Origin: Thauera carbonicopians
GTDB lineage: Bacteria > Pseudomonadota > Gammaproteobacteria > Burkholderiales > Rhodocyclaceae
DNA: 64,000 nucleotides
Direction: 5' to 3'
Assembly (NCBI RefSeq): GCF_025699485.1
Contig: NZ_JANUXN010000016.1
Coordinates: 1-64,000 of the forward strand
How positions within the stretch are numbered: position 1 is the stretch's first letter; each line of letters opens with the position of its first letter. Below, piece after piece: positions 1-64,000 of this stretch. A program made the position numbers and the translations under genes. The notes beneath the pieces were generated by a model. It was not told the DNA's origin, did not search any database, and saw nothing but the letters and a program-made list of their open reading frames with translations.

Positions 1-149
1 GACCAACAGACAACTCCCTGTCAACCACCCCGAACCGCCTTCCTGAAAAACAAAAACCAGAAAAACAACCCGAAAAAGCCCGCCTCCAAACCCACCCGGA
101 AGCCCCGCATCACCCGAAATCAAACCCGGGCGCCGCGAGAAAGATCGGC

Positions 150-177
150 ATTATAGACACCAAAAATAAAAGCGCAA
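150..177 (-). promoter_or_regulatory. Leftward sigma-70-type promoter
   Basis: On the minus strand there is a perfect -10 hexamer TATAAT (plus-strand positions 150-155). A TTGCGC element lies 16 bases upstream of it (172-177), and the spacer is T-rich. Perfect TATAAT boxes are rare in DNA this GC-rich, so a strong promoter for an unseen gene to the left is plausible. It is a sequence match only. Confidence 0.45.
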
Positions 178-306
178 GCACAAAGTGAAACGCATCCAAA
201 TTTTCCCTGCACGCCACCAATGCAGCGCACTTCTCCGGTCCGGGACAGTACTGCCAAGCACCGAGAAAAGGCATTCACGATCGCGCCATCAACGCGAGTC
301 ATGCTG

Positions 307-334
307 TTCACGCCATGCCGCGATGTGCTATCTT
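307..334 (+). promoter_or_regulatory. Putative promoter of the gcv operon
   Basis: TTCACG (307-312) and TATCTT (329-334) are 16 bases apart, and a TG lies one base before the -10. Each hexamer matches its consensus at 4 of 6 positions. The predicted start near 341 falls just before the first riboswitch aptamer. That position supports the call more than the hexamers do. Confidence 0.35.
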
Positions 335-342
335 GCGCGCGA

Positions 343-590
343 CACGCGGGAGAGAACTCCCGACACGGAGTCGCCGAAGGCGCAACCCCCCGGAACCGCT
401 CAGGCAAAAGGACCGCGTGCGAAGTGCAAGTCTGGAGAGCGGTGCGGACGCCCGACGGCGTGACGCACCCACCGAAGGGGCACCGCCCGGGTCTTTGCCG
501 CGCTCAGCGTTCAGGAACATCTATCTATATATAGATACGCTTGACGCAGCGGCTCAGGGCGAAATCTCTCAGGTACAAGGGACAGATGGG
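343..590 (+). promoter_or_regulatory. Tandem glycine riboswitch (gcvT motif, two aptamers)
   Basis: Aptamer 1 is closed by CACGCGG (343-349) pairing with CCGCGTG (413-419). It contains the typical glycine-aptamer stretches GGAGAG, CGCCGAAGG and CTCAGGCAAAAGGAC. A short linker leads to aptamer 2 (about 431-586), which starts TCTGGAGAG and ends CTCTCAGGTACAAGGGACAGA. The second aptamer has a long AU-rich extra hairpin around 500-550, including ATCTAT/ATAGAT at 519-536. In this family two tandem aptamers bind glycine and usually switch on glycine cleavage genes. The gcvT-gcvH-gcvP operon starts 62 bases downstream, which fits. Confidence 0.93.
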
Positions 591-625
591 GCGAATCCGG
601 CAAACTGGCCGCGTTCGCCCTTTTT
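589..625 (+). terminator. Intrinsic terminator: riboswitch expression platform
   Basis: GGGCGAA (589-595) pairs with TTCGCCC (614-620), followed by five T residues (621-625). The left arm begins three bases after the 3' strand of the aptamer 2 closing stem. Folding of the ligand-bound aptamer could therefore compete with this hairpin. This implies control by transcription attenuation, with read-through into gcvT when glycine is abundant. The competition is inferred; the hairpin and T-run are seen directly. Confidence 0.75.
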
Positions 626-651
626 CGTTCACGACTACCGGAGCCGCAACG

Positions 652-1740
652 ATGAGCACCTCTTCCAGGCACACCCCGCTCCATGCAACCCATGTCGCCA
701 CCGGCGCACGCATGGTCGACTTCGCCGGCTGGGACATGCCGGTCAACTATGGCTCGCAGATCGAGGAGCACCACGCGGTGCGCCGCGATGCGGGCATGTT
801 CGACGTATCGCACATGCTGGCGCTCGATCTGACGGGCCCGGACGCAACGCCCTTCCTGCGCGGACTGCTTGCCAACGACGTCGCCAAGCTGAGCGACTCG
901 GGCAAAGCGCTCTACTCCTGCATGCTCAATGAACAGGGCGGCGTCATCGACGACCTGATCGTTTATCGCTTCGGTGCCGACGACTATCGCATCGTCGTCA
1001 ACGCCGGCACGGCCGACAAGGACGTCGCCTGGATGCGCACACGCATCGCCGGCACCGGCGCCAACGTGACGCTGACCAGCAGGCGCGACCTGGCGATGAT
1101 CGCAATCCAGGGCCCGCAGGCGATCGAACGCGCCCGCACTGCGATTCCCGAACTGTCCACACAAGACCTCCCCTCACCGTTCAGTGCCGTTCGCGCCGGC
1201 GAACTACTGATTGCGCGCACCGGTTACACCGGCGAAGACGGTCTCGAGATCACCCTGCCGGCCAGCCGCGCGGAAAGCATGTGGCAAGCCCTCGCCGCCG
1301 CCGGCGTGAAGCCCTGCGGCTTGGGCGCGCGGGACACGCTGCGCCTGGAAGCCGGCATGAATCTGTATGGGCAGGACATGGACGAGAGCGTTTCGCCGCT
1401 GGATTCCGGCCTGTCCTGGACCGTCGATCTAAAGGACGAAAACCGCGGCTTCGTCGGCCGCGCCGCGCTGGAAGCCGCAGCTGCCAGCCGCCGTCTGCTC
1501 GGCCTGATCCTCGAGGACAAGGGCGTGCTGCGCGCCCACATGAAGGTCTTCACGGCTGCCGGCGAAGGCGAAACCACCAGCGGCAGCTTCTCGCCGACGC
1601 TCGAACGTTCCATCGGCTTCGTCCGCGTCCCGCTTGCGACGCAGGCAGGCGAAGACGTCGAAGTCAAGATCCGCGGCAAGCGGCTAAAGGCCCGTACGGT
1701 CAAGCTTCCCTTCGTTCGCAACGGCAAGCCGCTCGTCTGA
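652..1740 (+). CDS. gcvT: Glycine cleavage system T protein (aminomethyltransferase)
   Basis: This is the tetrahydrofolate-dependent T protein of the glycine cleavage system. It moves the methylene group from the aminomethyl-lipoyl H protein to THF and releases ammonia. The product is 362 residues, the usual family length. It starts with an [20 protein letters not shown]-type folate-binding N-terminus, has IAIQGPQA and [13 protein letters not shown] in the middle, and ends in a GcvT C-terminal barrel ([18 protein letters not shown]). I chose the ATG at 652 because it lies behind CCGGAG and beyond the riboswitch terminator. An in-frame ATG at 541 lies inside the aptamer. gcvH and gcvP follow in one operon. 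Confidence 0.97.
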
Positions 1741-1760
1741 GCATACAAGCACCATTCCAC

Positions 1761-1787
1761 GGGACCGGTCGCCAAACATCCGGTCCC
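1761..1787 (+). other. Hairpin in the gcvT-gcvH intergenic space
   Basis: GGGACCGG (1761-1768) and CCGGTCCC (1780-1787) form a perfect 8-bp stem with an 11-base loop. No clear T-run follows. It may be a weak attenuator or an mRNA-stabilising or processing hairpin that sets the relative amounts of T and H protein. It lies 30 bases before the gcvH start. Confidence 0.5.
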
Positions 1788-1816
1788 TTCATTCGATCCA
1801 GTCCGGAGAACCTCTC

Positions 1817-2203
1817 ATGAGCAACATCCCCAACGAACTGAAGTACACCAAGTCCCACGAATGGATCCGCGTCGAAGACGACGGCAGCCTGACCATCGGC
1901 GTCACCGACCACGCCCAGGAGGCGCTGGGTGACGTCGTCTTCCTCGAACTGCCCGAAGCCGGCCGCAGCGTCAGCGCCGGCGAAGCATGTGCCGTGATCG
2001 AATCCGTCAAGGCCGCATCCGACATCTACGCGCCCGTCGCCGGCGAAATCATTGCCGCCAACCAGGACGTGGCCGACGCCCCCGAAAGCGTCAATGCCGA
2101 CGCCTACGCCAACTGGCTGTTCAAGCTCGAGCCGGCCAATGCTGCCGATGTCGATGCCCTGATGGACGCCACCGGCTACGCCGCCGAAATCGCCCAGGCC
2201 TGA
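1817..2203 (+). CDS. gcvH: Glycine cleavage system H protein
   Basis: This is the small lipoyl carrier that shuttles the aminomethyl intermediate between the P, T and L proteins. It has 128 residues, as expected. The motif [12 protein letters not shown] is followed by [20 protein letters not shown], which holds the lipoylated lysine in the ESVKA context. The ATG at 1817 follows GGAGAACCTCTC, a good ribosome site. It lies between gcvT and gcvP, 76 bases after gcvT and 29 bases before gcvP. Confidence 0.97.
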
Positions 2204-2232
2204 ACACCCACGCCCGAGTTTTCCGACCGACC

Positions 2233-5139
<2,907 letters not shown>

Positions 5140-5167
5140 GTCCGGTAGAATCCACACCTGTCGCACC

Positions 5168-5203
5168 GAAGCCACGCCTCGCCTGGGGCGTGGCTTCTTT
5201 TTT
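5168..5203 (+). terminator. Intrinsic terminator of the gcv operon
   Basis: GAAGCCACGCC (5168-5178) and GGCGTGGCTTC (5187-5197) form a perfect 11-bp stem with an 8-base loop. Six T residues follow at once (5198-5203). It lies 29 bases after the gcvP stop. Confidence 0.92.
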
Positions 5204-5250
5204 CCCCCACGGCCTCATCTCCACCGCCCGCCTCTGCAGACCGATCCACC

Positions 5251-6873
5251 ATGCCGAAGCTCCACGATGACCGCAAGCCGCTCTGGCTCGCCCTGCTGCT
5301 TTGCCACCTGGCCCTGCTCGCCGGCCTGCTCGCATGGGTCGGCTGGCAGACCCGCCCGGTGCCCATGCACGATCTTCGCCTGGCCGGCGGCGAAAAGCTG
5401 AAGTGCGTCTCCTACGCTCCCTACCACCGCCCCGGGCAGACCCCCTTCGATCCGAACCTGCGCATTTCCCGCGAGCAGATCCATGCCGACCTCAGCGCCC
5501 TGGCCGGGATCACCGATTGCGTGCGCCTGTATTCGGTCAATCAAGGCTTGGAACAAGTGCCCGAAATCGCGCGCGAAGTCGGCGTCCAGGTGCTGCTCGG
5601 CGCCTGGATCGGCTACGACCGGGAAATGAACACCGCCGAGCTCGAGCGTGCGATCGGACTCGCCAACGACAATGCCGACGTCGTCCGCGCCCTGATCGTC
5701 GGCAACGAAGTGCTGCTGCGGCGCGAGCGCAGCGAAGACGAAATGCGCGCGCTGATCCGCGAAGCCAAGGCGCGCGCCAAGGTGCCGGTCACCTACGCCG
5801 ACGTCTGGGAATTCTGGACGCAGCATGACAGCCTGGCGCAGGAAGTCGACTTCGTCACCGTCCACATCCTGCCCTTCTGGGAGGACGAACCGGTCGACAT
5901 CGCCGATGCGCTCGAACACGTCGCCGCAACCCGCAGGCACGTCGGCGAACACTTCGCCGGCAAGCACGTCCTGATCGGCGAAACCGGCTGGCCGAGCCAG
6001 GGGCGCCAGCGCGAGGAGTCGCGTCCGTCGCAGGTCAACCAGGCGCGATATGTAAGGGAATTCGTCCACCAGGCCCATGCGCAGGGCTGGGACTACAACC
6101 TGATCGAAGCCATCGACCAGCCCTGGAAACGCCGGCTCGAAGGCACGGTGGGCGGCTTCTGGGGCATGCTCGACGCCTCGACGCTGGAGCCGAAATTTCC
6201 GTTCGCCGGCCCGGTGGCCGAGCGTTCGGGGCTGGGCAGCGTCATCGCCGGCCTCGCCGCCGGCGCGGCGGCAGGTCTGCTGCTCGGCCTCGGCACTGCC
6301 TGGGGCGGCCCCCTGCGGCGGGCAGCGCTGATCGTCCTCGGCGCCACCACCGGCCTGATCACGGTGCTCCATGCCGAACATGCGCACCTCGCCTACCGGG
6401 ATGCGCTCGAATGGACGGTGCTCGGCGCTGTCGCGCTGCTCGGCATCCTGCTCGCCGCAGGCTTCGCCGCATGGCGCGGCGCCGCCATCCCCAGCGCCGA
6501 ACAAGCATGGCGGACACTGCGCCGGACCTCCACCGGCTGCTGGCCGGATGGCGCGCTCGGTCTGCTACGCGGCCTGCTGCTGTTCGCCGCCGCCATCGCC
6601 GCACTGCTGCTGTTCGTCGATCCGCGCTACCGCGACTTCCCGACCCTGCTCTATCTCGCTCCCGCAGCCTTGCTCGGCGTGCTCGGCTGGACACAGGCTG
6701 TGCACGGCCGCGCCGAGCGCATCTGCGCGGCAATCATCGCAATCTCGGTGATCGGGCGCTGGTCAAGCGAGCCGGCCAACCCCCAGGCCGTCGCCTGGCT
6801 GGCCACCGGCCTCGTCCTTGCCATCCCCCTTCTCGCCCGCTCGCTGCCCGGGACGGGCGAGCACCAGCAGTGA
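5251..6873 (+). CDS. Membrane-anchored GH17-family beta-glucan-active protein
   Basis: 540 residues. An N-terminal anchor helix (about residues 10-32) is followed by a periplasmic GH17 domain (about 48-320). The C-terminal half is strongly hydrophobic with several membrane spans. The GH17 acid/base is in VGNEVLL (Glu153) and the nucleophile in IGETGWPSQG (Glu244). Proteobacterial GH17 domains of this kind include non-Leloir beta-glucosyltransferases that remodel beta-1,3-glucans, and NdvC-like proteins of glucan synthesis. The next plus-strand gene carries a related GH17 domain fused to a glycosyltransferase, so the pair probably acts on one polymer. The ribosome site before the ATG at 5251 is weak. 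The last 111 bases overlap a convergent gene. Confidence 0.85.
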   Translation: MPKLHDDRKPLWLALLLCHLALLAGLLAWVGWQTRPVPMHDLRLAGGEKLKCVSYAPYHRPGQTPFDPNLRISREQIHADLSALAGITDCVRLYSVNQGLEQVPEIAREVGVQVLLGAWIGYDREMNTAELERAIGLANDNADVVRALIVGNEVLLRRERSEDEMRALIREAKARAKVPVTYADVWEFWTQHDSLAQEVDFVTVHILPFWEDEPVDIADALEHVAATRRHVGEHFAGKHVLIGETGWPSQGRQREESRPSQVNQARYVREFVHQAHAQGWDYNLIEAIDQPWKRRLEGTVGGFWGMLDASTLEPKFPFAGPVAERSGLGSVIAGLAAGAAAGLLLGLGTAWGGPLRRAALIVLGATTGLITVLHAEHAHLAYRDALEWTVLGAVALLGILLAAGFAAWRGAAIPSAEQAWRTLRRTSTGCWPDGALGLLRGLLLFAAAIAALLLFVDPRYRDFPTLLYLAPAALLGVLGWTQAVHGRAERICAAIIAISVIGRWSSEPANPQAVAWLATGLVLAIPLLARSLPGTGEHQQ

Positions 6874-7209
6874 CAGCAGGCTGCCGACGGCGGCCGGCTC
6901 ATAGCTGTACAGCACCAGCCCGGCCAGTCCGCTCAGCCAGCCGACCCAGGCCAGCCAGCGCCGGCCCAGCACGAAGGCCAGGCCGCCGCAGGCGAGGCTG
7001 AACCAGCCCATGCGCTGATGCAGGAAACTCTCCACCAGAGCCGTCTTGAATAGGCACAGGCCGCCATGCGCATCGGGCAGGGTGCAATCACGCGGCAGCA
7101 CCCCGTTTTCCAGCAGGCCATGACGCACGCCCCAGGCCGAGGCCAGCACCAGCAGAGCCGAAAGCAGGATTGCTGCAACACCATATTTGCCCGAATTATT
7201 CCACCTCAT
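6763..7209 (-). CDS. Small membrane protein of unknown function
   Basis: 148 residues read leftward from the ATG at 7209 (MRWNNSGKYG), behind AAGGCGGG. I do not recognise the family. It has one hydrophobic segment near residues 8-30, a loop with two cysteines (CTLPDAHGGLC), then two hydrophobic segments rich in Gly/Leu (GWFSLACGGLAFVLGR and WLSGLAGLVLYSY). A polar tail of about 25 residues follows. The tail overlaps the 3' end of the convergent GH17 gene by 111 bases, so the real stop could be disputed. The hydrophobic pattern and its place inside the glucan locus favour a real gene over a chance frame. Confidence 0.6.
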   Translation of the reverse strand: MRWNNSGKYGVAAILLSALLVLASAWGVRHGLLENGVLPRDCTLPDAHGGLCLFKTALVESFLHQRMGWFSLACGGLAFVLGRRWLAWVGWLSGLAGLVLYSYEPAAVGSLLSLLVLARPGQRAGEKGDGKDEAGGQPGDGLGVGRLA

Positions 7210-7463
7210 CCCGCCTTTTCCTTGTAAATCAGACCTTCGGCAACGATATCGCACGATGTTGCAAATTGGCACTGGATGTGGCTCGTAAGCAGCTGAAAGC
7301 GTGCATAGAATGCCGGCACCGAGCATCTGCGACAGAATCGTCGATTGTCTGCCGAAAACATTTATGCAACGCAGCAAGGTCCGCACAATCGCATAGGCTT
7401 TTCCATTTTGTCCGCGTTTTACCCGTTTTTCGGCGTCATCCCCACGCCGTTCAGGATTCGAAC

Positions 7464-10079
7464 ATGAAACAGGCCGCCTCGCTCCTCTATCGCATCGCGA
7501 TCGCACTCGCCATCGCCGCGGGCGTCGCCTTCCTCCAGCACTGGATCTGGCAGCAGTTCAACCGCGGCGCCGAGTTCATCAGCACCAATCAGAGCATCAA
7601 GGGCTTCGCCTACAACGGCTTCCAGCGCGATCAAAGCCCGCTGAAGGGCACTTATCCGACAACGGAAGAACTCACCGCCGACCTCGACCTGCTCGCCCGC
7701 ACATCCGACGGCCTGCGCACCTACGGCGTCACCGACATGCCGGTCCTGCTGACGCTCGCCGGCCAGCGCGACATGAACGTCACCGCCGGCGCCTGGCTGG
7801 ACCCCGACCTCGAAAAGAACGAACGCGAGATCACGGCGCTGATCGACGCTTCACGCAAGATGCGCCACGTCGAACGCCTGATGGTCGGCAACGAATCCAT
7901 CCTGCGCGGCGACCTCAAGCCCGAGGACGTCATCGGCTACCTCGACCGCGTCCGCAAGGCCGTGCGCAAGCCGGTATCGACTGCCGAACCCTGGCACGTC
8001 TGGCTGCGCTATCCGGAACTGGTCGAGCACGTCGATTACATCACCGTCCATCTGCTGCCCTACCACGAGGGCGTGCCGGTGGAGGCCGCCGTCGACTACG
8101 CTTTCGAACGCTACGACGAACTGGCCAGGACCTTCCCGCGCAAGAAGATCGTGGTCGGCGAAATCGGCTGGCCGAGCAAGGGACCGACGCTGGGCGCCGC
8201 CATTCCCTCGCTCGACAACCAGGCGCGCTTCATCCGCGAATTCCTCGCCCACCCCCGCACCGCGCGCATCGACTACTTCCTGATGGAAGCGATCGACCAG
8301 CCCTGGAAAGTCGACGTCGAAGGCTGGGCCGGCCCCTACTGGGGCATGTACAACGCCGACCGCGAGCAGAAATTCGCTCTCGAAGGCATCGTCGAACGCG
8401 ACCCGCACTGGTCGAAGAAGGCCATGAATGCCGCGGCGCTCGCCTTCCTGCCGATGTTACTGGTGGCCTTCTTCCTGTCCGACTGGAACGTCTTCGGCCG
8501 CGTCTTCCTCGCCGGCCTGATCCAGGCCTGCGTATCGACGCTGATCGTCGGCCTCAACGTGCCGGTCGACTACTACCTAACCCAGCGCGACCTCGTCGGC
8601 CTCGGCCTGCTGATCGGCGCCACCATCCTGACCGCCGCGGTGCTGCTGTCGCACGGCTTCGAGTTCGGCGAGATGCTGTTCAAGAAGCAGTGGCAGCGCC
8701 GCTTCATGCCGCTGCCGCCGCACGCCCCGGACCAGCAGCCCTTCGTCTCGGTGCACCTGGCCTGTTACAACGAGCCGCCCGAGATGGTGATCGCCACCCT
8801 CGACAGCCTGGCCAAGCTGAACTACCAGAACTTCGAAGTGCTGGTGCTGGACAACAACACCCGCGACGAAGCGTTGTGGAAGCCGCTGGAAAAGCGCTGC
8901 GCCGAACTCGGTCCGCGCTTCCGCTTCTTCCATCTCGCCAACTGGCCCGGCTTCAAGGCCGGGGCGCTGAACTACGGCCTCAAGGTCACCGACCCGCGCG
9001 CCGAAGTGGTCGGCGTCGTCGATGCCGACTACGTCGTCGATCCGGACTGGCTGGCCAGCCTGATCCCGCACTTCGACAAGCCCGACGTCGCCGTCGTGCA
9101 GGCGCCCCAGGCCCACCGCGACTGGGAAGGCCAGCCGTTCAAGCGCATGTGCAACTGGGAATTCGACGGCTTCTTCCGCATCGGCATGCACCACCGCAAC
9201 GAGCGCAACGCGCTGATCCAGCACGGCACCATGACCCTGGTGCGCCGCCTCGCGCTCGAGGAAGTCGGCGGCTGGTCGGAATGGTGCATCTGCGAGGACA
9301 CCGAGCTCGGCCTGCGCCTGATCGAAAAGGGCTACGACACCCGCTACGTGGACCACGTCCTCGGCCGCGGCCTGACGCCCTCGGGTTTTGCCGCGATCAA
9401 GAGCCAGCGCTTCCGCTGGGCCTTCGGCGCGATGCAGATTCTCAAGGCCCACCTGCCGCACATGATCGGCCGCAGCAACCTCAACCTGGCCCAGCGCTAC
9501 CACTTCCTGACCGGCTGGTTCGCCTGGCTGGGGGATGCACTGCAACTGGTGTTCGCGTTCGGCAGCCTGGCGTGGACGCTCGGCATCCTGCTGTTCCCGA
9601 AGTCCTTCGGCCTGCCGGTGACGGCGCTGGCGCTGCCCATCCTCGGCTTCATGGCCTTCAAGGCTGCGCTCGGCCCGATCCTGTACCGCCGCACCATGGA
9701 CTGCCCCTGGAAGGACATCCTCGGCGCCTCGATCCTGTCGGTCGGCCTGGCGCATGCCATCGCCCGCGGCGTGTTCGCCGGCCTGGTCAAGAAGAAGGGC
9801 GTGTTCGTCGTCACCCCCAAGGGCTGGCGCGGCGGCGGCGCGCTCGCCTTCTTCAACCCGATCCGCGAAGAGATCGGCATGCTGGTGGCGCTGCTGCTCG
9901 GCGCCGCCACGCTGGTCGCCCAGCGCGGTGCCGACAACCTCGAGACCCAGCTGTGGGTCGGCATCCTGTGCCTGCAGTGCATCCCCTACGTCGCTGCGAT
10001 CCTGTGCCAGATCGCGGCCTACATGCCGGAGCGCCCGGTGGCGGGCGCCAAGCCCGACGCACTGCCCGCCGGCGCCTGA
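7464..10079 (+). CDS. GH17-GT2 fusion: NdvB-like membrane beta-glucan synthase
   Basis: 871 residues. After an N-terminal membrane helix comes a GH17 domain with VGNES (Glu144) and VGEIGWPSKG (Glu233). Several membrane spans follow (about 330-425), then a processive GT2 domain. The GT2 shows SVHLACYNEPPEM at its start, the metal-binding DAD (520-522), CEDTELGLRL and QRFRW (648-652), and then more membrane spans. Such proteins polymerise glucose from UDP-glucose, and NdvB-type homologues make periplasmic beta-1,3-glucans. Fusing a transglycosylase-like GH17 to the synthase suggests the chain is branched or cyclised as it emerges; that is inference. The ATG at 7464 is preferred because longer frames add a non-membrane leader with no domain. 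Confidence 0.88.
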   Translation: MKQAASLLYRIAIALAIAAGVAFLQHWIWQQFNRGAEFISTNQSIKGFAYNGFQRDQSPLKGTYPTTEELTADLDLLARTSDGLRTYGVTDMPVLLTLAGQRDMNVTAGAWLDPDLEKNEREITALIDASRKMRHVERLMVGNESILRGDLKPEDVIGYLDRVRKAVRKPVSTAEPWHVWLRYPELVEHVDYITVHLLPYHEGVPVEAAVDYAFERYDELARTFPRKKIVVGEIGWPSKGPTLGAAIPSLDNQARFIREFLAHPRTARIDYFLMEAIDQPWKVDVEGWAGPYWGMYNADREQKFALEGIVERDPHWSKKAMNAAALAFLPMLLVAFFLSDWNVFGRVFLAGLIQACVSTLIVGLNVPVDYYLTQRDLVGLGLLIGATILTAAVLLSHGFEFGEMLFKKQWQRRFMPLPPHAPDQQPFVSVHLACYNEPPEMVIATLDSLAKLNYQNFEVLVLDNNTRDEALWKPLEKRCAELGPRFRFFHLANWPGFKAGALNYGLKVTDPRAEVVGVVDADYVVDPDWLASLIPHFDKPDVAVVQAPQAHRDWEGQPFKRMCNWEFDGFFRIGMHHRNERNALIQHGTMTLVRRLALEEVGGWSEWCICEDTELGLRLIEKGYDTRYVDHVLGRGLTPSGFAAIKSQRFRWAFGAMQILKAHLPHMIGRSNLNLAQRYHFLTGWFAWLGDALQLVFAFGSLAWTLGILLFPKSFGLPVTALALPILGFMAFKAALGPILYRRTMDCPWKDILGASILSVGLAHAIARGVFAGLVKKKGVFVVTPKGWRGGGALAFFNPIREEIGMLVALLLGAATLVAQRGADNLETQLWVGILCLQCIPYVAAILCQIAAYMPERPVAGAKPDALPAGA

Positions 10080-10137
10080 ACGCCCGCCTCCGGATTGCCC
10101 GGCAGGCGCCGGAAACAGGCGCGGACCGGCGTGGCGA

Positions 10138-11403
10138 CTACGCCTGCCAGGGCGGCAGCCGCCGCGCCACGGGCGGCAAGGCGAGCGTGCCGTAATCGGG
10201 CAGGCCACCCGCGGTGGGCTGCGGCACCTCGCCCTCGATCAGCGGCCGGATGTAATCGCAGGCCGCCGCGGTGACGTGCAGGCCGTCGGCGCGCACGAAG
10301 GCCGCCGGCAGCGTGCGCTCCAGGTTGGCGATGGCGGCGGCGTCCTCGGTACCGACTTCCCAGCGGTACGGCGCTTCGCCGAGCCGCCGGATCGCCGGAA
10401 AGCAGCCATTGCGTCCGTCGAGCGCCATCTCGACCGCTGCCCACCCGACCGCCAGCGCCTGCTCGCGGTCCACCGCCGACAGCCAGTGTCCGCCGGCGCG
10501 CTGCAGATAGTCGGGAATCGCCCAATGGAACTTGTAGCCCAGGCGCTCATGGATCATGCGCGCAACGGCCGAGCCCGCGCCGCCGAGCTGGACGTAGCCG
10601 CGCGAGTCGCGCGATTTCTCCATGATCAGGCTGCCGTCGGCGTTGCGGATGCCTTCGGCGACCGTGATCGCGCAATAGCCCAGGCGCTCGGTGACGCGCC
10701 GGACTTCGGCCAGGAACGCCTCCTCGTCGAAGCCCGCTTCCGGCACCAGCACGATGTGCGGCGGCGCATCGGCGTCGCCACCGGCGGCCAGCGCGGTCGC
10801 CGCCGCGAGCCAGCCGGTATTGCGCCCCATCACTTCCATCACGAACACGCTGCCCCGGCTGCCGACCATGGAGCGGATGTCCAGCCCGGCCTCCAGCATC
10901 GAGGTCGCCAGATACTTCGCCGCCGAGCCGAAGCCCGGGCAGCAGTCGGTGCCGGCGATGTCGTTATCCACCGTCTTCGGCGCGCCGATGCAGACCAGCG
11001 GATAGCCGCGCTCCCGCGCCGCGTCGCGCAGGCGCCCGACCACGTCCATCGAGCCATTGCCGCCGTTGTAGATGAAATGGCCGATATCGTGCGCGGCGAA
11101 GACCTCGAACAATCTGTCCATCACACGTTTGCCGTCCGCCGTATCGGCTCGGGGCAGGTCGAAGCGGCAGGAGCCGAATACCCCGCCCGGACGCAGCGAC
11201 AGGCGCTGCAGCGCCGCGTCGTCGAGCGCAGCGGTATCGATCAGGTCTTCCGCCAGCACGCCGAGAATGCCGCGATGGGCGGCCAGGACCTTGCCGATGC
11301 GTCCTGGATGAGCCCGTGCAGCACCAATCACCGCACTGGCCGTGGCGTTGATGACGGCGGTGACGCCGCCGGAGTGAGCGTAGAGAAGATTCGATCGCGC
11401 CAT
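10138..11403 (-). CDS. pfp: Pyrophosphate-dependent 6-phosphofructokinase
   Basis: 421 residues. It interconverts fructose 6-phosphate and fructose 1,6-bisphosphate. Two features mark the PPi-using type: YNGGNGSMD (GGNGS at 114-118), and PKTVDND (142-148), where lysine replaces the glycine of the ATP-dependent PGTIDND. Substrate-site motifs MEVMGRNTGW and VAEGIR are present. The start ATG at 11403 (MARSNLLYAHSGG) gives the standard N-terminus; a longer in-frame start at 11451 lies in the hairpin region behind adk. It runs downstream of adk on the same strand. A PPi enzyme is reversible and can serve both glycolysis and gluconeogenesis, which suits an organism living mainly on organic acids. 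Confidence 0.92.
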   Translation of the reverse strand: MARSNLLYAHSGGVTAVINATASAVIGAARAHPGRIGKVLAAHRGILGVLAEDLIDTAALDDAALQRLSLRPGGVFGSCRFDLPRADTADGKRVMDRLFEVFAAHDIGHFIYNGGNGSMDVVGRLRDAARERGYPLVCIGAPKTVDNDIAGTDCCPGFGSAAKYLATSMLEAGLDIRSMVGSRGSVFVMEVMGRNTGWLAAATALAAGGDADAPPHIVLVPEAGFDEEAFLAEVRRVTERLGYCAITVAEGIRNADGSLIMEKSRDSRGYVQLGGAGSAVARMIHERLGYKFHWAIPDYLQRAGGHWLSAVDREQALAVGWAAVEMALDGRNGCFPAIRRLGEAPYRWEVGTEDAAAIANLERTLPAAFVRADGLHVTAAACDYIRPLIEGEVPQPTAGGLPDYGTLALPPVARRLPPWQA

Positions 11404-11437
11404 GATGGAAGCCGCCAGGCCTGAATCAGCAAACGAA

Positions 11438-11467
11438 ACGGCCGGTCCCACTACGGGAGCCGGCCGT
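11438..11467 (-). terminator. Hairpin terminator between adk and pfp
   Basis: ACGGCCGG (11438-11445) pairs with CCGGCCGT (11460-11467), with further pairing of TCCC and GGGA inside. Read on the minus strand it lies 21 bases after the adk stop and is followed by TTTCGTTTG. This fits a leaky Rho-independent terminator separating adk from pfp. Confidence 0.65.
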
Positions 11468-11487
11468 CAGGAACGTGGATTGCGCGC

Positions 11488-13040
<1,553 letters not shown>

Positions 13041-13051
13041 CTCGGCCTCCG

Positions 13052-13243
13052 TCACGCGCGCAGGGCGTCGACTTCCTCGGCGCTCATCGCGCGCGCTTCC
13101 TCGTCGAGCATCACCGGGATGCCGTCGCGGATCGGAAAGGCGAGCCGGTCGCCCTTGCACACCAGTTCCTGCCTGTCCTTCAGGTAGTCCAGCGGACCCT
13201 TGCACAACGGGCAGACGAGGATTTCAAGCAGACGTGCGTCCAT
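13052..13243 (-). CDS. Trm112/YcaR family zinc-ribbon-like protein
   Basis: 63 residues ([18 protein letters not shown]). It belongs to the UPF0434/Trm112 family, which is small and often encoded between lpxK and kdsB. Eukaryotic and archaeal Trm112 activates methyltransferases; the bacterial role is not settled. A single CPLC pair is visible and the second metal-binding pair is degenerate, with only one further Cys in ELVCKGD. The 5' end overlaps the end of lpxK by 20 bases, which implies translational coupling. Confidence 0.92.
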
Positions 13244-14222
13244 GCTCCAGTTTCTCCAGAATGCGTTCGGCGGCGCCCGAACCGATCTGCGCCTCGACCG
13301 GGAACTCCCAGCAGTCGTCGGGCGCGAAAGCCCGGCATTTTACCGCATCCTTGGCCGTCATCAGGATCGGCAAGGTTTCGGCGAAAGCCAGATCCGGCGG
13401 GGTGAAAGCATGGTGATCGGGGAAGGGATGCCTCAGCACCACCAGGCCGGCGGTTTCAAGCTGCTCGAAGAAGCGCTGCGGCCGGCCGATGCCCGCCACC
13501 GCATGCACGCGGCGGCCGCGCAGCGCTTCCAGTTCGAGGGTTCGCTGCGGCGCCCCGAGTGCACGCAGGGCGCCGCCCCGCAACTGCATCGGGAAGATCG
13601 GCACGCCGCCGAGGGCCGCCACCAGCGCCGGCGGCAGCGTGCCGTGGGCGATCACGACGTCGACTTCCGCCAGGCGCCCGACCGGCTCGCGCAGCGGCCC
13701 GGCCGGCAGCAGCAGGCCATTGCCCAAGGTGGCAGGGTCGACCACGGCGATCTCGACGTCGCGCCCGAGACGATAGTGCTGCATGCCGTCGTCGGCCACG
13801 ATCACGTCGCACTCGGGATGCAGGCGCAGCAGTTCGCGCGCCGCCGCCGGCCGGTCGCGGCCGACGACCAGCGGACAAGCGCAACTGGCGGCGAGCAGCA
13901 CCGGTTCGTCGCCATAGACGGCGGGATCGCCATCGGCCGGCACGGCGGCAACGCCTTCGATCCGGCCGCCGTGTCCGCGGCTGACGATGCCGGGACGACG
14001 GCCCGCCGCGCTCAGTCGGGCCACCAGCCACTGCACCACCGGCGTCTTGCCGCTGCCGCCGACGGCGATGTTGCCGACGACGATCACCGGTACCGGCAGC
14101 CTCTCCGGCCGTGTCGTCCGGCGACGGCGCCGCGCCAGCGCGCCGAACAGCCAGGACAGCGGCTGCAGCAGCCGGGCCGGCAGGTCGCGCCTGCGCCAGA
14201 AGGCCGGAGCCTGGGCCACCAT
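13224..14222 (-). CDS. lpxK: Tetraacyldisaccharide 4'-kinase
   Basis: 332 residues. This inner-membrane-associated kinase of the Raetz pathway phosphorylates the 4' position of the lipid A disaccharide. The Walker A is [10 protein letters not shown] (about residues 52-61), and the family signature IVSRGHGGR and a [10 protein letters not shown] block are clear. The amphipathic N-terminus [20 protein letters not shown] fits membrane association. It lies 20 bases after exbD and overlaps the Trm112-like gene. Confidence 0.97.
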
Positions 14223-14242
14223 CGTCCGCGCCCCTCAGCGGC

Positions 14243-14665
14243 TCACTGCGCCGGCGCCTGGGTGGCGAAGGTCACGTGGCTGAAACCGGCACGCTGGGCC
14301 GCCTGCATCACGTCGATGACGTTCTGGTGCGCAGCCTTGGCATCGGCATTGATCACGATCACCGGCTCGCCGCCGCCGCCCGGCGCGGCCTTGCCCAGCG
14401 CCGCAGCCAGCGACTCCACGCTCGGCTCGGCGACCGGCTGGCGATTGACCAGCACTTCGCCGGCCGCGGTCACGGCGACGAGGATCTCGTTGGGCACCGT
14501 ATCCACGCCCTCTGCTTCGGCCGACGGCAGGTTGATCTCGAGCCCCGACACCTTGGAAAAGGTCGTCGTCAGCATCAGGAAGATGATGATGACGAGCACC
14601 ACGTCGATCAGCGGGATCAGGTTGATCTCGGGCTCTTCGTTGCGGCTGCCGCGGCGGAAGTTCAT
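14243..14665 (-). CDS. exbD: ExbD/TolR family biopolymer transport protein
   Basis: 140 residues. It has one N-terminal membrane helix (INLIPLIDVVLVIIIFLMLT) with the essential Asp in PLIDVVLV, then a periplasmic domain. ExbD/TolR works with ExbB/TolQ as a proton-driven motor for TonB- or Tol-linked outer-membrane processes. The pairing with exbB nine bases upstream, and with lpxK downstream, is the conserved betaproteobacterial arrangement. Without a tonB or tolA gene here, ExbD and TolR cannot be told apart by context. Confidence 0.93.
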   Translation of the reverse strand: MNFRRGSRNEEPEINLIPLIDVVLVIIIFLMLTTTFSKVSGLEINLPSAEAEGVDTVPNEILVAVTAAGEVLVNRQPVAEPSVESLAAALGKAAPGGGGEPVIVINADAKAAHQNVIDVMQAAQRAGFSHVTFATQAPAQ

Positions 14666-14674
14666 GCCGGCCCC

Positions 14675-15283
14675 TCAGTCGCGCCGCTCGCCATGCGCCA
14701 CTTCGACCAGCTTCACCGCCTGCTGCTCCATGTCGATGACGAAGCTGTCGACGAGGGCGCGGAAGTGGCGCCAGAAGATCATCGCCGGAATGGCGATGAT
14801 CAGGCCGAGTCCGGTGGTGTACAGCGCGATCGAGATGCCCTGGGCGAGTTGGGCAGGATTGGCGCCGCTGACGCCCTGCGAGGCGAAGATGTCGATCATG
14901 CCGATGATGGTGCCGAACAGCCCCAGCAGCGGGCTGATCGCGGCGATGGTGCCGAGTGTGGTCAGGTAGCGTTCGAGTTCGTGCGCGACCGCACGGCCGG
15001 TTTCCTCGATCGATTCCTTCATGACCTCGCGCGAACTGCTGACGTTGCGCAGGCCCGCCGCCAGCACGCGGCCGAGCGGGGAGTGCGCGTTGACGCGCTC
15101 GGTCATCGCATCGGACACGCCCTGCTTGCGCAGATCGTCGAGCACGTTCTGCAGCAGGCCCGGCGGCACCACGCGCGAGCGCCGCAGGCTGAGCGAACGC
15201 TCGATGATCAGCGCCAGCGCCACGACCGAAGCCAGAATCAACGGCCAGATCGGCCAGCCCACTTCCTGGATGATCGCGAACAC
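14675..15283 (-). CDS. exbB: MotA/TolQ/ExbB proton channel family protein
   Basis: 202 residues with three membrane segments: near residues 9-27 (PIWPLILASVVALALIIE), near 110-135, and near 150-180 (GISIALYTTGLGLIIAIPAM). LLGLFGTIIGMIDIF is the family's channel motif. I place the start at the GTG at 15283 because AGGGGAG lies ten bases upstream and the product then begins at the family N-terminus FAIIQEVGWP. An in-frame ATG at 15466 would add 61 residues without any domain. It is the first gene of the exbB-exbD-lpxK-Trm112-kdsB run. Confidence 0.92.
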   Translation of the reverse strand: MFAIIQEVGWPIWPLILASVVALALIIERSLSLRRSRVVPPGLLQNVLDDLRKQGVSDAMTERVNAHSPLGRVLAAGLRNVSSSREVMKESIEETGRAVAHELERYLTTLGTIAAISPLLGLFGTIIGMIDIFASQGVSGANPAQLAQGISIALYTTGLGLIIAIPAMIFWRHFRALVDSFVIDMEQQAVKLVEVAHGERRD

Positions 15284-15718
15284 GCTGGCTGCTCCCCTAT
15301 TGCGCAAAAGCGGAACTTTAGCGCCCGCAAGCCGGCGGCGACAAGCAAGATGCGTATCGAGACGTGGAATATGCCCAACCCGGACCCCGCCCGGGCTTCC
15401 ACGCGGGATATGCCAAACCGGCAACGCCCGCGTTACCCCCAGGACCCGGACCAAGCCGGCGAGCAATCCACAGAAGCTGTGGATAAGTTTGTGGGTTTTT
15501 TCTGGATGTGGGCCTCAAAGCCCGTCGCTGCAAGCATTCAGACACTCCGATGAAAATTTGTGCAATATATTATTTTCAATTAAAACAAATACTTATTTTC
15601 TCACCCCTTGTAGATCAAGGACTTGCCGCAAGACCCTTGACAGCCTGGCGGAGCTGTGGATTCCGCTACAATCCGCGCTTCTCCCCACTTCTCGCGCGCC
15701 CCTGGCGATGCCCCTCGC
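15284..15718. other. Divergent intergenic region between exbB and xseA
   Basis: About 435 bases with no credible gene. It contains a DnaA-box-like palindrome (15466-15486). It then has a very AT-rich block near 15551-15605 (ATATATTATTTTCAATTAAA and neighbours), which stands out in this GC-rich sequence. It must hold the divergent promoters of the exbB operon and xseA. A TTGACA occurs at about 15636, but its spacing to TACAAT is about 24 bases, too long for a standard promoter. Confidence 0.6.
15466..15486. promoter_or_regulatory. DnaA-box-containing palindrome
   Basis: ATCCACAG (15466-15473) and CTGTGGAT (15477-15484) are perfect inverted arms around AAG. The right arm is part of TGTGGATAA (15478-15486), the exact complement of the DnaA box TTATCCACA. 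The left arm gives a 7 of 9 match (CAATCCACA). An AT-rich block lies about 65-120 bases downstream. A DnaA-titration or DnaA-regulated site is possible; a chromosomal origin is unlikely because no dnaA, dnaN or gyrB is nearby. Confidence 0.45.
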
Positions 15719-17080
15719 ATGACTGGAATGCTGTCCGCCCCGATACTTACGGTGTCCGCGCTCAACCGCCTCGCCCGCCAGGCGCTGGAGGCAGCCCTGC
15801 CGTTGATGTGGGTGGGCGGCGAAATCTCCAATCTCACCCGGGCGGCCTCCGGCCACCTTTACTTCACCCTCAAGGACAGCGATGCGCAGGTGCGCTGCGC
15901 AATGTGGCGCAACCGCGCCCAACTCCTGCCCTTCCGCCCCGAGAACGGCATGCGGGTCGAAGTGCGTGCGCTCACGACGCTGTACGAAGCGCGCGGCGAC
16001 TATCAGCTCAATATAGAAAGCGTCCGCCAGGCCGGCATCGGCAACCTGTTCGAAGCTTTCAACCAACTCAAGGACAGGCTTGCCGCCGAAGGCCTGTTCG
16101 ATGCCGGCAACAAGCGTGTCCTGCCGCGCTTTCCGCGCGGCATCGGCCTCGTCACCTCGCCTGCCGCCGCCGCGCTGCGCGACGTGCTGGTGACGCTGGC
16201 CAGGCGCGCGCCGCATCTACCGCTGGTGCTTTATCCAGCACCCGTGCAGGGCGCCGACGCGGCGCCGCGCCTTGCACAGGCCATCGCCACGGCAGGCAGA
16301 CGCGCCGACCGGGACGGCATCGACGTGCTGCTGCTGGTGCGCGGCGGCGGCAGCCTGGAAGATCTGTGGCCGTTCAACGACGAAGCGCTCGCCCGCGCGC
16401 TGCGCGCCTGTCCGCTGCCCGTCGTCAGCGGCGTCGGCCACGAGACCGATTTCACCATCGCCGACTTCGCCGCCGACCTTCGGGCACCGACACCGACCGG
16501 CGCAGCCGAACTGGCCAGCGCGGGCTGGCATGCAGCGCACCAGGAGATCGCCACACTCGGCCCGCGGCTCGAGCGCGGCATCGAACGCCAGCTCGAAACC
16601 CTGGCCCAGCGGCTGGACAGGGCTTCGCTGCGCCTGGTCCATCCAAGCGAGCGCCTGCGCCAGACCAGGGCCGACATCGATGCCCGTGCCGGCAGGCTGG
16701 CACGAGCCATGAAGCACCGGCTCGAACAGGCGCGCTTCCGCCAGACCGCGCTCGGCCTGCGCCTGGCCAGGCTGCAGCCGGATCTGTCCGGCACCCGGCG
16801 GCTCGTCGCGCAGCTCGGCCACGAGCTGCAGCGCGCCGCGCAGGCAAGCCTGCGGCAGCGCCGGGAACGGCTCGAAACCCTGGCATCCCATCTGCAGCAC
16901 CTCTGCCCGGAATCCGTGCTCGCGCGCGGCTACGCCATCGCCCGCGACAGCCGGGGCCGCGTGCTGCGTTCGGTCGGCGAGGCCGGTGCCGGCATGGCAG
17001 TCGACGTACAGCTGGCCGACGGCACGCTGCATACGCGCGTGACCGGGGCCGGGCCGAACGAAGCCGGACAAAAGGACTGA
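15719..17080 (+). CDS. xseA: Exodeoxyribonuclease VII large subunit
   Basis: 453 residues. It degrades single-stranded DNA with the small subunit XseB, which is not in this window. The N-terminal OB-fold contains LPLMWVGGEISNLTRAASGH and YFTLKD. The catalytic core has FPRGIGLVTSPAAAALRD, LLLVRGGGSLEDLWPFNDE and VVSGVGHETDFTIADF. A long helical C-terminus ends in ESVLARGYAIARD. The start could be the ATG at 15719 or the one three codons later (15728). It stands alone, with sodB following behind its own promoter. Confidence 0.96.
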   Translation: MTGMLSAPILTVSALNRLARQALEAALPLMWVGGEISNLTRAASGHLYFTLKDSDAQVRCAMWRNRAQLLPFRPENGMRVEVRALTTLYEARGDYQLNIESVRQAGIGNLFEAFNQLKDRLAAEGLFDAGNKRVLPRFPRGIGLVTSPAAAALRDVLVTLARRAPHLPLVLYPAPVQGADAAPRLAQAIATAGRRADRDGIDVLLLVRGGGSLEDLWPFNDEALARALRACPLPVVSGVGHETDFTIADFAADLRAPTPTGAAELASAGWHAAHQEIATLGPRLERGIERQLETLAQRLDRASLRLVHPSERLRQTRADIDARAGRLARAMKHRLEQARFRQTALGLRLARLQPDLSGTRRLVAQLGHELQRAAQASLRQRRERLETLASHLQHLCPESVLARGYAIARDSRGRVLRSVGEAGAGMAVDVQLADGTLHTRVTGAGPNEAGQKD

Positions 17081-17210
17081 ACCAGGCCTTGGCCGCGTCG
17101 ATCCCGACGGGAAGGGGGGGCCGCCTGGAGGCCCCGCCAGGCAGCCCCCAGGGAATCCGCCCAGTGCTGCCCGCCGGGAGCTTCACTCTCGACAAGACCA
17201 CCGCCGGAAG

Positions 17211-17240
17211 CTGACAGGCGCCCGCTCGTGCGCCTATGAT
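17211..17240 (+). promoter_or_regulatory. Putative sodB promoter
   Basis: CTGACA (17211-17216) and TATGAT (17235-17240) are separated by 18 bases. Each matches the sigma-70 consensus at 5 of 6 positions. It lies about 95 bases before the sodB start codon, which leaves an untranslated leader that could carry post-transcriptional control. Confidence 0.55.
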
Positions 17241-17334
17241 GTCGGCCGCGAGCGTTTTCGCCGGACGCGGATCCCGACCGGACTCGTCGGGCTTCGCAAG
17301 AGTTTTCAGAACACCTTAACAAGGAGAGATACGC

Positions 17335-17919
17335 ATGGAACACACCCTGCCCGCCCTGCCCTACGCCAAGGACGCCCTGGCCCCGCACATTTCGGCCGAG
17401 ACCCTGGAATTCCACTACGGCAAGCACCACCAGGCCTATGTCACCAACCTGAACAACCTGATCAAGGGCACCGAGTACGAAAACCTCGAACTCGAAGCCA
17501 TCATCAAGAAGGCGCCGGCCGGCGGCATCTACAACAACTCCGCCCAGGTCTGGAACCACACCTTCTTCTGGAACAGCATGAAGCCCAACGGCGGCGGCGA
17601 GCCGACCGGCGCGCTGGCCGATGCGATCAAGGCCAAGTGGGGCTCCTTCGACGACTTCAAGAAGGCCTTCCAGGCGTCCGCGGTCGGCAACTTCGGTTCG
17701 GGCTGGACCTGGCTGGTCAAGAAGGCCGACGGTTCGGTCGACATCGTCAACATGGGCGCCGCCGGCACTCCGCTGACCACCGCCGACAAGGCCATCCTCT
17801 GTATCGACGTGTGGGAACACGCCTACTACATCGACTACCGCAACCGCCGTCCGGACTTCGTCGCCACCTTCCTCGACAAGCTGGCCAACTGGGACTTCGC
17901 GGCGCAGAACTTCGCCTGA
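17335..17919 (+). CDS. sodB: Superoxide dismutase [Fe]
   Basis: 194 residues. It disproportionates superoxide in the cytoplasm. The four metal ligands are all in place: His27 (LEFHYGKHH), His75 ([10 protein letters not shown]), Asp158 and His162 ([13 protein letters not shown]). The sequence around the active site ([13 protein letters not shown] and ALPYAKDAL) is of the iron type, as in SodB. A strong AAGGAGA ribosome site lies before the ATG. It is monocistronic, with its own promoter and terminator. Confidence 0.96.
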
Positions 17920-17960
17920 TGCACCCTGGCCCGGCCTCGGCCGGGCAAGGCAGACATACG

Positions 17961-17990
17961 GAAGCGGCCCTTCGCGGCCGCTTTCTTTTT
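17961..17990 (+). terminator. Intrinsic terminator after sodB
   Basis: AAGCGGCC (17962-17969) pairs with GGCCGCTT (17976-17983). The run TTTCTTTTT follows. It lies 42 bases after the sodB stop. Confidence 0.88.
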
Positions 17991-18031
17991 CGCAGCGCCC
18001 CGCCTGCAGGGCGCTGCGAGTCCGACAGCCC

Positions 18032-18829
18032 ATGCTCGACATCCTGTATCGCGACGAATGGCTCGTCGCCATCGACAAACCCTCCGGCCTGCTCGTGCAC
18101 CGCAGCCCGATCGCCGCGCACGAGGAACGCTTCGCCGTGCAACTGCTGCGCGACCAGATCGGCCAGCGCGTCCATCCCGCCCACCGGCTCGACCGCGGCA
18201 CCTCGGGCGTGCTGTTGTTCGCGCTCGACCGCGAAGTCGCCGCCGCACTCGGCAGGCAGTTCGAGGCCCATACGGTCGACAAGCGCTACGTCGCCATCGT
18301 GCGCGGCCATCCGCCCGAAGAAGGCATCATCGACCATCCGCTGGTACGCCGCCTGGACCCGATCGAACGCAGGCAGGGCTACGGCGCCGGCCGGCGGGAC
18401 GGCCTGCCGGAAGACGAGGAAACGGACCCGGACAGCCCCGCCGAATCGGCGGGCGGCGAAATCGCCCTGCCCGCGCTGACGCGCTTTCGCCGCCTGGCGA
18501 CGGCCGAACTGCCGCATGCGGTCGACCGCTATCCGAGCAGCCGCTACGCCCTGGTCGAGCTGTTGCCGGAAACCGGCCGGCGGCACCAGCTGCGCCGCCA
18601 CCTGAAGCACATCTCGCATCCGATCATCGGCGACGCCAGCTACGGCAAGGGCCGGCACAACCGCCTGTTCCAGACCCTGTTCGGCAGCCGTCGCCTGCTG
18701 CTGGCCTGCACCCGGCTGGGCCTGCAACATCCCGTCAGCGATGCAAGACTGAACCTGCAGTGCCGCCCCGGTGATGACTTCGAGGCCGTCAGCCGGGCAC
18801 TGGGCTGGGACGACACGCTGCTGGGTTGA
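18032..18829 (+). CDS. truC: tRNA pseudouridine synthase, RluA family (TruC-like)
   Basis: 265 residues. The catalytic motif HRLDRGTSGVLLFALD holds Asp54. The opening MLDILYRDEWLVAIDKPSG and the closing GLVELEPETGRRHQLRRHL-type block (here ALVELLPETGRRHQLRRHL) match TruC, which makes pseudouridine 65 in tRNA. RluA relatives acting on rRNA are the alternative, but there is no S4 domain and the similarity along the chain is to TruC. A charged insertion (EDEETDPDSPAESAGGE, about 130-146) is longer than in the enterobacterial protein. Confidence 0.85.
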   Translation: MLDILYRDEWLVAIDKPSGLLVHRSPIAAHEERFAVQLLRDQIGQRVHPAHRLDRGTSGVLLFALDREVAAALGRQFEAHTVDKRYVAIVRGHPPEEGIIDHPLVRRLDPIERRQGYGAGRRDGLPEDEETDPDSPAESAGGEIALPALTRFRRLATAELPHAVDRYPSSRYALVELLPETGRRHQLRRHLKHISHPIIGDASYGKGRHNRLFQTLFGSRRLLLACTRLGLQHPVSDARLNLQCRPGDDFEAVSRALGWDDTLLG

Positions 18830-18954
18830 GAGCCGCTGCCGCGCCCTCCTCCCCCGCGCGGCGATTTCAGGGCACAATCGGTCTCTTCCCGGCAATGCTC
18901 TCCTGCGCAGGATGCAGGCATGTCCGATCACTCATGCACACTTCAGGTACATCG

Positions 18955-20034
18955 ATGAACCCGCTGCTCCAGGTACGCCAGCACGGCCAGCAGATCTGGC
19001 TCGACAACCTTTCCCGCACCCTGCTCAACGACGGCCATCTCGCACGCTTCATCGCCGACGACGGCATCGCCGGGGTCACCACCAACCCGGCGATCTTCCA
19101 CAAGGCGATCGCGGATGGGCGCTATTACGAGGACGACCTGGCCGCCCTGAAAGCACAGCCGCTGAGTGCCGAAGCACGCTACGAAGCGCTGGTGATTCCG
19201 GACGTGCAGCGGGCCTGCGACCTGCTGGCGGCGCTGCACCGCGACAGCGGCGGCGATGCCGGCTACGTCAGCCTGGAAGTCTCGCCCGCGCTGGCTCACG
19301 ACGCCGCCGGCACGCTCGCCGCCGGCCTGCGCCTGAAAGCCGCGGTGGACCGCCCCAACCTGCTGATCAAGGTGCCGGCGACGCCGGCCGGCATCGACGC
19401 CATCGAGCAGTTGATCGGCGCCGGCGTCAGCGTCAACGTCACGCTGATGTTCTCGCTCGCCCACGTCGAAGCCGTTGCCCAGGCCTATCTGCGCGGCCTC
19501 GAACGCCTGCTGGCGGCTGGCGGCGACGCGACGCGCATCATGTCGGTGGCGAGCCTGTTCCTGTCGCGGGTCGACACCCTGATCGACAAGCAGCTCGAAG
19601 AACTGGGCGGCGCAGCGCTGGCCCTGCGCGGCAAGAGCGCGGTGGCCACTGCCAGGCTCGCCTACCTGCGCTACCGCGAACGCTTCAACGGACCCGATTT
19701 CGCCGCGCTGCGCGCAGCCGGCGCACGGCCGCAGCGGATGCTGTGGGCGAGCACCGGCACCAAGAATCCGGCCTACAGCGATCTGCTCTACGTCGAACCG
19801 CTGATCGGCGCCGAAACCATCAACACCCTGCCCGACGCCACGCTGGACGCACTGCGCGACCACGGCAAGGTGACGGCCGACACCGTGGGCCAGGACATCG
19901 AGGATGCCGCGGCACAGTACGCTGCGCTGGAGCGGCACGGCATCGACCTGAATCAGGCCGGCGAGCGCCTGCAGCAGGAAGGCCTGCGGCAGTTCGAACA
20001 GGCGTTTGCCGCGCTGCTCGAACTCACCGCCTAA
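18955..20034 (+). CDS. tal: Transaldolase
   Basis: 359 residues. It transfers a dihydroxyacetone unit in the non-oxidative pentose phosphate pathway. The Schiff-base lysine is Lys139 in NLLIKVPATPAG. WLDNLSRTLL, GVTTNPAIFHKA and SVNVTLMFSLAHVE are family motifs, and WASTGTKNPAYSD lies near the C-terminus. The length fits the larger TalA-like bacterial/plant type. The start was taken as the ATG at 18955; an in-frame ATG at 18934 would add seven residues. A perfect palindrome follows and separates tal from the convergent cheA. Confidence 0.94.
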   Translation: MNPLLQVRQHGQQIWLDNLSRTLLNDGHLARFIADDGIAGVTTNPAIFHKAIADGRYYEDDLAALKAQPLSAEARYEALVIPDVQRACDLLAALHRDSGGDAGYVSLEVSPALAHDAAGTLAAGLRLKAAVDRPNLLIKVPATPAGIDAIEQLIGAGVSVNVTLMFSLAHVEAVAQAYLRGLERLLAAGGDATRIMSVASLFLSRVDTLIDKQLEELGGAALALRGKSAVATARLAYLRYRERFNGPDFAALRAAGARPQRMLWASTGTKNPAYSDLLYVEPLIGAETINTLPDATLDALRDHGKVTADTVGQDIEDAAAQYAALERHGIDLNQAGERLQQEGLRQFEQAFAALLELTA

Positions 20035-20054
20035 ACACACTGCCCACAAAATGA

Positions 20055-20093
20055 AGCCGGGCCTTTCGCGTGCAGCACGCGAAAGGCCCGGCT
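20055..20093. terminator. 39-bp near-perfect palindrome between convergent tal and cheA
   Basis: AGCCGGGCCTTTCGCGTGC (20055-20073) is the exact reverse complement of 20075-20093, around a single central A. It lies 21 bases after tal and 16 bases beyond the cheA stop. There is no long T-run on the plus side (CCGGTTT); the minus side reads TCATTTTG. A bidirectional terminator is the simplest reading. Confidence 0.75.
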
Positions 20094-20108
20094 CCGGTTT
20101 ACGTCCGC

Positions 20109-21986
20109 TCAGGAAGCCAGTGCCAGCGCTTCCCGGCTGCGCATCAGCGCCGCGCGCGGCACGCCGCGATGGTCGCCGGCAGTACCGAGCAGCTCCTTCA
20201 TGTCGAGGATCAGCACGATCTGGCCGTTCGACAAGGTGGTCACGCCGGCAACCCCCTTCGGCCGGAAATCGTCGAGCGACTTGATCACCGCATCTTCACG
20301 GCCGGCGAAGCTGTCGATCGCCAGGATGAAGGACAGTTCGGCCGCCTGCATCAGCACGCCGTACTGCGGCGCCCGCTCCTGCGGCCAGCCGAGCAGCGAG
20401 GACAGCGGCAGGATCTGCAGCACTTCGCCGCGCACCACCATGGTCGCCTTGCCGCCGACGTCCTGGACCATGGCCGGGTCGATCGGCAGGATCTCGCGCA
20501 CCATCGCCAGCGGCACGGCGAAAGGCTGCTCGCCGAGGCGCACCAGCAGCACCGGCAGGATCGCGAGCGTCAGCGGCAGGCTGATGATCAGGGTCGTGCC
20601 CTTGCCCTGCTGCGAACGGATCTCGATGCTGCCGTTGAGCTTCTGGATGTTGGTGCGCACCACGTCCATGCCTACGCCGCGGCCCGACACGTCCGACACC
20701 TGCTCCGCCATCGAGAAGCCGGGCAGGAAGATCAGGTTGTAGCTCTGGCGCTCGTCCATGGTGCTGGCTTCCTCATCGGTGATGAGGCCCTTGGCCAGCG
20801 CCTTGCTGCGCAGGCGCTCGGCATCCATGCCGCGGCCGTCGTCGGCGACGAGAATGACGATGTGGTCGCCCTCCTGGCGCGCCTCGAGGCGGACGATCGA
20901 TTTCTCCGGCTTGCCGGCGGCGATGCGGCCGGCGCGGTCTTCGACGCCATGATCCACCGCATTGCGGACCAGGTGGATGATGGGGTCGGACAGATCCTCG
21001 ATCATCGTCTTGTCGATCTCGGTTTCCTCGCCGACCAGCACCAGTTCCACGTCCTTGCCGAGATTGCGGGCCAGGTCACGGGCGATGCGCGGATATTTCT
21101 GGAACAGCCGGCCGATCGGCTGCATGCGGGTCTTCATCACCGCGTTCTGCAGGTCGGAGACCAGCAGGTCGAGCTGGCTGACGGCGAGATCGAGCGCATG
21201 CAGCGTTTCGGAATCGTTGCGGCCGCTGAGGATGTCGCTGCGCAGCGCATTGAGCCGGTTCTTGGTCAGGCCGATCTCGCCGGACAGGTTCAGCACCTGA
21301 TCGAGGCGCGCGGTATCGACGCGGATCGAATTGTCCCGCTGGCGCTCGCTGTCGCGCCGACCGACCGGCCCGGAAACGCCCGGCTTGTCGGTGGCGCGCC
21401 GCCCGATCGCCGCCTTGATGATCTCTTCGGCAGGAGCCGGCTTGGCCGGCGCAGCAGCCGGCACGACGGACGATGGCGCTGCGGCTGCGGTCGCAGGCTT
21501 GCCAGCCACGGCCGCGTACAGCAGGTCCCAGGCCGGCTCGCCCGGCAGCGGCAGGCCGACGCCTTCCGCCGCAGGCTGCGCAGCCGCGATCGGCTCGCCC
21601 GCCAGCGCGGCTTTCAGACGCGCCATCAGATCTGGGTCTGCCGGCGGCGGCTGGGTCCCGCTTTCGAGAAAGCCGAACATTTCGCGCACCGCGGAAGTGG
21701 CGGCCAGGATCACGTCCATTGCTTCGGGCGTGATCGACAGTTCGCCGTTGCGCAGTTTGTCGAACAGGTTCTCGGTCAGGTGGCACAGATTCACGAGCTC
21801 GGCCGCATTCAGGAAGCCGGCACCGCCCTTGATCGTGTGAAAGCCGCGGAAGATGTCGTTGAGCAGGCTGCGATCCTCGGGCGAGCGCTCCAGATCGACC
21901 AGCTTGTTGTCGACCCCGGACAACAGGTCCCCGGCCTCGATGAGGAAGTCCTGCAACAGGTCTTCCATTCCGGCAAAATCACTCAT
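20109..21986 (-). CDS. cheA: Chemotaxis histidine kinase CheA
   Basis: 625 residues. Its order is as follows: Hpt/P1 domain with the phosphorylated His50 in FHTIKGGAGF; an alanine/proline-rich linker (about 125-205) in place of a clear P2; a dimerisation domain starting near NSIRVDTARLDQVLNLSGE; the ATPase with HLVRNAVDHGVED, VADDGRGMD and SGRGVGMDVV; and a CheW-like regulatory domain. It phosphorylates CheY in response to receptors. It is the last gene of the cheV-cheV-cheY-cheZ-cheA run. The P2 domain that normally docks CheY seems absent or strongly shortened. Confidence 0.95.
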   Translation of the reverse strand: MSDFAGMEDLLQDFLIEAGDLLSGVDNKLVDLERSPEDRSLLNDIFRGFHTIKGGAGFLNAAELVNLCHLTENLFDKLRNGELSITPEAMDVILAATSAVREMFGFLESGTQPPPADPDLMARLKAALAGEPIAAAQPAAEGVGLPLPGEPAWDLLYAAVAGKPATAAAAPSSVVPAAAPAKPAPAEEIIKAAIGRRATDKPGVSGPVGRRDSERQRDNSIRVDTARLDQVLNLSGEIGLTKNRLNALRSDILSGRNDSETLHALDLAVSQLDLLVSDLQNAVMKTRMQPIGRLFQKYPRIARDLARNLGKDVELVLVGEETEIDKTMIEDLSDPIIHLVRNAVDHGVEDRAGRIAAGKPEKSIVRLEARQEGDHIVILVADDGRGMDAERLRSKALAKGLITDEEASTMDERQSYNLIFLPGFSMAEQVSDVSGRGVGMDVVRTNIQKLNGSIEIRSQQGKGTTLIISLPLTLAILPVLLVRLGEQPFAVPLAMVREILPIDPAMVQDVGGKATMVVRGEVLQILPLSSLLGWPQERAPQYGVLMQAAELSFILAIDSFAGREDAVIKSLDDFRPKGVAGVTTLSNGQIVLILDMKELLGTAGDHRGVPRAALMRSREALALAS

Positions 21987-22076
21987 GCTCTTCTCGCTCC
22001 ACTTTTTCCACTGCGGACATGCGGTCTTCCCGGTCCGTCCTCATGCAAGGCCCACGCGTCGACCGGCATGCCCGGC

Positions 22077-22937
22077 TCAGAAACCCAGGCTTTCGAGCAG
22101 GTCGTCGACCTGCTCCTGGTTCGTCACGATGCCATCGGCCGTCTTGCCGTCGATGACCGGCCCGTTCATCAGGCTGCCCGCACACTCGACCTTCACCGCC
22201 GGCGGCGCGGTCTCGAGCAGCACTTCCAGCAACTGCGACTCGAGCGCCTGGGCGGTCTGCAGCACGCGCTTGATGACCTGGCCGGTCAGGTCCTGGAAGT
22301 CCTGCGCCATCATGATGTCCATCAACTGCGCGCCGGTCGCCGCGCTGTCGGCTTCGGCCTCGCCGAGAAAATCGCGCGTCTCGATGCTCAGCGAGCGAAA
22401 GTCCTCGGGCGACACCTTGCCGGCGAACACCTCGTCCCAGCGCAAGCGCAAGACCGCCGACTTCTGCTGGATCCCGTCCTGCAGGGGGCGGGCGATGTCC
22501 GTGGCATTGAGCACGCGGCTCGCCGCCTGCTCGGTCATCTGCGCGATGTAGTCCAGCCGCTGGCGGGCATCCGGAATCGCCTGGGCCGCCTCCTGCAGGC
22601 TGGCATCCAGGCCGAGCTCGCGCAACGCATCGTGCAGTTGGCGAGTCATGTGTCCCAAACGGTTGAAAACCGCGCGATCGCCGTCGGCGTCCTGCAGCTC
22701 CCCGCCCGCACGTTCGACCAGTGGTGGTTCGGCGATGCCGGTCTCCGCCGACACTGCGTCGAACAAGGCCTGCAACTCGTCGCTGTCTCCGGCTTCATCG
22801 GCAGCGGCAGCCATCGACGCGGTCTGCGGCGCCGCAGCGGCCGGGAAAGCCTCGGCGGGTTGCGCGGCGATGCTGTCGAACAGTGCCTGAAGGTCGTCCG
22901 AGTCGCCCGACTCGTCGAATTTAGGCCGTTTACTCAT
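22077..22937 (-). CDS. cheZ: Protein phosphatase CheZ with repeated N-terminal peptide
   Basis: 286 residues. It dephosphorylates CheY-P. The phosphatase helix carries MMAQDFQDLTGQVIKRV, where the D and Q two turns apart are the catalytic pair in the family. The C-terminus QVDDLLESLGF is the CheY-binding tail. It is longer than E. coli CheZ because of an N-terminal extension holding two near-identical peptides: GDSDDLQALFDSI at residues 11-23 and GDSDELQALFDAV at 50-62. They resemble the CheY-binding N-terminus of FliM and the C-terminal tail of CheZ itself. It sits between cheY and cheA on the same strand. Confidence 0.93.
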   Translation of the reverse strand: MSKRPKFDESGDSDDLQALFDSIAAQPAEAFPAAAAPQTASMAAAADEAGDSDELQALFDAVSAETGIAEPPLVERAGGELQDADGDRAVFNRLGHMTRQLHDALRELGLDASLQEAAQAIPDARQRLDYIAQMTEQAASRVLNATDIARPLQDGIQQKSAVLRLRWDEVFAGKVSPEDFRSLSIETRDFLGEAEADSAATGAQLMDIMMAQDFQDLTGQVIKRVLQTAQALESQLLEVLLETAPPAVKVECAGSLMNGPVIDGKTADGIVTNQEQVDDLLESLGF

Positions 22938-22990
22938 GTCCAGACTCCATGCTCGGGATACGCAAGCGTTCAGGTGATGTGCCCTCGGTC

Positions 22991-23044
22991 GGGCGTCCCC
23001 ATGCCGGGCGCCCCTGTGCTGGGCCTTCCTATGCCGGGCGCCCC
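22991..23044. repeat. 15-bp tandem repeat at the 3' end of cheY
   Basis: Three and a half copies with a 15-base period: GGGCGTCCCCATGCC (22991), GGGCGCCCCTGTGCT (23006), GGGCCTTCCTATGCC (23021) and GGGCGCCCC (23036). The copies differ by a few bases. The cheY stop codon falls inside the third copy, so the last residues of CheY (GRPA) come from the repeat. Confidence 0.75.
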
Positions 23045-23424
23045 ATCTTTTCGAAGATCTTCTGCAGTTTTTCCGCCAGCGTCGCCGCGGTGAACGGCTT
23101 CACGACGTAGCCGCTGGCACCGGCCTGAGCCGCGGCGATGATGTTTTCCTTCTTCGCCTCGGCGGTGATCATCAGCACCGGAAGGTGCTTGAGCTGCGGC
23201 GTGCGGCGGATCGTCTGCAGCAGCGTCAGCCCGTCCATGTTCGGCATGTTCCAGTCGGTGACGACGAAGTCGAACTGCCCCGAAGCCAGCTTCTGCAGCG
23301 CGATCGCACCATCCTCGGCTTCATCGACGTTGGTGTAGCCCAGCTCCTTGAGCAGGTTGCGGACGATCCGTCGCATGGTCGAGAAATCATCGACGACGAG
23401 AAATTTGAGTTTGGGGTCGGACAT
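23029..23424 (-). CDS. cheY: Chemotaxis response regulator CheY
   Basis: 131 residues, a single receiver domain. Acidic pocket VVDDFS, phospho-acceptor Asp57 in [12 protein letters not shown], Thr87 in MITAEA and Lys109 in YVVKPF are all in the positions of E. coli CheY. CheA phosphorylates it; it then binds the flagellar switch and CheZ removes the phosphate. The ATG at 23424 follows GGAGAACCTGGA. An in-frame ATG at 23442 would add six residues. Confidence 0.96.
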
Positions 23425-23453
23425 TCCAGGTTCTCCATTCATTCCGGCTCGGC

Positions 23454-24413
23454 TCAGGCTGCCCGGCGCGCACGCGCGAGCAGCGGCCTCAGGGTTTCAG
23501 CAAGTACGTCAGCGTCGAATTTTGCCACGTACGCATCCACCCCCACCCGCTTGCCCATCGCCCGGTTGGCCTCGGACGACAGCGAGGAATGCATCACCAC
23601 CGGAATTCCGCCGAAGCGCGTATCGGCCTTGATGTTGCGCGTCAGCACGTAACCGTCCATCTCGGGCATTTCGGCATCGACCATGATGAGGTCGATCTCC
23701 TCGGCCACCGGACGGCCCGTATGCTCGGCATGATCGGCGATGCTGACCAGGCGCGTCCATGCCTCGAGGCCGTTCTGCGCGTGCTTGTGGCGCACGCCGA
23801 GCTTGTCGAGCACTTCGGTGATCTTGCGCCGCGCCACGCCCGAGTCATCGACGAAGAAGACGTTGACCTCGTGGCCGTTGCCGATCGGCTCGATGTTGCC
23901 GACCACCGCATCGCCGAAGGTGTTGGCCAGGATGCTCTCGACGTCGAGGATCGACACCAGGCGCCCGTCCGGCAGTTCGGTGATGGCGGTGATGTAGGCA
24001 TGGCTGCCGCCCGACACATTCTCGGGCGTGCGCACCTTCTCCCAATCGACGCGGATGATGCGATCGACTTCCTCGACCAGGAAACCCAGCGTGCGCTTGC
24101 TGTACTCGGTGACCATCATCGCGCCTTCGTTCAGCGTGCCGGGCTGGGCGACGCCGAGGATGCCGGCCAGCGACAGCACCGGAATGACGTTGCCGCGCAG
24201 GGAGATCAAGCCTTCCACGCCGGTCGGCATGTTGGGCGTGCGGGTGATGAAAGGCGTCTTCGAGACTTCGCGCACCTTGAACACGTTGATACCGAAATGC
24301 TCGGTGGTGCCGAGCGAGAACAACAGGATCTCCATGCAGTTGGAGCCTGCAAGCTGGGTACGGCTGACGACCGAGTCGAGCAGCGCGGATTCTTCCTGGG
24401 CAAGGTTCAGCAT
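23454..24413 (-). CDS. cheV: Chemotaxis coupling protein CheV (second copy in the run)
   Basis: 319 residues. An N-terminal CheW-like domain (about 20-170; [17 protein letters not shown] and [18 protein letters not shown]) is joined to a C-terminal receiver domain (about 185-310; [14 protein letters not shown] and [17 protein letters not shown]). CheV couples CheA to receptors, and phosphorylation of its receiver is thought to aid adaptation. It follows the other cheV after nine bases; the two share layout and many motifs but differ along the chain, so they are not a recent duplication. Confidence 0.93.
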
Positions 24414-24422
24414 GGCGGTTCC

Positions 24423-25394
24423 TCAATCCTGCGCCTGCGGCGCGACGCCTTCGACCAGCAGGCGGCTCAGGGTCTGCGCCAGGCGCTGCGGCTCGAACTT
24501 GGGCACGTATTCATCCACTCCCACCGACATCCCCAGCTGCTGGTTGGAGTTGCCCGACAGCGACGAATGCATGATCACCGGAATGCCCGCGAAGCGGCGG
24601 TCGGACTTGATCTGCTTGGTCAGGATGTAGCCGTCCATTTCGGGCATCTCGACGTCGGTCAGCACCAGGCTGACGAGATCGCCGATCTTGCGTCCGCTGG
24701 CCTCCGCATGGGCTGCGGCGCGATTCAGCTCCTCCCACAGCTGCCGGCCATTGACCGCCGAGACGTGGCGCACGCCCATGGCGTCGAGCGTCTGCTGGAT
24801 CTGGCGCCGCGCCACCGAGGAATCGTCGGCGAAATACACCACACGGCCATCGCCATCCGGCAACTGGACGATGTCCTTGAAGATGTATTCGTTGTCGTAG
24901 CGGGTCGTCTCGGACAGCACTTTCTCGACGTCGAGCATCATCACCAGCTTGCCGCCCGGCAATTCGGTGACGGCGGTGACGAGGCCACCCATGTTGGCCG
25001 TCAGCATCTCGGGCGGCACCCGCATCTGCGACCAGTCCAGGCGCAGGATGGTATCGACGGCCTCGACCAGGAAACCTTGGGTGTGGCCGTTGTATTCGGT
25101 GACGATCATGATCTCGCGCGGCGTCTCGACGCTCATGCCGATGTAGCGCGCCAGATCGACCACCGGCACCAGCGTGCCGCGCAGGCTCACCATGCCTTCG
25201 ACCGAGGCCGGCATCTCGGGCGCGGCGGTGATGCTCGGCGTGCGCATGACTTCGCGCACCTTGAACACGTTGATGCCGAAGGTCTCGCGCCGTCCGGTGC
25301 GGCCGTCGATGCCGAGGGTAAACAACAGGATTTCGAGCTTGTTCGTCCCGGCCAGCCGGGTACGCGCGTCGATGTTCTTCAGAAGGTCGGACAT
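24423..25394 (-). CDS. cheV: Chemotaxis coupling protein CheV (first copy in the run)
   Basis: 323 residues with the same CheW-receiver layout: [37 protein letters not shown], then YFADDSSVARRQIQQTL and [17 protein letters not shown]. It differs from its neighbour by an insertion (GIDGRTGRRET) in the first CheW strand. It heads the chemotaxis run. A sigma-28-like promoter sequence lies 56-82 bases upstream. No cheW, cheR or cheB occurs in this window, so the two CheV proteins may do part of the coupling here or those genes may lie elsewhere. Confidence 0.93.
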   Translation of the reverse strand: MSDLLKNIDARTRLAGTNKLEILLFTLGIDGRTGRRETFGINVFKVREVMRTPSITAAPEMPASVEGMVSLRGTLVPVVDLARYIGMSVETPREIMIVTEYNGHTQGFLVEAVDTILRLDWSQMRVPPEMLTANMGGLVTAVTELPGGKLVMMLDVEKVLSETTRYDNEYIFKDIVQLPDGDGRVVYFADDSSVARRQIQQTLDAMGVRHVSAVNGRQLWEELNRAAAHAEASGRKIGDLVSLVLTDVEMPEMDGYILTKQIKSDRRFAGIPVIMHSSLSGNSNQQLGMSVGVDEYVPKFEPQRLAQTLSRLLVEGVAPQAQD

Positions 25395-25449
25395 GTTCCC
25401 CCCGTCTGGGGCAAGAATCGGTTATCGCATTTGCGACGGTATGGATTCG

Positions 25450-25476
25450 ATATCGGCCGGATTCGCCAGGACTTGA
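25450..25476 (-). promoter_or_regulatory. Putative FliA (sigma-28) promoter of the cheV-cheA run
   Basis: Read on the minus strand: TCAAGTCC (25476-25469), 11 bases, then GCCGATAT (25457-25450). The consensus is TAAAGTTT-N11-GCCGATAA. The -10 matches at 7 of 8 positions and the -35 at 5 of 8. Spacing is exact. The promoter lies between the motB stop and the first cheV, so it could drive cheV-cheV-cheY-cheZ-cheA separately from motAB. Confidence 0.55.
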
Positions 25477-25486
25477 GCCCGCCGAC

Positions 25487-26521
25487 TCAACTCGGCGGTG
25501 GCGGGAGCCCCTGGATCAGGCTGCCTCGCGGCCCGCCCGGCAGCGGCACCGGGACGTTGCTGTCGATCTGCCCGCCGATCGATTCGCGGTCGTCGCCGGC
25601 GCCGACATCGACGCCGGCCGTGCTGGTCTGGCTGCGAATCGCATCTTCGGTCGATTTGTTCAGCACGATGATGCTGATGCGCCGGTTGATCGGATCGAAG
25701 GGGTCGGCGCGGTTGAGCGGAATGGTGTCGGCCAGGCCGACGACGCGGACCATCTTGCCGGCTTCGAGCCCGCCCGCGACCAGTTCGCGGCGCGATGCGT
25801 TGGCGCGGTTCGACGACAGCTCCCAGTTCGAGAAGCCTCGCTCGCCCCCGACGTACTGGGACGAATCGGTGTGTCCCGACAGGCTGATGCGGTGATCGAC
25901 GTCGTTCAGCGCACCGGCGATCGTGCGCAGCAGGTCGCGCGTATACGGCCTCAGTTCGGCGCTCGAAGACATGAACATCGGCCGGTTCTGCTCATCGACC
26001 AGTTGGATTCGCAGGCCTTCGGTGGTGATGTCCATCAGGATCTGGTTCTTGAACTGGCGCAGCGAGGCATTGGCTTCGATGATCGCGTCGAGACGGCCCT
26101 TGAGGTCGATCAGGCGTGTGCGCTCCCGGCGCTCGGCCAGTTTCTCGGCGCTGATCTCGGCTTCGCTCTTGCGCTTGCCGCCCGCCGCATCCATGTTGAT
26201 CGAGCGGGTGCTCTCGACGTCGCCTCGCCTGACCTGGCCCACCGAGCGCGTCAGATCCTCGCCACCGCCCTGAATCACGCTCGAACTGTCGCCCGTGCCG
26301 TCTCCGCCTTCCATCGACATCTTGATCGGATTCTGGAAATAGTCGGCGATGCCTTCGAGGTCGCCCTGGGCGGTGGAGCCCAACAGCCACATCAGCAGGA
26401 AGAAGGCCATCATTGCCGTGACGAAGTCGGCATAGGCGATCTTCCACGCGCCGCCGTGCGCCGCGCCGCCGCCCTTCCTGATCCGTTTGACGACGATGGG
26501 TTGCTGGGTGTCGTCGCTCAC
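25487..26521 (-). CDS. motB: Flagellar motor stator protein MotB
   Basis: 344 residues. The single membrane helix AYADFVTAMMAFFLLMWLLG contains the proton-carrying Asp32. A plug and linker region follows, then a C-terminal OmpA-like peptidoglycan-binding domain (about 195-300; ISLSGHTDSSQYVGGERGFS and SNRANASRRELV). It anchors the stator to the cell wall. It is transcribed with motA; 44 bases separate the two genes. Confidence 0.96.
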   Translation of the reverse strand: MSDDTQQPIVVKRIRKGGGAAHGGAWKIAYADFVTAMMAFFLLMWLLGSTAQGDLEGIADYFQNPIKMSMEGGDGTGDSSSVIQGGGEDLTRSVGQVRRGDVESTRSINMDAAGGKRKSEAEISAEKLAERRERTRLIDLKGRLDAIIEANASLRQFKNQILMDITTEGLRIQLVDEQNRPMFMSSSAELRPYTRDLLRTIAGALNDVDHRISLSGHTDSSQYVGGERGFSNWELSSNRANASRRELVAGGLEAGKMVRVVGLADTIPLNRADPFDPINRRISIIVLNKSTEDAIRSQTSTAGVDVGAGDDRESIGGQIDSNVPVPLPGGPRGSLIQGLPPPPS

Positions 26522-26565
26522 GCCGCGCTCCCTTCACATCCCTGGCCGATCTGCGTGCGCATCGC

Positions 26566-27420
26566 TCAACCCTTGCGGTTCTTGAGTTCCTGCTCGAGCT
26601 CGACGAAGCCGGGCCGATCGTTGGAATACAGCACCTTGCGGCCGAATTCGACCGCAATCTGCGGCGCATAGCCATTCATGCTGGCAAGCAGCACGACCTT
26701 GATGACCTGGTAGATCTTGCCGCTTTCCTCGACCTTCTGTTCGAGCTGGCCGGCGATCGGCGCGACGAAACCGTAGGACAGCAGAATGCCGAGGAAGGTA
26801 CCGACCAGCGCGCCGCCGATCATCTTGCCCAGCACCGCCGGCGGCTGGCCCACCGAACCCATGACGTTCACCACCCCCATCACCGCGACGACGATGCCGA
26901 AGGCCGGCAGCGCATCGGCCACCTTGGACACGATGTGGGGCGCCTGGTGCGCCTCGGTATGGTGCGTTTCGATCTCCATGTCCATCAGGTTCTCGATCTC
27001 GAACGCATTCAGGTTGCCGCCCACCATCATGCGCAGGTAGTCGGTCAGGAACTCGATCGCGTGATGATCGGCGGTGACGCTCGGGTACTTGGAAAAGATC
27101 GGGCTGGACTCCGGATTCTCGATATCCCCTTCGATCGACATCAGGCCTTCCTTGCGGACCTTGGCGAGCAGTTCGTAGAGCAGCGCCAGCAGATCCACGT
27201 ACATGGCCTTGTTGTACACCGAACCCTTGAATACCGACGGCAGCGCGCCGATCGTGGCCTTGATCGCCTTGCCGCCGTTGCTCGCGACGAAGCCGCCGAT
27301 CATCAGGCCGACGATGGCGAGATACTCCATCGGCACCCACAGCGCGGCAAGGCTTCCATGCACCGCGTAGGTGCCGAGCGAGGCGGCCAGGATGATGACG
27401 TAGCCGATGATCAGGAACAC
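26566..27420 (-). CDS. motA: Flagellar motor stator protein MotA
   Basis: 284 residues with four membrane segments, two near the N-terminus and two in the region 165-225. The cytoplasmic loop carries RKEGLMSIEGDIENP, which holds the charged residues that contact FliG. FGIVVAVMGVVNVM and GTFLGILLSYGFVAP form the channel-lining helices. Together with MotB it converts proton flow into torque. A strong sigma-28-type promoter lies 67-93 bases upstream of its start. Confidence 0.96.
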   Translation of the reverse strand: MFLIIGYVIILAASLGTYAVHGSLAALWVPMEYLAIVGLMIGGFVASNGGKAIKATIGALPSVFKGSVYNKAMYVDLLALLYELLAKVRKEGLMSIEGDIENPESSPIFSKYPSVTADHHAIEFLTDYLRMMVGGNLNAFEIENLMDMEIETHHTEAHQAPHIVSKVADALPAFGIVVAVMGVVNVMGSVGQPPAVLGKMIGGALVGTFLGILLSYGFVAPIAGQLEQKVEESGKIYQVIKVVLLASMNGYAPQIAVEFGRKVLYSNDRPGFVELEQELKNRKG

Positions 27421-27486
27421 AACTCACTCCAAGATGAAGACGCCGCGGCACAGCCTAACCGCAACGGAATCCAGAACCCGTGACTT

Positions 27487-27513
27487 TTATCGTCAGGCAC
27501 CGGAAAAACTTGA
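27487..27513 (-). promoter_or_regulatory. FliA (sigma-28) promoter of motAB
   Basis: Read on the minus strand: TCAAGTTT (27513-27506), an 11-base spacer, then GACGATAA (27494-27487). Both elements match the TAAAGTTT-N11-GCCGATAA consensus at 7 of 8 positions with exact spacing. It lies between the flhC terminator and motA, which fits class III flagellar expression of the stator. Confidence 0.8.
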
Positions 27514-27608
27514 ATCGGGCGGCACCCGCCTGGCTGGACGGCACGAAAAACGGCCCTCACGCTCCCTCACTGCGTATGGTTGCTGCCCTCCGGGGAGACG
27601 CAGCAACG

Positions 27609-27641
27609 AAAAAGGGCTGCCCCGGCCTGCGGGCAGCCCTT
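27609..27641 (-). terminator. Intrinsic terminator of flhDC
   Basis: AAGGGCTGCCC (27612-27622) and GGGCAGCCCTT (27631-27641) form a perfect 11-bp stem with an 8-base loop. On the minus strand the stem runs into TTTTTC. It lies 39 bases after the flhC stop and separates the flhDC master operon from motAB. Confidence 0.88.
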
Positions 27642-27679
27642 CATTCCGTGCCGCCCTTACGGGTGGCGAATCCTCTGCT

Positions 27680-28270
27680 TCAGGCCGTCTCGGCCACGGC
27701 CCTGCTCGCCGGCTTGCGCTTGGCCACCGCCTTCGGCTTGGCCGTGCGCGTCCTGGTCGAGCCGGACTTGCCTGCGCGCGACGGCATGTTGCACAAGCCA
27801 CATACGTAATCGTGCACCGGGTCGTGGGCATGGGCGACGAAGCTGCCGCCGCACGATTTGCACGAGGCCATCTGCAGCAGATCGGCATCGAAGAACCGGA
27901 CCAGGGTCCAGGCACGCGTCAGGCTCAGTGCCGGTTCCAGCGTGCTGGCTTCGAGATGGTCGAGATAAAGATGGTAGGCCTTGATGATCGCATCGAGGCC
28001 GCTCAGCGCGGCGCGCTCCACGTAGAAGCGGTACAACCCCATGAACAGCGACGAATGCACGTTCGGCTGCCAGGTCATGAACCAGTCGGTCGAGAACGGC
28101 AGCATCCCTTTCGGCGGCGAGACGCCACGAACTTCCTTGTAGATGCGCAGCAGTTTCTCACGGCTCAGCCTGGTCTCGACTTCGAGCATCTGCATGCGCG
28201 CACCGAGCTGCACCATTTCCACCGCACGGCGGATGTCGTCCGCCTCGTCGAGCACGCTCTTGTTCTTCAT
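27680..28270 (-). CDS. flhC: Flagellar master regulator FlhC
   Basis: 196 residues. With FlhD it forms the hetero-hexameric activator of class II flagellar promoters. The four-cysteine zinc site is clear: CKSCGG and, 13 residues on, YVCGLC. The N-terminal part (VQLGARMQMLEVETRLSREK) and WFMTWQPNVHSSLFM are family features. A Lys/Ala-rich tail follows the zinc site. It lies nine bases after flhD. Confidence 0.96.
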   Translation of the reverse strand: MKNKSVLDEADDIRRAVEMVQLGARMQMLEVETRLSREKLLRIYKEVRGVSPPKGMLPFSTDWFMTWQPNVHSSLFMGLYRFYVERAALSGLDAIIKAYHLYLDHLEASTLEPALSLTRAWTLVRFFDADLLQMASCKSCGGSFVAHAHDPVHDYVCGLCNMPSRAGKSGSTRTRTAKPKAVAKRKPASRAVAETA

Positions 28271-28279
28271 GTCTGCTCC

Positions 28280-28597
28280 TCAGGCCGCACCTTGGGCGGC
28301 CTTGCCTGCGGCGATGATTGCGGCATGCAGGCCGGCACTCACCGCATCACGCCCCTCGCCCGCCATCAGTCGGGCAAGCTGGGCATCATCGAAGCGGAAG
28401 CACGGCACCAGCATCTGGCTTCCCGCCATTCTCACCAGCTTGGCCGAACTCATCGTCGCGATCAGTTCGGCCAGTTCGTCGCCGATGCCGAGCCGGAACA
28501 TCGCCGTCGCCCGATCGCTGCGCAGCATCTGCTGTGCAAGCATCAGATAGGCGAGGTTCAGTTCACGAATTTCGGCCAGGAAGTCGGGTCGGTCCAT
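28280..28597 (-). CDS. flhD: Flagellar master regulator FlhD
   Basis: 105 residues, all helical. LAEIRELNLAYLMLAQQML and RSDRATAMFRLGIGDELAEL are the FlhD dimer core. It is the first gene of the flhDC operon. The upstream 140 bases include an AT-rich stretch around 28640-28675 that probably holds the regulated promoter; I could not fix a clear -35. The presence of FlhDC fits a betaproteobacterial flagellar cascade. Confidence 0.94.
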   Translation of the reverse strand: MDRPDFLAEIRELNLAYLMLAQQMLRSDRATAMFRLGIGDELAELIATMSSAKLVRMAGSQMLVPCFRFDDAQLARLMAGEGRDAVSAGLHAAIIAAGKAAQGAA

Positions 28598-28739
28598 AAA
28601 TTTCCAATCCCTTTCGGGGACGAGCGGCGTCGAAGTTAGAGCAAATTATTCGTATCAGCAAGTTACAAAGTCACACTGACGCGTAATCGGATAGCATCGG
28701 CGTTGCCCGGAAGCAACAGCAGCGCCCACGGCCGGCAGT

Positions 28740-30713
28740 TCAGCCAGTTGGATGATCGGCGCGCTGCGGCGCCACGACGCAGTTGCGGCCGCGCGCCTTG
28801 GCAAGGAAAGCCCCACGATCGGCAAGCTTGATCAGCGCCTTCATCGCCGGCATCGATTCGTCGCGCGTCGCCACGCCGATGCTGACCGAAAGACGCAGCT
28901 GCGGACCGCCCGTTTCGATCTCCAGATTGGCCGCTGCCGCCCGCAGGCGTTCCGCGCAGGCAAGCGCCGCATTCAGATCGGCATCCGGGCAGATGACGAG
29001 AAACTCGTCTCCGCCCATGCGGCAGAGGACGTCCTGCGCACGCAGTTCCTCGCGCAGCACTTCCGACACCTGGCGCAAGGCGATGTCGCCGACGTCGTGC
29101 CCATGCGCGTCATTGATTTCCTTGAAACCGTCCAGGTCCGCGACCATCACCGTCAGGGGGCGGTGGTGGCGGGCGCATGCAGCCCACTCCATGTGCAGGC
29201 GATCGATGGCATACCGCCGGTTCGGCACGCCGGTCAGCACATCGGTCATCGCCGCCTCCTGCAGGCGCCGGTTCGAGATTGCCAGTTCGGCGGCGAAATG
29301 CCGAAGCTCCTCGCGCTCGTGTTCGAGCCGGAGCTGCAGCAGAATCATGCGACGCCCCGCCTGCATCCGCAGCGCCAACGCGCTCTGGCAGACCGGCCGC
29401 ACGAGAAAATCGTCAGCCCCCGCTTCGGCGGCCTTCTTGAGGGCTTCTTCGTCCAGTTCGTCGAGCAGCACCAGCAGATACAGCGAAGCGCCGAAACGGG
29501 TGTCGCGCAAGGCCCGGATCCAGTCGGCCCAACGGCCTGCATGCCCCCAATCGACGACCATCAGTTGCGGCTGGATGTCGATCGCCCGCTCGATCCCCTG
29601 GTCGTAATCTTCCTCTTCGGTGATCAGGAAGGACTCCGGGTCCAGCGTCGAACGCATGCATGCACGCTCGTCGTCGTTGGCACCGATCACGAGCACGCGA
29701 ACTGCTTCATCGTCCAGGAACTCGTCGCCCGCAGCGCCCGGGCGCTGGCCCGAACCGCCCCGGGAACGCCGGGCAGCTTCGGCAGTGGACGGTTCCTGCG
29801 TGGACAACAGTTGGGAAAACTCGGGCGCCTGCCTGGTCTCAAGCAGCAGCAACTTGCCCCATTCCCCCCATTCACGCCCGACGTTCTCGCACAATGCGAT
29901 GAAATCGCCGTGCGATATCCCGAGCCGGCTCGCCAGCCGCAGCATCGGCGACATCAGGTTCGCATGCTCGGACTCGGGCGAGAGGCACAGCCGGGCGATT
30001 GCCCGCGCGAGCACCAGGCATTGCAGCAGGCCGGCTTCCCGGCCGGCTTCGGCGAAGCCGACCTGCTCCGGCGTTTCGTAGCACCGCATCGGCGCGACCA
30101 TGACTTCCGGCAGCCCCCAGTCCGTCAGCATCGCGGCACCGAGTTCGCAATGCGTCATGGCGAAGGCCTTCTCCTCCAGCTCGAGCTGGTGCAGGGCCGG
30201 CGTCGCCGCGATTTCGCGCAGCACGCGGCCGAACTCCGCCGGATACAGTGTCGCCAGGGCCAGTTCACCGACGCGCGCAAGCAGGCCGAGACTGAAGGCC
30301 TCGTCCGCGGCAAGCACGCGCACGCGCAGCGCCAGCGCCTGCATCGACAGCGCCATCACCAGCGAAAAGGACCAGAAGTGCTCATAATTGAAAGCTTCGC
30401 AGGCACCCTTGCGATAGTTCGACAACAGGGAAAAGCCCAGCGCCATCGTCCGCACGGAAGGCAGGCCGAGCACCATCAGTGCATCCTGCACCGACACCAC
30501 CGCGCGCTTGCCCGCGCTCAGCGAGGAGTTGGCCGCCTTGATCAGGCGTCCGACGAAAGCCGGGTCGCCCTTGATCGTCCGCGCCAGTTCGGCCGCCGAC
30601 ACGTTCGGAGACTGGGTGAGCCGAATGATCGCGATCGCCACGCCACGCGGCGACGGAAGATCGCCTGCCGCCTTGATCTGTTCGAAACGCTTCATATCAA
30701 TCGGCTGCAGCAT
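28740..30713 (-). CDS. HDOD - receiver-like - GGDEF signalling protein
   Basis: 657 residues. Residues about 10-210 form an HDOD domain (LPSPRGVAIAIIRL, IKGDPAFVGRLIKAANS, SLGLLARVGELALATL). A receiver-like domain follows at about 335-455, with VVDWGHAG in the phospho-acceptor region and DDFLVRPV near its end. A coiled linker leads to a C-terminal GGDEF domain (TDVLTGVPNRRYAIDRL, MGGDEFLVICPDADL). The intact GGDEF predicts active diguanylate cyclase, so it probably links an input signal to cyclic-di-GMP. It lies next to flhDC but is transcribed separately, about 140 bases upstream of flhD. I cannot name the input. Confidence 0.88.
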   Translation of the reverse strand: MLQPIDMKRFEQIKAAGDLPSPRGVAIAIIRLTQSPNVSAAELARTIKGDPAFVGRLIKAANSSLSAGKRAVVSVQDALMVLGLPSVRTMALGFSLLSNYRKGACEAFNYEHFWSFSLVMALSMQALALRVRVLAADEAFSLGLLARVGELALATLYPAEFGRVLREIAATPALHQLELEEKAFAMTHCELGAAMLTDWGLPEVMVAPMRCYETPEQVGFAEAGREAGLLQCLVLARAIARLCLSPESEHANLMSPMLRLASRLGISHGDFIALCENVGREWGEWGKLLLLETRQAPEFSQLLSTQEPSTAEAARRSRGGSGQRPGAAGDEFLDDEAVRVLVIGANDDERACMRSTLDPESFLITEEEDYDQGIERAIDIQPQLMVVDWGHAGRWADWIRALRDTRFGASLYLLVLLDELDEEALKKAAEAGADDFLVRPVCQSALALRMQAGRRMILLQLRLEHEREELRHFAAELAISNRRLQEAAMTDVLTGVPNRRYAIDRLHMEWAACARHHRPLTVMVADLDGFKEINDAHGHDVGDIALRQVSEVLREELRAQDVLCRMGGDEFLVICPDADLNAALACAERLRAAAANLEIETGGPQLRLSVSIGVATRDESMPAMKALIKLADRGAFLAKARGRNCVVAPQRADHPTG

Positions 30714-30876
30714 GGAATCCTCGAATCGTGTCCGGCTTCCGGTCCGGTTACGTAAAAAAATTCGACCAAGTTTGTAATTCTATGTCAAATGTTATCCCCG
30801 ATTCGTGCGAAAAAGCACGCTAGAATCGACAACGAAAAGAACGCTCCCTGCCTCTGCTCCTGACTTCACCTTCTCC

Positions 30877-31419
30877 ATGAACTTCTGCTCGAACTGCGGC
30901 GCCCCGGTCGAAATCCGCATCCCCGCCGGCGACAGCCATCTGCGCCACGTCTGTCCGCAGTGCGGCACGGTCCATTACCAGAACCCCAAACTGGTGGTCG
31001 GCGCGCTGGCAGAGTGGGAAGACCGGATCCTGCTCTGTCGCCGCGCGATCGAACCGCGCCACGGCTACTGGACGCTGCCCGCCGGCTTCATGGAAAACGA
31101 AGAGACGACCGTCGAGGCGGCCGCCCGCGAAACCGCCGAAGAGGCCTGCGCGCGCATCGCGGTGGGAGAACTGTATACGCTGATCGACGTGCCGCACATC
31201 AGCCAGGTCCATCTGATCTACCGCGCCCGCCTGCTCGATCTGGATTTCCGTGCCGGCGAGGAGTCGCTCGAGGTGGCACTGTTCCGCGAAGAAGACATCC
31301 CCTGGGACCGGATCGCCTTTCGCAGCATCGGCCTGACGCTGCGCCACTTCTTCGACGACCGCCGCCGCGGCCACTGGTCCTTCCACAGCGCCAGCCTGGC
31401 ACCCCCGCCGGCCGTCTGA
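30877..31419 (+). CDS. Nudix hydrolase with N-terminal zinc ribbon
   Basis: 180 residues. An N-terminal zinc ribbon (CSNCGAPVEI ... HVCPQCGTVHY) precedes a Nudix domain. The Nudix box runs from GFMENEETTVEAAARE to TAEEACARI; it keeps the REXXEE core but has Ala in place of the late Gly. The layout resembles NudC-like or ADP-ribose/NADH pyrophosphatases, though it lacks the second NudC signature that I would look for. The start at 30877 (MNFCSNCG) removes a leader without homology. It lies upstream of the rsx operon but has its own stop and an intervening promoter. Confidence 0.88.
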   Translation: MNFCSNCGAPVEIRIPAGDSHLRHVCPQCGTVHYQNPKLVVGALAEWEDRILLCRRAIEPRHGYWTLPAGFMENEETTVEAAARETAEEACARIAVGELYTLIDVPHISQVHLIYRARLLDLDFRAGEESLEVALFREEDIPWDRIAFRSIGLTLRHFFDDRRRGHWSFHSASLAPPPAV

Positions 31420-31441
31420 GCGCCCCGCCGGGCCCCGAGGC

Positions 31442-31471
31442 TTGAAGCACCTTCGCCCCACGGGCGATAAT
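31442..31471 (+). promoter_or_regulatory. Putative promoter of the rsx operon
   Basis: TTGAAG (31442-31447) and GATAAT (31466-31471) are 18 bases apart, matching 4 of 6 and 5 of 6 consensus positions. The predicted start falls about 20 bases before the rsxA ATG. Confidence 0.45.
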
Positions 31472-31497
31472 CGGCCGTTTATTCTCCCCGGCGGATC

Positions 31498-32082
31498 ATG
31501 ACCGGCTACATCTTCATCGTCATCGGCGCCGTCCTGGTCAACAACGTCGTCTTCGTCCGCATCCTCGGCCTGTGCCCCTTCATGGGCGTGTCGAAGAAGC
31601 TCGACACCGCGATCGGCATGGGCGCGGCGACGACTTTCGTGCTCACGCTCGGCTCGGGCTCGAGCTACCTGATCGACCACTACCTGCTGCAGCCCTTCGA
31701 TCTCGGTTACCTGCGCACGCTGTCCTTCATCGTCGTCATCGCCGCCATCGTCCAGCTCACCGAACTGGTCATCCAGAAGACCAGCCCGCTGCTGCACCAG
31801 GTGCTCGGCATCTACCTGCCGCTGATCACCACCAACTGCGCGGTGCTCGGCGTGCCGCTGCTCAACGTCGGCATGAACCACGATCTGCTCGAATCGCTGC
31901 TGTTCGGCTTCGGCTCCTCGGTCGGCTTCACGCTGGCGCTGGTGCTGTTCGCCGGCATCCGCGAACGCCTCGACGGCGCCGACGTGCCGGTGCCGTTCAA
32001 GGGCACGGCGATCGCGATGATCACCGCCGGCCTGATGAGCCTGGCCTTCATGGGCTTCGCCGGCCTGGATCGCTTCCAGTGA
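31498..32082 (+). CDS. rsxA: Electron transport complex subunit RsxA/RnfA
   Basis: 194 residues, almost all hydrophobic, with six predicted membrane helices. [22 protein letters not shown] at the N-terminus and [16 protein letters not shown] in the middle are family signatures; the cysteines in both bind a shared cluster in RnfA/RnfE. It is the first gene of a full rsxABCDGE set. The complex moves electrons between NADH and ferredoxin-type carriers at the inner membrane, coupled to ion flow in Rnf enzymes. Confidence 0.96.
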
Positions 32083-32098
32083 CGGAAAGGCACGATCG

Positions 32099-32650
32099 AT
32101 GCTGACCGCCATTCTCGCCATGACAGCCCTCGCCCTCGTGCTCGGCGCCGCGCTCGGCTACGCCGCGGTGCGCTTCAAGGTCGAAGGCGACCCGCTGGTC
32201 GACAAGATCGACGCCGTGCTGCCGCAGACGCAGTGCGGCCAGTGCGGCTACCCCGGCTGCAAGCCCTACGCCCAGGCCATCGCCGGCGGCGAGGCCGACA
32301 TCAACCAGTGCCCGCCGGGCGGCGAGGAAGGCATCCGCAAGCTGGCCGACCTGCTCGGTCGCGAATTCAAGCCGCTGTCCGAAGAGCACGGCGTCGAAAA
32401 ACCCAAGGCCGTTGCCGTCATCGACGAGCAGACCTGCATCGGCTGTACGCTGTGCATCCAGGCCTGTCCGGTCGACGCCATCGTCGGCGCGGCCAAGCAG
32501 ATGCACACCGTGGTCGCGCCGCTGTGCACCGGCTGCGAACTGTGCCTGCCGCCCTGTCCGGTCGACTGCATCAGCATGGAGCCGGTCGCCGAGACCGTCC
32601 AGAGCTGGAAATGGAAGTACCCGGTGATCGACATCAGGAAAGCCGCATGA
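32099..32650 (+). CDS. rsxB: Electron transport complex iron-sulfur subunit RsxB/RnfB
   Basis: 183 residues. An N-terminal membrane helix is followed by a four-cysteine cluster motif ([11 protein letters not shown] with a later Cys in NQCPPG). Two ferredoxin-like [4Fe-4S] motifs come next: [16 protein letters not shown] and [16 protein letters not shown]. It passes electrons toward the soluble acceptor. The stop overlaps the rsxC start (ATGA). Confidence 0.96.
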
Positions 32651-34422
32651 TCGCCCGCCTGTTCAAGTTCCACGGTGGCGTCGCTCCCGAAGGCCACAAG
32701 GACGAGTCCGCCGGCACGCCGATCCGCCGCGCGCCGCTGCCTTCGCGCCTGATCGTGCCGCTGCGCCAGAGCACGCGCACGACCGCGCGCTGCTGCGTCG
32801 AAGTCGGCCAGAAAGTGCTCAAGGGCCAGCGCATCGGCGAGTCGGAAGGCAGCTTCGGCACCGCGGTGCATGCGCCGACTTCCGGCACCGTGGTCGATTT
32901 CGGCCCCTACCCGATGGCCCACCCCTCGGGCCTGCCGACGCGCTGCGTCGTCATCGAGCCCGACGGCGAGGAACGCTGGATCGAACGCCAGCCTTTCGAC
33001 ATCGACAGCGCCGGCCGCGATGCGGCGCTGGCCTGGCTGCGCGACTGTGGCGTCGTCGGCCTCGGCGGCGCGGCCTTTCCCAGCCACATCAAGCTCGGCA
33101 GTGGAGGCGGCGTCGACACGCTGATCCTCAACGGCGGCGAATGCGAGCCCTGGATCACCTGCGACGACCGCCTGATGCGCGAGCGCGCCGCCGAAGTGCT
33201 GGCCGGCGCCCGCATCCTTTTCCGCCTGATCGGCGCGCGCGAACTGCTGATCGGCATCGAGGACAACAAGCCCGAAGCCATCGAGGCGATGCGCGCCGCC
33301 GCCCGCGAGGCCGGCGACGAAGTGCGCATCCTGCCGGTGCCCGCGCTCTACCCGATGGGCGGCGAGAAGCAGCTCATCCGCACCCTGACCGGCATCGAGA
33401 TCCCCTACGGCCGCTTCGGTGCCGAATACGGCGTGCAGTGCTTCAACGTCGGCACCGCCTACGCCGCGCACCGTGCCATCGTGCACGGCGAGCCGCTGGT
33501 GGATCGCATCGTCACCCTCACCGGCAACGTCGCCCATGCCGGCAACTGGGAAGTATTGATCGGCACCCCGATCGACGAACTGCTGGCGCTCGCCGCACCC
33601 GCAGCCGACACCGACCGCTGGCTGATGGGCGGGCCGATGATGGGCTTCGCCCTGCCGCGGCTCGACGTGCCGGTGACCAAGGCCTGCAACTGCATCATCG
33701 CCGCCTCGCCGACGCTGATGCCGCCACCACCACCCGAGCAGCCCTGCATCCGCTGCGGCGAATGCGCCCGCGCCTGCCCGGCCGAACTGCAGCCTTTCGA
33801 GCTGTACTGGTTCAGCCGCGCGCGCAACTTCGACAAGGCGAAGGCCTACCACCTGTTCGACTGCATCGAATGCGGCTGCTGCGCCTACGTCTGCCCCTCG
33901 CACATTCCGCTGGTCGATTACTACCGCTTCGCCAAGAGCGAGATCGCCGCCGGCGAACGCGACAGGAACGCCGCCGACCAGGCCCGCGAACGCTTCGAGT
34001 TCCGCAACTTCCGCCAAGAGCGGGAGAAGGAAGAAAAAGCCGCCCGCTTGGCCGCCAAGGCCGCGGAAACCCGCACCCGCACTGCCAGCGAAACCGCTGC
34101 AGACACGCCTGCGGCCAGCGGAGCGTCAGCAACTGCCAGCATACAGCCCGGCGCCCCGGCGCCCGGTGTCCCGGCTGCCGACGATCCCGCGGCGAAGAAA
34201 AAAGCCCTGATCGCCGCCGCGCTCGCCCGCGCCCAGGCCCAGAAGGCCGCAGCAGCCCCCCGCAACACCGCAGACCTCAGCCCCACGACCCAGGCCGAGA
34301 TCGCCGCCATCGAAGCCCGCCGCCAGCAGGCCGGCACCGAGGCCGGAACCCAAACCGGCAGCGGGGCTACGGTGGCAACGGCGGAACCCAGGGACGCCCG
34401 CGCCGAAGACGAGGCCCGCTGA
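32647..34422 (+). CDS. rsxC: Electron transport complex subunit RsxC/RnfC
   Basis: 591 residues. The NADH- and FMN-binding region contains [33 protein letters not shown] and [10 protein letters not shown]. Two [4Fe-4S] motifs follow: [12 protein letters not shown] and [15 protein letters not shown]. The last 120 or so residues are a low-complexity Ala/Arg/Glu-rich tail (about 470-591), as in many proteobacterial RsxC proteins. I start it at the ATG at 32647 that overlaps the rsxB stop, because the frame upstream lies within rsxB. Confidence 0.96.
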
Positions 34423-34426
34423 GCCC

Positions 34427-35431
34427 ATGATCCACGCCCCCTACATCCGCAAACCGGCCAGCGTCCAGCGTCTCATGGGTCTGGTGCTGCTGGCGCTGCT
34501 GCCCGGCATCGCCGCCTACGTCTACACCGTGGGCGCCGGCATCCTGGTCAATCTCGCCATCGCCACCGGCACCGCGCTCGCCGCCGAAGCGCTGGTGCTG
34601 GCCTTGCGCAAGCGCCCGGTGGCGATCGCCTTGAGCGACCTGTCGGCGGTGCTGACCGCCTGGCTGGTGGCGCTGTGCTTTCCGCCGATCACACCCTGGT
34701 GGCTGACGATGATCGGCGTACTGGTTGCGATCGTGATCGCCAAGCAGCTGTACGGCGGCCTCGGCCAGAACCCCTTCAACCCGGCGATGGTGGCCTACTG
34801 CACGGCGATCGTCGCCTATCCGGCGCTGATGTCGCAGTGGCCACCCGTTGGCGGAATGGATTTCGGCACCCAGCTCGGCCTGATCCTCGGCGGCGCGCGC
34901 GACATCGACGGCCTCACCGGCGCCACCGCGCTCGACGCCCTGCGCAGCGGCCTGCATGCCGGCGCCGGCCCGGTCGACGTGCTCAGGCAGGGGCCGGCCT
35001 TCGGCTTCCTCGGCGGCAGCGGCTGGGAATGGATCGCGCTCGGCTACGCCGTTGGTGGCCTCTTCCTGCTCGCCGCGCGGGTCATCACCTGGCACATGCC
35101 GGCCGCCTTCATCGCCACCCTGGCGCTGGTGTCCGGACTGTTCTGGCTGTTCGATGCGGCCCGTTTCGCCTCGCCGCTGTTCCATCTGGCCAGCGGCGGC
35201 GCGATGCTCGCCGCCTTCTTCATCGTCACCGATCCGGTGTCCGGCGCCACCACGCCGCGCGGCAAGCTGATCTTCGCCGCCGGCGTCGCCCTGATCGCCT
35301 GGATCATCCGCAACTTCGGCGCCTATCCCGAAGGCATCGCCTTCGGCGTGCTGCTGATGAACCTGTGCGTGCCGCTGATCGACATGAAGACCCAGCCGCG
35401 CGTCTTCGGCCACCGCGGGGAACGGCGATGA
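34427..35431 (+). CDS. rsxD: Electron transport complex subunit RsxD/RnfD
   Basis: 334 residues, membrane protein of the NqrB/RnfD family. The covalent FMN attachment motif is DGLTGATALDAL, with the flavinylated threonine expected at Thr167. The N-terminus SPYIRKPASVQRLM-type (here HAPYIRKPASVQRLM) is standard. GQNPFNPAMVAYCTAIVAYP and YPEGIAFGVLLMN are conserved. Four bases separate it from rsxC, and it overlaps rsxG by four bases. Confidence 0.96.
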   Translation: MIHAPYIRKPASVQRLMGLVLLALLPGIAAYVYTVGAGILVNLAIATGTALAAEALVLALRKRPVAIALSDLSAVLTAWLVALCFPPITPWWLTMIGVLVAIVIAKQLYGGLGQNPFNPAMVAYCTAIVAYPALMSQWPPVGGMDFGTQLGLILGGARDIDGLTGATALDALRSGLHAGAGPVDVLRQGPAFGFLGGSGWEWIALGYAVGGLFLLAARVITWHMPAAFIATLALVSGLFWLFDAARFASPLFHLASGGAMLAAFFIVTDPVSGATTPRGKLIFAAGVALIAWIIRNFGAYPEGIAFGVLLMNLCVPLIDMKTQPRVFGHRGERR

Positions 35432-36102
35432 GCACGGCCAATGACGCCCTGCGCACCTCGCTGCGCACCGCCGCGATCATGCTGGCCTTCACCGTCGCCT
35501 TCACCGCGATGATGGCCTTCACCTACGACCGCACCCGGCCGGCGATCGAAGCTTCGGCGCAGGAAGCGCAGATGCGGCTGATCGACGAGGTGCTGCCGCC
35601 GGACAGCTACGACAACGCCCTGCTCGACGATTACGTGCACCTCGGCCCCACCCCCGCGCTCGGCCTCGACAAGGGCGGCAGGGTCTGGCGTGCGCGCAAG
35701 GCCGGCGAGCCGGTCGCGCTGATCGTCGAGGCAGTCGCCGCCGACGGCTACGCCGGCCGCATCTCGCTGGTGGTCGCGATCAACACCAACGGCCTGCTGT
35801 CGGGCGTGCGTGTCACCGAACACAAGGAAACCCCCGGCCTGGGCGACTACATCGACCCGAAGAAGGACCGCCGCAAGGACATGCCCTGGATCGGCCAGTT
35901 CGCCGTCACCACCTGGCAGGAAACCGATCCGGCAAACTGGTCGGTGCGCAAGGACGGCGGTACTTTCGGCTACCGCACCGGCGCCACGATCAGCGCCCGC
36001 GCGGTGGTCGGCGCCGTCGGCCGCGCCACTGCCTGGGCCACGGCCCGCCAGCACGACCTCTTCACCGCCCCCGCCGGCAGCACTTTCGGAGCGCAGCCAT
36101 GA
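35428..36102 (+). CDS. rsxG: Electron transport complex subunit RsxG/RnfG
   Basis: 224 residues. One N-terminal membrane helix anchors a periplasmic FMN-binding domain. The flavinylation motif is YRTGATISARAV with Thr187 as the expected FMN site. GLLSGVRVTEHKETPGLGD is conserved. The ATG at 35428 overlaps the rsxD stop, and the last codons overlap the rsxE start, so the whole operon appears translationally coupled. Confidence 0.95.
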   Translation: MSTANDALRTSLRTAAIMLAFTVAFTAMMAFTYDRTRPAIEASAQEAQMRLIDEVLPPDSYDNALLDDYVHLGPTPALGLDKGGRVWRARKAGEPVALIVEAVAADGYAGRISLVVAINTNGLLSGVRVTEHKETPGLGDYIDPKKDRRKDMPWIGQFAVTTWQETDPANWSVRKDGGTFGYRTGATISARAVVGAVGRATAWATARQHDLFTAPAGSTFGAQP

Positions 36103-36800
36103 ACATCCAGCAATTCCGCGAGCTCGCCCACAACGGCCTGTGGAAGCAGAACACCGGCCTCGCCCAGCTGCTCGGCCTCTGCCCCATCCTCGCCGTCAGC
36201 ACCAGCATGGTGAATGCGGTCAGCCTCGGCCTGGCCACCATCCTGGTGATGGCGCTGGCCAACCTCGCCGTCTCGGCGCTGCGCAGCTACATCCCCTACG
36301 AGATCCGCATCCCGGTCTTCATCCTGATCATCGCCGCGCTGACGACGGTGGTGGATCTGAGCTTCAACGCCTATTTCCACGATCTCTACCTGGTGCTCGG
36401 CATCTTCATCCCGCTGATCGTCACCAACTGCATCGTGCTCGCGCGCGTCGAAGCCTACGCGGCCAAGAACGACCCGCTCACCTCCACCCTGGACGGTGTC
36501 ATGATGGGCCTCGGCCTGGTCTGGGTGCTCGGCCTGCTCGGCGGCATCCGCGAACTGCTCGGCGCCGGCACGCTGTTCTCCGGCATCGAGATGATCGTCC
36601 CCTCGCTGTCGGCCTGGAACGTGTTCGGCGACGACTATCCCGGCTTCCTGGTGGCGATGCTGCCGCCCGGCGCCTTCATCACGCTGGGCTGCCTGATCGC
36701 CGCCTTCAATACGATCAACGCCAAGCTGGCCGAGCGTACGCGCCAACACCCGCCCACGGCGCCGGCCAGCACGGACGCCGAACCGGCCGGGGTGAACTGA
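36099..36800 (+). CDS. rsxE: Electron transport complex subunit RsxE/RnfE
   Basis: 233 residues, six membrane helices, paralogous to RsxA. KQNTGLAQLLGLCPILAVS and PLIVTNCIVLARVEAYA carry the two cysteines that pair with RsxA across the membrane. The C-terminal tail (about 205-233) is polar. nth follows after four bases. Confidence 0.95.
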   Translation: MNIQQFRELAHNGLWKQNTGLAQLLGLCPILAVSTSMVNAVSLGLATILVMALANLAVSALRSYIPYEIRIPVFILIIAALTTVVDLSFNAYFHDLYLVLGIFIPLIVTNCIVLARVEAYAAKNDPLTSTLDGVMMGLGLVWVLGLLGGIRELLGAGTLFSGIEMIVPSLSAWNVFGDDYPGFLVAMLPPGAFITLGCLIAAFNTINAKLAERTRQHPPTAPASTDAEPAGVN

Positions 36801-36804
36801 AACC

Positions 36805-37446
36805 ATGGCCCTGATGAAACGCGACGCGGTCCGCGAATTCTTCCGCCGCCTGCACGATGCCAACCCGAACCCGCAGACCGAGCTGGAATACGCTTCGCCC
36901 TATCAGTTGCTGGTGGCGGTGGTGCTGTCGGCCCAGGCCACCGACCGCAGCGTCAACATCGCCACCCGCAAGCTGTTCGCCGACGCACCAACGCCCGAGG
37001 CGATGGTGTCGCTCGGCGAAGCCGGCATTGCCGAGCACATCAAGACCATCGGCCTGTTCCGCAACAAGGCCAGGAACACCCTGGCGCTGTCACGCCTGCT
37101 GCTCGAACGCCACGGCGGCGAAGTGCCGGCCGACCGCGACGCGCTCGAAGCCCTGCCCGGCGTCGGCCGCAAGACCGCCAACGTCGTGCTCAACACCGTG
37201 TTCCGACAGCCGGTGATGGCGGTCGACACCCACATCTTCCGCCTCTCCAACCGCACTGGCCTGGCCCCCGGCAAGGACGTCGTGGAAGTGGAAAAGGCCC
37301 TGATGCGCCGCGTCCCCAAGGACTACCTGCTCGACGCCCACCACTGGCTGATCCTGCACGGGCGCTACGTCTGTACCGCGCGCAGCCCGAAATGCGGCCA
37401 GTGCATCGTGCGCGACCTGTGCCTGTTCCGCGACAAGACCGGCTGA
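36805..37446 (+). CDS. nth: Endonuclease III
   Basis: 213 residues. This bifunctional DNA glycosylase/AP lyase removes oxidised pyrimidines. The helix-hairpin-helix LPGVGRKTANVVLN holds the catalytic Lys123, and Asp141 lies in VDTHIFRLSNR. The C-terminal [4Fe-4S] loop has Cys190, Cys197, Cys200 and Cys206 in the exact C-X6-C-X2-C-X5-C spacing. It directly follows rsxE, the same rsx-nth linkage as in E. coli. Confidence 0.97.
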   Translation: MALMKRDAVREFFRRLHDANPNPQTELEYASPYQLLVAVVLSAQATDRSVNIATRKLFADAPTPEAMVSLGEAGIAEHIKTIGLFRNKARNTLALSRLLLERHGGEVPADRDALEALPGVGRKTANVVLNTVFRQPVMAVDTHIFRLSNRTGLAPGKDVVEVEKALMRRVPKDYLLDAHHWLILHGRYVCTARSPKCGQCIVRDLCLFRDKTG

Positions 37447-37536
37447 CGCCCCCACGGCACAAACGAACCGAAGCCGGCAAGCAGCATCGAATCCTGCAGC
37501 CCGCCCCCTTCCCCAAGAACACCTCCCGGAGCCCCC

Positions 37537-37968
37537 ATGTTCAACCCCAGCCGCGACCAGGTCCGCAACTTCTTCATCGAAAGCTGGCGCAAGCACCAGG
37601 CGCGCGAGGTGCTGACGCCGATGGAAACCATCGCCGCCGACATCATCGGCCACCACCCGGAATACCACGCCATCGTCGAAGACCCGGACGCCATCGACCG
37701 CGACTTCACCCCCGAGGACGGCGGCATCAACCCCTTCCTGCATCTGTCGCTGCACCTGGCGATCGAGGAACAGCTCTCCATCGACCAGCCGCCCGGCATC
37801 CGCGCCGCCTTCGAGGCCGCCTGCGCGCGCCATGGCGACCGCCACGACGCCATGCACGATGCGCTCGAATGCCTCGGCGAAATGCTGTTCAACGCCCAGC
37901 GCAACGGCACCCCGCCCAACGGCACGGCCTACGTCGCCTGTCTGAAGAAAAAGGCCGGCATCGGCTGA
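37537..37968 (+). CDS. DUF1841 family protein
   Basis: 143 residues, soluble, no signal peptide. The family is found mainly in beta- and gammaproteobacteria and has no known function. The N-terminus MFNPSRDQVRNFFIESWRKH and the central GGINPFLHLSLHLAIEEQLS are typical. A His/Asp-rich stretch (ARHGDRHDAMHDALECLGEM) near residue 100 could bind metal, but that is a guess. It lies 90 bases after nth, probably in the same direction of transcription by read-through. Confidence 0.85.
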   Translation: MFNPSRDQVRNFFIESWRKHQAREVLTPMETIAADIIGHHPEYHAIVEDPDAIDRDFTPEDGGINPFLHLSLHLAIEEQLSIDQPPGIRAAFEAACARHGDRHDAMHDALECLGEMLFNAQRNGTPPNGTAYVACLKKKAGIG

Positions 37969-38077
37969 CGGCCCGCAGGCCATGAACAGGCATGGCGGCT
38001 TTCAGCCTGGCTTCAGCCAGGCCCTGCGACACTGTGTCCGTCCCATCCCCGGACAGCCAAACCGCAAGGAGCCCATC

Positions 38078-38431
38078 ATGAACATCCACCAGATTCACAC
38101 CGCCCGCCGCAGCGTCGCCGCGGCCATCGCCAGCCTCGCCGTCGCCACGCTGGCCGCCACCGGCCTGCAGCCCGCCACCGCCCACGCCTCGGACGAGCGC
38201 ACACGCGCCAGCGAAGTCCGCCAGTTGCGCGAAAGCGGCAAGATCCTGCCGATGGAAGACATCCTCGCCCGCGGCCGCGCCGCCCAGCCCGGCCAGGTCG
38301 TGGAAGTCGAACTCGACCACGAACGCGGCAGCTACGTTTACGAGGTGAAGATCATCGACGACGCCGACCGGGTGCATAAGCTCGAAATCGACGCCGCCAG
38401 CGGCGAAATCCTGCGCCGCAAAACGAAATAA
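38078..38431 (+). CDS. Periplasmic PepSY-domain protein
   Basis: 117 residues. A signal peptide (positively charged start, hydrophobic core AAAIASLAVATLAATGL, cleavage near AHA-SDE) precedes one PepSY domain (about 45-112; EVRQLRESGKILPMEDILA and EIDAASGEILRRK). AAGGAG lies before the ATG at 38078. The response regulator starts three bases after the stop, so it is almost certainly in the same operon as the two-component pair. Small PepSY proteins next to two-component genes are often either the sensor's partner or its regulated target. Confidence 0.85.
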   Translation: MNIHQIHTARRSVAAAIASLAVATLAATGLQPATAHASDERTRASEVRQLRESGKILPMEDILARGRAAQPGQVVEVELDHERGSYVYEVKIIDDADRVHKLEIDAASGEILRRKTK

Positions 38432-38434
38432 GCC

Positions 38435-39094
38435 ATGCGCCTGCTCGTCGTCGAAGACGACCCCGATCTGGCCGGGCAGTTGCGCAGCCGCTTCGAGCAC
38501 GAGGGCTACGCCGTCGATGTCGCCGGCAACGGCATCGACGGCGCCCACCTCGGCGCCACCGAAGCCTACGACGCCGCGGTGCTCGACCTCGGCCTGCCCG
38601 GCAAGCCGGGGCTGGACGTGCTGCGCGAATGGCGCGCGGCCGGCAGCCGACTGCCCGTGCTGATCCTCACCGCCCGAAACGGCTGGGCCGAGCGCGTCGA
38701 AGGCCTGCAGGCCGGCGCCGACGACTACTTGGGCAAGCCTTTTCACGTCGAGGAACTGCTGGCCCGGCTGCAGGCGCTGCTGCGCCGCAGCGCCCCGGCG
38801 CCCACGCTGGAGCTGCGCGCCGGCCGATGGCGGCTCGACGAAGCGCGCCAGTGCCTGTGCGGCGACGACGGCGGCGAGCAGACCCTGACCGCCACCGAAT
38901 TCCGCCTGTTGCGCTACTTCATGCGGCATCCGGACGAAGTGCTGTCCAAGACCCAACTCTACGAGCATGTGTACGACCACGGCGCCGAGCACGACAGCAA
39001 CGTCATCGAGGTCTACGTGCGCCGGCTGCGCAGCCTGCTCGGCAACGAGCGCATCGAGACCCGGCGCGGCCAGGGCTACCGCTTCCTGCCATGA
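38435..39094 (+). CDS. OmpR/PhoB-family response regulator (PhoP-like)
   Basis: 219 residues. The receiver domain has the acidic pair VVEDDPD, phospho-acceptor Asp51 ([11 protein letters not shown]) and Lys in [19 protein letters not shown]. The C-terminal winged helix ends in [12 protein letters not shown] and [10 protein letters not shown]. The stretch [20 protein letters not shown] closely resembles PhoP. The stop overlaps the kinase start (ATGA). Confidence 0.9.
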
Positions 39095-40422
39095 CGTCGC
39101 TGCTCAACCGTCTGTCGCTGGCAATGGCCCTGGTACTGGTCGCCGCCGGCCTGCTGCTCGCCTTCGCGCTGCAGGATTTCCCCCATCGCCTGGTCGAAGA
39201 CTACGTGGTCTCGCGCCTGAAGAACGACGCCGGCCTGCTCTACGTCCACGTGCTCGATGCCGACGACCCCGAAACCGCCGCGGAGGGCTCGGCCGGCACG
39301 GCCTACCAGATCCCCCTGTCCGGCCACTACTTCATGATCCGCAAAGGCGACGGCCCCTGGCTGCGCTCGCGCTCGCTGTGGGACGAAGAGCTCGTCCTGC
39401 CGCCGCCCGACGCCAGCGGCGAAGCCGTGTTCCGCCTCGACGGCCCCGCACGGCAGAAGCTGCTGGTCTATGCCAAACACTTCCCGTCCGCCGACGGTGG
39501 CATCATGGTCATCGTCACCCAGCACATATCCTTGCTCGACGACGCCATCGCCAGCTTCGGCCAGCGCATGCTCGCCGGCCTGGGCATCGCCCTGCTGTTG
39601 TTGCTGATCCTGCAGCGCCGCCTGCTGCTGCGCGGCCTCGCCCCACTGCAGGACGCGGCCGCTGCCTGCCGCCGGATCGAGCGCGGCGAAGCCGCCGGCC
39701 TCGACCGGCAGGCCCCGCGCGAAGTCCAGCCGATGCTCGACGCCCTCAACCGCCTCGCCCAGCATCACGCCCAGCGCCTCGGCCGCATCCGCCACACCGT
39801 AGGCAACCTGTCGCACGCCCTCAAGACCCCGCTGGCCGTGCTGCAGCACCACGCCGACGAACTGCAGCGGCAAGGGGCCGAAACCTCGGCCCGGGCCATC
39901 CAGGCCCAGGTCGACACCATGCGCGACACCATCGAACGCGAACTGCGCCGCGCCCGGCTCGCCGGCGGCGGCCCCACCCGCGAAGGCTTCGACGCCCGCG
40001 CCCAGCTCCAGGCCCTGGCCCTGGCCCTGCGTCAGCTTCATGCCGAGCGCGCGCTAGACATCGTCCTCGACGTACCCGAGCGCCACTACCCGCTCGACCG
40101 CGAAGACATGCTGGAACTGTTCGGCAACCTGCTCGACAATGCCTGCAAATGGGCAGGCTCACGCGTCGTGCTGCGCCTCGCCGGTGAGGCCGAGGCCCCC
40201 GGCGCCCTGGCATGCACCATCGAGGACGACGGCCCCGGCGTACCGCCGGACATGATCCACAGCCTCGGCACCGCCGGCCTGCGCAGCGACGAGCGGCGCC
40301 CGGGCCACGGCATCGGCCTGGTCATCGTCGGCGACATCGTCGCACAATACGGCGGCACGATCGGCTACGCGCCCTCTCCGTCGCTGGGCGGCCTGCGCGT
40401 ATCCCTGCGCCTGCCGCTGTAG
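39091..40422 (+). CDS. Sensor histidine kinase (PhoQ-like)
   Basis: 443 residues. Two membrane helices (about 8-27 and 160-178) enclose a periplasmic sensor domain of about 130 residues. A HAMP-like linker follows. The H-box is [16 protein letters not shown] with His242, the PhoQ-type variant. The ATPase has [21 protein letters not shown] and GHGIGLVIV. No acidic patch as long as that of PhoQ stands out in the sensor domain. The PepSY gene at the head of the operon is a likely functional partner; the signal is unknown. Confidence 0.9.
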
Positions 40423-40424
40423 CA

Positions 40425-40449
40425 GCCCGTTTCATTAAATGGAGCGGGC
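40425..40449 (+). terminator. Hairpin after the PepSY/two-component operon
   Basis: GCCCGTTTCATT (40425-40436) pairs with AATGGAGCGGGC (40438-40449) with two mismatched positions. It begins two bases after the kinase stop. No T-run follows, so termination strength is uncertain. Confidence 0.4.
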
Positions 40450-40591
40450 AGCCTGCGCAAGACAGCTTTCCGCTCGCCCGGTGATGCATGCGCTAGCATA
40501 AGCAAACCAGCATTTCATCGTTCCGCCCCATGGGCCGGCAACGGACAATCGGGGCACGCACCGTGCCCTCATTTGCCAGGAGAACCCACCC

Positions 40592-42184
40592 ATGCCGCAG
40601 CACGCCTCCGTTTCCCGTCGTCCTTCCCTGCTGACCCGCCTGCTGCTCGGCGCCGCCACGGCCGGCGCGCTGCTGCCGGCCTGGGCCGCCGACCTGCGCA
40701 TCGGCCTGTCGTCCGACGTCACCTCGCTCGACCCCCACTTCGTCAACATCGCGCCGAACATCGCCTTTTCCGACCACATCTTCGACACCCTGGTGAAGTC
40801 CGACGCCAGCGGCAAGCTGGTCCCGGGGCTGGCGGAAAGCTGGCGCGCGGTGTCGCCGACCACCTGGGAGTTCAAGCTGCGCCAGGGCGTCGTCTTCTCC
40901 GACGGCACGCCGCTCACCGCCGAGGACGTGGTGTTCTCGCTCGACCGTCCCGGCACGATCAAGAACAGCCCCGGCCCTTTCACCAGCTACACCAATCAGA
41001 TCGTCCGCAAGGAAATCATCGATGCCCACACCGTGCACCTGCACACCGCGTCGGCCTACGGCCCGCTGCCGCTCGACCTGATCTCGATCTACGTGGTGTC
41101 GAAAAAGGCCGCCGAAAACGCCGGCACCGAGGACTTCAACACCGGCAAGGCGCTGATCGGCACCGGCCCGTTCAAGTTCGCCGCCTTCCGCAAGGGCGAA
41201 AGCATCGAGATCACGCGCAACGAGCGCTACTGGGGCAGCAAGCCCGAATGGGACAAGGTGGTGTTCCGCATCCTCGCCTCCGACGCGCCGCGCCTGTCGG
41301 CGCTGCTGGCCGGCGACGTCGATGTGATCGAGAACGTGCCCGCCGCCGACCTCGCCCGGCTCAAGACCAACCCGCAGGTCACGCTCGCCCAGCACACCAC
41401 CTGGCGCACGCTGTTCTGGCAGCTCGACCAGTTCCGCGACCAGAGCCCCTTCGTCGCCGACAAGGACGGCAAGCCGCTCGCCAGGAACCCGCTCAAGGAC
41501 CTGCGCGTGCGCCAGGCGATCTCCAAGGCGATCAACCGCCAGGCGCTGGTCGAACGCACGCTAGAAGGCCTGGCCGAGCCGGCTTCCAACATCAACGCCC
41601 CGGGCATCTTCGGCTACAACGACCGGATCCCGCTCGAGACCTACGACCCCGAAGGCGCCAAGAAGCTGCTCGCCGAAGCCGGCTACCCCGACGGCTTCTC
41701 GCTGACCATCCACGGCACCAACAACCGCTACATCAACGACGAGCAGGTGGTGCAGACCGTCGCCCAGTTCCTCAACCGCATCGGCATCAGGACGCGGGTC
41801 GAGACCCAGCCGGTCGCCACCTACTTCGGCAAGGCGCGCGCGCACGAATACAGCTTCGCGCTGCTGGGCTGGGGCTCGCTCGCCACCGACTTCACGCTGC
41901 GCTCCATCGTCGGCACCATCGATCCCGACACCGGCTGGGGCAGCTGGAACTGGGGCAAGTACAGCAACCCGAAGGTCGATGAACTGGTGGCCGGCGCGCT
42001 GGCCGCGGTCGAGCCGGCCGAGCGCGAACGCCTCGCCCGCGAAGCCGCCGGCGTCGCGCTGGGCGACCTGGCGGTGATCCCCTCGCATCACCAGCTCGCC
42101 ACCTGGGCACTGCGCAAGGGCTTCGCCTACGATGGCCGCATCGACGAGTTCACGTTTGCGCATGAAATTCGCAGTGTGCGTTGA
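40592..42184 (+). CDS. Peptide-type ABC transporter substrate-binding protein (SBP family 5)
   Basis: 530 residues. A signal peptide (basic start, core LLTRLLLGAATAGALLPAWA, cut before ADLRIGL) exports it to the periplasm. LTAEDVVFSLDR, TGPFKFAAFRKGESIEI and QAISKAINRQALVERTLEG are SBP_bac_5 motifs. It would capture oligopeptides, dipeptides or a related substrate such as nickel chelates for the four membrane and ATPase subunits downstream. The substrate cannot be read from the sequence. CAGGAG lies before the ATG. Confidence 0.92.
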   Translation: MPQHASVSRRPSLLTRLLLGAATAGALLPAWAADLRIGLSSDVTSLDPHFVNIAPNIAFSDHIFDTLVKSDASGKLVPGLAESWRAVSPTTWEFKLRQGVVFSDGTPLTAEDVVFSLDRPGTIKNSPGPFTSYTNQIVRKEIIDAHTVHLHTASAYGPLPLDLISIYVVSKKAAENAGTEDFNTGKALIGTGPFKFAAFRKGESIEITRNERYWGSKPEWDKVVFRILASDAPRLSALLAGDVDVIENVPAADLARLKTNPQVTLAQHTTWRTLFWQLDQFRDQSPFVADKDGKPLARNPLKDLRVRQAISKAINRQALVERTLEGLAEPASNINAPGIFGYNDRIPLETYDPEGAKKLLAEAGYPDGFSLTIHGTNNRYINDEQVVQTVAQFLNRIGIRTRVETQPVATYFGKARAHEYSFALLGWGSLATDFTLRSIVGTIDPDTGWGSWNWGKYSNPKVDELVAGALAAVEPAERERLAREAAGVALGDLAVIPSHHQLATWALRKGFAYDGRIDEFTFAHEIRSVR

Positions 42185-42208
42185 GGAAAGCCGCCCCGGG
42201 GCTGGCGC

Positions 42209-42282
42209 AGGATGGGTAGAGCGCAGCGAAACCCATCATCGATCGCAACGTGATGGATTGCGCCTTCGACTCTACCCATCCT
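42209..42282. repeat. Dispersed palindromic repeat (REP/MITE-like)
   Basis: AGGATGGGTAGAG (42209-42221) and CTCTACCCATCCT (42270-42282) are perfect 13-base inverted arms. Inside lie a second pair of imperfect arms (AACCCATCATC and GTGATGG). One frame reads GWVERSETHH, a peptide I recall from spurious translations of a widespread proteobacterial intergenic repeat. It fills the gap between the binding-protein gene and the first permease gene and would form a long hairpin in the mRNA. Confidence 0.65.
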
Positions 42283-42325
42283 ACAGCTCTGAACAAGCGC
42301 CGGCCTGCCGTAACGGAGCCGCCGC

Positions 42326-43306
42326 ATGACCCTGTTCCTGCTGCGCCGCCTGCTGCAGACCGCCCAGGTGCTGTTCATCATGTCGCTGCTGGTGTTCGTC
42401 GGCGTCTACGCCGTCGGCAATCCGCTCGACATGCTGGTCGATCCGCAGGCCACCGCGGCCGACACCGCCCGCGTGGCCGCGGCGCTGGGGCTGGACCAGC
42501 CGCTGTGGGTGCAGTACTGGCGTTTCCTCGGCAACGCGCTGCAGGGCGACCTCGGCAACTCCTTCCTGCACGGCACACCGGCGCTGCAACTGATCGTGCA
42601 GCGCCTGCCGGCGACGCTGGAGCTGGCCGTCAGCGCGCTGCTGATCGCGGTGCTGCTCGGCATTCCGCTCGGCCTGTGGGCCGGGCTGCGACCGGACAGC
42701 TTCGGCGGGCGCACGATCATGGCCGGCTCGATCCTGGGCTTTTCGCTGCCGACCTTCTGGGTCGGGCTGATGCTGATCATGGTGTTCTCGGTGCATCTCG
42801 GCTGGCTGCCGTCCGGCGGGCGCGGGCCGACGCGCGAATTCCTCGGCCTCGAATGGTCGCTGCTGGCGCCCGGCGGCTGGCGCTACCTGCTGCTGCCGGC
42901 ACTCAACCTGGCGCTGTTCAAGCTCGCGCTGGTGATCCGCCTGACCCAGAGCGGCACCCGCGAGGCGCTGCTGCAGGACTACGTGCGCTTCGCCCGCGCC
43001 AAGGGCCTGCCGCCGCATCGCGTGGTCGGCGTGCATGTGCTGAAGAACATCATGATCCCGGTCGTCACCGTGGTCGGGCTGGAATTCGGCACCCTGATCG
43101 CCTTCTCGGTCGTCACCGAATCCATCTTCGCCTGGCCCGGCATCGGCAAGCTGCTGCTGGACTCCATCAACCAGCTCGACCGGCCGGTGGTGGTCGCCTA
43201 CCTGCTGCTGATCGTGTTCATCTACACGCTGATCAGCCTGGTGGTCGACCTGCTCTACGCCGCGCTCGACCCGCGGGTACGCCTCGCGGGCGGACAGACG
43301 GCATGA
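42326..43306 (+). CDS. Peptide-type ABC transporter permease (DppB/OppB family)
   Basis: 326 residues with six membrane helices. The N-terminal MTLFLLRRLLQTAQVLFIMS and the family repeat DYVRFARAKGLPPHRVVGVH (EAA loop) are clear. SVVTESIFAWPGIGKLLLDS is conserved near the C-terminus. It is separated from the binding-protein gene by 141 bases holding a palindromic repeat. dppC follows after ten bases. Confidence 0.94.
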   Translation: MTLFLLRRLLQTAQVLFIMSLLVFVGVYAVGNPLDMLVDPQATAADTARVAAALGLDQPLWVQYWRFLGNALQGDLGNSFLHGTPALQLIVQRLPATLELAVSALLIAVLLGIPLGLWAGLRPDSFGGRTIMAGSILGFSLPTFWVGLMLIMVFSVHLGWLPSGGRGPTREFLGLEWSLLAPGGWRYLLLPALNLALFKLALVIRLTQSGTREALLQDYVRFARAKGLPPHRVVGVHVLKNIMIPVVTVVGLEFGTLIAFSVVTESIFAWPGIGKLLLDSINQLDRPVVVAYLLLIVFIYTLISLVVDLLYAALDPRVRLAGGQTA

Positions 43307-43316
43307 GATTCAGCCA

Positions 43317-44233
43317 ATGACGGCCTCTGCTTCTTCCGCTATCTCAGCCTCCCACCCGAGCGCAGGCGGCTGGCGCACGCTGATCCGCGCCTACGCGACC
43401 AGCCCGCTGGCGCTCGCCGGGCTGGTCCTGCTGCTGGTGATCGTCACCGCGGCGCTGGCCGCACCCTGGATCGCGCCGCAGGATCCTTACGACCTGTCGC
43501 AGCTCGACATCATGGATTCGCGCCTGCCGCCGGGCAGCACCAGTGCCGACGGCAGCCTGCACTACCTGCTCGGCACCGACGGCCAGGGCCGCGACATGCT
43601 GTCGGCGATCCTCTACGGCCTGCGCATCAGCGTCGCCGTCGGTTTCAGCGCCACGCTGCTGGCACTGGCGCTGGGCATGTCGCTCGGGCTGGTGGCGGGT
43701 TATGCCGGCGGGCGCATCGATGCCTTCGTGATGCGCGCAGTGGACATCCAGATGTCCTTCCCGGCGATCCTCACCGCAATGATCCTGCTGGCGCTGTTCG
43801 GCCAGGGCACGGACAAGATCGTCATCGCCCTGGTCGCCTCGCAGTGGGCCTACTACGCCCGCACCACGCGCAGCGCGGCGCTGGTCGAAGGCCGGCGCGA
43901 ATACATCGAGGCCGCCCGCCTGCTCGGGCTATCCACGCCGCGCATCCTGTTCCGCCACCTGCTGCCCAACTGCCTGCCGCCGCTGATCGTCGTCGCCGCG
44001 CTGCAGGTGGCGGCGGCGATCGCGCTGGAAGCCACGCTGTCCTTCCTCGGCCTCGGCCTGCCGGTCACCGAGCCATCGCTCGGCCTGCTGATATCCAACG
44101 GCTTCCAGTACCTGTATTCCGGCCGCTACTGGATGAGCGTGTTCCCCGGCGTGGCGCTGCTGCTGACCATCGTTGCCCTCAACCTGGTCGCCGACCGCCT
44201 GCGCGAGATCCTCAATCCGCGCCTGCAACCACA

Positions 44234-44237
<4 letters not shown>
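43317..44237 (+). CDS. Peptide-type ABC transporter permease (DppC/OppC family)
   Basis: 306 residues. An N-terminal helix lies near residues 35-55, the OppC-type domain begins with LGTDGQGRDMLSAILYGLRIS, and the EAA loop is RREYIEAARLLGLSTPRIL. ALEATLSFLGLGLP is the conserved late motif. The stop overlaps the next gene by four bases (ATGA). Confidence 0.94.
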
Positions 44238-45288
<1,051 letters not shown>

Positions 45289-45292
<4 letters not shown>

Positions 45293-46299
45293 GCACCCCG
45301 CCGCTGCTCGCCCTCCACGGCATCCACAAGCACTTCGGCCCCCGGCCGGACTGGCTGGAAGGCCTCGGCATCCGCCTCGGCTGGCTGCCGCCGCCCGCCC
45401 GCGTGCACGCGCTCGACGGCATCGACGTCGACATTGCCGCCGGCGAAGTGCTCGGCTTGGTCGGCGAATCCGGCAGCAGCAAATCCACCCTCGGCCGCGT
45501 CGCCGCCGGCCTGCTGTCGCCCGACCGGGGCACGCGCCTGTGGCACGGCAAGGAAATCGAAGCCACGCCGATGGCGGCCAACGGCATCCAGATGGTCTTC
45601 CAGGATCCGTCCGCTTCGCTGAACCCACGCATGCGGGTGGCCGAGCTGATCGCCGAAGCGCCGCGCACCCACGGCCTGATCACCCGCCGCGAACAGGCGG
45701 ACTACGTCGCCGAGCTGCTGCGCCAGGTCGGCCTCGACCCCGGCGCGGCGAGCCGCTTCCCGCACCAGTTCTCCGGCGGCCAGCGCGCCCGCATCGGCAT
45801 CGCCCGCGCGCTGGCGGTGAAACCCGAACTGCTGATCTGCGACGAGCCAGTCGCGGCGCTCGACGTCTCGGTGCAGGCCCAGGTGCTGAACCTGTTCGGC
45901 GAACTGCGCAGCCGCCTCGGCCTGACCTACCTGTTCATCAGCCACGACCTCGGCGTCGTGCGCCACCTGTGCGAGCGCGTCGCCATCCTCTACCTGGGCC
46001 GCATCGTCGAAAGCGCCCCGGCGGACGCACTGTTCACCGCGCCCGCCCACCCCTACACCCAGGCCCTGATCGCCGACGCGCCGACGCTGAAGGCCAAGAA
46101 GAAACGCTTCGTCGCCATCCGCGGCGAACTGCCCTCGCCGCTGTCGCCGCCATCCGGCTGCCACTTCCACCCGCGCTGCCCGCACGCCTTCGCCCGCTGC
46201 CGCGAGGAACGGCCGGTGTTGCGCGAGATTTCACCCGGCCATCGAGCTGCCTGTCATTTGCACGACGGTCCCTCTGCCCCGTCCCTGCTGCCACCCTGA
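45289..46299 (+). CDS. Peptide-type ABC transporter ATPase (DppF/OppF family) with altered Walker A
   Basis: 336 residues. The signature FSGGQRARIGIARAL, Q-loop MVFQDPSASLNPR and Walker B LLICDEPVAALDV are complete. The Walker A reads GESGSSKSTLG: Ser replaces the Gly that normally precedes the catalytic Lys (GxxGxGK[ST]). Its partner encoded just upstream is canonical. The C-terminus has FHPRCPHAFARC. The start at 45289 overlaps the previous stop. A paired ATPase with one weakened site can still function, since several ABC proteins have one degenerate site. Confidence 0.93.
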
Positions 46300-46336
46300 C
46301 CCCAGGCCCCAGCCAGTATCGCAAGCAAGCAAATGA

Positions 46337-46367
46337 AAACGGCACCCACAAACAGGTGCCGTTTCTT
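46337..46367. terminator. Bidirectional terminator between the ABC operon and the Rpn-like gene
   Basis: AAACGGCACC (46337-46346) pairs perfectly with GGTGCCGTTT (46355-46364) around an 8-base loop. TCTTCC follows on the plus side and TTTTC on the minus side. The flanking genes converge on it. Confidence 0.85.
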
Positions 46368-46387
46368 CCAGTTCAACCCCTCGGGCT

Positions 46388-47287
46388 TCACTTCTCACTG
46401 AATACATCCTCCAAGGTTCGCGCATCCAGGATGTTCTCAGCCCATTGTTCCAGCTCTACCGATTTTGCCTTGCGCAAGCGCTCATCCGTCACCGGATCGA
46501 GCGGACCGAAACGGCGTGTAAGCTGCCGAATCAACACGGCGAGTTCACCTTGGTGCATCCCCTGTTGCACGCCCTCGCTGCGCACGCGTTCGCTCCAAGT
46601 CATCATGGTCTGCTTCTCCTGCGGGTACTGTTCGGCAAAAAGCTCACGCTCATTATCGGTAAGCCGGCTGTAGATGTCGATGAAGTCCATGTATTTGAGG
46701 CGCTTTTCCATGTCCGGTTCCAGTTCCAGCAGACCTTGGAAAGCCCAGGCGAAGACATCGACCGCAGCCTGTCTCACATAAGCCATGTTGGGCAGATTGA
46801 GCCGGGCGACGATGTTGTCACTGTCGCGGAACTGCTCGGCTGGCATCTCGTCAAGAATGCAGAACAGGTAGCGGAACGACAGGAAAGCATGATTCTCACT
46901 CCCCAGTTCCAGCCGCTTGCGGATACGCGCGTCTCCGCGCAAGAAAACCACCACGGGCACCACGCGATCGGTCTTGCACAGTTCGGCCAGATCGAGGCAG
47001 TAATGGCCGAGCCGGTGGATGGAGAAGCGTGCCGGATCACTTTTCTCTTCCAGCACGAACAGCAACGCCTCCCTGCGACCGTCGGGCCACTCCACCAGCA
47101 AGGGCACGTCCAGTTCGTGAAAGCGGTCGCCGAGGCGGTTCTTCAGTTGCTCCTGCCGGATCGGCGTAATCCGCACCGATTCGTCGATATGCATCGCTTC
47201 GTCCGGAGCAAAGAACTCCAGCGCCTGACGCGGATAGTCGAGGATCAGATTCTTGAAGTTCTGGTCGTGACTGTTGGGAGCAGACAT
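46388..47287 (-). CDS. Rpn family / PD-(D/E)XK nuclease-like protein with DUF4351 tail
   Basis: 299 residues. The N-terminal half resembles the Rpn/PDDEXK transposase-like family (HDQNFKNLILDYPRQALEFF, then DVPLLVEWPDGRREALLFVL followed by EEKS). The Asp and the E-x-K could form the nuclease site. The C-terminal part (GVQQGMHQGELAVLIRQLTRRFG) is of DUF4351 type. Such proteins are recombination-promoting nucleases or defence-related in some hosts, and are usually single genes. The ATG at 47287 follows GGAGTGCCGCC. Its composition is less GC-rich than the neighbours. No inverted ends or target duplications are visible, so I do not call it an insertion sequence. Confidence 0.8.
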   Translation of the reverse strand: MSAPNSHDQNFKNLILDYPRQALEFFAPDEAMHIDESVRITPIRQEQLKNRLGDRFHELDVPLLVEWPDGRREALLFVLEEKSDPARFSIHRLGHYCLDLAELCKTDRVVPVVVFLRGDARIRKRLELGSENHAFLSFRYLFCILDEMPAEQFRDSDNIVARLNLPNMAYVRQAAVDVFAWAFQGLLELEPDMEKRLKYMDFIDIYSRLTDNERELFAEQYPQEKQTMMTWSERVRSEGVQQGMHQGELAVLIRQLTRRFGPLDPVTDERLRKAKSVELEQWAENILDARTLEDVFSEK

Positions 47288-47477
47288 GGCGGCACTCCGG
47301 CTGGTGATGCCAGGATCATCATCACGCACTCGCTCAATGTCAATATCATTATTGGACGTATCCCCCACAGTGCCTTCGTCTCACCTTCGGCTACAATCGG
47401 CCGTTTCCGGCAGGTCGTTGACTGCCGCCCGCCCGATGGAAACATCCGGCCCCCGCAAACAAAACTGGAGATCACCC

Positions 47478-48605
47478 ATGCCCGGACTGCTGCCCAACGT
47501 CGACCCCGATGGCCTGCTCGAATACTCGGTGGTGTTCACCGACCGTTCGCTGAACCACATGTCCAAGGCCTTCCAGGGCGTGATGCGCGACATCTCGGCG
47601 ACGCTGAAGAAGGTCTATAACGCCAGCGCGGTCGCACTCGTGCCCGGCGGCGGCTCGTTCGGTATGGAGGCGGTGGCGCGCCAGTTCGCCACCGGCAAGA
47701 AGACCCTGGTGATCCGTAACGGCTGGTTCAGCTACCGCTGGACGCAGATTTTCGAGATGGGCGGCATCCCGTCCGAATCGATCGTCCTCAAGGCCCGCCC
47801 GACCAGCAGCGGCCCGCAGGCACCTTTCGCGCCGGTGCCGATCGACGAAGTCGTTGCCGCCATCCGCCAGCACCGCCCCGACCTGGTCTTTGCGCCGCAC
47901 GTCGAAACCGCTGCCGGCATGATCCTGCCCGACGACTACCTGCGCGCAGTGGCCGACGCGGTACATGAACACGGCGGCCTGTTCGTGCTCGACAGCATCG
48001 CCTCCGGCGCCGTGTGGGTGGACATGCAGGCCTGCGGCGTCGACATCCTGATCAGCGCGCCGCAAAAGGGCTGGAGCAGCTCGCCCTGCGCGGCGATGGT
48101 GATGCTCAATACCACCGCGCGCGAACGCATCGACGCCACCACCAGCACCAGCTTCGCCGCCGACCTGAAGAAGTGGCTGCAGATCATGGAAGCCTACGAG
48201 GCCGGCGGCCACGCCTACCACGCCACGCTGCCGACCGACGCGCTCGCCGCCATGCGCGACATGATGAAGGAAACCGAAGCCTTCGGCTTCGACAAGGCCA
48301 GGGACGCGCAATGGGAGCTCGGCCGCCGCGTGCGCGCACTGCTGCAATCGCGCGGCATCCGCAGCGTCGCCGCCGAAGGCTTCCAGGCCCCGGGCGTGGT
48401 CGTCAGCTACACCGAGGACGACGGCATCAAGAGCGGCGCCAAGTTCATCGCCGCCGGCCTGCAGACCGCCGCCGGCGTGCCGCTGCAATGCGACGAACCG
48501 GCGGACTTCAAGACTTTCCGCATCGGCCTGTTCGGCCTCGACAAGCTGGGCAACATCGACCGCGCCGTGGGTAATCTGGAGCGGGCGCTCGACGCGCTGG
48601 GTTGA
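47478..48605 (+). CDS. PLP-dependent aminotransferase class V (alanine-glyoxylate/serine type)
   Basis: 375 residues. The PLP lysine is Lys197 in ISAPQKGWSSSPC. FVLDSIASGAVWVDM carries the conserved Asp that contacts the pyridine ring. The N-terminal SLNHMSKAFQGVMRD and VPGGGSFGMEAVARQ match class V enzymes such as alanine-glyoxylate or serine-pyruvate aminotransferase. The exact amino donor cannot be told. It begins at the ATG at 47478 after GGAGATCACCC and is transcribed divergently from the Rpn-like gene. A hairpin follows. Confidence 0.88.
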   Translation: MPGLLPNVDPDGLLEYSVVFTDRSLNHMSKAFQGVMRDISATLKKVYNASAVALVPGGGSFGMEAVARQFATGKKTLVIRNGWFSYRWTQIFEMGGIPSESIVLKARPTSSGPQAPFAPVPIDEVVAAIRQHRPDLVFAPHVETAAGMILPDDYLRAVADAVHEHGGLFVLDSIASGAVWVDMQACGVDILISAPQKGWSSSPCAAMVMLNTTARERIDATTSTSFAADLKKWLQIMEAYEAGGHAYHATLPTDALAAMRDMMKETEAFGFDKARDAQWELGRRVRALLQSRGIRSVAAEGFQAPGVVVSYTEDDGIKSGAKFIAAGLQTAAGVPLQCDEPADFKTFRIGLFGLDKLGNIDRAVGNLERALDALG

Positions 48606-48613
48606 GAGTTCAA

Positions 48614-48652
48614 CAGTCTTCGCTGGCCGGCATTAGCCGCCGGCGAAGACTG
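48614..48652 (+). terminator. Hairpin after the aminotransferase gene
   Basis: CAGTCTTCGC (48614-48623) and GCGAAGACTG (48643-48652) are perfect arms, with GCCGGC and GCCGCCGGC pairing inside. It lies nine bases after the stop and forms a long stem without a T-run. It marks the left edge of the atypical region. Confidence 0.55.
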
Positions 48653-49045
48653 CGTGACGAGGCGTTCTCGGCCTTTGCGGTCGTTAATGCCAACGAGCTC
48701 GAATGGTTACTTTCGGCCAACTGCGGAACTTCGTCTTTCCCCCTGAGTAGTCATCCAGAAGACCGGTTCACTCTGAAACCTGCCGAACGGCCTATGGATG
48801 ATCGAAAGCCACACCCAGTCGGTCAACGGCCATAGCCTTGGAATTTCGCCAGAGCAGCCCACTGGCAATCCAGCCTATTACCGCACGACAGACTCGCACA
48901 TCCCCTAGCCCATACGCGGGATCACCTCCTCGTATCGGACGTTCGAGGCTCGTGACAGTGTCCGAAGCTGCCCTTGGCTCTGATATTCGGTGATGGAAGT
49001 CACGACAATGCCTTCGCCGGTGGGGCATGATCGCTATCACGATTC
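48653..49045. other. Non-coding debris at the left edge of the defence island
   Basis: About 390 bases without a supportable gene. Short frames exist on both strands but show no domain. Base composition drops compared with the genes to the left. I see no att-like direct repeat shared with the right edge and no transposase remnant that I can name. The hamA promoter must lie in the last part, but no clear hexamer pair was found. Confidence 0.5.
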
Positions 49046-49852
49046 ATGCTCACTGATTGGGGGCGCGCTGTGGGGCTATATGAAAGGTGGTGCGAGGCAA
49101 ACAAGGAAGAGGAAAAACGCAAGCATTACTGGACCTACGTAGAGAAGGATGGCGGCCGCGACGAGATTCGCGCTGACTTGGCTGAGACTATCCGCTCGCA
49201 TTACGACCGACTCGAACGCATCGCCGAGGACGTCGATCGGCTCGGATATAAGGTAGCTGCCAAGATTCTCATCGAGGCTATGCCCCAGACGCCCAAGGGC
49301 CGCTCAGGCGATCTCGGTGAGATCCTCGCGACCGAGTTGGTCGAGGAAGAGATCGGCTTGCGCGTCCCCGTGCGCCGCCTCCGCTACAAAGACGGCCGCA
49401 ACATGGCCATGCGCGGGGATGACTTCATCGGCGCTGGCTACGATGGGGCCGGTGAAAAGCTCTGGCTGCTAAAAGGCGAAGCCAAGAGCAACAAGGTACT
49501 CGGCAAAGCCACGGTTACGAACGCCCGCAAGGTGCTCAACCGCGACAACGGCCGTTGCACGCCCGATTCGCTGCTGTTTGTCGCCAACCGCCTGCTGGAG
49601 AGCAACGATCCAGATGACAACGCGCTGGGTCGCAGTCTCCGTGACGAGGTGGGCCTGAAGTCCCTTCGCGCCGATCGCATCGACCACATGCTTTTCACCG
49701 TGTCGGGCAACGGCCCGCACGCTTCGCTGAAAGAGGACCTCGACGCCACGGGCACCAGTCGAGATCATTACGTCGTGAACATCCACGTCGAAGATCACCA
49801 GGACTTCATCGCGGCCATGTACGAGGAGGCGGAAAACCTTGGAGACGATTGA
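49046..49852 (+). CDS. hamA: Hachiman antiphage defence protein HamA (DUF1837 nuclease)
   Basis: 268 residues. HamA is the effector subunit of the Hachiman defence system and carries a PD-(D/E)XK-type nuclease fold. The catalytic pattern is visible: Glu92 (SGDLGEILATELV), Asp125/Asp126 (MRGDDFIG), then Glu145 and Lys147 in LLKGEAKSNK. The first ATG, at 49046, is preceded by a stop 15 bases upstream and has no good ribosome site, so the true start is uncertain (a GTG at 49070 is possible). The 3' end overlaps hamB by 14 bases, the usual coupled arrangement. Confidence 0.88.
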   Translation: MLTDWGRAVGLYERWCEANKEEEKRKHYWTYVEKDGGRDEIRADLAETIRSHYDRLERIAEDVDRLGYKVAAKILIEAMPQTPKGRSGDLGEILATELVEEEIGLRVPVRRLRYKDGRNMAMRGDDFIGAGYDGAGEKLWLLKGEAKSNKVLGKATVTNARKVLNRDNGRCTPDSLLFVANRLLESNDPDDNALGRSLRDEVGLKSLRADRIDHMLFTVSGNGPHASLKEDLDATGTSRDHYVVNIHVEDHQDFIAAMYEEAENLGDD

Positions 49853-52800
49853 CGAACTGACCACGTTCCTGACGACCGCGACCGGCGACGGTATCCTTGG
49901 GCACCTCCTCTATCGCGGTGCGGCTTGGTCGCTGATGCGCGAGGACGGCGTGTTGCCCCCTGATGCGCCGCCGCTGGGCGCGACGATCGAAACCGATCTT
50001 GCCGAACACGGCTTCGCCCTGCTCAGGGGCGCCATGGCCCTGCGTGCTCAGGCTGGCGCCTCAAATTTGACCATCAAGGCGTTCGAGCGCGCTGCCAACG
50101 CCTTCGAAGCCCTTGTTCGCAACGGCGATTCGGAGTCGCCAGATCGTGGCTTCCGTCGCACCATAGCCGCCGCAGCCTATCACCTCGCCGGCTTCTCAGC
50201 CGTCGCCTATTCGCTATTCAACGAGACTGCGAACGATCTCAATGCCTCGCCAGGCGAGACGGCGATCCAACACCTGATCCTGCGCGATCTTGGCCAGTTG
50301 CGTGATTTCGTTCGCGAGTGGCTGGATGACGAAGCTCACGACGATGAGCAGATCGCCGAGTCGCTGCGGGGTGAAGAGGCTGACGTGGATGACGCGCTGT
50401 CTACCATCCTCAACACGACGATCTGCCGGGCGCTGGCGCATTTTGATTTCGCGCTCGAGACAGGCGAATCCGAGCCAATCGAGACCGCGCGGGCGCTGCT
50501 CGCCACCGCAGTGAGTCTGGCGGACAATGCGGAGAATGTTCCGCTGTGGTGGATCTCGAACATTTGCCGTCACCTTATCGATGATCTCTGGCAGCATTCC
50601 CTCCATCAGAATTTGCCGACCGAGCCGCCAGGGGGAACGGAGGAAAAATACCCGGACCTGCGCCGGCTGTTCATCTCGTCGCTCTACGCTCGCAAGACTT
50701 CCGAGGTAGAGCTATGGCCATCACAGCGCGAAGCGGCCCTGCGTTCCACCGACGTCACGGACGACCTAGTCGTCGCCTTGCCCACCAGCGCCGGCAAGAC
50801 GCGGGTGGCGGAGATCGCCGCGCTTATGACCCTATCGTCGGCGCGCCGGGTGCTGATCGTCACGCCGCTGCGCGCTCTGTCGGCGCAGACCGAGCGATCT
50901 TTCAGAAAGACTTTCGCGCCCCTCGGCTTCAGCGTCTCCTCCCTTTATGGTGCCAGCGGCCTTTCGGCTGGCGATGAAGACGCGCTGCGCACCCGCGAGA
51001 TCATCATCGCTACGCCAGAGAAACTCGATTTCGCCCTGCGAAGCGACCCGTCGCTGATCGATGATGTTGGCCTTATCGTCCTCGACGAAGGCCACATGAT
51101 CGGCCCAAGCGAGCGTGAGATCCGCTATGAGACGCTGGTGCAACGCCTGCTTCGGCGCGCGGACGCGCGCGAACGCCGGATTGTCTGTCTCTCCGCTATC
51201 CTGCCCAGCGGCGACGAACTCAACGATCTTACCGCATGGATACGCTCCGACGAACCGGGCGAGCCAGTGCTTTCCGACTGGCGCCCCACACGGCAGCGGT
51301 TCGGCGCGCTCACTTGGCGGGGCAAGGACGCGCTGCTTCGGCTAGACCTCGACGACGATGGGCCGTTCCTCGACAAATTCGTCATGCAGAAGCCGGCGCG
51401 GGGGAACGAGAAGAAACCCTATCCGCGCAAGAACTCGCATCTCACCCTGTTCGCCGCATGGGAGTTCGCAAGCCAGGGCAAGCGGATCCTTATCTTCTCG
51501 ACCCAGGCGAATTGGGTCGAGGGCTACGGCAAGCAGGTCGTGGACCTCTGCGAGCGCGGCTATCTGGACTCGCTGCTGGAGGATGAGGCGTCGATCACCC
51601 ACGCTCTGGAGGTGGGCAAGGAGTGGTTGGGCGAAGACCATCCCGCCGTCGCCTGTCTGAAGGCAGGCGTTGCCATTCACCACGGCCGGCTACCGAGCCC
51701 GTTTTTGCGCGAGCTGGAAGTCCTGCTGTCCGAAGGTGTCCTGAAGGTCATCGTCGCGTCGCCGACGCTGGCGCAGGGACTCAACCTCAACGCCGCCGTC
51801 CTGTTAGTGCCGGTGCTGTATCGGGCGTCCGAGAAGATCAAAGGCGAGGAGTTCGCGAACGTCGCCGGGCGCGCCGGGCGCGCCTTCGTAGACGTCGAAG
51901 GTCTCATCGTCCACGTCATGTTCGATAAGATCGATTGGCGAAAGGAGGAGTGGCGAAAGCTGGTCGCCTCCGCCAAGGCCCGCACGCTGAAGAGTGGCCT
52001 CATCCAGATCGTCGCCGAGATCCTTGAGCGCCTGTCCTGCGAAGGTGTCCTGGATCGCGATGATGCTTGGGAATATCTCGCCAATGCTCGTGAAGCCTGG
52101 AGATCGTCTGAGGAGGAAGCCGCGGTTGCCGAGCACTTGGCGGCCAACGCGGAATACGCCGCTGATGGCGACGATGATGAAGGCGGCGATGACGAGTTGG
52201 AGAGCATTCACGAGGAGCCGCTTTCGCAAATCGTCGAACGCCTCGATGCGACCGTGTTCGGACTGATCGAAGCACTCGATTCCGATCGCGCCGACCTGCC
52301 GAAGCTGTTGGACGAGGCACTCCAGGGATCGCTCTGGGCTCGCCAGATCGCCCGAGAGGGTGGGGGCGTCGCCCCATTGCACAAAAAGGTGTTCGAGGCA
52401 CGCGCCGCTCTCATTTGGAAGACCACCACGGCGCAGGCGCGGCGCGGACATTTCGCCATGGGTGTCGGGCTTGAGGCTGGCCTCAGCATCGACGCCATGG
52501 CCGACGAGCTGGCCAAAGTCCTCGACCGAGCTGACGGGGCGGCGCTGAGCGGCGACATCGACGAACTTGTCGATGCGCTTGGCGGCCTTGGGGAACGCCT
52601 GCTGTTCATGCGGCCTTTCATCCCCGACAAGGCGAACGCGCTGCCGGCAAACTGGAAAAGCATCCTACGCAGCTGGGTGTCCGGCGAGGAGGTTTCCAAG
52701 ATCGGGCCGCAGAACATGCGGGCCGTCGAAGAGGCCTTTACCTATCGTTTGGTCTGGGCACTGGAAGCTGTGCGTACCCGCCGCATGTCCCTCGGCTGGT

Positions 52801-53339
52801 CGCCGGAGACTGTGGCCGGCGGCGCCGCAGCGGCGGTCGAAACTGGCGTCCCGCAGTTCATGATGGCGATGCTGATTCGCGCGGGCCTTCCATCACGGCG
52901 CGCAGCCATGGCGGCGATCGAGGACGCTAAGCCTGCCTTCTTCACGCCCGCCGAGATGCGGGCCTGGCTTGAATCCGACGAGATCACGGCCCACACGGAC
53001 GCCCGCGACTGGCCGACGCCCGACACGGCCGCGCTATGGGCGCGGTTCCGAACCGAAGCCCTCTGCGGAGGTATTCAGAAATGGTCGGTCGAACATTACA
53101 AGCGTCTGCTCGACACCGCGGCTGCCCCACCTGCTGGCCTCTATCGGATCGTCACCGATGAGGGGGACGGACGGACTTGGCTGGCCACGCCCGACTATCA
53201 GCGGATCGCCGCGTTCAAGAAGCCGGCTGTCGATCCCAAGCCCAGCCTCTTCTCGGGTCGGTTACTGGGTAACACGAGGCTGGTGGATGTCTTGCGCGTC
53301 GGCCACGGGAAACTGCGCTGGCCGTCCGTCGATGCGTGA
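49839..53339 (+). CDS. hamB: Hachiman antiphage defence helicase HamB
   Basis: 1166 residues. A long helical N-terminal region (about 1-290) precedes a superfamily 2 helicase. Motif I is LPTSAGKTR with Lys320, motif II is the DEGH box (416-419; LIVLDEGHMIG), motif III is CLSAILPS, and motif VI is FANVAGRAGRAFV. A large C-terminal region (about 690-1166) has an acidic stretch (DGDDDEGGDDELESI). HamB senses nucleic-acid structure or damage and controls the HamA nuclease; this is known for the family. Translation appears to start at a TTG (49839) inside hamA, behind GAGGAGGCGGAAAACC. Confidence 0.9.
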   Translation: METIDELTTFLTTATGDGILGHLLYRGAAWSLMREDGVLPPDAPPLGATIETDLAEHGFALLRGAMALRAQAGASNLTIKAFERAANAFEALVRNGDSESPDRGFRRTIAAAAYHLAGFSAVAYSLFNETANDLNASPGETAIQHLILRDLGQLRDFVREWLDDEAHDDEQIAESLRGEEADVDDALSTILNTTICRALAHFDFALETGESEPIETARALLATAVSLADNAENVPLWWISNICRHLIDDLWQHSLHQNLPTEPPGGTEEKYPDLRRLFISSLYARKTSEVELWPSQREAALRSTDVTDDLVVALPTSAGKTRVAEIAALMTLSSARRVLIVTPLRALSAQTERSFRKTFAPLGFSVSSLYGASGLSAGDEDALRTREIIIATPEKLDFALRSDPSLIDDVGLIVLDEGHMIGPSEREIRYETLVQRLLRRADARERRIVCLSAILPSGDELNDLTAWIRSDEPGEPVLSDWRPTRQRFGALTWRGKDALLRLDLDDDGPFLDKFVMQKPARGNEKKPYPRKNSHLTLFAAWEFASQGKRILIFSTQANWVEGYGKQVVDLCERGYLDSLLEDEASITHALEVGKEWLGEDHPAVACLKAGVAIHHGRLPSPFLRELEVLLSEGVLKVIVASPTLAQGLNLNAAVLLVPVLYRASEKIKGEEFANVAGRAGRAFVDVEGLIVHVMFDKIDWRKEEWRKLVASAKARTLKSGLIQIVAEILERLSCEGVLDRDDAWEYLANAREAWRSSEEEAAVAEHLAANAEYAADGDDDEGGDDELESIHEEPLSQIVERLDATVFGLIEALDSDRADLPKLLDEALQGSLWARQIAREGGGVAPLHKKVFEARAALIWKTTTAQARRGHFAMGVGLEAGLSIDAMADELAKVLDRADGAALSGDIDELVDALGGLGERLLFMRPFIPDKANALPANWKSILRSWVSGEEVSKIGPQNMRAVEEAFTYRLVWALEAVRTRRMSLGWSPETVAGGAAAAVETGVPQFMMAMLIRAGLPSRRAAMAAIEDAKPAFFTPAEMRAWLESDEITAHTDARDWPTPDTAALWARFRTEALCGGIQKWSVEHYKRLLDTAAAPPAGLYRIVTDEGDGRTWLATPDYQRIAAFKKPAVDPKPSLFSGRLLGNTRLVDVLRVGHGKLRWPSVDA

Positions 53340-53535
53340 ATGGGAACCGTCGAGTTGCTCTGCGCCTGCAGCGGCAACCAGAAGCGCCAACCAGTGGCGA
53401 ACTGAGAACCGAGCACGCTTGGAAGACAGTGGAATCTAATCCAAGAGGCAGCAATTTTACGTTAACCCGATACAGTCGGAGATGTCGCACCGCTGACCGC
53501 TTATCCGAACGTCAGCCGCAGGGAGGCGCGGGCTG

Positions 53536-53574
53536 TGTCGTGTTGCTGTCGGGTCGCTGTCGTGTTCTGTCGGG
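53536..53574. repeat. Direct repeat in the promoter region of the XRE gene
   Basis: TGTCGTGTTGCTGTCGGG (53536-53553) and TGTCGTGTTCTGTCGGG (53558-53574) are direct copies differing by one missing base. They are spaced so that their starts are 22 bases apart, about two helical turns. They end 49 bases before the XRE start codon and could be operator half-sites for that regulator. Confidence 0.5.
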
Positions 53575-53623
53575 AGACAGGATCTCAAACTGAGGTCGTC
53601 ACCAACGAGAAAGGAGAACAGTG

Positions 53624-54313
53624 ATGACTACTGAGCAAACCAAGAAACCCCGTTTGCTGAGCCCCGAAGAGCTGGCTGCGTTCGTCAAGATTATGCGCGA
53701 CATCCGCAAATGGTCCCAGGAGCAGTTGTCTGGAATATCTGGCTTGAGCGTTCGGACGATCCAGCGTGTCGAGAGTGGTCGGCACTCCGACCTTGATACC
53801 CGTCGCGCCTTGGCGCGGGCCTTTGAGTTAGAAGACATCGATGCTCTGAACAAGCCTTTCCACTTCCCTACAGAGGCAGAGATTGAGGCAGAAAAGGAGA
53901 TATTTGACCGCGAGCACATTACGCTTGAAGCCCTGCCTCTCACCACTGGCAAGCTGCTCGCTCAACTCGCTGAGACGACGGCCATGGACCTCATTACCTC
54001 GGGCTTCGCGATGGCACGCGAGGCGGATGAGACGTTTGCGCTTCTAACCGACTACTTTCGGGAATACAGGGATTGCGCCGACCTGTACCAAGAAAGGGAT
54101 AAGCTCGACATTCATGACGAAATGCAAAGCCACATCGACAGCCTGAAGGAACTGGGCGTATCGTTGTGCTACGCAACCCGGAAGGTTGCTGTGAGATTCA
54201 GGGATGAGACCGCTAAGCCAATGGAGATGCTCACTCTGTACCTTGTCTCGTTCCCTCTGGGCAAAGAACCTGCGGAATTTGCCACGCCGAGGGACATGCC
54301 CATCAAGTTTTGA
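53624..54313 (+). CDS. XRE-family HTH regulator with uncharacterised C-terminal domain
   Basis: 229 residues. The N-terminal helix-turn-helix (about 12-70; KIMRDIRKWSQEQLSGISGL and SVRTIQRVESGRHS) is well conserved. The C-terminal two thirds (about 85-229) form a helical domain that I do not recognise (EIFDREHITLEALPLTTGKL, FREYRDCADLYQE). I recall similar proteins as orphan genes in many proteobacteria, so it may not belong to the Hachiman system. The ATG at 53624 lies seven bases after AAGGAG; a GTG at 53621 is too close to it. It lies 284 bases after hamB in the same direction. Confidence 0.82.
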   Translation: MTTEQTKKPRLLSPEELAAFVKIMRDIRKWSQEQLSGISGLSVRTIQRVESGRHSDLDTRRALARAFELEDIDALNKPFHFPTEAEIEAEKEIFDREHITLEALPLTTGKLLAQLAETTAMDLITSGFAMAREADETFALLTDYFREYRDCADLYQERDKLDIHDEMQSHIDSLKELGVSLCYATRKVAVRFRDETAKPMEMLTLYLVSFPLGKEPAEFATPRDMPIKF

Positions 54314-54656
54314 GTCTCCGCGGTTCCCGGTCCCGTCGCCACCAGGTCTGCCAATATGGCGCTCTCTTCAGAGGACATATTCATTAACTGAATTGACCCG
54401 CCCGTAGTCGGCAGCCTACGGACGGGTTGATGACCAATCGGCCGGCAGGACGTATGACGCCAATGGCCGACCAGTTCGTGCTCAGTCTCCGAATTGTATG
54501 GCGGCTCCACTCGGCAACCTGCCTTTGGAGACGGGAGACGGCGAATGTCTCTTGTGGGTCGGTAGCCGTAGCTCGGGGGCCAAGCATCGGACAACAGCTT
54601 TGGCCGAACAACAGCCCCACCACCGAACGCCAGGTTCAAACCCGCGCAGCCCGCCC
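54314..54656. other. Non-coding debris at the right edge of the defence island
   Basis: About 340 bases with no supportable gene. It contains one hairpin: ACCCG-C-CCGTAG (54396-54407) against CTACGG-A-CGGGT (54416-54427), a 12-base stem with one mismatch. The hairpin could end the XRE transcript. The rest looks like decayed coding sequence of mixed origin. The cusA stop codon begins right after it on the other strand. Confidence 0.5.
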
Positions 54657-57600
54657 TCATCCCACCCGCCGCAACTCCCGCTGCTTCGCCAACACGAACA
54701 ACACCGGAATCACCGCCAGCGTCAGCACCGTCGACGACACCATGCCGCCCACCATCGGTGCGGCGATGCGGCGCATGACCTCGCTGCCCACCCCGGTGCC
54801 CCACATCACCGGCAGCAGGCCGACGACGATGGTCAGTACCGTCATCATCTTCGGCCGCACGCGGCCTGCAGCGCCTTCCATCACCGCGGCGTGCAGTTCG
54901 GCGGCCGTGGGTTGGCGGCCTTCGGCGGCGCAGGTGGCGCACACGCGCTGCCATGCGTGGTCGAGATAGATCAGCATGATCACGCCGGTCTCGGCGGCGA
55001 CGCCGGCCAGGGCGATGAAGCCGACTGCCACCGCGACGCTCATCTGGTAATCCAGCCACCACATCAGCCAGACGCCGCCGATCAGCGCGAAGGGCACCGA
55101 CAGCATCACGATCAGGGTTTCGGCCAGGCGGCGGAAGTTGAGGTACAGCAGCACGAAGATCAGCGCCAGCGTCACCGGGCCGACGATGGCAAGCCGTTCG
55201 CCGGCGCGCTCCATGTTCTCGAACTGGCCGCTCCAGGTGGCGTAGTAGCCCGGCGGGAACTGGACCTGCTCGGCCACCGCCTGGCGGGCGCGGGCGACGA
55301 AGGCGCCGAGGTCGCTCTCGCGGGTGTCCACATATACGTAGGCGGCCAGCATCGCATTCTCGGTGCGCACCGACGCGGCGCCGCGGACGATGCTCACGTC
55401 GGCAAGCTGGCCGAGCGGCACCGCGCCGTTGGCCGTCGGCACCAGCACGCTGGCGGCGATACGCTGCGGGTCGTCGCGCAGCGCGCGCGGGTAGCGCACG
55501 CTGACGTCGTAGCGCTCCAGCCCTTCCACCGTCGTCGTCACCCGTTCGCCGCCGAGCGCGGTGGCGAGCGCCTCCTGCAGGCGGTCGATGGTCAGGCCGT
55601 GGCGCGCCAGTTGGTCGCGGCGCGGTTCGATGTCGACGTAGTAGCCGCCGGCGACGCGTTCGGCGTAGGCGCTGCTGGTGCCGGGCAGTGCGCGCACTGC
55701 GGCTTCGACCTCCTTCGCCACCCGTTCCAGGGTTTCCAGGTCCTTGCCGAACACCTTGACGCCCACCGGTGTGCGGATGCCGGTCGACAGCATGTCGATG
55801 CGGGCCTTGATCGGCATCGTCCATGAATTGGCCAGGCCGGGGAATTTCAGCGCCGCGTCCATCTCGGCGATCAGCGCATCCACCGTCATGCCCGGGCGCC
55901 ATTCGGATTCGGGCTTGAGGTTGATGACGGTCTCGAACATCTCCAGCGGCGCCGGGTCGGTCGCGGTGTTGGCGCGGCCGGCCTTCCCGTACACCGACTC
56001 GACTTCGGGGAAGGTCTTGATGATGCGGTTGGTGGTGGCGAGCAACCGCCCGGCTTCGGTCACCGACATGCCGGGCAGCGCTGCCGGCATGTAGAAGATC
56101 GCACCTTCGTTCAGCGTCGGCATGAATTCGCTGCCGATCTGGCGCGCGGGGATCAGCGTCACCCCCATCGCGACCAGCGCCAGCACCAGGGTTGTCAGCC
56201 TGAAGCGCATCACCAGCGCGATCAGCGGGCGGTAAGCCGCCACCAGCACGCGGTTGATCGGGTTGCGGTGCTCCGGCACGATGCGCCCGCGCACGAAGAA
56301 CAGCATCAGCACCGGTACCAGCGTCACCGACAGCACCGCCGCGCCGGCCATCGCCAGTGTCTTGGTCCATGCCAGCGGCGCGAACAGCCGGCCCTCCTGG
56401 CCTTCGAGCGTGAACACCGGCAGGAAGGACACGGTGATGATCAGCAGCGAGAAGAACAGCGCCGGCCCCACTTCGCGGCAGGCGCCGATCAGCGTCGCCC
56501 GGCGTTGTGCTTCGCTGGCGTCCGCGCCCAGCGTTTCCAGCCGCTTGTGGGCGTTCTCGATCATGACGATGGAGGCATCGACCATCGCGCCGATGGCGAT
56601 CGCGATGCCGCCCAGGCTCATGATGTTGGAGCCGATGCCGAGCGCCTTCATGCCGATGAAGGCCACCAGAATGCCCAGCGGCAGGGTCACGATCGCCACC
56701 AGCGCGCTGCGCACGTGCAGCAGGAAGACGATGCAGACTGCGGCGACGATCAGGCTTTCTTCGAACAGCGTCCAGCTCAGGGTGTCGATCGCACGCCGGA
56801 TCAGGGTCGAGCGGTCGTACACCGGCACGATTTCCGCGCCCTCCGGCAGGCCGGCCTGGATTTCGCCGAGCTTGGCCTTGACCGCGTCGATCACGTCCAG
56901 CGCGTTCTCGCCGAAGCGCGCCATGACGATGCCGGACGCCACTTCGCCCTCGCCGTTCAGCTCCGCCAGGCCGCGCCGTTCGGCCGGCACCTGCTCGACG
57001 CGGCCGACGTCGGCGATGCGCACCGGTGTGCCGTTCCCGGTCTTCAACACGATGCCGCCGATGTCCTCGATGCCGCGCAGGTAGCCACGGCCGCGCACCA
57101 TGTATTCCTTTTCGGCCAGCTCGATGATGCGGCCGCCGACGTCGCGGTTCGATTCGCGGATCGCGCGCGTGACGTCGTCGAGGGCAATGCCGTAGCCCGC
57201 CAGCCGGAAAGGATCGACCGTAACCTGGTATTCGCGCACGAAGCCGCCGACGCTGGCCACTTCGGCCACACCCTCGGCCTGGGTCAATTGGTAGCGCAGA
57301 TACCAATCCTGCAGGCTGCGCGTGTCGGCCAGCGACATGTCCTTGCCGGTGACGGCGTACTGATAGACCCAGCCCACGCCGGTCGCATCCGGCCCGATCT
57401 GCGGCGCCACGCCCTGCGGCAGCCGCGCCGCCGCGGTGCTCAGGTATTCCAGCACCCGCGAGCGTGCCCAGTAGATGTCGGTGCCGTCCTCGAAGATCAC
57501 ATAGACGTAGGACGCGCCGAACATCGAGAAGCCGCGCACCACCCGCGCACGCGGCACCGCCAGCAGCGAAGTCGTCAGCGGATAGGTGACCTGGTCTTCC

Positions 57601-57884
57601 ACCACCTGCGGCGCCTGGCCGGGGAAGTCGGTATAAACGATGACCTGCACGTCGGACAGGTCGGGCAAGGCATCGAGCGGCGTGTGCTTGATCGCGTACA
57701 GCCCGCCGCCGATCAGGAACAGCGTCGCCAGCAGCACCAGGAAGACGTTGCGCGCCGAGGCCTCGATCAGGCAGCCCAGCAGACCGCCTTCCGCCCCGCG
57801 GAATTCCTCCTCCGCCCGGTAGCCTTCCGTGCCGCCGCCGGCTTCCACTCGGCCGCCGGCGGAATCCCGTGCCGAATCAGTCAT
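54657..57884 (-). CDS. cusA: Heavy-metal efflux RND pump CusA/CzcA family (Cu/Ag type)
   Basis: 1075 residues. An extended, glycine- and charge-rich N-terminus (about 1-40) precedes the first membrane helix. HME-RND motifs are clear: LPDLSDVQVIVYTDFPGQAP, GVAPQIGPDATGVGWVYQY, GAMVDASIVMIENAHKRLE (helix 4 with the proton-relay Asp) and IDMLSTGIRTPVGVKVFG. The pump takes Cu(I)/Ag(I) from the membrane and periplasm out through CusB and CusC. The ATG at 57884 overlaps the cusB stop by eight bases. The likeness along the porter region is to CusA/SilA rather than CzcA, which agrees with the CusF and CusRS neighbours. Confidence 0.93.
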   Translation of the reverse strand: MTDSARDSAGGRVEAGGGTEGYRAEEEFRGAEGGLLGCLIEASARNVFLVLLATLFLIGGGLYAIKHTPLDALPDLSDVQVIVYTDFPGQAPQVVEDQVTYPLTTSLLAVPRARVVRGFSMFGASYVYVIFEDGTDIYWARSRVLEYLSTAAARLPQGVAPQIGPDATGVGWVYQYAVTGKDMSLADTRSLQDWYLRYQLTQAEGVAEVASVGGFVREYQVTVDPFRLAGYGIALDDVTRAIRESNRDVGGRIIELAEKEYMVRGRGYLRGIEDIGGIVLKTGNGTPVRIADVGRVEQVPAERRGLAELNGEGEVASGIVMARFGENALDVIDAVKAKLGEIQAGLPEGAEIVPVYDRSTLIRRAIDTLSWTLFEESLIVAAVCIVFLLHVRSALVAIVTLPLGILVAFIGMKALGIGSNIMSLGGIAIAIGAMVDASIVMIENAHKRLETLGADASEAQRRATLIGACREVGPALFFSLLIITVSFLPVFTLEGQEGRLFAPLAWTKTLAMAGAAVLSVTLVPVLMLFFVRGRIVPEHRNPINRVLVAAYRPLIALVMRFRLTTLVLALVAMGVTLIPARQIGSEFMPTLNEGAIFYMPAALPGMSVTEAGRLLATTNRIIKTFPEVESVYGKAGRANTATDPAPLEMFETVINLKPESEWRPGMTVDALIAEMDAALKFPGLANSWTMPIKARIDMLSTGIRTPVGVKVFGKDLETLERVAKEVEAAVRALPGTSSAYAERVAGGYYVDIEPRRDQLARHGLTIDRLQEALATALGGERVTTTVEGLERYDVSVRYPRALRDDPQRIAASVLVPTANGAVPLGQLADVSIVRGAASVRTENAMLAAYVYVDTRESDLGAFVARARQAVAEQVQFPPGYYATWSGQFENMERAGERLAIVGPVTLALIFVLLYLNFRRLAETLIVMLSVPFALIGGVWLMWWLDYQMSVAVAVGFIALAGVAAETGVIMLIYLDHAWQRVCATCAAEGRQPTAAELHAAVMEGAAGRVRPKMMTVLTIVVGLLPVMWGTGVGSEVMRRIAAPMVGGMVSSTVLTLAVIPVLFVLAKQRELRRVG

Positions 57885-59418
57885 GGCGATGCTCCGCCGC
57901 GCCTTGGGCCGGCGAGGCGCCGACCGGCTCGATGCGGGTGACGACATACTCGCCCGGCCCGCGCTCCTCGAAACGGAAGCGGATCGGCGTGCCCGACGCC
58001 AGGCCATGCACGAGATCGGGTGATTCGAGGCCGAACTCCATCGTCATCGACGGCCATTTCAGCGCCGGAATCGCTTCGTGGCTCAGCATGACGCTGCCGG
58101 TTTCGGCATCGAAATCCTCGAAGCTGCCTTCGGTGTCGTAGGCAGGCGGCGCATCGGCCTCGCCTTCGTCGGCATCGGCGAGATTCGACAGCGCCGCGCG
58201 CAACTGGCTCTCGGAATCGATCAGGAAACTGGCGGAGACCACGACCCGTTCGCCGTCCTCCACGCCGTCGAGCACTTCGACGAAATCGCTGCCGCGCACG
58301 CCCAGGCGGACCGGCCGCGGCGCGAAACGGCCTTCGCCGAGCGCGACCAGCACCACCTGGCGGTCGCCATCGTCGATGATGGCCGATGCCGGCACGGCAA
58401 TACGCGGCGCATCGCTGCCGGTCAGGACTTCGACGCGGGCGAACATGCCGGGCCGCAGCGCGCCGTCGGAGTTGTCCAGTTCGAGCCGAACCTGGGTGCT
58501 GCGTGTGGCCGCATCCAGCGTCGGGTACAGATAGGCGACCCGCGCCTCGAAGCTGCGGCCGGGGAAGGCGTCGAGCACGAGCTGCGCGGACTGGCCGACC
58601 CGCAGTTGCGCGAGATCGCGCTCGAACACGTCGGCGATCACCCACACCTTGGACAGATCCGCGATGCGGAACAGCGCCTCGCCGGCGGCGAAGCGCGCGC
58701 CTTCGACCGCAGTCTTCTCGAGCACGATGCCGTTGATCGGCGCGTGCAGGGTCTGGCGCGCCCCCGACTGTCCGGCCACCTGCAGGTTGCGCAGGCGTGA
58801 GCGCGTCGCTTCGGCCAGTCGCGAAGCAGCCTCGGCGGCCTGCGGATCGGCGGCGCTTTCACGCTGCAGGCGTTCGGCGATGCGCAATTCCTCGCCCGCC
58901 GACTGTAGTTCCGGGCTGTAGGTGGAAAACAGCGGCTGGCCGCGGCGCACCACGTCGCCGGTCGCCCTGACGTGCAGGCGCTCGATCCAGCCGTCGAAGC
59001 GTGGCGCGACGACTGCCTGGGCGCGCTCATCGACTTCGATACGGCCGCTCGCGCGCACCGACTGCGACAGCGGCCGCCGCTCGACCACCGCGGTCTTCAC
59101 CCCCAGCGTCTGCACCCGCGCCGGGCTCACTTTCACCACGCCTTCGTCGCCCGGCTCCTCGCCCGCATAGACGGGGATGTAGTCCATGCCCATCGAATCC
59201 TTCTTGGGCACCGGCGAAGTGTCAGGCAGACCCATCGGATTGCGGTAGTACAGGATCTGGCGCCCCTGGCTGTCCGTCTGCGTCCCCGCCGCCCCGCTGG
59301 CGTGGCCTGAATGTTCGGTACCGTCATGCCCGATCTGCCGGCTCCCCGCCCAGTAGCCACCGCCCGCCGCCAGCGCGCCGAGCACCACCAGCGCGGCAAG
59401 CCATCCCGTCCTGTTCAC
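57877..59418 (-). CDS. cusB: Efflux RND periplasmic adaptor CusB with C-terminal CusF domain
   Basis: 513 residues. A membrane anchor (about 5-22) is followed by a heavy-metal-binding domain (YYRNPMGLPDTSPVPKKDSM, then GMDYIPVY). Next come the barrel, hairpin and lipoyl domains (VVAPRFDGWIERLHVRATGD, ARFAAGEALFRIADLSKVWV). A C-terminal CusF-like domain has His447, Trp455, Met458 and Met460 (HEAIPALKWPSMTMEF), the full Cu(I) site of CusF. The translation start is the GTG at 59418, seven bases after GGGAGA and overlapping the cusC stop. An ATG further upstream would run deep into cusC. Confidence 0.92.
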   Translation of the reverse strand: MNRTGWLAALVVLGALAAGGGYWAGSRQIGHDGTEHSGHASGAAGTQTDSQGRQILYYRNPMGLPDTSPVPKKDSMGMDYIPVYAGEEPGDEGVVKVSPARVQTLGVKTAVVERRPLSQSVRASGRIEVDERAQAVVAPRFDGWIERLHVRATGDVVRRGQPLFSTYSPELQSAGEELRIAERLQRESAADPQAAEAASRLAEATRSRLRNLQVAGQSGARQTLHAPINGIVLEKTAVEGARFAAGEALFRIADLSKVWVIADVFERDLAQLRVGQSAQLVLDAFPGRSFEARVAYLYPTLDAATRSTQVRLELDNSDGALRPGMFARVEVLTGSDAPRIAVPASAIIDDGDRQVVLVALGEGRFAPRPVRLGVRGSDFVEVLDGVEDGERVVVSASFLIDSESQLRAALSNLADADEGEADAPPAYDTEGSFEDFDAETGSVMLSHEAIPALKWPSMTMEFGLESPDLVHGLASGTPIRFRFEERGPGEYVVTRIEPVGASPAQGAAEHRHD

Positions 59419-60740
59419 TTGATCTCTCCCGACAATCTCTCGATTTCGCTCAGCGCCAGGCGGGCTTCGACTTCGGCCTGCAGCACCTGCTCGCGCACGG
59501 CGATCAACTGCCGCTCGGCCTCGAGCACGCTGTCGAAGTCCACCTGCCCCCCGGCCAGCGCGCTGCGCGCCGCGTCGCGGGTGGCTGCGGCCTGCGGCAC
59601 CAGACTGTCGCGCAGCAGGCGCAGTCCGTCCCGTCCGCCGGTATAGGACGCCCACGCCGCGCCCAGCCGGCCGGCGGCTTCATCGGCTGCCGCGTCGCGT
59701 CGCGCCTCGGCGGCGGCGAGCATGCGTTCGGCTTCGTATTCGCGGGCACGCCGGCTGCCCTGCTGCAAGGGAATCGTCACCTCGAACATCAGATCCCAGG
59801 ATGAACGCCCTTCGTCGGGTCGGTTGTGAGTCAGGCCGATGCCGAAGTCCGGCAGGCGGTCGCGACGGGTACGATCCCGCTCGGTATGGGCTAGGCCGAC
59901 GCCTTCCGCTGCGGCCATCACAGCCGGATTGAGGCTGCGCGCACGCTCGAAGCGGTCGGCGGCATCGCGCAGATCGGGTAGCGGACCGGGTTCGGCCGGC
60001 GCGACCAGCGGCGCATCGGGCCGGCGCGACAGCAGGCCGTTCAGCGCCGCTACCGCGCCACTGCGGGCACGCTCGCGCGCCAGCAGCAGCAGGCGCTGTT
60101 CGGTGATCTCGCGCTGCGCGCGCAGCACCGCCTGCTGCGGCAGCAGGCCGAGGCGGTAGCGTGCCAGCGCCAGGGTTTCCAGCTCCTGCATCAGCGCCAG
60201 CGCATCGCGCGCCAGCCCGAGTTCGCGGTCGGCTGCGTAATAGCGCAGCCAGGCCGCCTCGATCGCGGCCACGCGCTCGCTCCAGCCGGCATCGCGCACC
60301 GCGCCGGCCTGCCGCGCTCTCGCCTCGGCCGCCTTCACATCCAGCTCGCGCTTGCCCCAGGCCGGCAGCGGCTGCACGATGCGGTAGCGCGTCTCGCCGA
60401 CGCGCTCCGGCAGCAGCGAGGCCGAACGGCCGTTCATGGTGTTGGTGAAGTCCATCAGTTCGAGTTCGAAGCGCGGATCGGGCAAGGCCCCGGCTGCCTC
60501 GATGCGCGCCTGCGCTGCCTCGACTTCGGCACGGTCGGCCGCATAGGCCGGGCTGTGCTCGCGCGCATAGTCGATCAGCCCGCGCGGCTCCGCGCCCAGG
60601 CCGGCTTCGTTCCCCGCGCCAGTGTCTGCGCTCAGCGCCGCCCCCGGCAACACAAGCGCCGTCACGGCCAGGCAGGCTGCGGCGCCGGCACGCAGGCCGG
60701 CCAGGACACGGGTAAACGCAGGCTTGCGAAGCCGGTTCAT
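59415..60740 (-). CDS. cusC: Outer-membrane efflux protein CusC (TolC family)
   Basis: 441 residues. A signal peptide (core ACLAVTALVLPGAALSA) has no lipobox cysteine at the cut, unlike lipidated E. coli CusC. The two OEP repeats are long helical hairpins (LIDYAREHSPAYAADRAEVE, LALARYRLGLLPQQAVLRAQ, and LAGGQVDFDSVLEAERQLI near the end). It forms the exit duct of the tripartite pump. GGAG lies seven bases before the ATG at 60740. The similarity to CzcC-type proteins is also strong, so the name rests on the locus. Confidence 0.88.
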   Translation of the reverse strand: MNRLRKPAFTRVLAGLRAGAAACLAVTALVLPGAALSADTGAGNEAGLGAEPRGLIDYAREHSPAYAADRAEVEAAQARIEAAGALPDPRFELELMDFTNTMNGRSASLLPERVGETRYRIVQPLPAWGKRELDVKAAEARARQAGAVRDAGWSERVAAIEAAWLRYYAADRELGLARDALALMQELETLALARYRLGLLPQQAVLRAQREITEQRLLLLARERARSGAVAALNGLLSRRPDAPLVAPAEPGPLPDLRDAADRFERARSLNPAVMAAAEGVGLAHTERDRTRRDRLPDFGIGLTHNRPDEGRSSWDLMFEVTIPLQQGSRRAREYEAERMLAAAEARRDAAADEAAGRLGAAWASYTGGRDGLRLLRDSLVPQAAATRDAARSALAGGQVDFDSVLEAERQLIAVREQVLQAEVEARLALSEIERLSGEIK

Positions 60741-60859
60741 TGCAGACTCCGAACATGTCGAGCGCGGGCGGCCAGGCCACGAGAGTCCAGGCCGCAAGGG
60801 AGCGGACAGTGCTGCAGCTCGAGCATCGGGATGAAGTCGAACCCGGACATGGCGAAGCC

Positions 60860-61225
60860 TCAGCGCAGGGGCTCCAGCTCGATCACGACGAGCTTGCCGT
60901 CGACCCTGTCGGCGATGAAGCGCACGCGATCGCCCGCCTTCAGGCCTTCGAGCATTGCCGCATCGGTGACACCGAACACCATCGTCATCGGCTGCATGTC
61001 CAGCCGCGGCAGGGGGCCGTGGGCAATCGTGATCCTGCCGCCGGCGGCATCCACCTTGCGCACCGTGCCTTCGGAATGATCACCTGCCTGTTCGACGGCA
61101 GTCGTACCATGACCGCCGTGGTGGTCGTGCCCGCTCTGGGCCAGCGCGACAGCGGGCGCGGCCAGGATCAGCGCCGAGGCCAGCAGGGAAATTCGCAGCG
61201 AAGGAATGCGAAGCGCCTTGTCCAT
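60860..61225 (-). CDS. cusF: Periplasmic copper chaperone CusF-like protein, Trp-to-Met variant
   Basis: 121 residues. A signal peptide (core ISLLASALILAAPAVALA) is followed by a His-rich stretch (SGHDHHGGHG) and an OB-fold CusF domain. The metal site reads His69, Met77, Met80, Met82 (IAHGPLPRLDMQPMTMVFG). E. coli CusF has Trp where this protein has Met77. The CusF domain at the end of CusB keeps the Trp. It is the first gene of the cusF-cusC-cusB-cusA transcript and diverges from cusR across a palindromic operator. Confidence 0.88.
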   Translation of the reverse strand: MDKALRIPSLRISLLASALILAAPAVALAQSGHDHHGGHGTTAVEQAGDHSEGTVRKVDAAGGRITIAHGPLPRLDMQPMTMVFGVTDAAMLEGLKAGDRVRFIADRVDGKLVVIELEPLR

Positions 61226-61297
61226 GTCTCTCTCTCTCCGTTGGATTGGGGATGAGCCGATGGTGCCCCGCCACCCCCGTCGACAAACTGACGCCAG

Positions 61298-61315
61298 GAT
61301 TACATCTCTGTAATC
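61298..61315. promoter_or_regulatory. CusR/CopR-type operator between cusF and cusR
   Basis: GATTACA (61298-61304), TCTC, TGTAATC (61309-61315) is a perfect 7-base inverted repeat. This matches the TTACA-N-TGTAA type boxes bound by copper-responsive OmpR-family regulators. It lies 73 bases upstream of cusF and 80 bases upstream of cusR, so one box can serve both directions. A CACAAT at 61342-61347 could be the cusR -10, placing the box just upstream of its -35. Confidence 0.78.
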
Positions 61316-61394
61316 TGCGGTCCGCGCGCCGCCGCACAGGGCACAATGCGCTTCAGTTCCAGCAACACGGCAAGCCCGGCTCCACCCTGCCCCG

Positions 61395-62108
61395 ATGAAG
61401 ATCCTGATCGTCGAAGACGAACCCAAGACCGGCGACTACCTGCGCCAAGGTTTGGCCGAAGCAGGCTTCGTCGTCGACCTCGCCCGCAACGGGCCGGATG
61501 GCCTGCACCTGGCGCTCAGCGGCGACTACGACCTGATCGTGCTCGACGTCATGCTGCCGGGGCTGGACGGCTGGGGCGTGCTGCAGACGCTGCGCAGCGG
61601 TGGGCGCGAGATGCCGGTGCTGTTCCTGACCGCGCGCGACAGCGTCGAAGACCGCGTGCGCGGCCTCGAGCTCGGCGCCGACGACTACCTGGTCAAGCCC
61701 TTCGCCTTTTCCGAACTGCTCGCCCGCGTGCGCACCCTGCTGCGCCGCAGTCGCGGCAAGGAGCCCGAAGTGCTGCGCGCCGCCGATCTCGAACTCGACC
61801 TGCTGCGCCGCCGCGCCCAGCGCGCCGGCCAGCGCATCGAGCTGACCGCCAAGGAATTCGCCCTGCTCGAACTGCTGCTGCGCCGCCGCGGCGAAGTGCT
61901 GCCGCGTTCGCTGATCGCCTCGCAGGTGTGGGACATGAACTTCGACAGCGACACCAACGTCGTCGAAGTCGCGGTGCGCCGCCTACGCGCCAAGGTGGAC
62001 GACGCCTTCGAACCGAAGCTGATCCGCACCGTGCGCGGCATGGGCTACGTCTGTGACGCGGGCGACGCGGGCGAGGCCGCCGATGCGGGCACCCCGGCGG
62101 AGCGCTGA
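61395..62108 (+). CDS. cusR: Heavy-metal response regulator (CusR-like)
   Basis: 237 residues. The receiver domain has [19 protein letters not shown], phospho-acceptor Asp51 ([12 protein letters not shown]) and [20 protein letters not shown], followed by [20 protein letters not shown]; the last block is characteristic of CusR/CopR/IrlR regulators. The winged helix ends in [19 protein letters not shown] and [10 protein letters not shown]. It should bind the GATTACA palindrome at 61298-61315. cusS follows after three bases. Confidence 0.93.
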
Positions 62109-62111
62109 ACG

Positions 62112-63539
62112 ATGCCGCTGTCGCTGACCGCCCGCCTCGCCCTGTTGTTCGCGCTGCTCACCGCCGGCCTGCTGATCGTGGTCGGCATCCTGCTCGGGCG
62201 CGCGGTCGAACACCACTTCGACGAACTCGACGCCCATGAACTGGCGGCCAAGCTGACCCTGGTCGGCAACCTGATCCGCGAAGCCGGCACCGAGCCGGAA
62301 CAGCATCTCGATGCCGCCTTCGCCGGCCAGGACACCGTCGGCCTGCTGCTGCGGGCGGCCGACGGCAGCGTGCTGCACGCGATCCAGCCTCGGGCCTTCA
62401 CCGACGCACAACGCGCAGGCGCCGCGCTGAACGCGCGCGGCGAAACCTGGCACGAAGCCGGACGGGAATTCATCGGCCGCGAGATCGAACTGGCACCGGC
62501 CGACACCGGCGGCGAGCCGCTGCGCGTCGCGGTGGCTCTGGACATCTCCCACCATGCGCACTTCCTCGACGACGTGCGACGCGGATTGTGGCTCGGCATC
62601 TCGGCCGCGGCACTGGTCGCCGCCCTGCTCGGCTGGCTGGCTGCCCACCGCGGCCTGGCACCGCTGCGGCGGGTGACGAGCACCGCCCGCCGGCTGTCGG
62701 CCGACGGCCTGTCGCTGCGGCTGGACGAAGCCGGCGCGCCGGCCGAAGTGCGCGATTTCGTCGACGCCTTCAACGGCATGCTGGCACGGCTCGAAGCCTC
62801 CTTCACCCGGCTGTCGGACTTCTCCGCCGACATCGCCCACGAATTGCGCACACCGATCTCCAACCTGATGACGCAAACCGAAGTGGCGCTGTCGCGCGCG
62901 CGCAGCAGCGAGGCCTACCGCGAAGTGCTGGCCTCGAACCTGGAAGAGTTCGAGCGCATCGCCCGCATGGTCGGCGACATGCTGTTCCTCGCCCAGGCCG
63001 AGAACGGCCGCCTGCCGCGCCCGGTCGAGACCGTGCAGCTCGACGACGAGGCGCGCGCGCTGATCGAGTTCTACGAAGCGCTGGCCGAAGACCGCGGCGT
63101 GAACATCACGCTGGCCGGCCAGGCGCGCGTCACCGGCGACAGGCTGATGCTGCGGCGCGCGCTGTCCAACCTGTTGTCCAACGCGCTGCGCCACACACCG
63201 GCCGGCAGCAGCATCGGCATCACCATCGATACCGAGATCGGCGACGCGAACGAAGCCCCTGATGGCATGGTCACGCTGTCCGTGTCCAACCCCGGCGAAA
63301 CCATCCCGCCCGACCAGTTGGAGCGCATCTTCGACCGCTTCCACCGCGCCAATAGCGAACATACCCGCAAGGGCGAAGGCGCCGGCCTCGGGCTGGCGAT
63401 CACCCGCTCCATCGTTCTCGCCCACGGCGGCGCCATCCGCGCCGCCTCGGCCGACGGCCAGACTCGCTTCACCCTCACGCTGCCGCGCGCCATCGCGACG
63501 GGCGGCGTCTCCCCCTCTCACACAGGAGTTGCACCATGA
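62112..63539 (+). CDS. cusS: Heavy-metal sensor histidine kinase (CusS-like)
   Basis: 475 residues. Membrane helices at about 8-28 and 158-178 flank a periplasmic sensor domain of about 130 residues containing a His pair (DISHHAHFLDD near 145-153). A HAMP domain follows, then the H-box SDFSADIAHELRTPISNLMT with His243. The ATPase has LSNLLSNALRHTP, FDRFHRANSEH and GAGLGLAITRSIV. This architecture is the CusS/CopS/IrlS group that senses periplasmic Cu(I)/Ag(I). Its stop overlaps the DUF411 gene by four bases. Confidence 0.92.
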   Translation: MPLSLTARLALLFALLTAGLLIVVGILLGRAVEHHFDELDAHELAAKLTLVGNLIREAGTEPEQHLDAAFAGQDTVGLLLRAADGSVLHAIQPRAFTDAQRAGAALNARGETWHEAGREFIGREIELAPADTGGEPLRVAVALDISHHAHFLDDVRRGLWLGISAAALVAALLGWLAAHRGLAPLRRVTSTARRLSADGLSLRLDEAGAPAEVRDFVDAFNGMLARLEASFTRLSDFSADIAHELRTPISNLMTQTEVALSRARSSEAYREVLASNLEEFERIARMVGDMLFLAQAENGRLPRPVETVQLDDEARALIEFYEALAEDRGVNITLAGQARVTGDRLMLRRALSNLLSNALRHTPAGSSIGITIDTEIGDANEAPDGMVTLSVSNPGETIPPDQLERIFDRFHRANSEHTRKGEGAGLGLAITRSIVLAHGGAIRAASADGQTRFTLTLPRAIATGGVSPSHTGVAP

Positions 63540-63991
63540 ACCCCGTCCGTTCCTCCCTGATCGCCCTGATCGGCGCTGCCGTACTCGGCCTGGGCGCCAC
63601 CGGCATCGCTGCCGCAGCCGACGACGAAGTCACGATGTTCAAGGACCCGTACTGCGGCTGCTGCGGCAAGTGGGCCGAGCACATGCGCGAACACGGCTTC
63701 AAGGTGAAGGAAGTCATCTCGCAGGAGATGGACCAGATCAAGCACCAGGCCGGCGTGCCGCGCGCGCTGGGTTCCTGCCACACCGCCAGGGTCGGCAACT
63801 ACATCGTCGAAGGCCACGTGCCGGCCGCCGACGTCAAGCGCATGCTGAGCGAAAAGCCCGCCATCACCGGCATCTCGGCACCGGGCATGCCGCTGGGCTC
63901 GCCCGGCATGGAAGGCCCCTACCCGGCCGACCGCTATGATGTGGTGAGCTTCGATGCTGAGGGCAACACCGGGGTTTTCGCCAGCCATTGA
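63536..63991 (+). CDS. Periplasmic DUF411 family metal-binding protein
   Basis: 151 residues. A signal peptide (core LIALIGAAVLGLGATGIAAA) precedes the DUF411 domain (about 30-145). A CxCC motif lies in MFKDPYCGCCGKWAEHM, followed by SCHTARVGNYIVEGHVPA and many Met residues near the end (GISAPGMPLGSPGMEGP). DUF411 proteins are repeatedly found with copper or silver efflux genes and are thought to bind metal. The ATG at 63536 overlaps the cusS stop and follows CAGGAG, so it is co-translated with the sensor. Confidence 0.9.
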   Translation: MNPVRSSLIALIGAAVLGLGATGIAAAADDEVTMFKDPYCGCCGKWAEHMREHGFKVKEVISQEMDQIKHQAGVPRALGSCHTARVGNYIVEGHVPAADVKRMLSEKPAITGISAPGMPLGSPGMEGPYPADRYDVVSFDAEGNTGVFASH

Positions 63992-64000
63992 ACCCGGAGC

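What the first reader, a model, noticed from the sequence alone, without database searches (positions are those of the whole stretch)
49046..53339. Complete Hachiman (hamA-hamB) antiphage system
HamA has a DUF1837 PD-(D/E)XK pattern (Glu92, Asp125/126, Glu145-x-Lys147). HamB has the SF2 motifs SAGKT, DEGH, SAI and GRAGR within a 1166-residue chain. The genes overlap by 14 bases, and HamB seems to start at TTG inside hamA, which would keep helicase and nuclease in balance. HamB is long, with extended N- and C-terminal regions of unknown role.
Basis: partly seen in the sequence, partly recalled or inferred. Interest (0 to 1): 0.7.

Follow-up and report, generated by a model that had tools for sequence, protein, structure and literature searches.

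The report
Ordinary Hachiman system, eroded third gene
This is a complete, ordinary two-gene Hachiman anti-phage system, and a scrap of DNA just behind it suggests that its ancestors carried a third gene that some close relatives still keep.

Summary
The finding is correct: a complete Hachiman pair. HamA scores 371.5 bits and HamB 1657.7 bits against PADLOC models, each over nearly the whole model. Both match the solved E. coli ECOR31 complex 8VX9, and the quoted motifs are present. Corrections: hamA most likely starts at GTG 49070, not ATG 49046. The TTG start and 14-base overlap of hamB are conserved, 76 of 77 and 75 of 77, and the TTG looks selected. The ends of HamB are not of unknown role (published structure). 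The host is taken to be a Thauera, from contig lengths. The pair sits at a site that holds toxin-antitoxin pairs in the two nearest relatives. New here: of 72 comparable loci, 16 carry an intact CoiA-like gene right behind hamB and 19, this window included, carry an eroded one at the same junction. Intactness changes 12 times on the tree, 9 of them forced by well-supported branches. So this clade's cassette was probably three genes, the third often lost. No paper in the library holds both Hachiman and CoiA. The system itself is ordinary; the third gene is worth testing.

The parts
49046..49069 (+).
49839..53339 (+). hamB, 1166 aa, TTG start: Ski2-like SF2 helicase (SAGKT 317, DEGH 416, SAI 452, GRAGR 677)
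49823..49852 (+). hamA-hamB junction: GAGGAGG at 49823-49829, TTG start at 49839, 14-base overlap
   Evidence: 75 of 77 overlaps of 14; CTT at HamA Leu265 in 75 of the 76 relatives with a codon there, 2 of 78 unaligned; CTT is 12.5% of other Leu codons
53343..53412 (+). eroded 5' piece of a CoiA-like third gene: 51 of 70 bases match the intact gene of L033; in-frame stop after 16 codons
48949..49069 (+). leader stretch shared with the Thauera terpenica copy (L033 = L004), which lies at another site
48623..54629 (.). 6.0-kb segment without counterpart in the nearest relative G018; the same gap holds a ParD/ParE pair in G018 and a Phd/YefM plus PIN pair in G022
53621..54313 (+). helix-turn-helix protein (HTH_3) in the same segment; not among the flank clusters listed for the other loci, so probably not part of the system

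Best explanation
This is a complete, intact canonical two-gene Hachiman system. By analogy with ECOR31, HamA (nuclease) and HamB (3'-5' Ski2-like helicase) form a 1:1 complex in which HamB holds HamA in check on intact DNA. When a free 3' single-stranded end, as made during phage replication or host DNA breakdown, enters HamB, ATP hydrolysis moves the helicase and its N-terminal bundle and activates HamA, which cuts phage and host DNA and stops the phage at the cost of the cell. hamB is translated from a TTG inside the end of hamA, probably by coupled translation. Shown here: both genes, their motifs, their match to the solved complex, the conserved junction. Inferred from published work on a homologue: complex, trigger, DNA destruction. 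Also inferred: the cassette came to this Thauera by horizontal transfer and has lost all but the first bases of a third, CoiA-like gene.
For: PADLOC HamA 6.1e-112 and HamB E = 0 over nearly full profiles; Pfam HamA above cut-off. HamA matches 8VX9 chain A at 1.5e-33 (residues 12-261), HamB chain B at 7.7e-249 (residues 3-1097). Catalytic residues unchanged in relatives; in the printed alignments they fall on ECOR31 HamA Glu138 and Lys140 and HamB Asp431, whose mutation abolished defence (PMC12278908). Junction conserved. One HamA in the genome. Horizontal spread: HamA 92-93% identical in records labelled Alpha-, Beta- and Gammaproteobacteria and on a conjugative plasmid (H1, 92.8%).
Against: No functional data for this copy. 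Its sequence is well diverged from the tested ECOR31 proteins, so trigger and phage range may differ. The promoter scan was at chance level (2 found, mean 1.1, sd 1.0; none on the + strand before hamA), so expression is not shown.
Confidence: 0.92

Rival explanations
1. The pair is a truncated three-gene Hachiman: the lost CoiA-like gene was needed for full function, so the copy here is weakened or inactive.
For: Of 72 loci, 16 have an intact third gene and 19 an eroded one at the same junction; intact copies look to be under purifying selection, median dN/dS 0.068 over 114 of 120 pairs.
Against: 37 of 72 Hachiman loci show no trace of it, and catalytic residues of HamA are unchanged in all 81 loci; ECOR31 defends with hamA and hamB cloned (PMC12278908).
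Confidence: 0.12
2. An AbpAB- or HamMAB-like variant in which HamA is catalytically dead and another effector does the cutting.
For: Such variants of the same family exist (PMC12278908 Discussion; PMC12799240 passages).
Against: HamA is 260 aa with PF08878 as the only Pfam match and keeps the D-GExK residues; the next gene upstream is a class-V aminotransferase.
Confidence: 0.02
3. A helicase-nuclease pair kept for DNA repair rather than phage defence.
For: HamB is related to Hel308 repair helicases.
Against: Best match by far is HamB (831.8 against 110 bits); patchy distribution, 4 of 41 genomes searched, own included; relatives lie on plasmids and near AbiE genes.
Confidence: 0.03

Closest known systems
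Hachiman of E. coli ECOR31 (HamAB, PDB 8VX9; PMC12278908)
   Same: Both proteins align over most of their length; active-site residues and helicase motifs match
   Different: Sequences well diverged; the 14-base overlap and TTG start were not compared with ECOR31; here a piece of a third gene follows hamB
HamMAB, protease-HamA fusion Hachiman (PMC12799240, passages)
   Same: Same HamA/HamB core family
   Different: Here HamA has no fused domain and keeps D-GExK, which is absent in virtually all the fusions
AbpAB (as discussed in PMC12278908)
   Same: Nuclease plus Ski2-like helicase; HamA-like domain
   Different: AbpA carries a Cap4-like nuclease and an inactive HamA part; neither holds here
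CoiA-domain proteins (PF06054); a CoiA-domain protein is among the E. coli defence systems of PMC9519451 (passages)
   Same: The third gene of relatives matches CoiA_nuc weakly (12 of 13 members, best E 0.0014; below the curated cut-off in the two whose scores are shown); a 58.7% identical plasmid protein is annotated as CoiA family
   Different: It sits directly behind hamB; only an eroded piece of it remains in this window

Membership tests
Hachiman | HamA: DUF1837 / PF08878 domain | tested here: met
   PADLOC 371.5 bits; Pfam 86.9 bits, cut-off 25
Hachiman | HamA D-GExK active site | tested here: met
   Asp125/126, Glu145, Lys147 present and unchanged in 81 of 81 relative loci
Hachiman | HamB: Ski2-like SF2 helicase with intact motifs | tested here: met
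   PADLOC 1657.7 bits; motifs at 317, 416, 452, 677; Pfam DEAD over cut-off, Helicase_C below it
Hachiman | HamB N-terminal HamA-binding region present | tested here: met
   Sequence alignment to 8VX9 chain B from residue 3; no structure predicted here
Hachiman | hamA and hamB adjacent on one strand | tested here: met
   14-base overlap
Hachiman | HamA-HamB complex; DNA cleavage triggered by 3' ends | not testable with these tools
   Inferred from ECOR31
Hachiman | Protection against phage | not testable with these tools
   Needs plaque assays
HamMAB (protease-fused Hachiman) | Protease fused to HamA, catalytic motif lost | tested here: not met
   260-aa HamA, PF08878 the only Pfam match, motif intact
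AbpAB | Extra nuclease domain and inactive HamA part | tested here: not met

The most novel reading that the evidence does not exclude
One clade of Hachiman, spread across Alpha-, Beta- and Gammaproteobacteria, was ancestrally a three-gene system, hamA-hamB-coiA-like, in which the third product, a putative nuclease of the CoiA family, is a working partner or modifier of HamAB. It is lost again and again, as in this window, perhaps because it is costly or needed only against some phages.
Probability: 0.45. Interest if true: 0.55.

Novelty: new member of a known kind. Interest (0 to 1): 0.3.

Why it matters
The pair itself adds one more well-preserved Hachiman to a family whose mechanism is already published. 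What it opens is the neighbour: a conserved CoiA-like gene that starts 2-15 bases behind hamB in 16 relatives and decays in place in others. No paper of the library searched holds both words, Hachiman and CoiA (open-licence PMC papers only). If the gene belongs to the system, Hachiman in this clade has a third component, for which the PADLOC copy used here has no model (one member scanned, no match), and the many natural losses give a ready-made comparison of systems with and without it. The corrected hamA start also matters for anyone cloning such loci.

Tried and rejected
Phage or prophage origin: no HamA or CoiA-like match among 50,697 phage records; one IMG/VR contig holds a 90% HamA and another a 52% CoiA-like protein; neither neighbourhood was read. 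Neither protein matches PHROGs. Insertion by flanking repeats: two short direct-repeat families, both inside hamA-hamB, and no inverted repeats at the settings used; how the segment came in is unknown. The helix-turn-helix gene as third component: no window gene is in the flank clusters listed (clusters of five or more loci, listing capped at 46). HamA with a SAVED domain, suggested by an annotation in Candidatus Manganitrophus: that coding sequence is 759 bases and the HamA match covers 738 of them, so the name looks like a mis-annotation (no domain search done). Fold of the CoiA-like protein: poor model (mean pLDDT 45.1), so no fold search was run; the profile search of solved structures gave nothing credible (best E 0.026, a retroviral capsid protein). 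Against a tight link of the CoiA-like gene with Hachiman: none of eight plasmid regions with CoiA-like genes other than H1 shows an annotated Hachiman within 6 kb, one of them an 81.8% identical partial match (gene tables incomplete); of 398 Pseudomonadota genomes 3 had a CoiA-like match and 6, the own included, a HamA match, none both, and one CoiA-like gene of 78% identity, with an internal stop, stands in a genome without a HamA match. That the overlap balances the proteins could not be tested.

Papers: PMC12278908, outline, Results parts 1 and 2 of 3, Discussion, found passages; PMC12799240 and PMC9519451, found passages only; the others, search listings only. PMC11914072 is not held.
Full report
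What is there. The window holds two overlapping genes on the + strand. The first encodes a HamA: PADLOC 371.5 bits, E 6.1e-112, over profile positions 3-256 of 257; Pfam HamA 86.9 bits against a cut-off of 25. The second encodes a HamB: PADLOC 1657.7 bits over 2-1162 of 1163; Pfam DEAD is over its cut-off, Helicase_C below. NCBIfam has no match for HamA and none over cut-off among the 25 listed for HamB. Against solved structures the best match of each is the HamAB complex of E. coli ECOR31, entry 8VX9: HamA 1.5e-33 over residues 12-261, HamB 7.7e-249 over residues 3-1097. The genome has one HamA match.

Starts and junction. DNA homology begins at 49070 or 49071 in 50 of 81 loci, upstream of that in 25, later in 6, and three annotated plasmid homologues start at this codon. 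So hamA most likely starts at GTG 49070. The start codon of hamB is TTG in 76 and GTG in 1 of 77 placed loci, and the overlap is 14 bases in 75 of 77. The TTG lies across the HamA codon for Leu265 and the next codon; in 78 relatives this codon is CTT in 75, CGT in 1 and not aligned in 2, while CTT makes up 12.5% of the other Leu codons. Relatedness inflates such counts, but the contrast is strong. That the overlap balances the two proteins is inference.

The ends of HamB. In the published structure the N-terminal helical bundle binds HamA, and WH*, C-terminal helical and OB-like domains are described besides the helicase core (PMC12278908, Results). The window protein aligns through residue 1097 of 1166, so these parts are not of unknown role.

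Where it sits. Two same-genus genomes hold HamA on contigs of 461,770 and 129,173 bases, the lengths of the contigs of Thauera sp. UWPOB_THAU1 and Thauera terpenica 58Eu; the host is therefore taken to be a Thauera. HamA occurs in 4 of 41 genomes, own included. Upstream lies a class-V aminotransferase gene (ending 48605) and downstream an AcrB-type efflux gene (from 54657). Four relatives have 1.25 kb (G018), 1.2 kb (G022), 2.46 kb (G002) and 2.44 kb (G017) between the ends of homology, against 6.0 kb here. G018 has a ParD/ParE pair there and G022 a Phd/YefM plus PIN pair; G002 has a PepSY protein and a ferric-reductase-like protein; the content of G017 was not read. Of 23 relatives whose aminotransferase region was fetched, 5 show the efflux gene in the stretch, in G023 about 10 kb away; several stretches are cut by contig ends. 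The two Thauera copies with 92% and 89% identical HamA lie on other contigs than that site, and beyond the cassette their flanks do not match the window from 38000 on. Relatives of HamA were found in 78 distinct loci (capped at 80), mostly Alpha-, Beta- and Gammaproteobacteria with single records labelled otherwise, and in 60 plasmid records, of which 5 are 60% identical or more; 43 of the 60 are typed conjugative. In the 78 loci, by clustering, AbiEii is found in 21, AbiEi in 22 and an integrase in 23 (flanks up to 8 kb, many cut short; one member of each cluster scanned in Pfam). The window region 41001-61500 has no member of these clusters.

The third gene. Behind hamB, 18 of the 78 loci carry a related gene of about 234 residues. 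In 16 it is intact; these start with ATG, 15 bases behind the hamB stop in 10, 14 in 3 and 2 in 3, and the median dN/dS is 0.068 over 114 of 120 pairs, 6 being outside the distance limits of the script. The family is CoiA-like: CoiA_nuc is hit by 12 of 13 members scanned, best E 0.0014, below the curated cut-off in the two whose scores are shown; a 58.7% identical plasmid protein is annotated as CoiA family. PADLOC, NCBIfam and PHROGs give no match. All 13 aligned members share an ELQHS stretch and 12 of 13 an Asp before it; that this is a PD-(D/E)XK-like site is recalled, not shown. The structure model was too poor to use.

For 72 loci (71 relatives and the window) the 100 bases behind hamB could be compared with the intact copies. 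16 are intact; 19 score above all 1,440 shuffles (maximum 40, lowest of the 19 is 48) and are called eroded (two of these, L028 and L055, are nearly full length but interrupted or not passing the intact test; the window is one of the 19); 37 do not exceed the shuffles. The window matches the T. terpenica copy at 51 of 70 bases, score 64, against a maximum of 40 in 5,000 shuffles of its own bases. The frame there ends after 16 codons and the DNA match stops at 53412; a protein search finds nothing in window 41001-61500 or in the genome. On a HamA+HamB tree of the 72 rows, intact against not intact needs 12 changes, of which starred branches force 9, and trace against no trace 15, of which 8. 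A group of nine rows on one side of the midpoint root all lack it. The tree is a quick one, midpoint-rooted, and counts of changes do not tell gain from loss; eroded pieces at the same junction point to loss. My conclusion is that the main clade had a three-gene cassette and lost the third gene many times.

Against a working link: none of eight plasmid regions with CoiA-like genes other than H1 shows an annotated Hachiman within 6 kb, a sample of 398 phylum genomes has none with both, a 78% identical copy stands in a genome without a HamA match, and 37 of 72 Hachiman loci show no trace. So the third gene may be a passenger. I put the chance that it acts with HamAB at 0.45. No paper in the searched library holds both Hachiman and CoiA or Hachiman and Thauera; this covers open-licence PMC papers only.

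Mechanism. With intact active sites and a full-length HamB, the best reading is the published one: HamB restrains HamA on intact DNA; a free 3' end drives ATP hydrolysis and movement of the helicase and its N-terminal bundle, and HamA then destroys phage and host DNA (PMC12278908). For this copy every functional step is inferred.

Verdict. Correct finding with a corrected start; new member of a known kind. The interest lies in the eroded third gene.

Noticed in passing
window 53343-53412; intact in L033:12310-13011 and 15 other loci: Eroded 5' piece of a CoiA-like gene behind hamB; of 72 comparable loci 16 have it intact and 19 eroded.
   Followed up: yes
window 46277-47385: A 1.1-kb stretch with a DUF4351 protein gene (46388-47368, minus strand) is absent from the nearest relative G018, where the two ends of homology lie 14 bases apart.
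   Followed up: no
window 48623-54629; L086:7178-8432; L087:6901-8127: Variable site between an aminotransferase and an AcrB-type efflux gene: Hachiman plus a helix-turn-helix gene here, ParD/ParE in G018, Phd/YefM plus PIN in G022.
   Followed up: partly
L111:4989-5747 (CP114559.1): A HamA homologue in a Candidatus Manganitrophus plasmid is annotated as a SAVED domain protein, next to a DEAD/DEAH helicase; probably a mis-annotation.
   Followed up: partly
L083:12322-13734 and 7 other loci: A gene clustering with an AbiJ_NTD3 protein (only L083 scanned) lies behind hamB in 8 loci.
   Followed up: no
L009:950-2380 and 17 other loci: A gene clustering with an AAA/DUF4143 ATPase (only L009 scanned; PADLOC candidate PDC-S01, 568.8 bits) lies upstream of or reaching into hamA's start in 18 loci.
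   Followed up: no
window 337-425: Glycine riboswitch, 69.1 bits.
   Followed up: no
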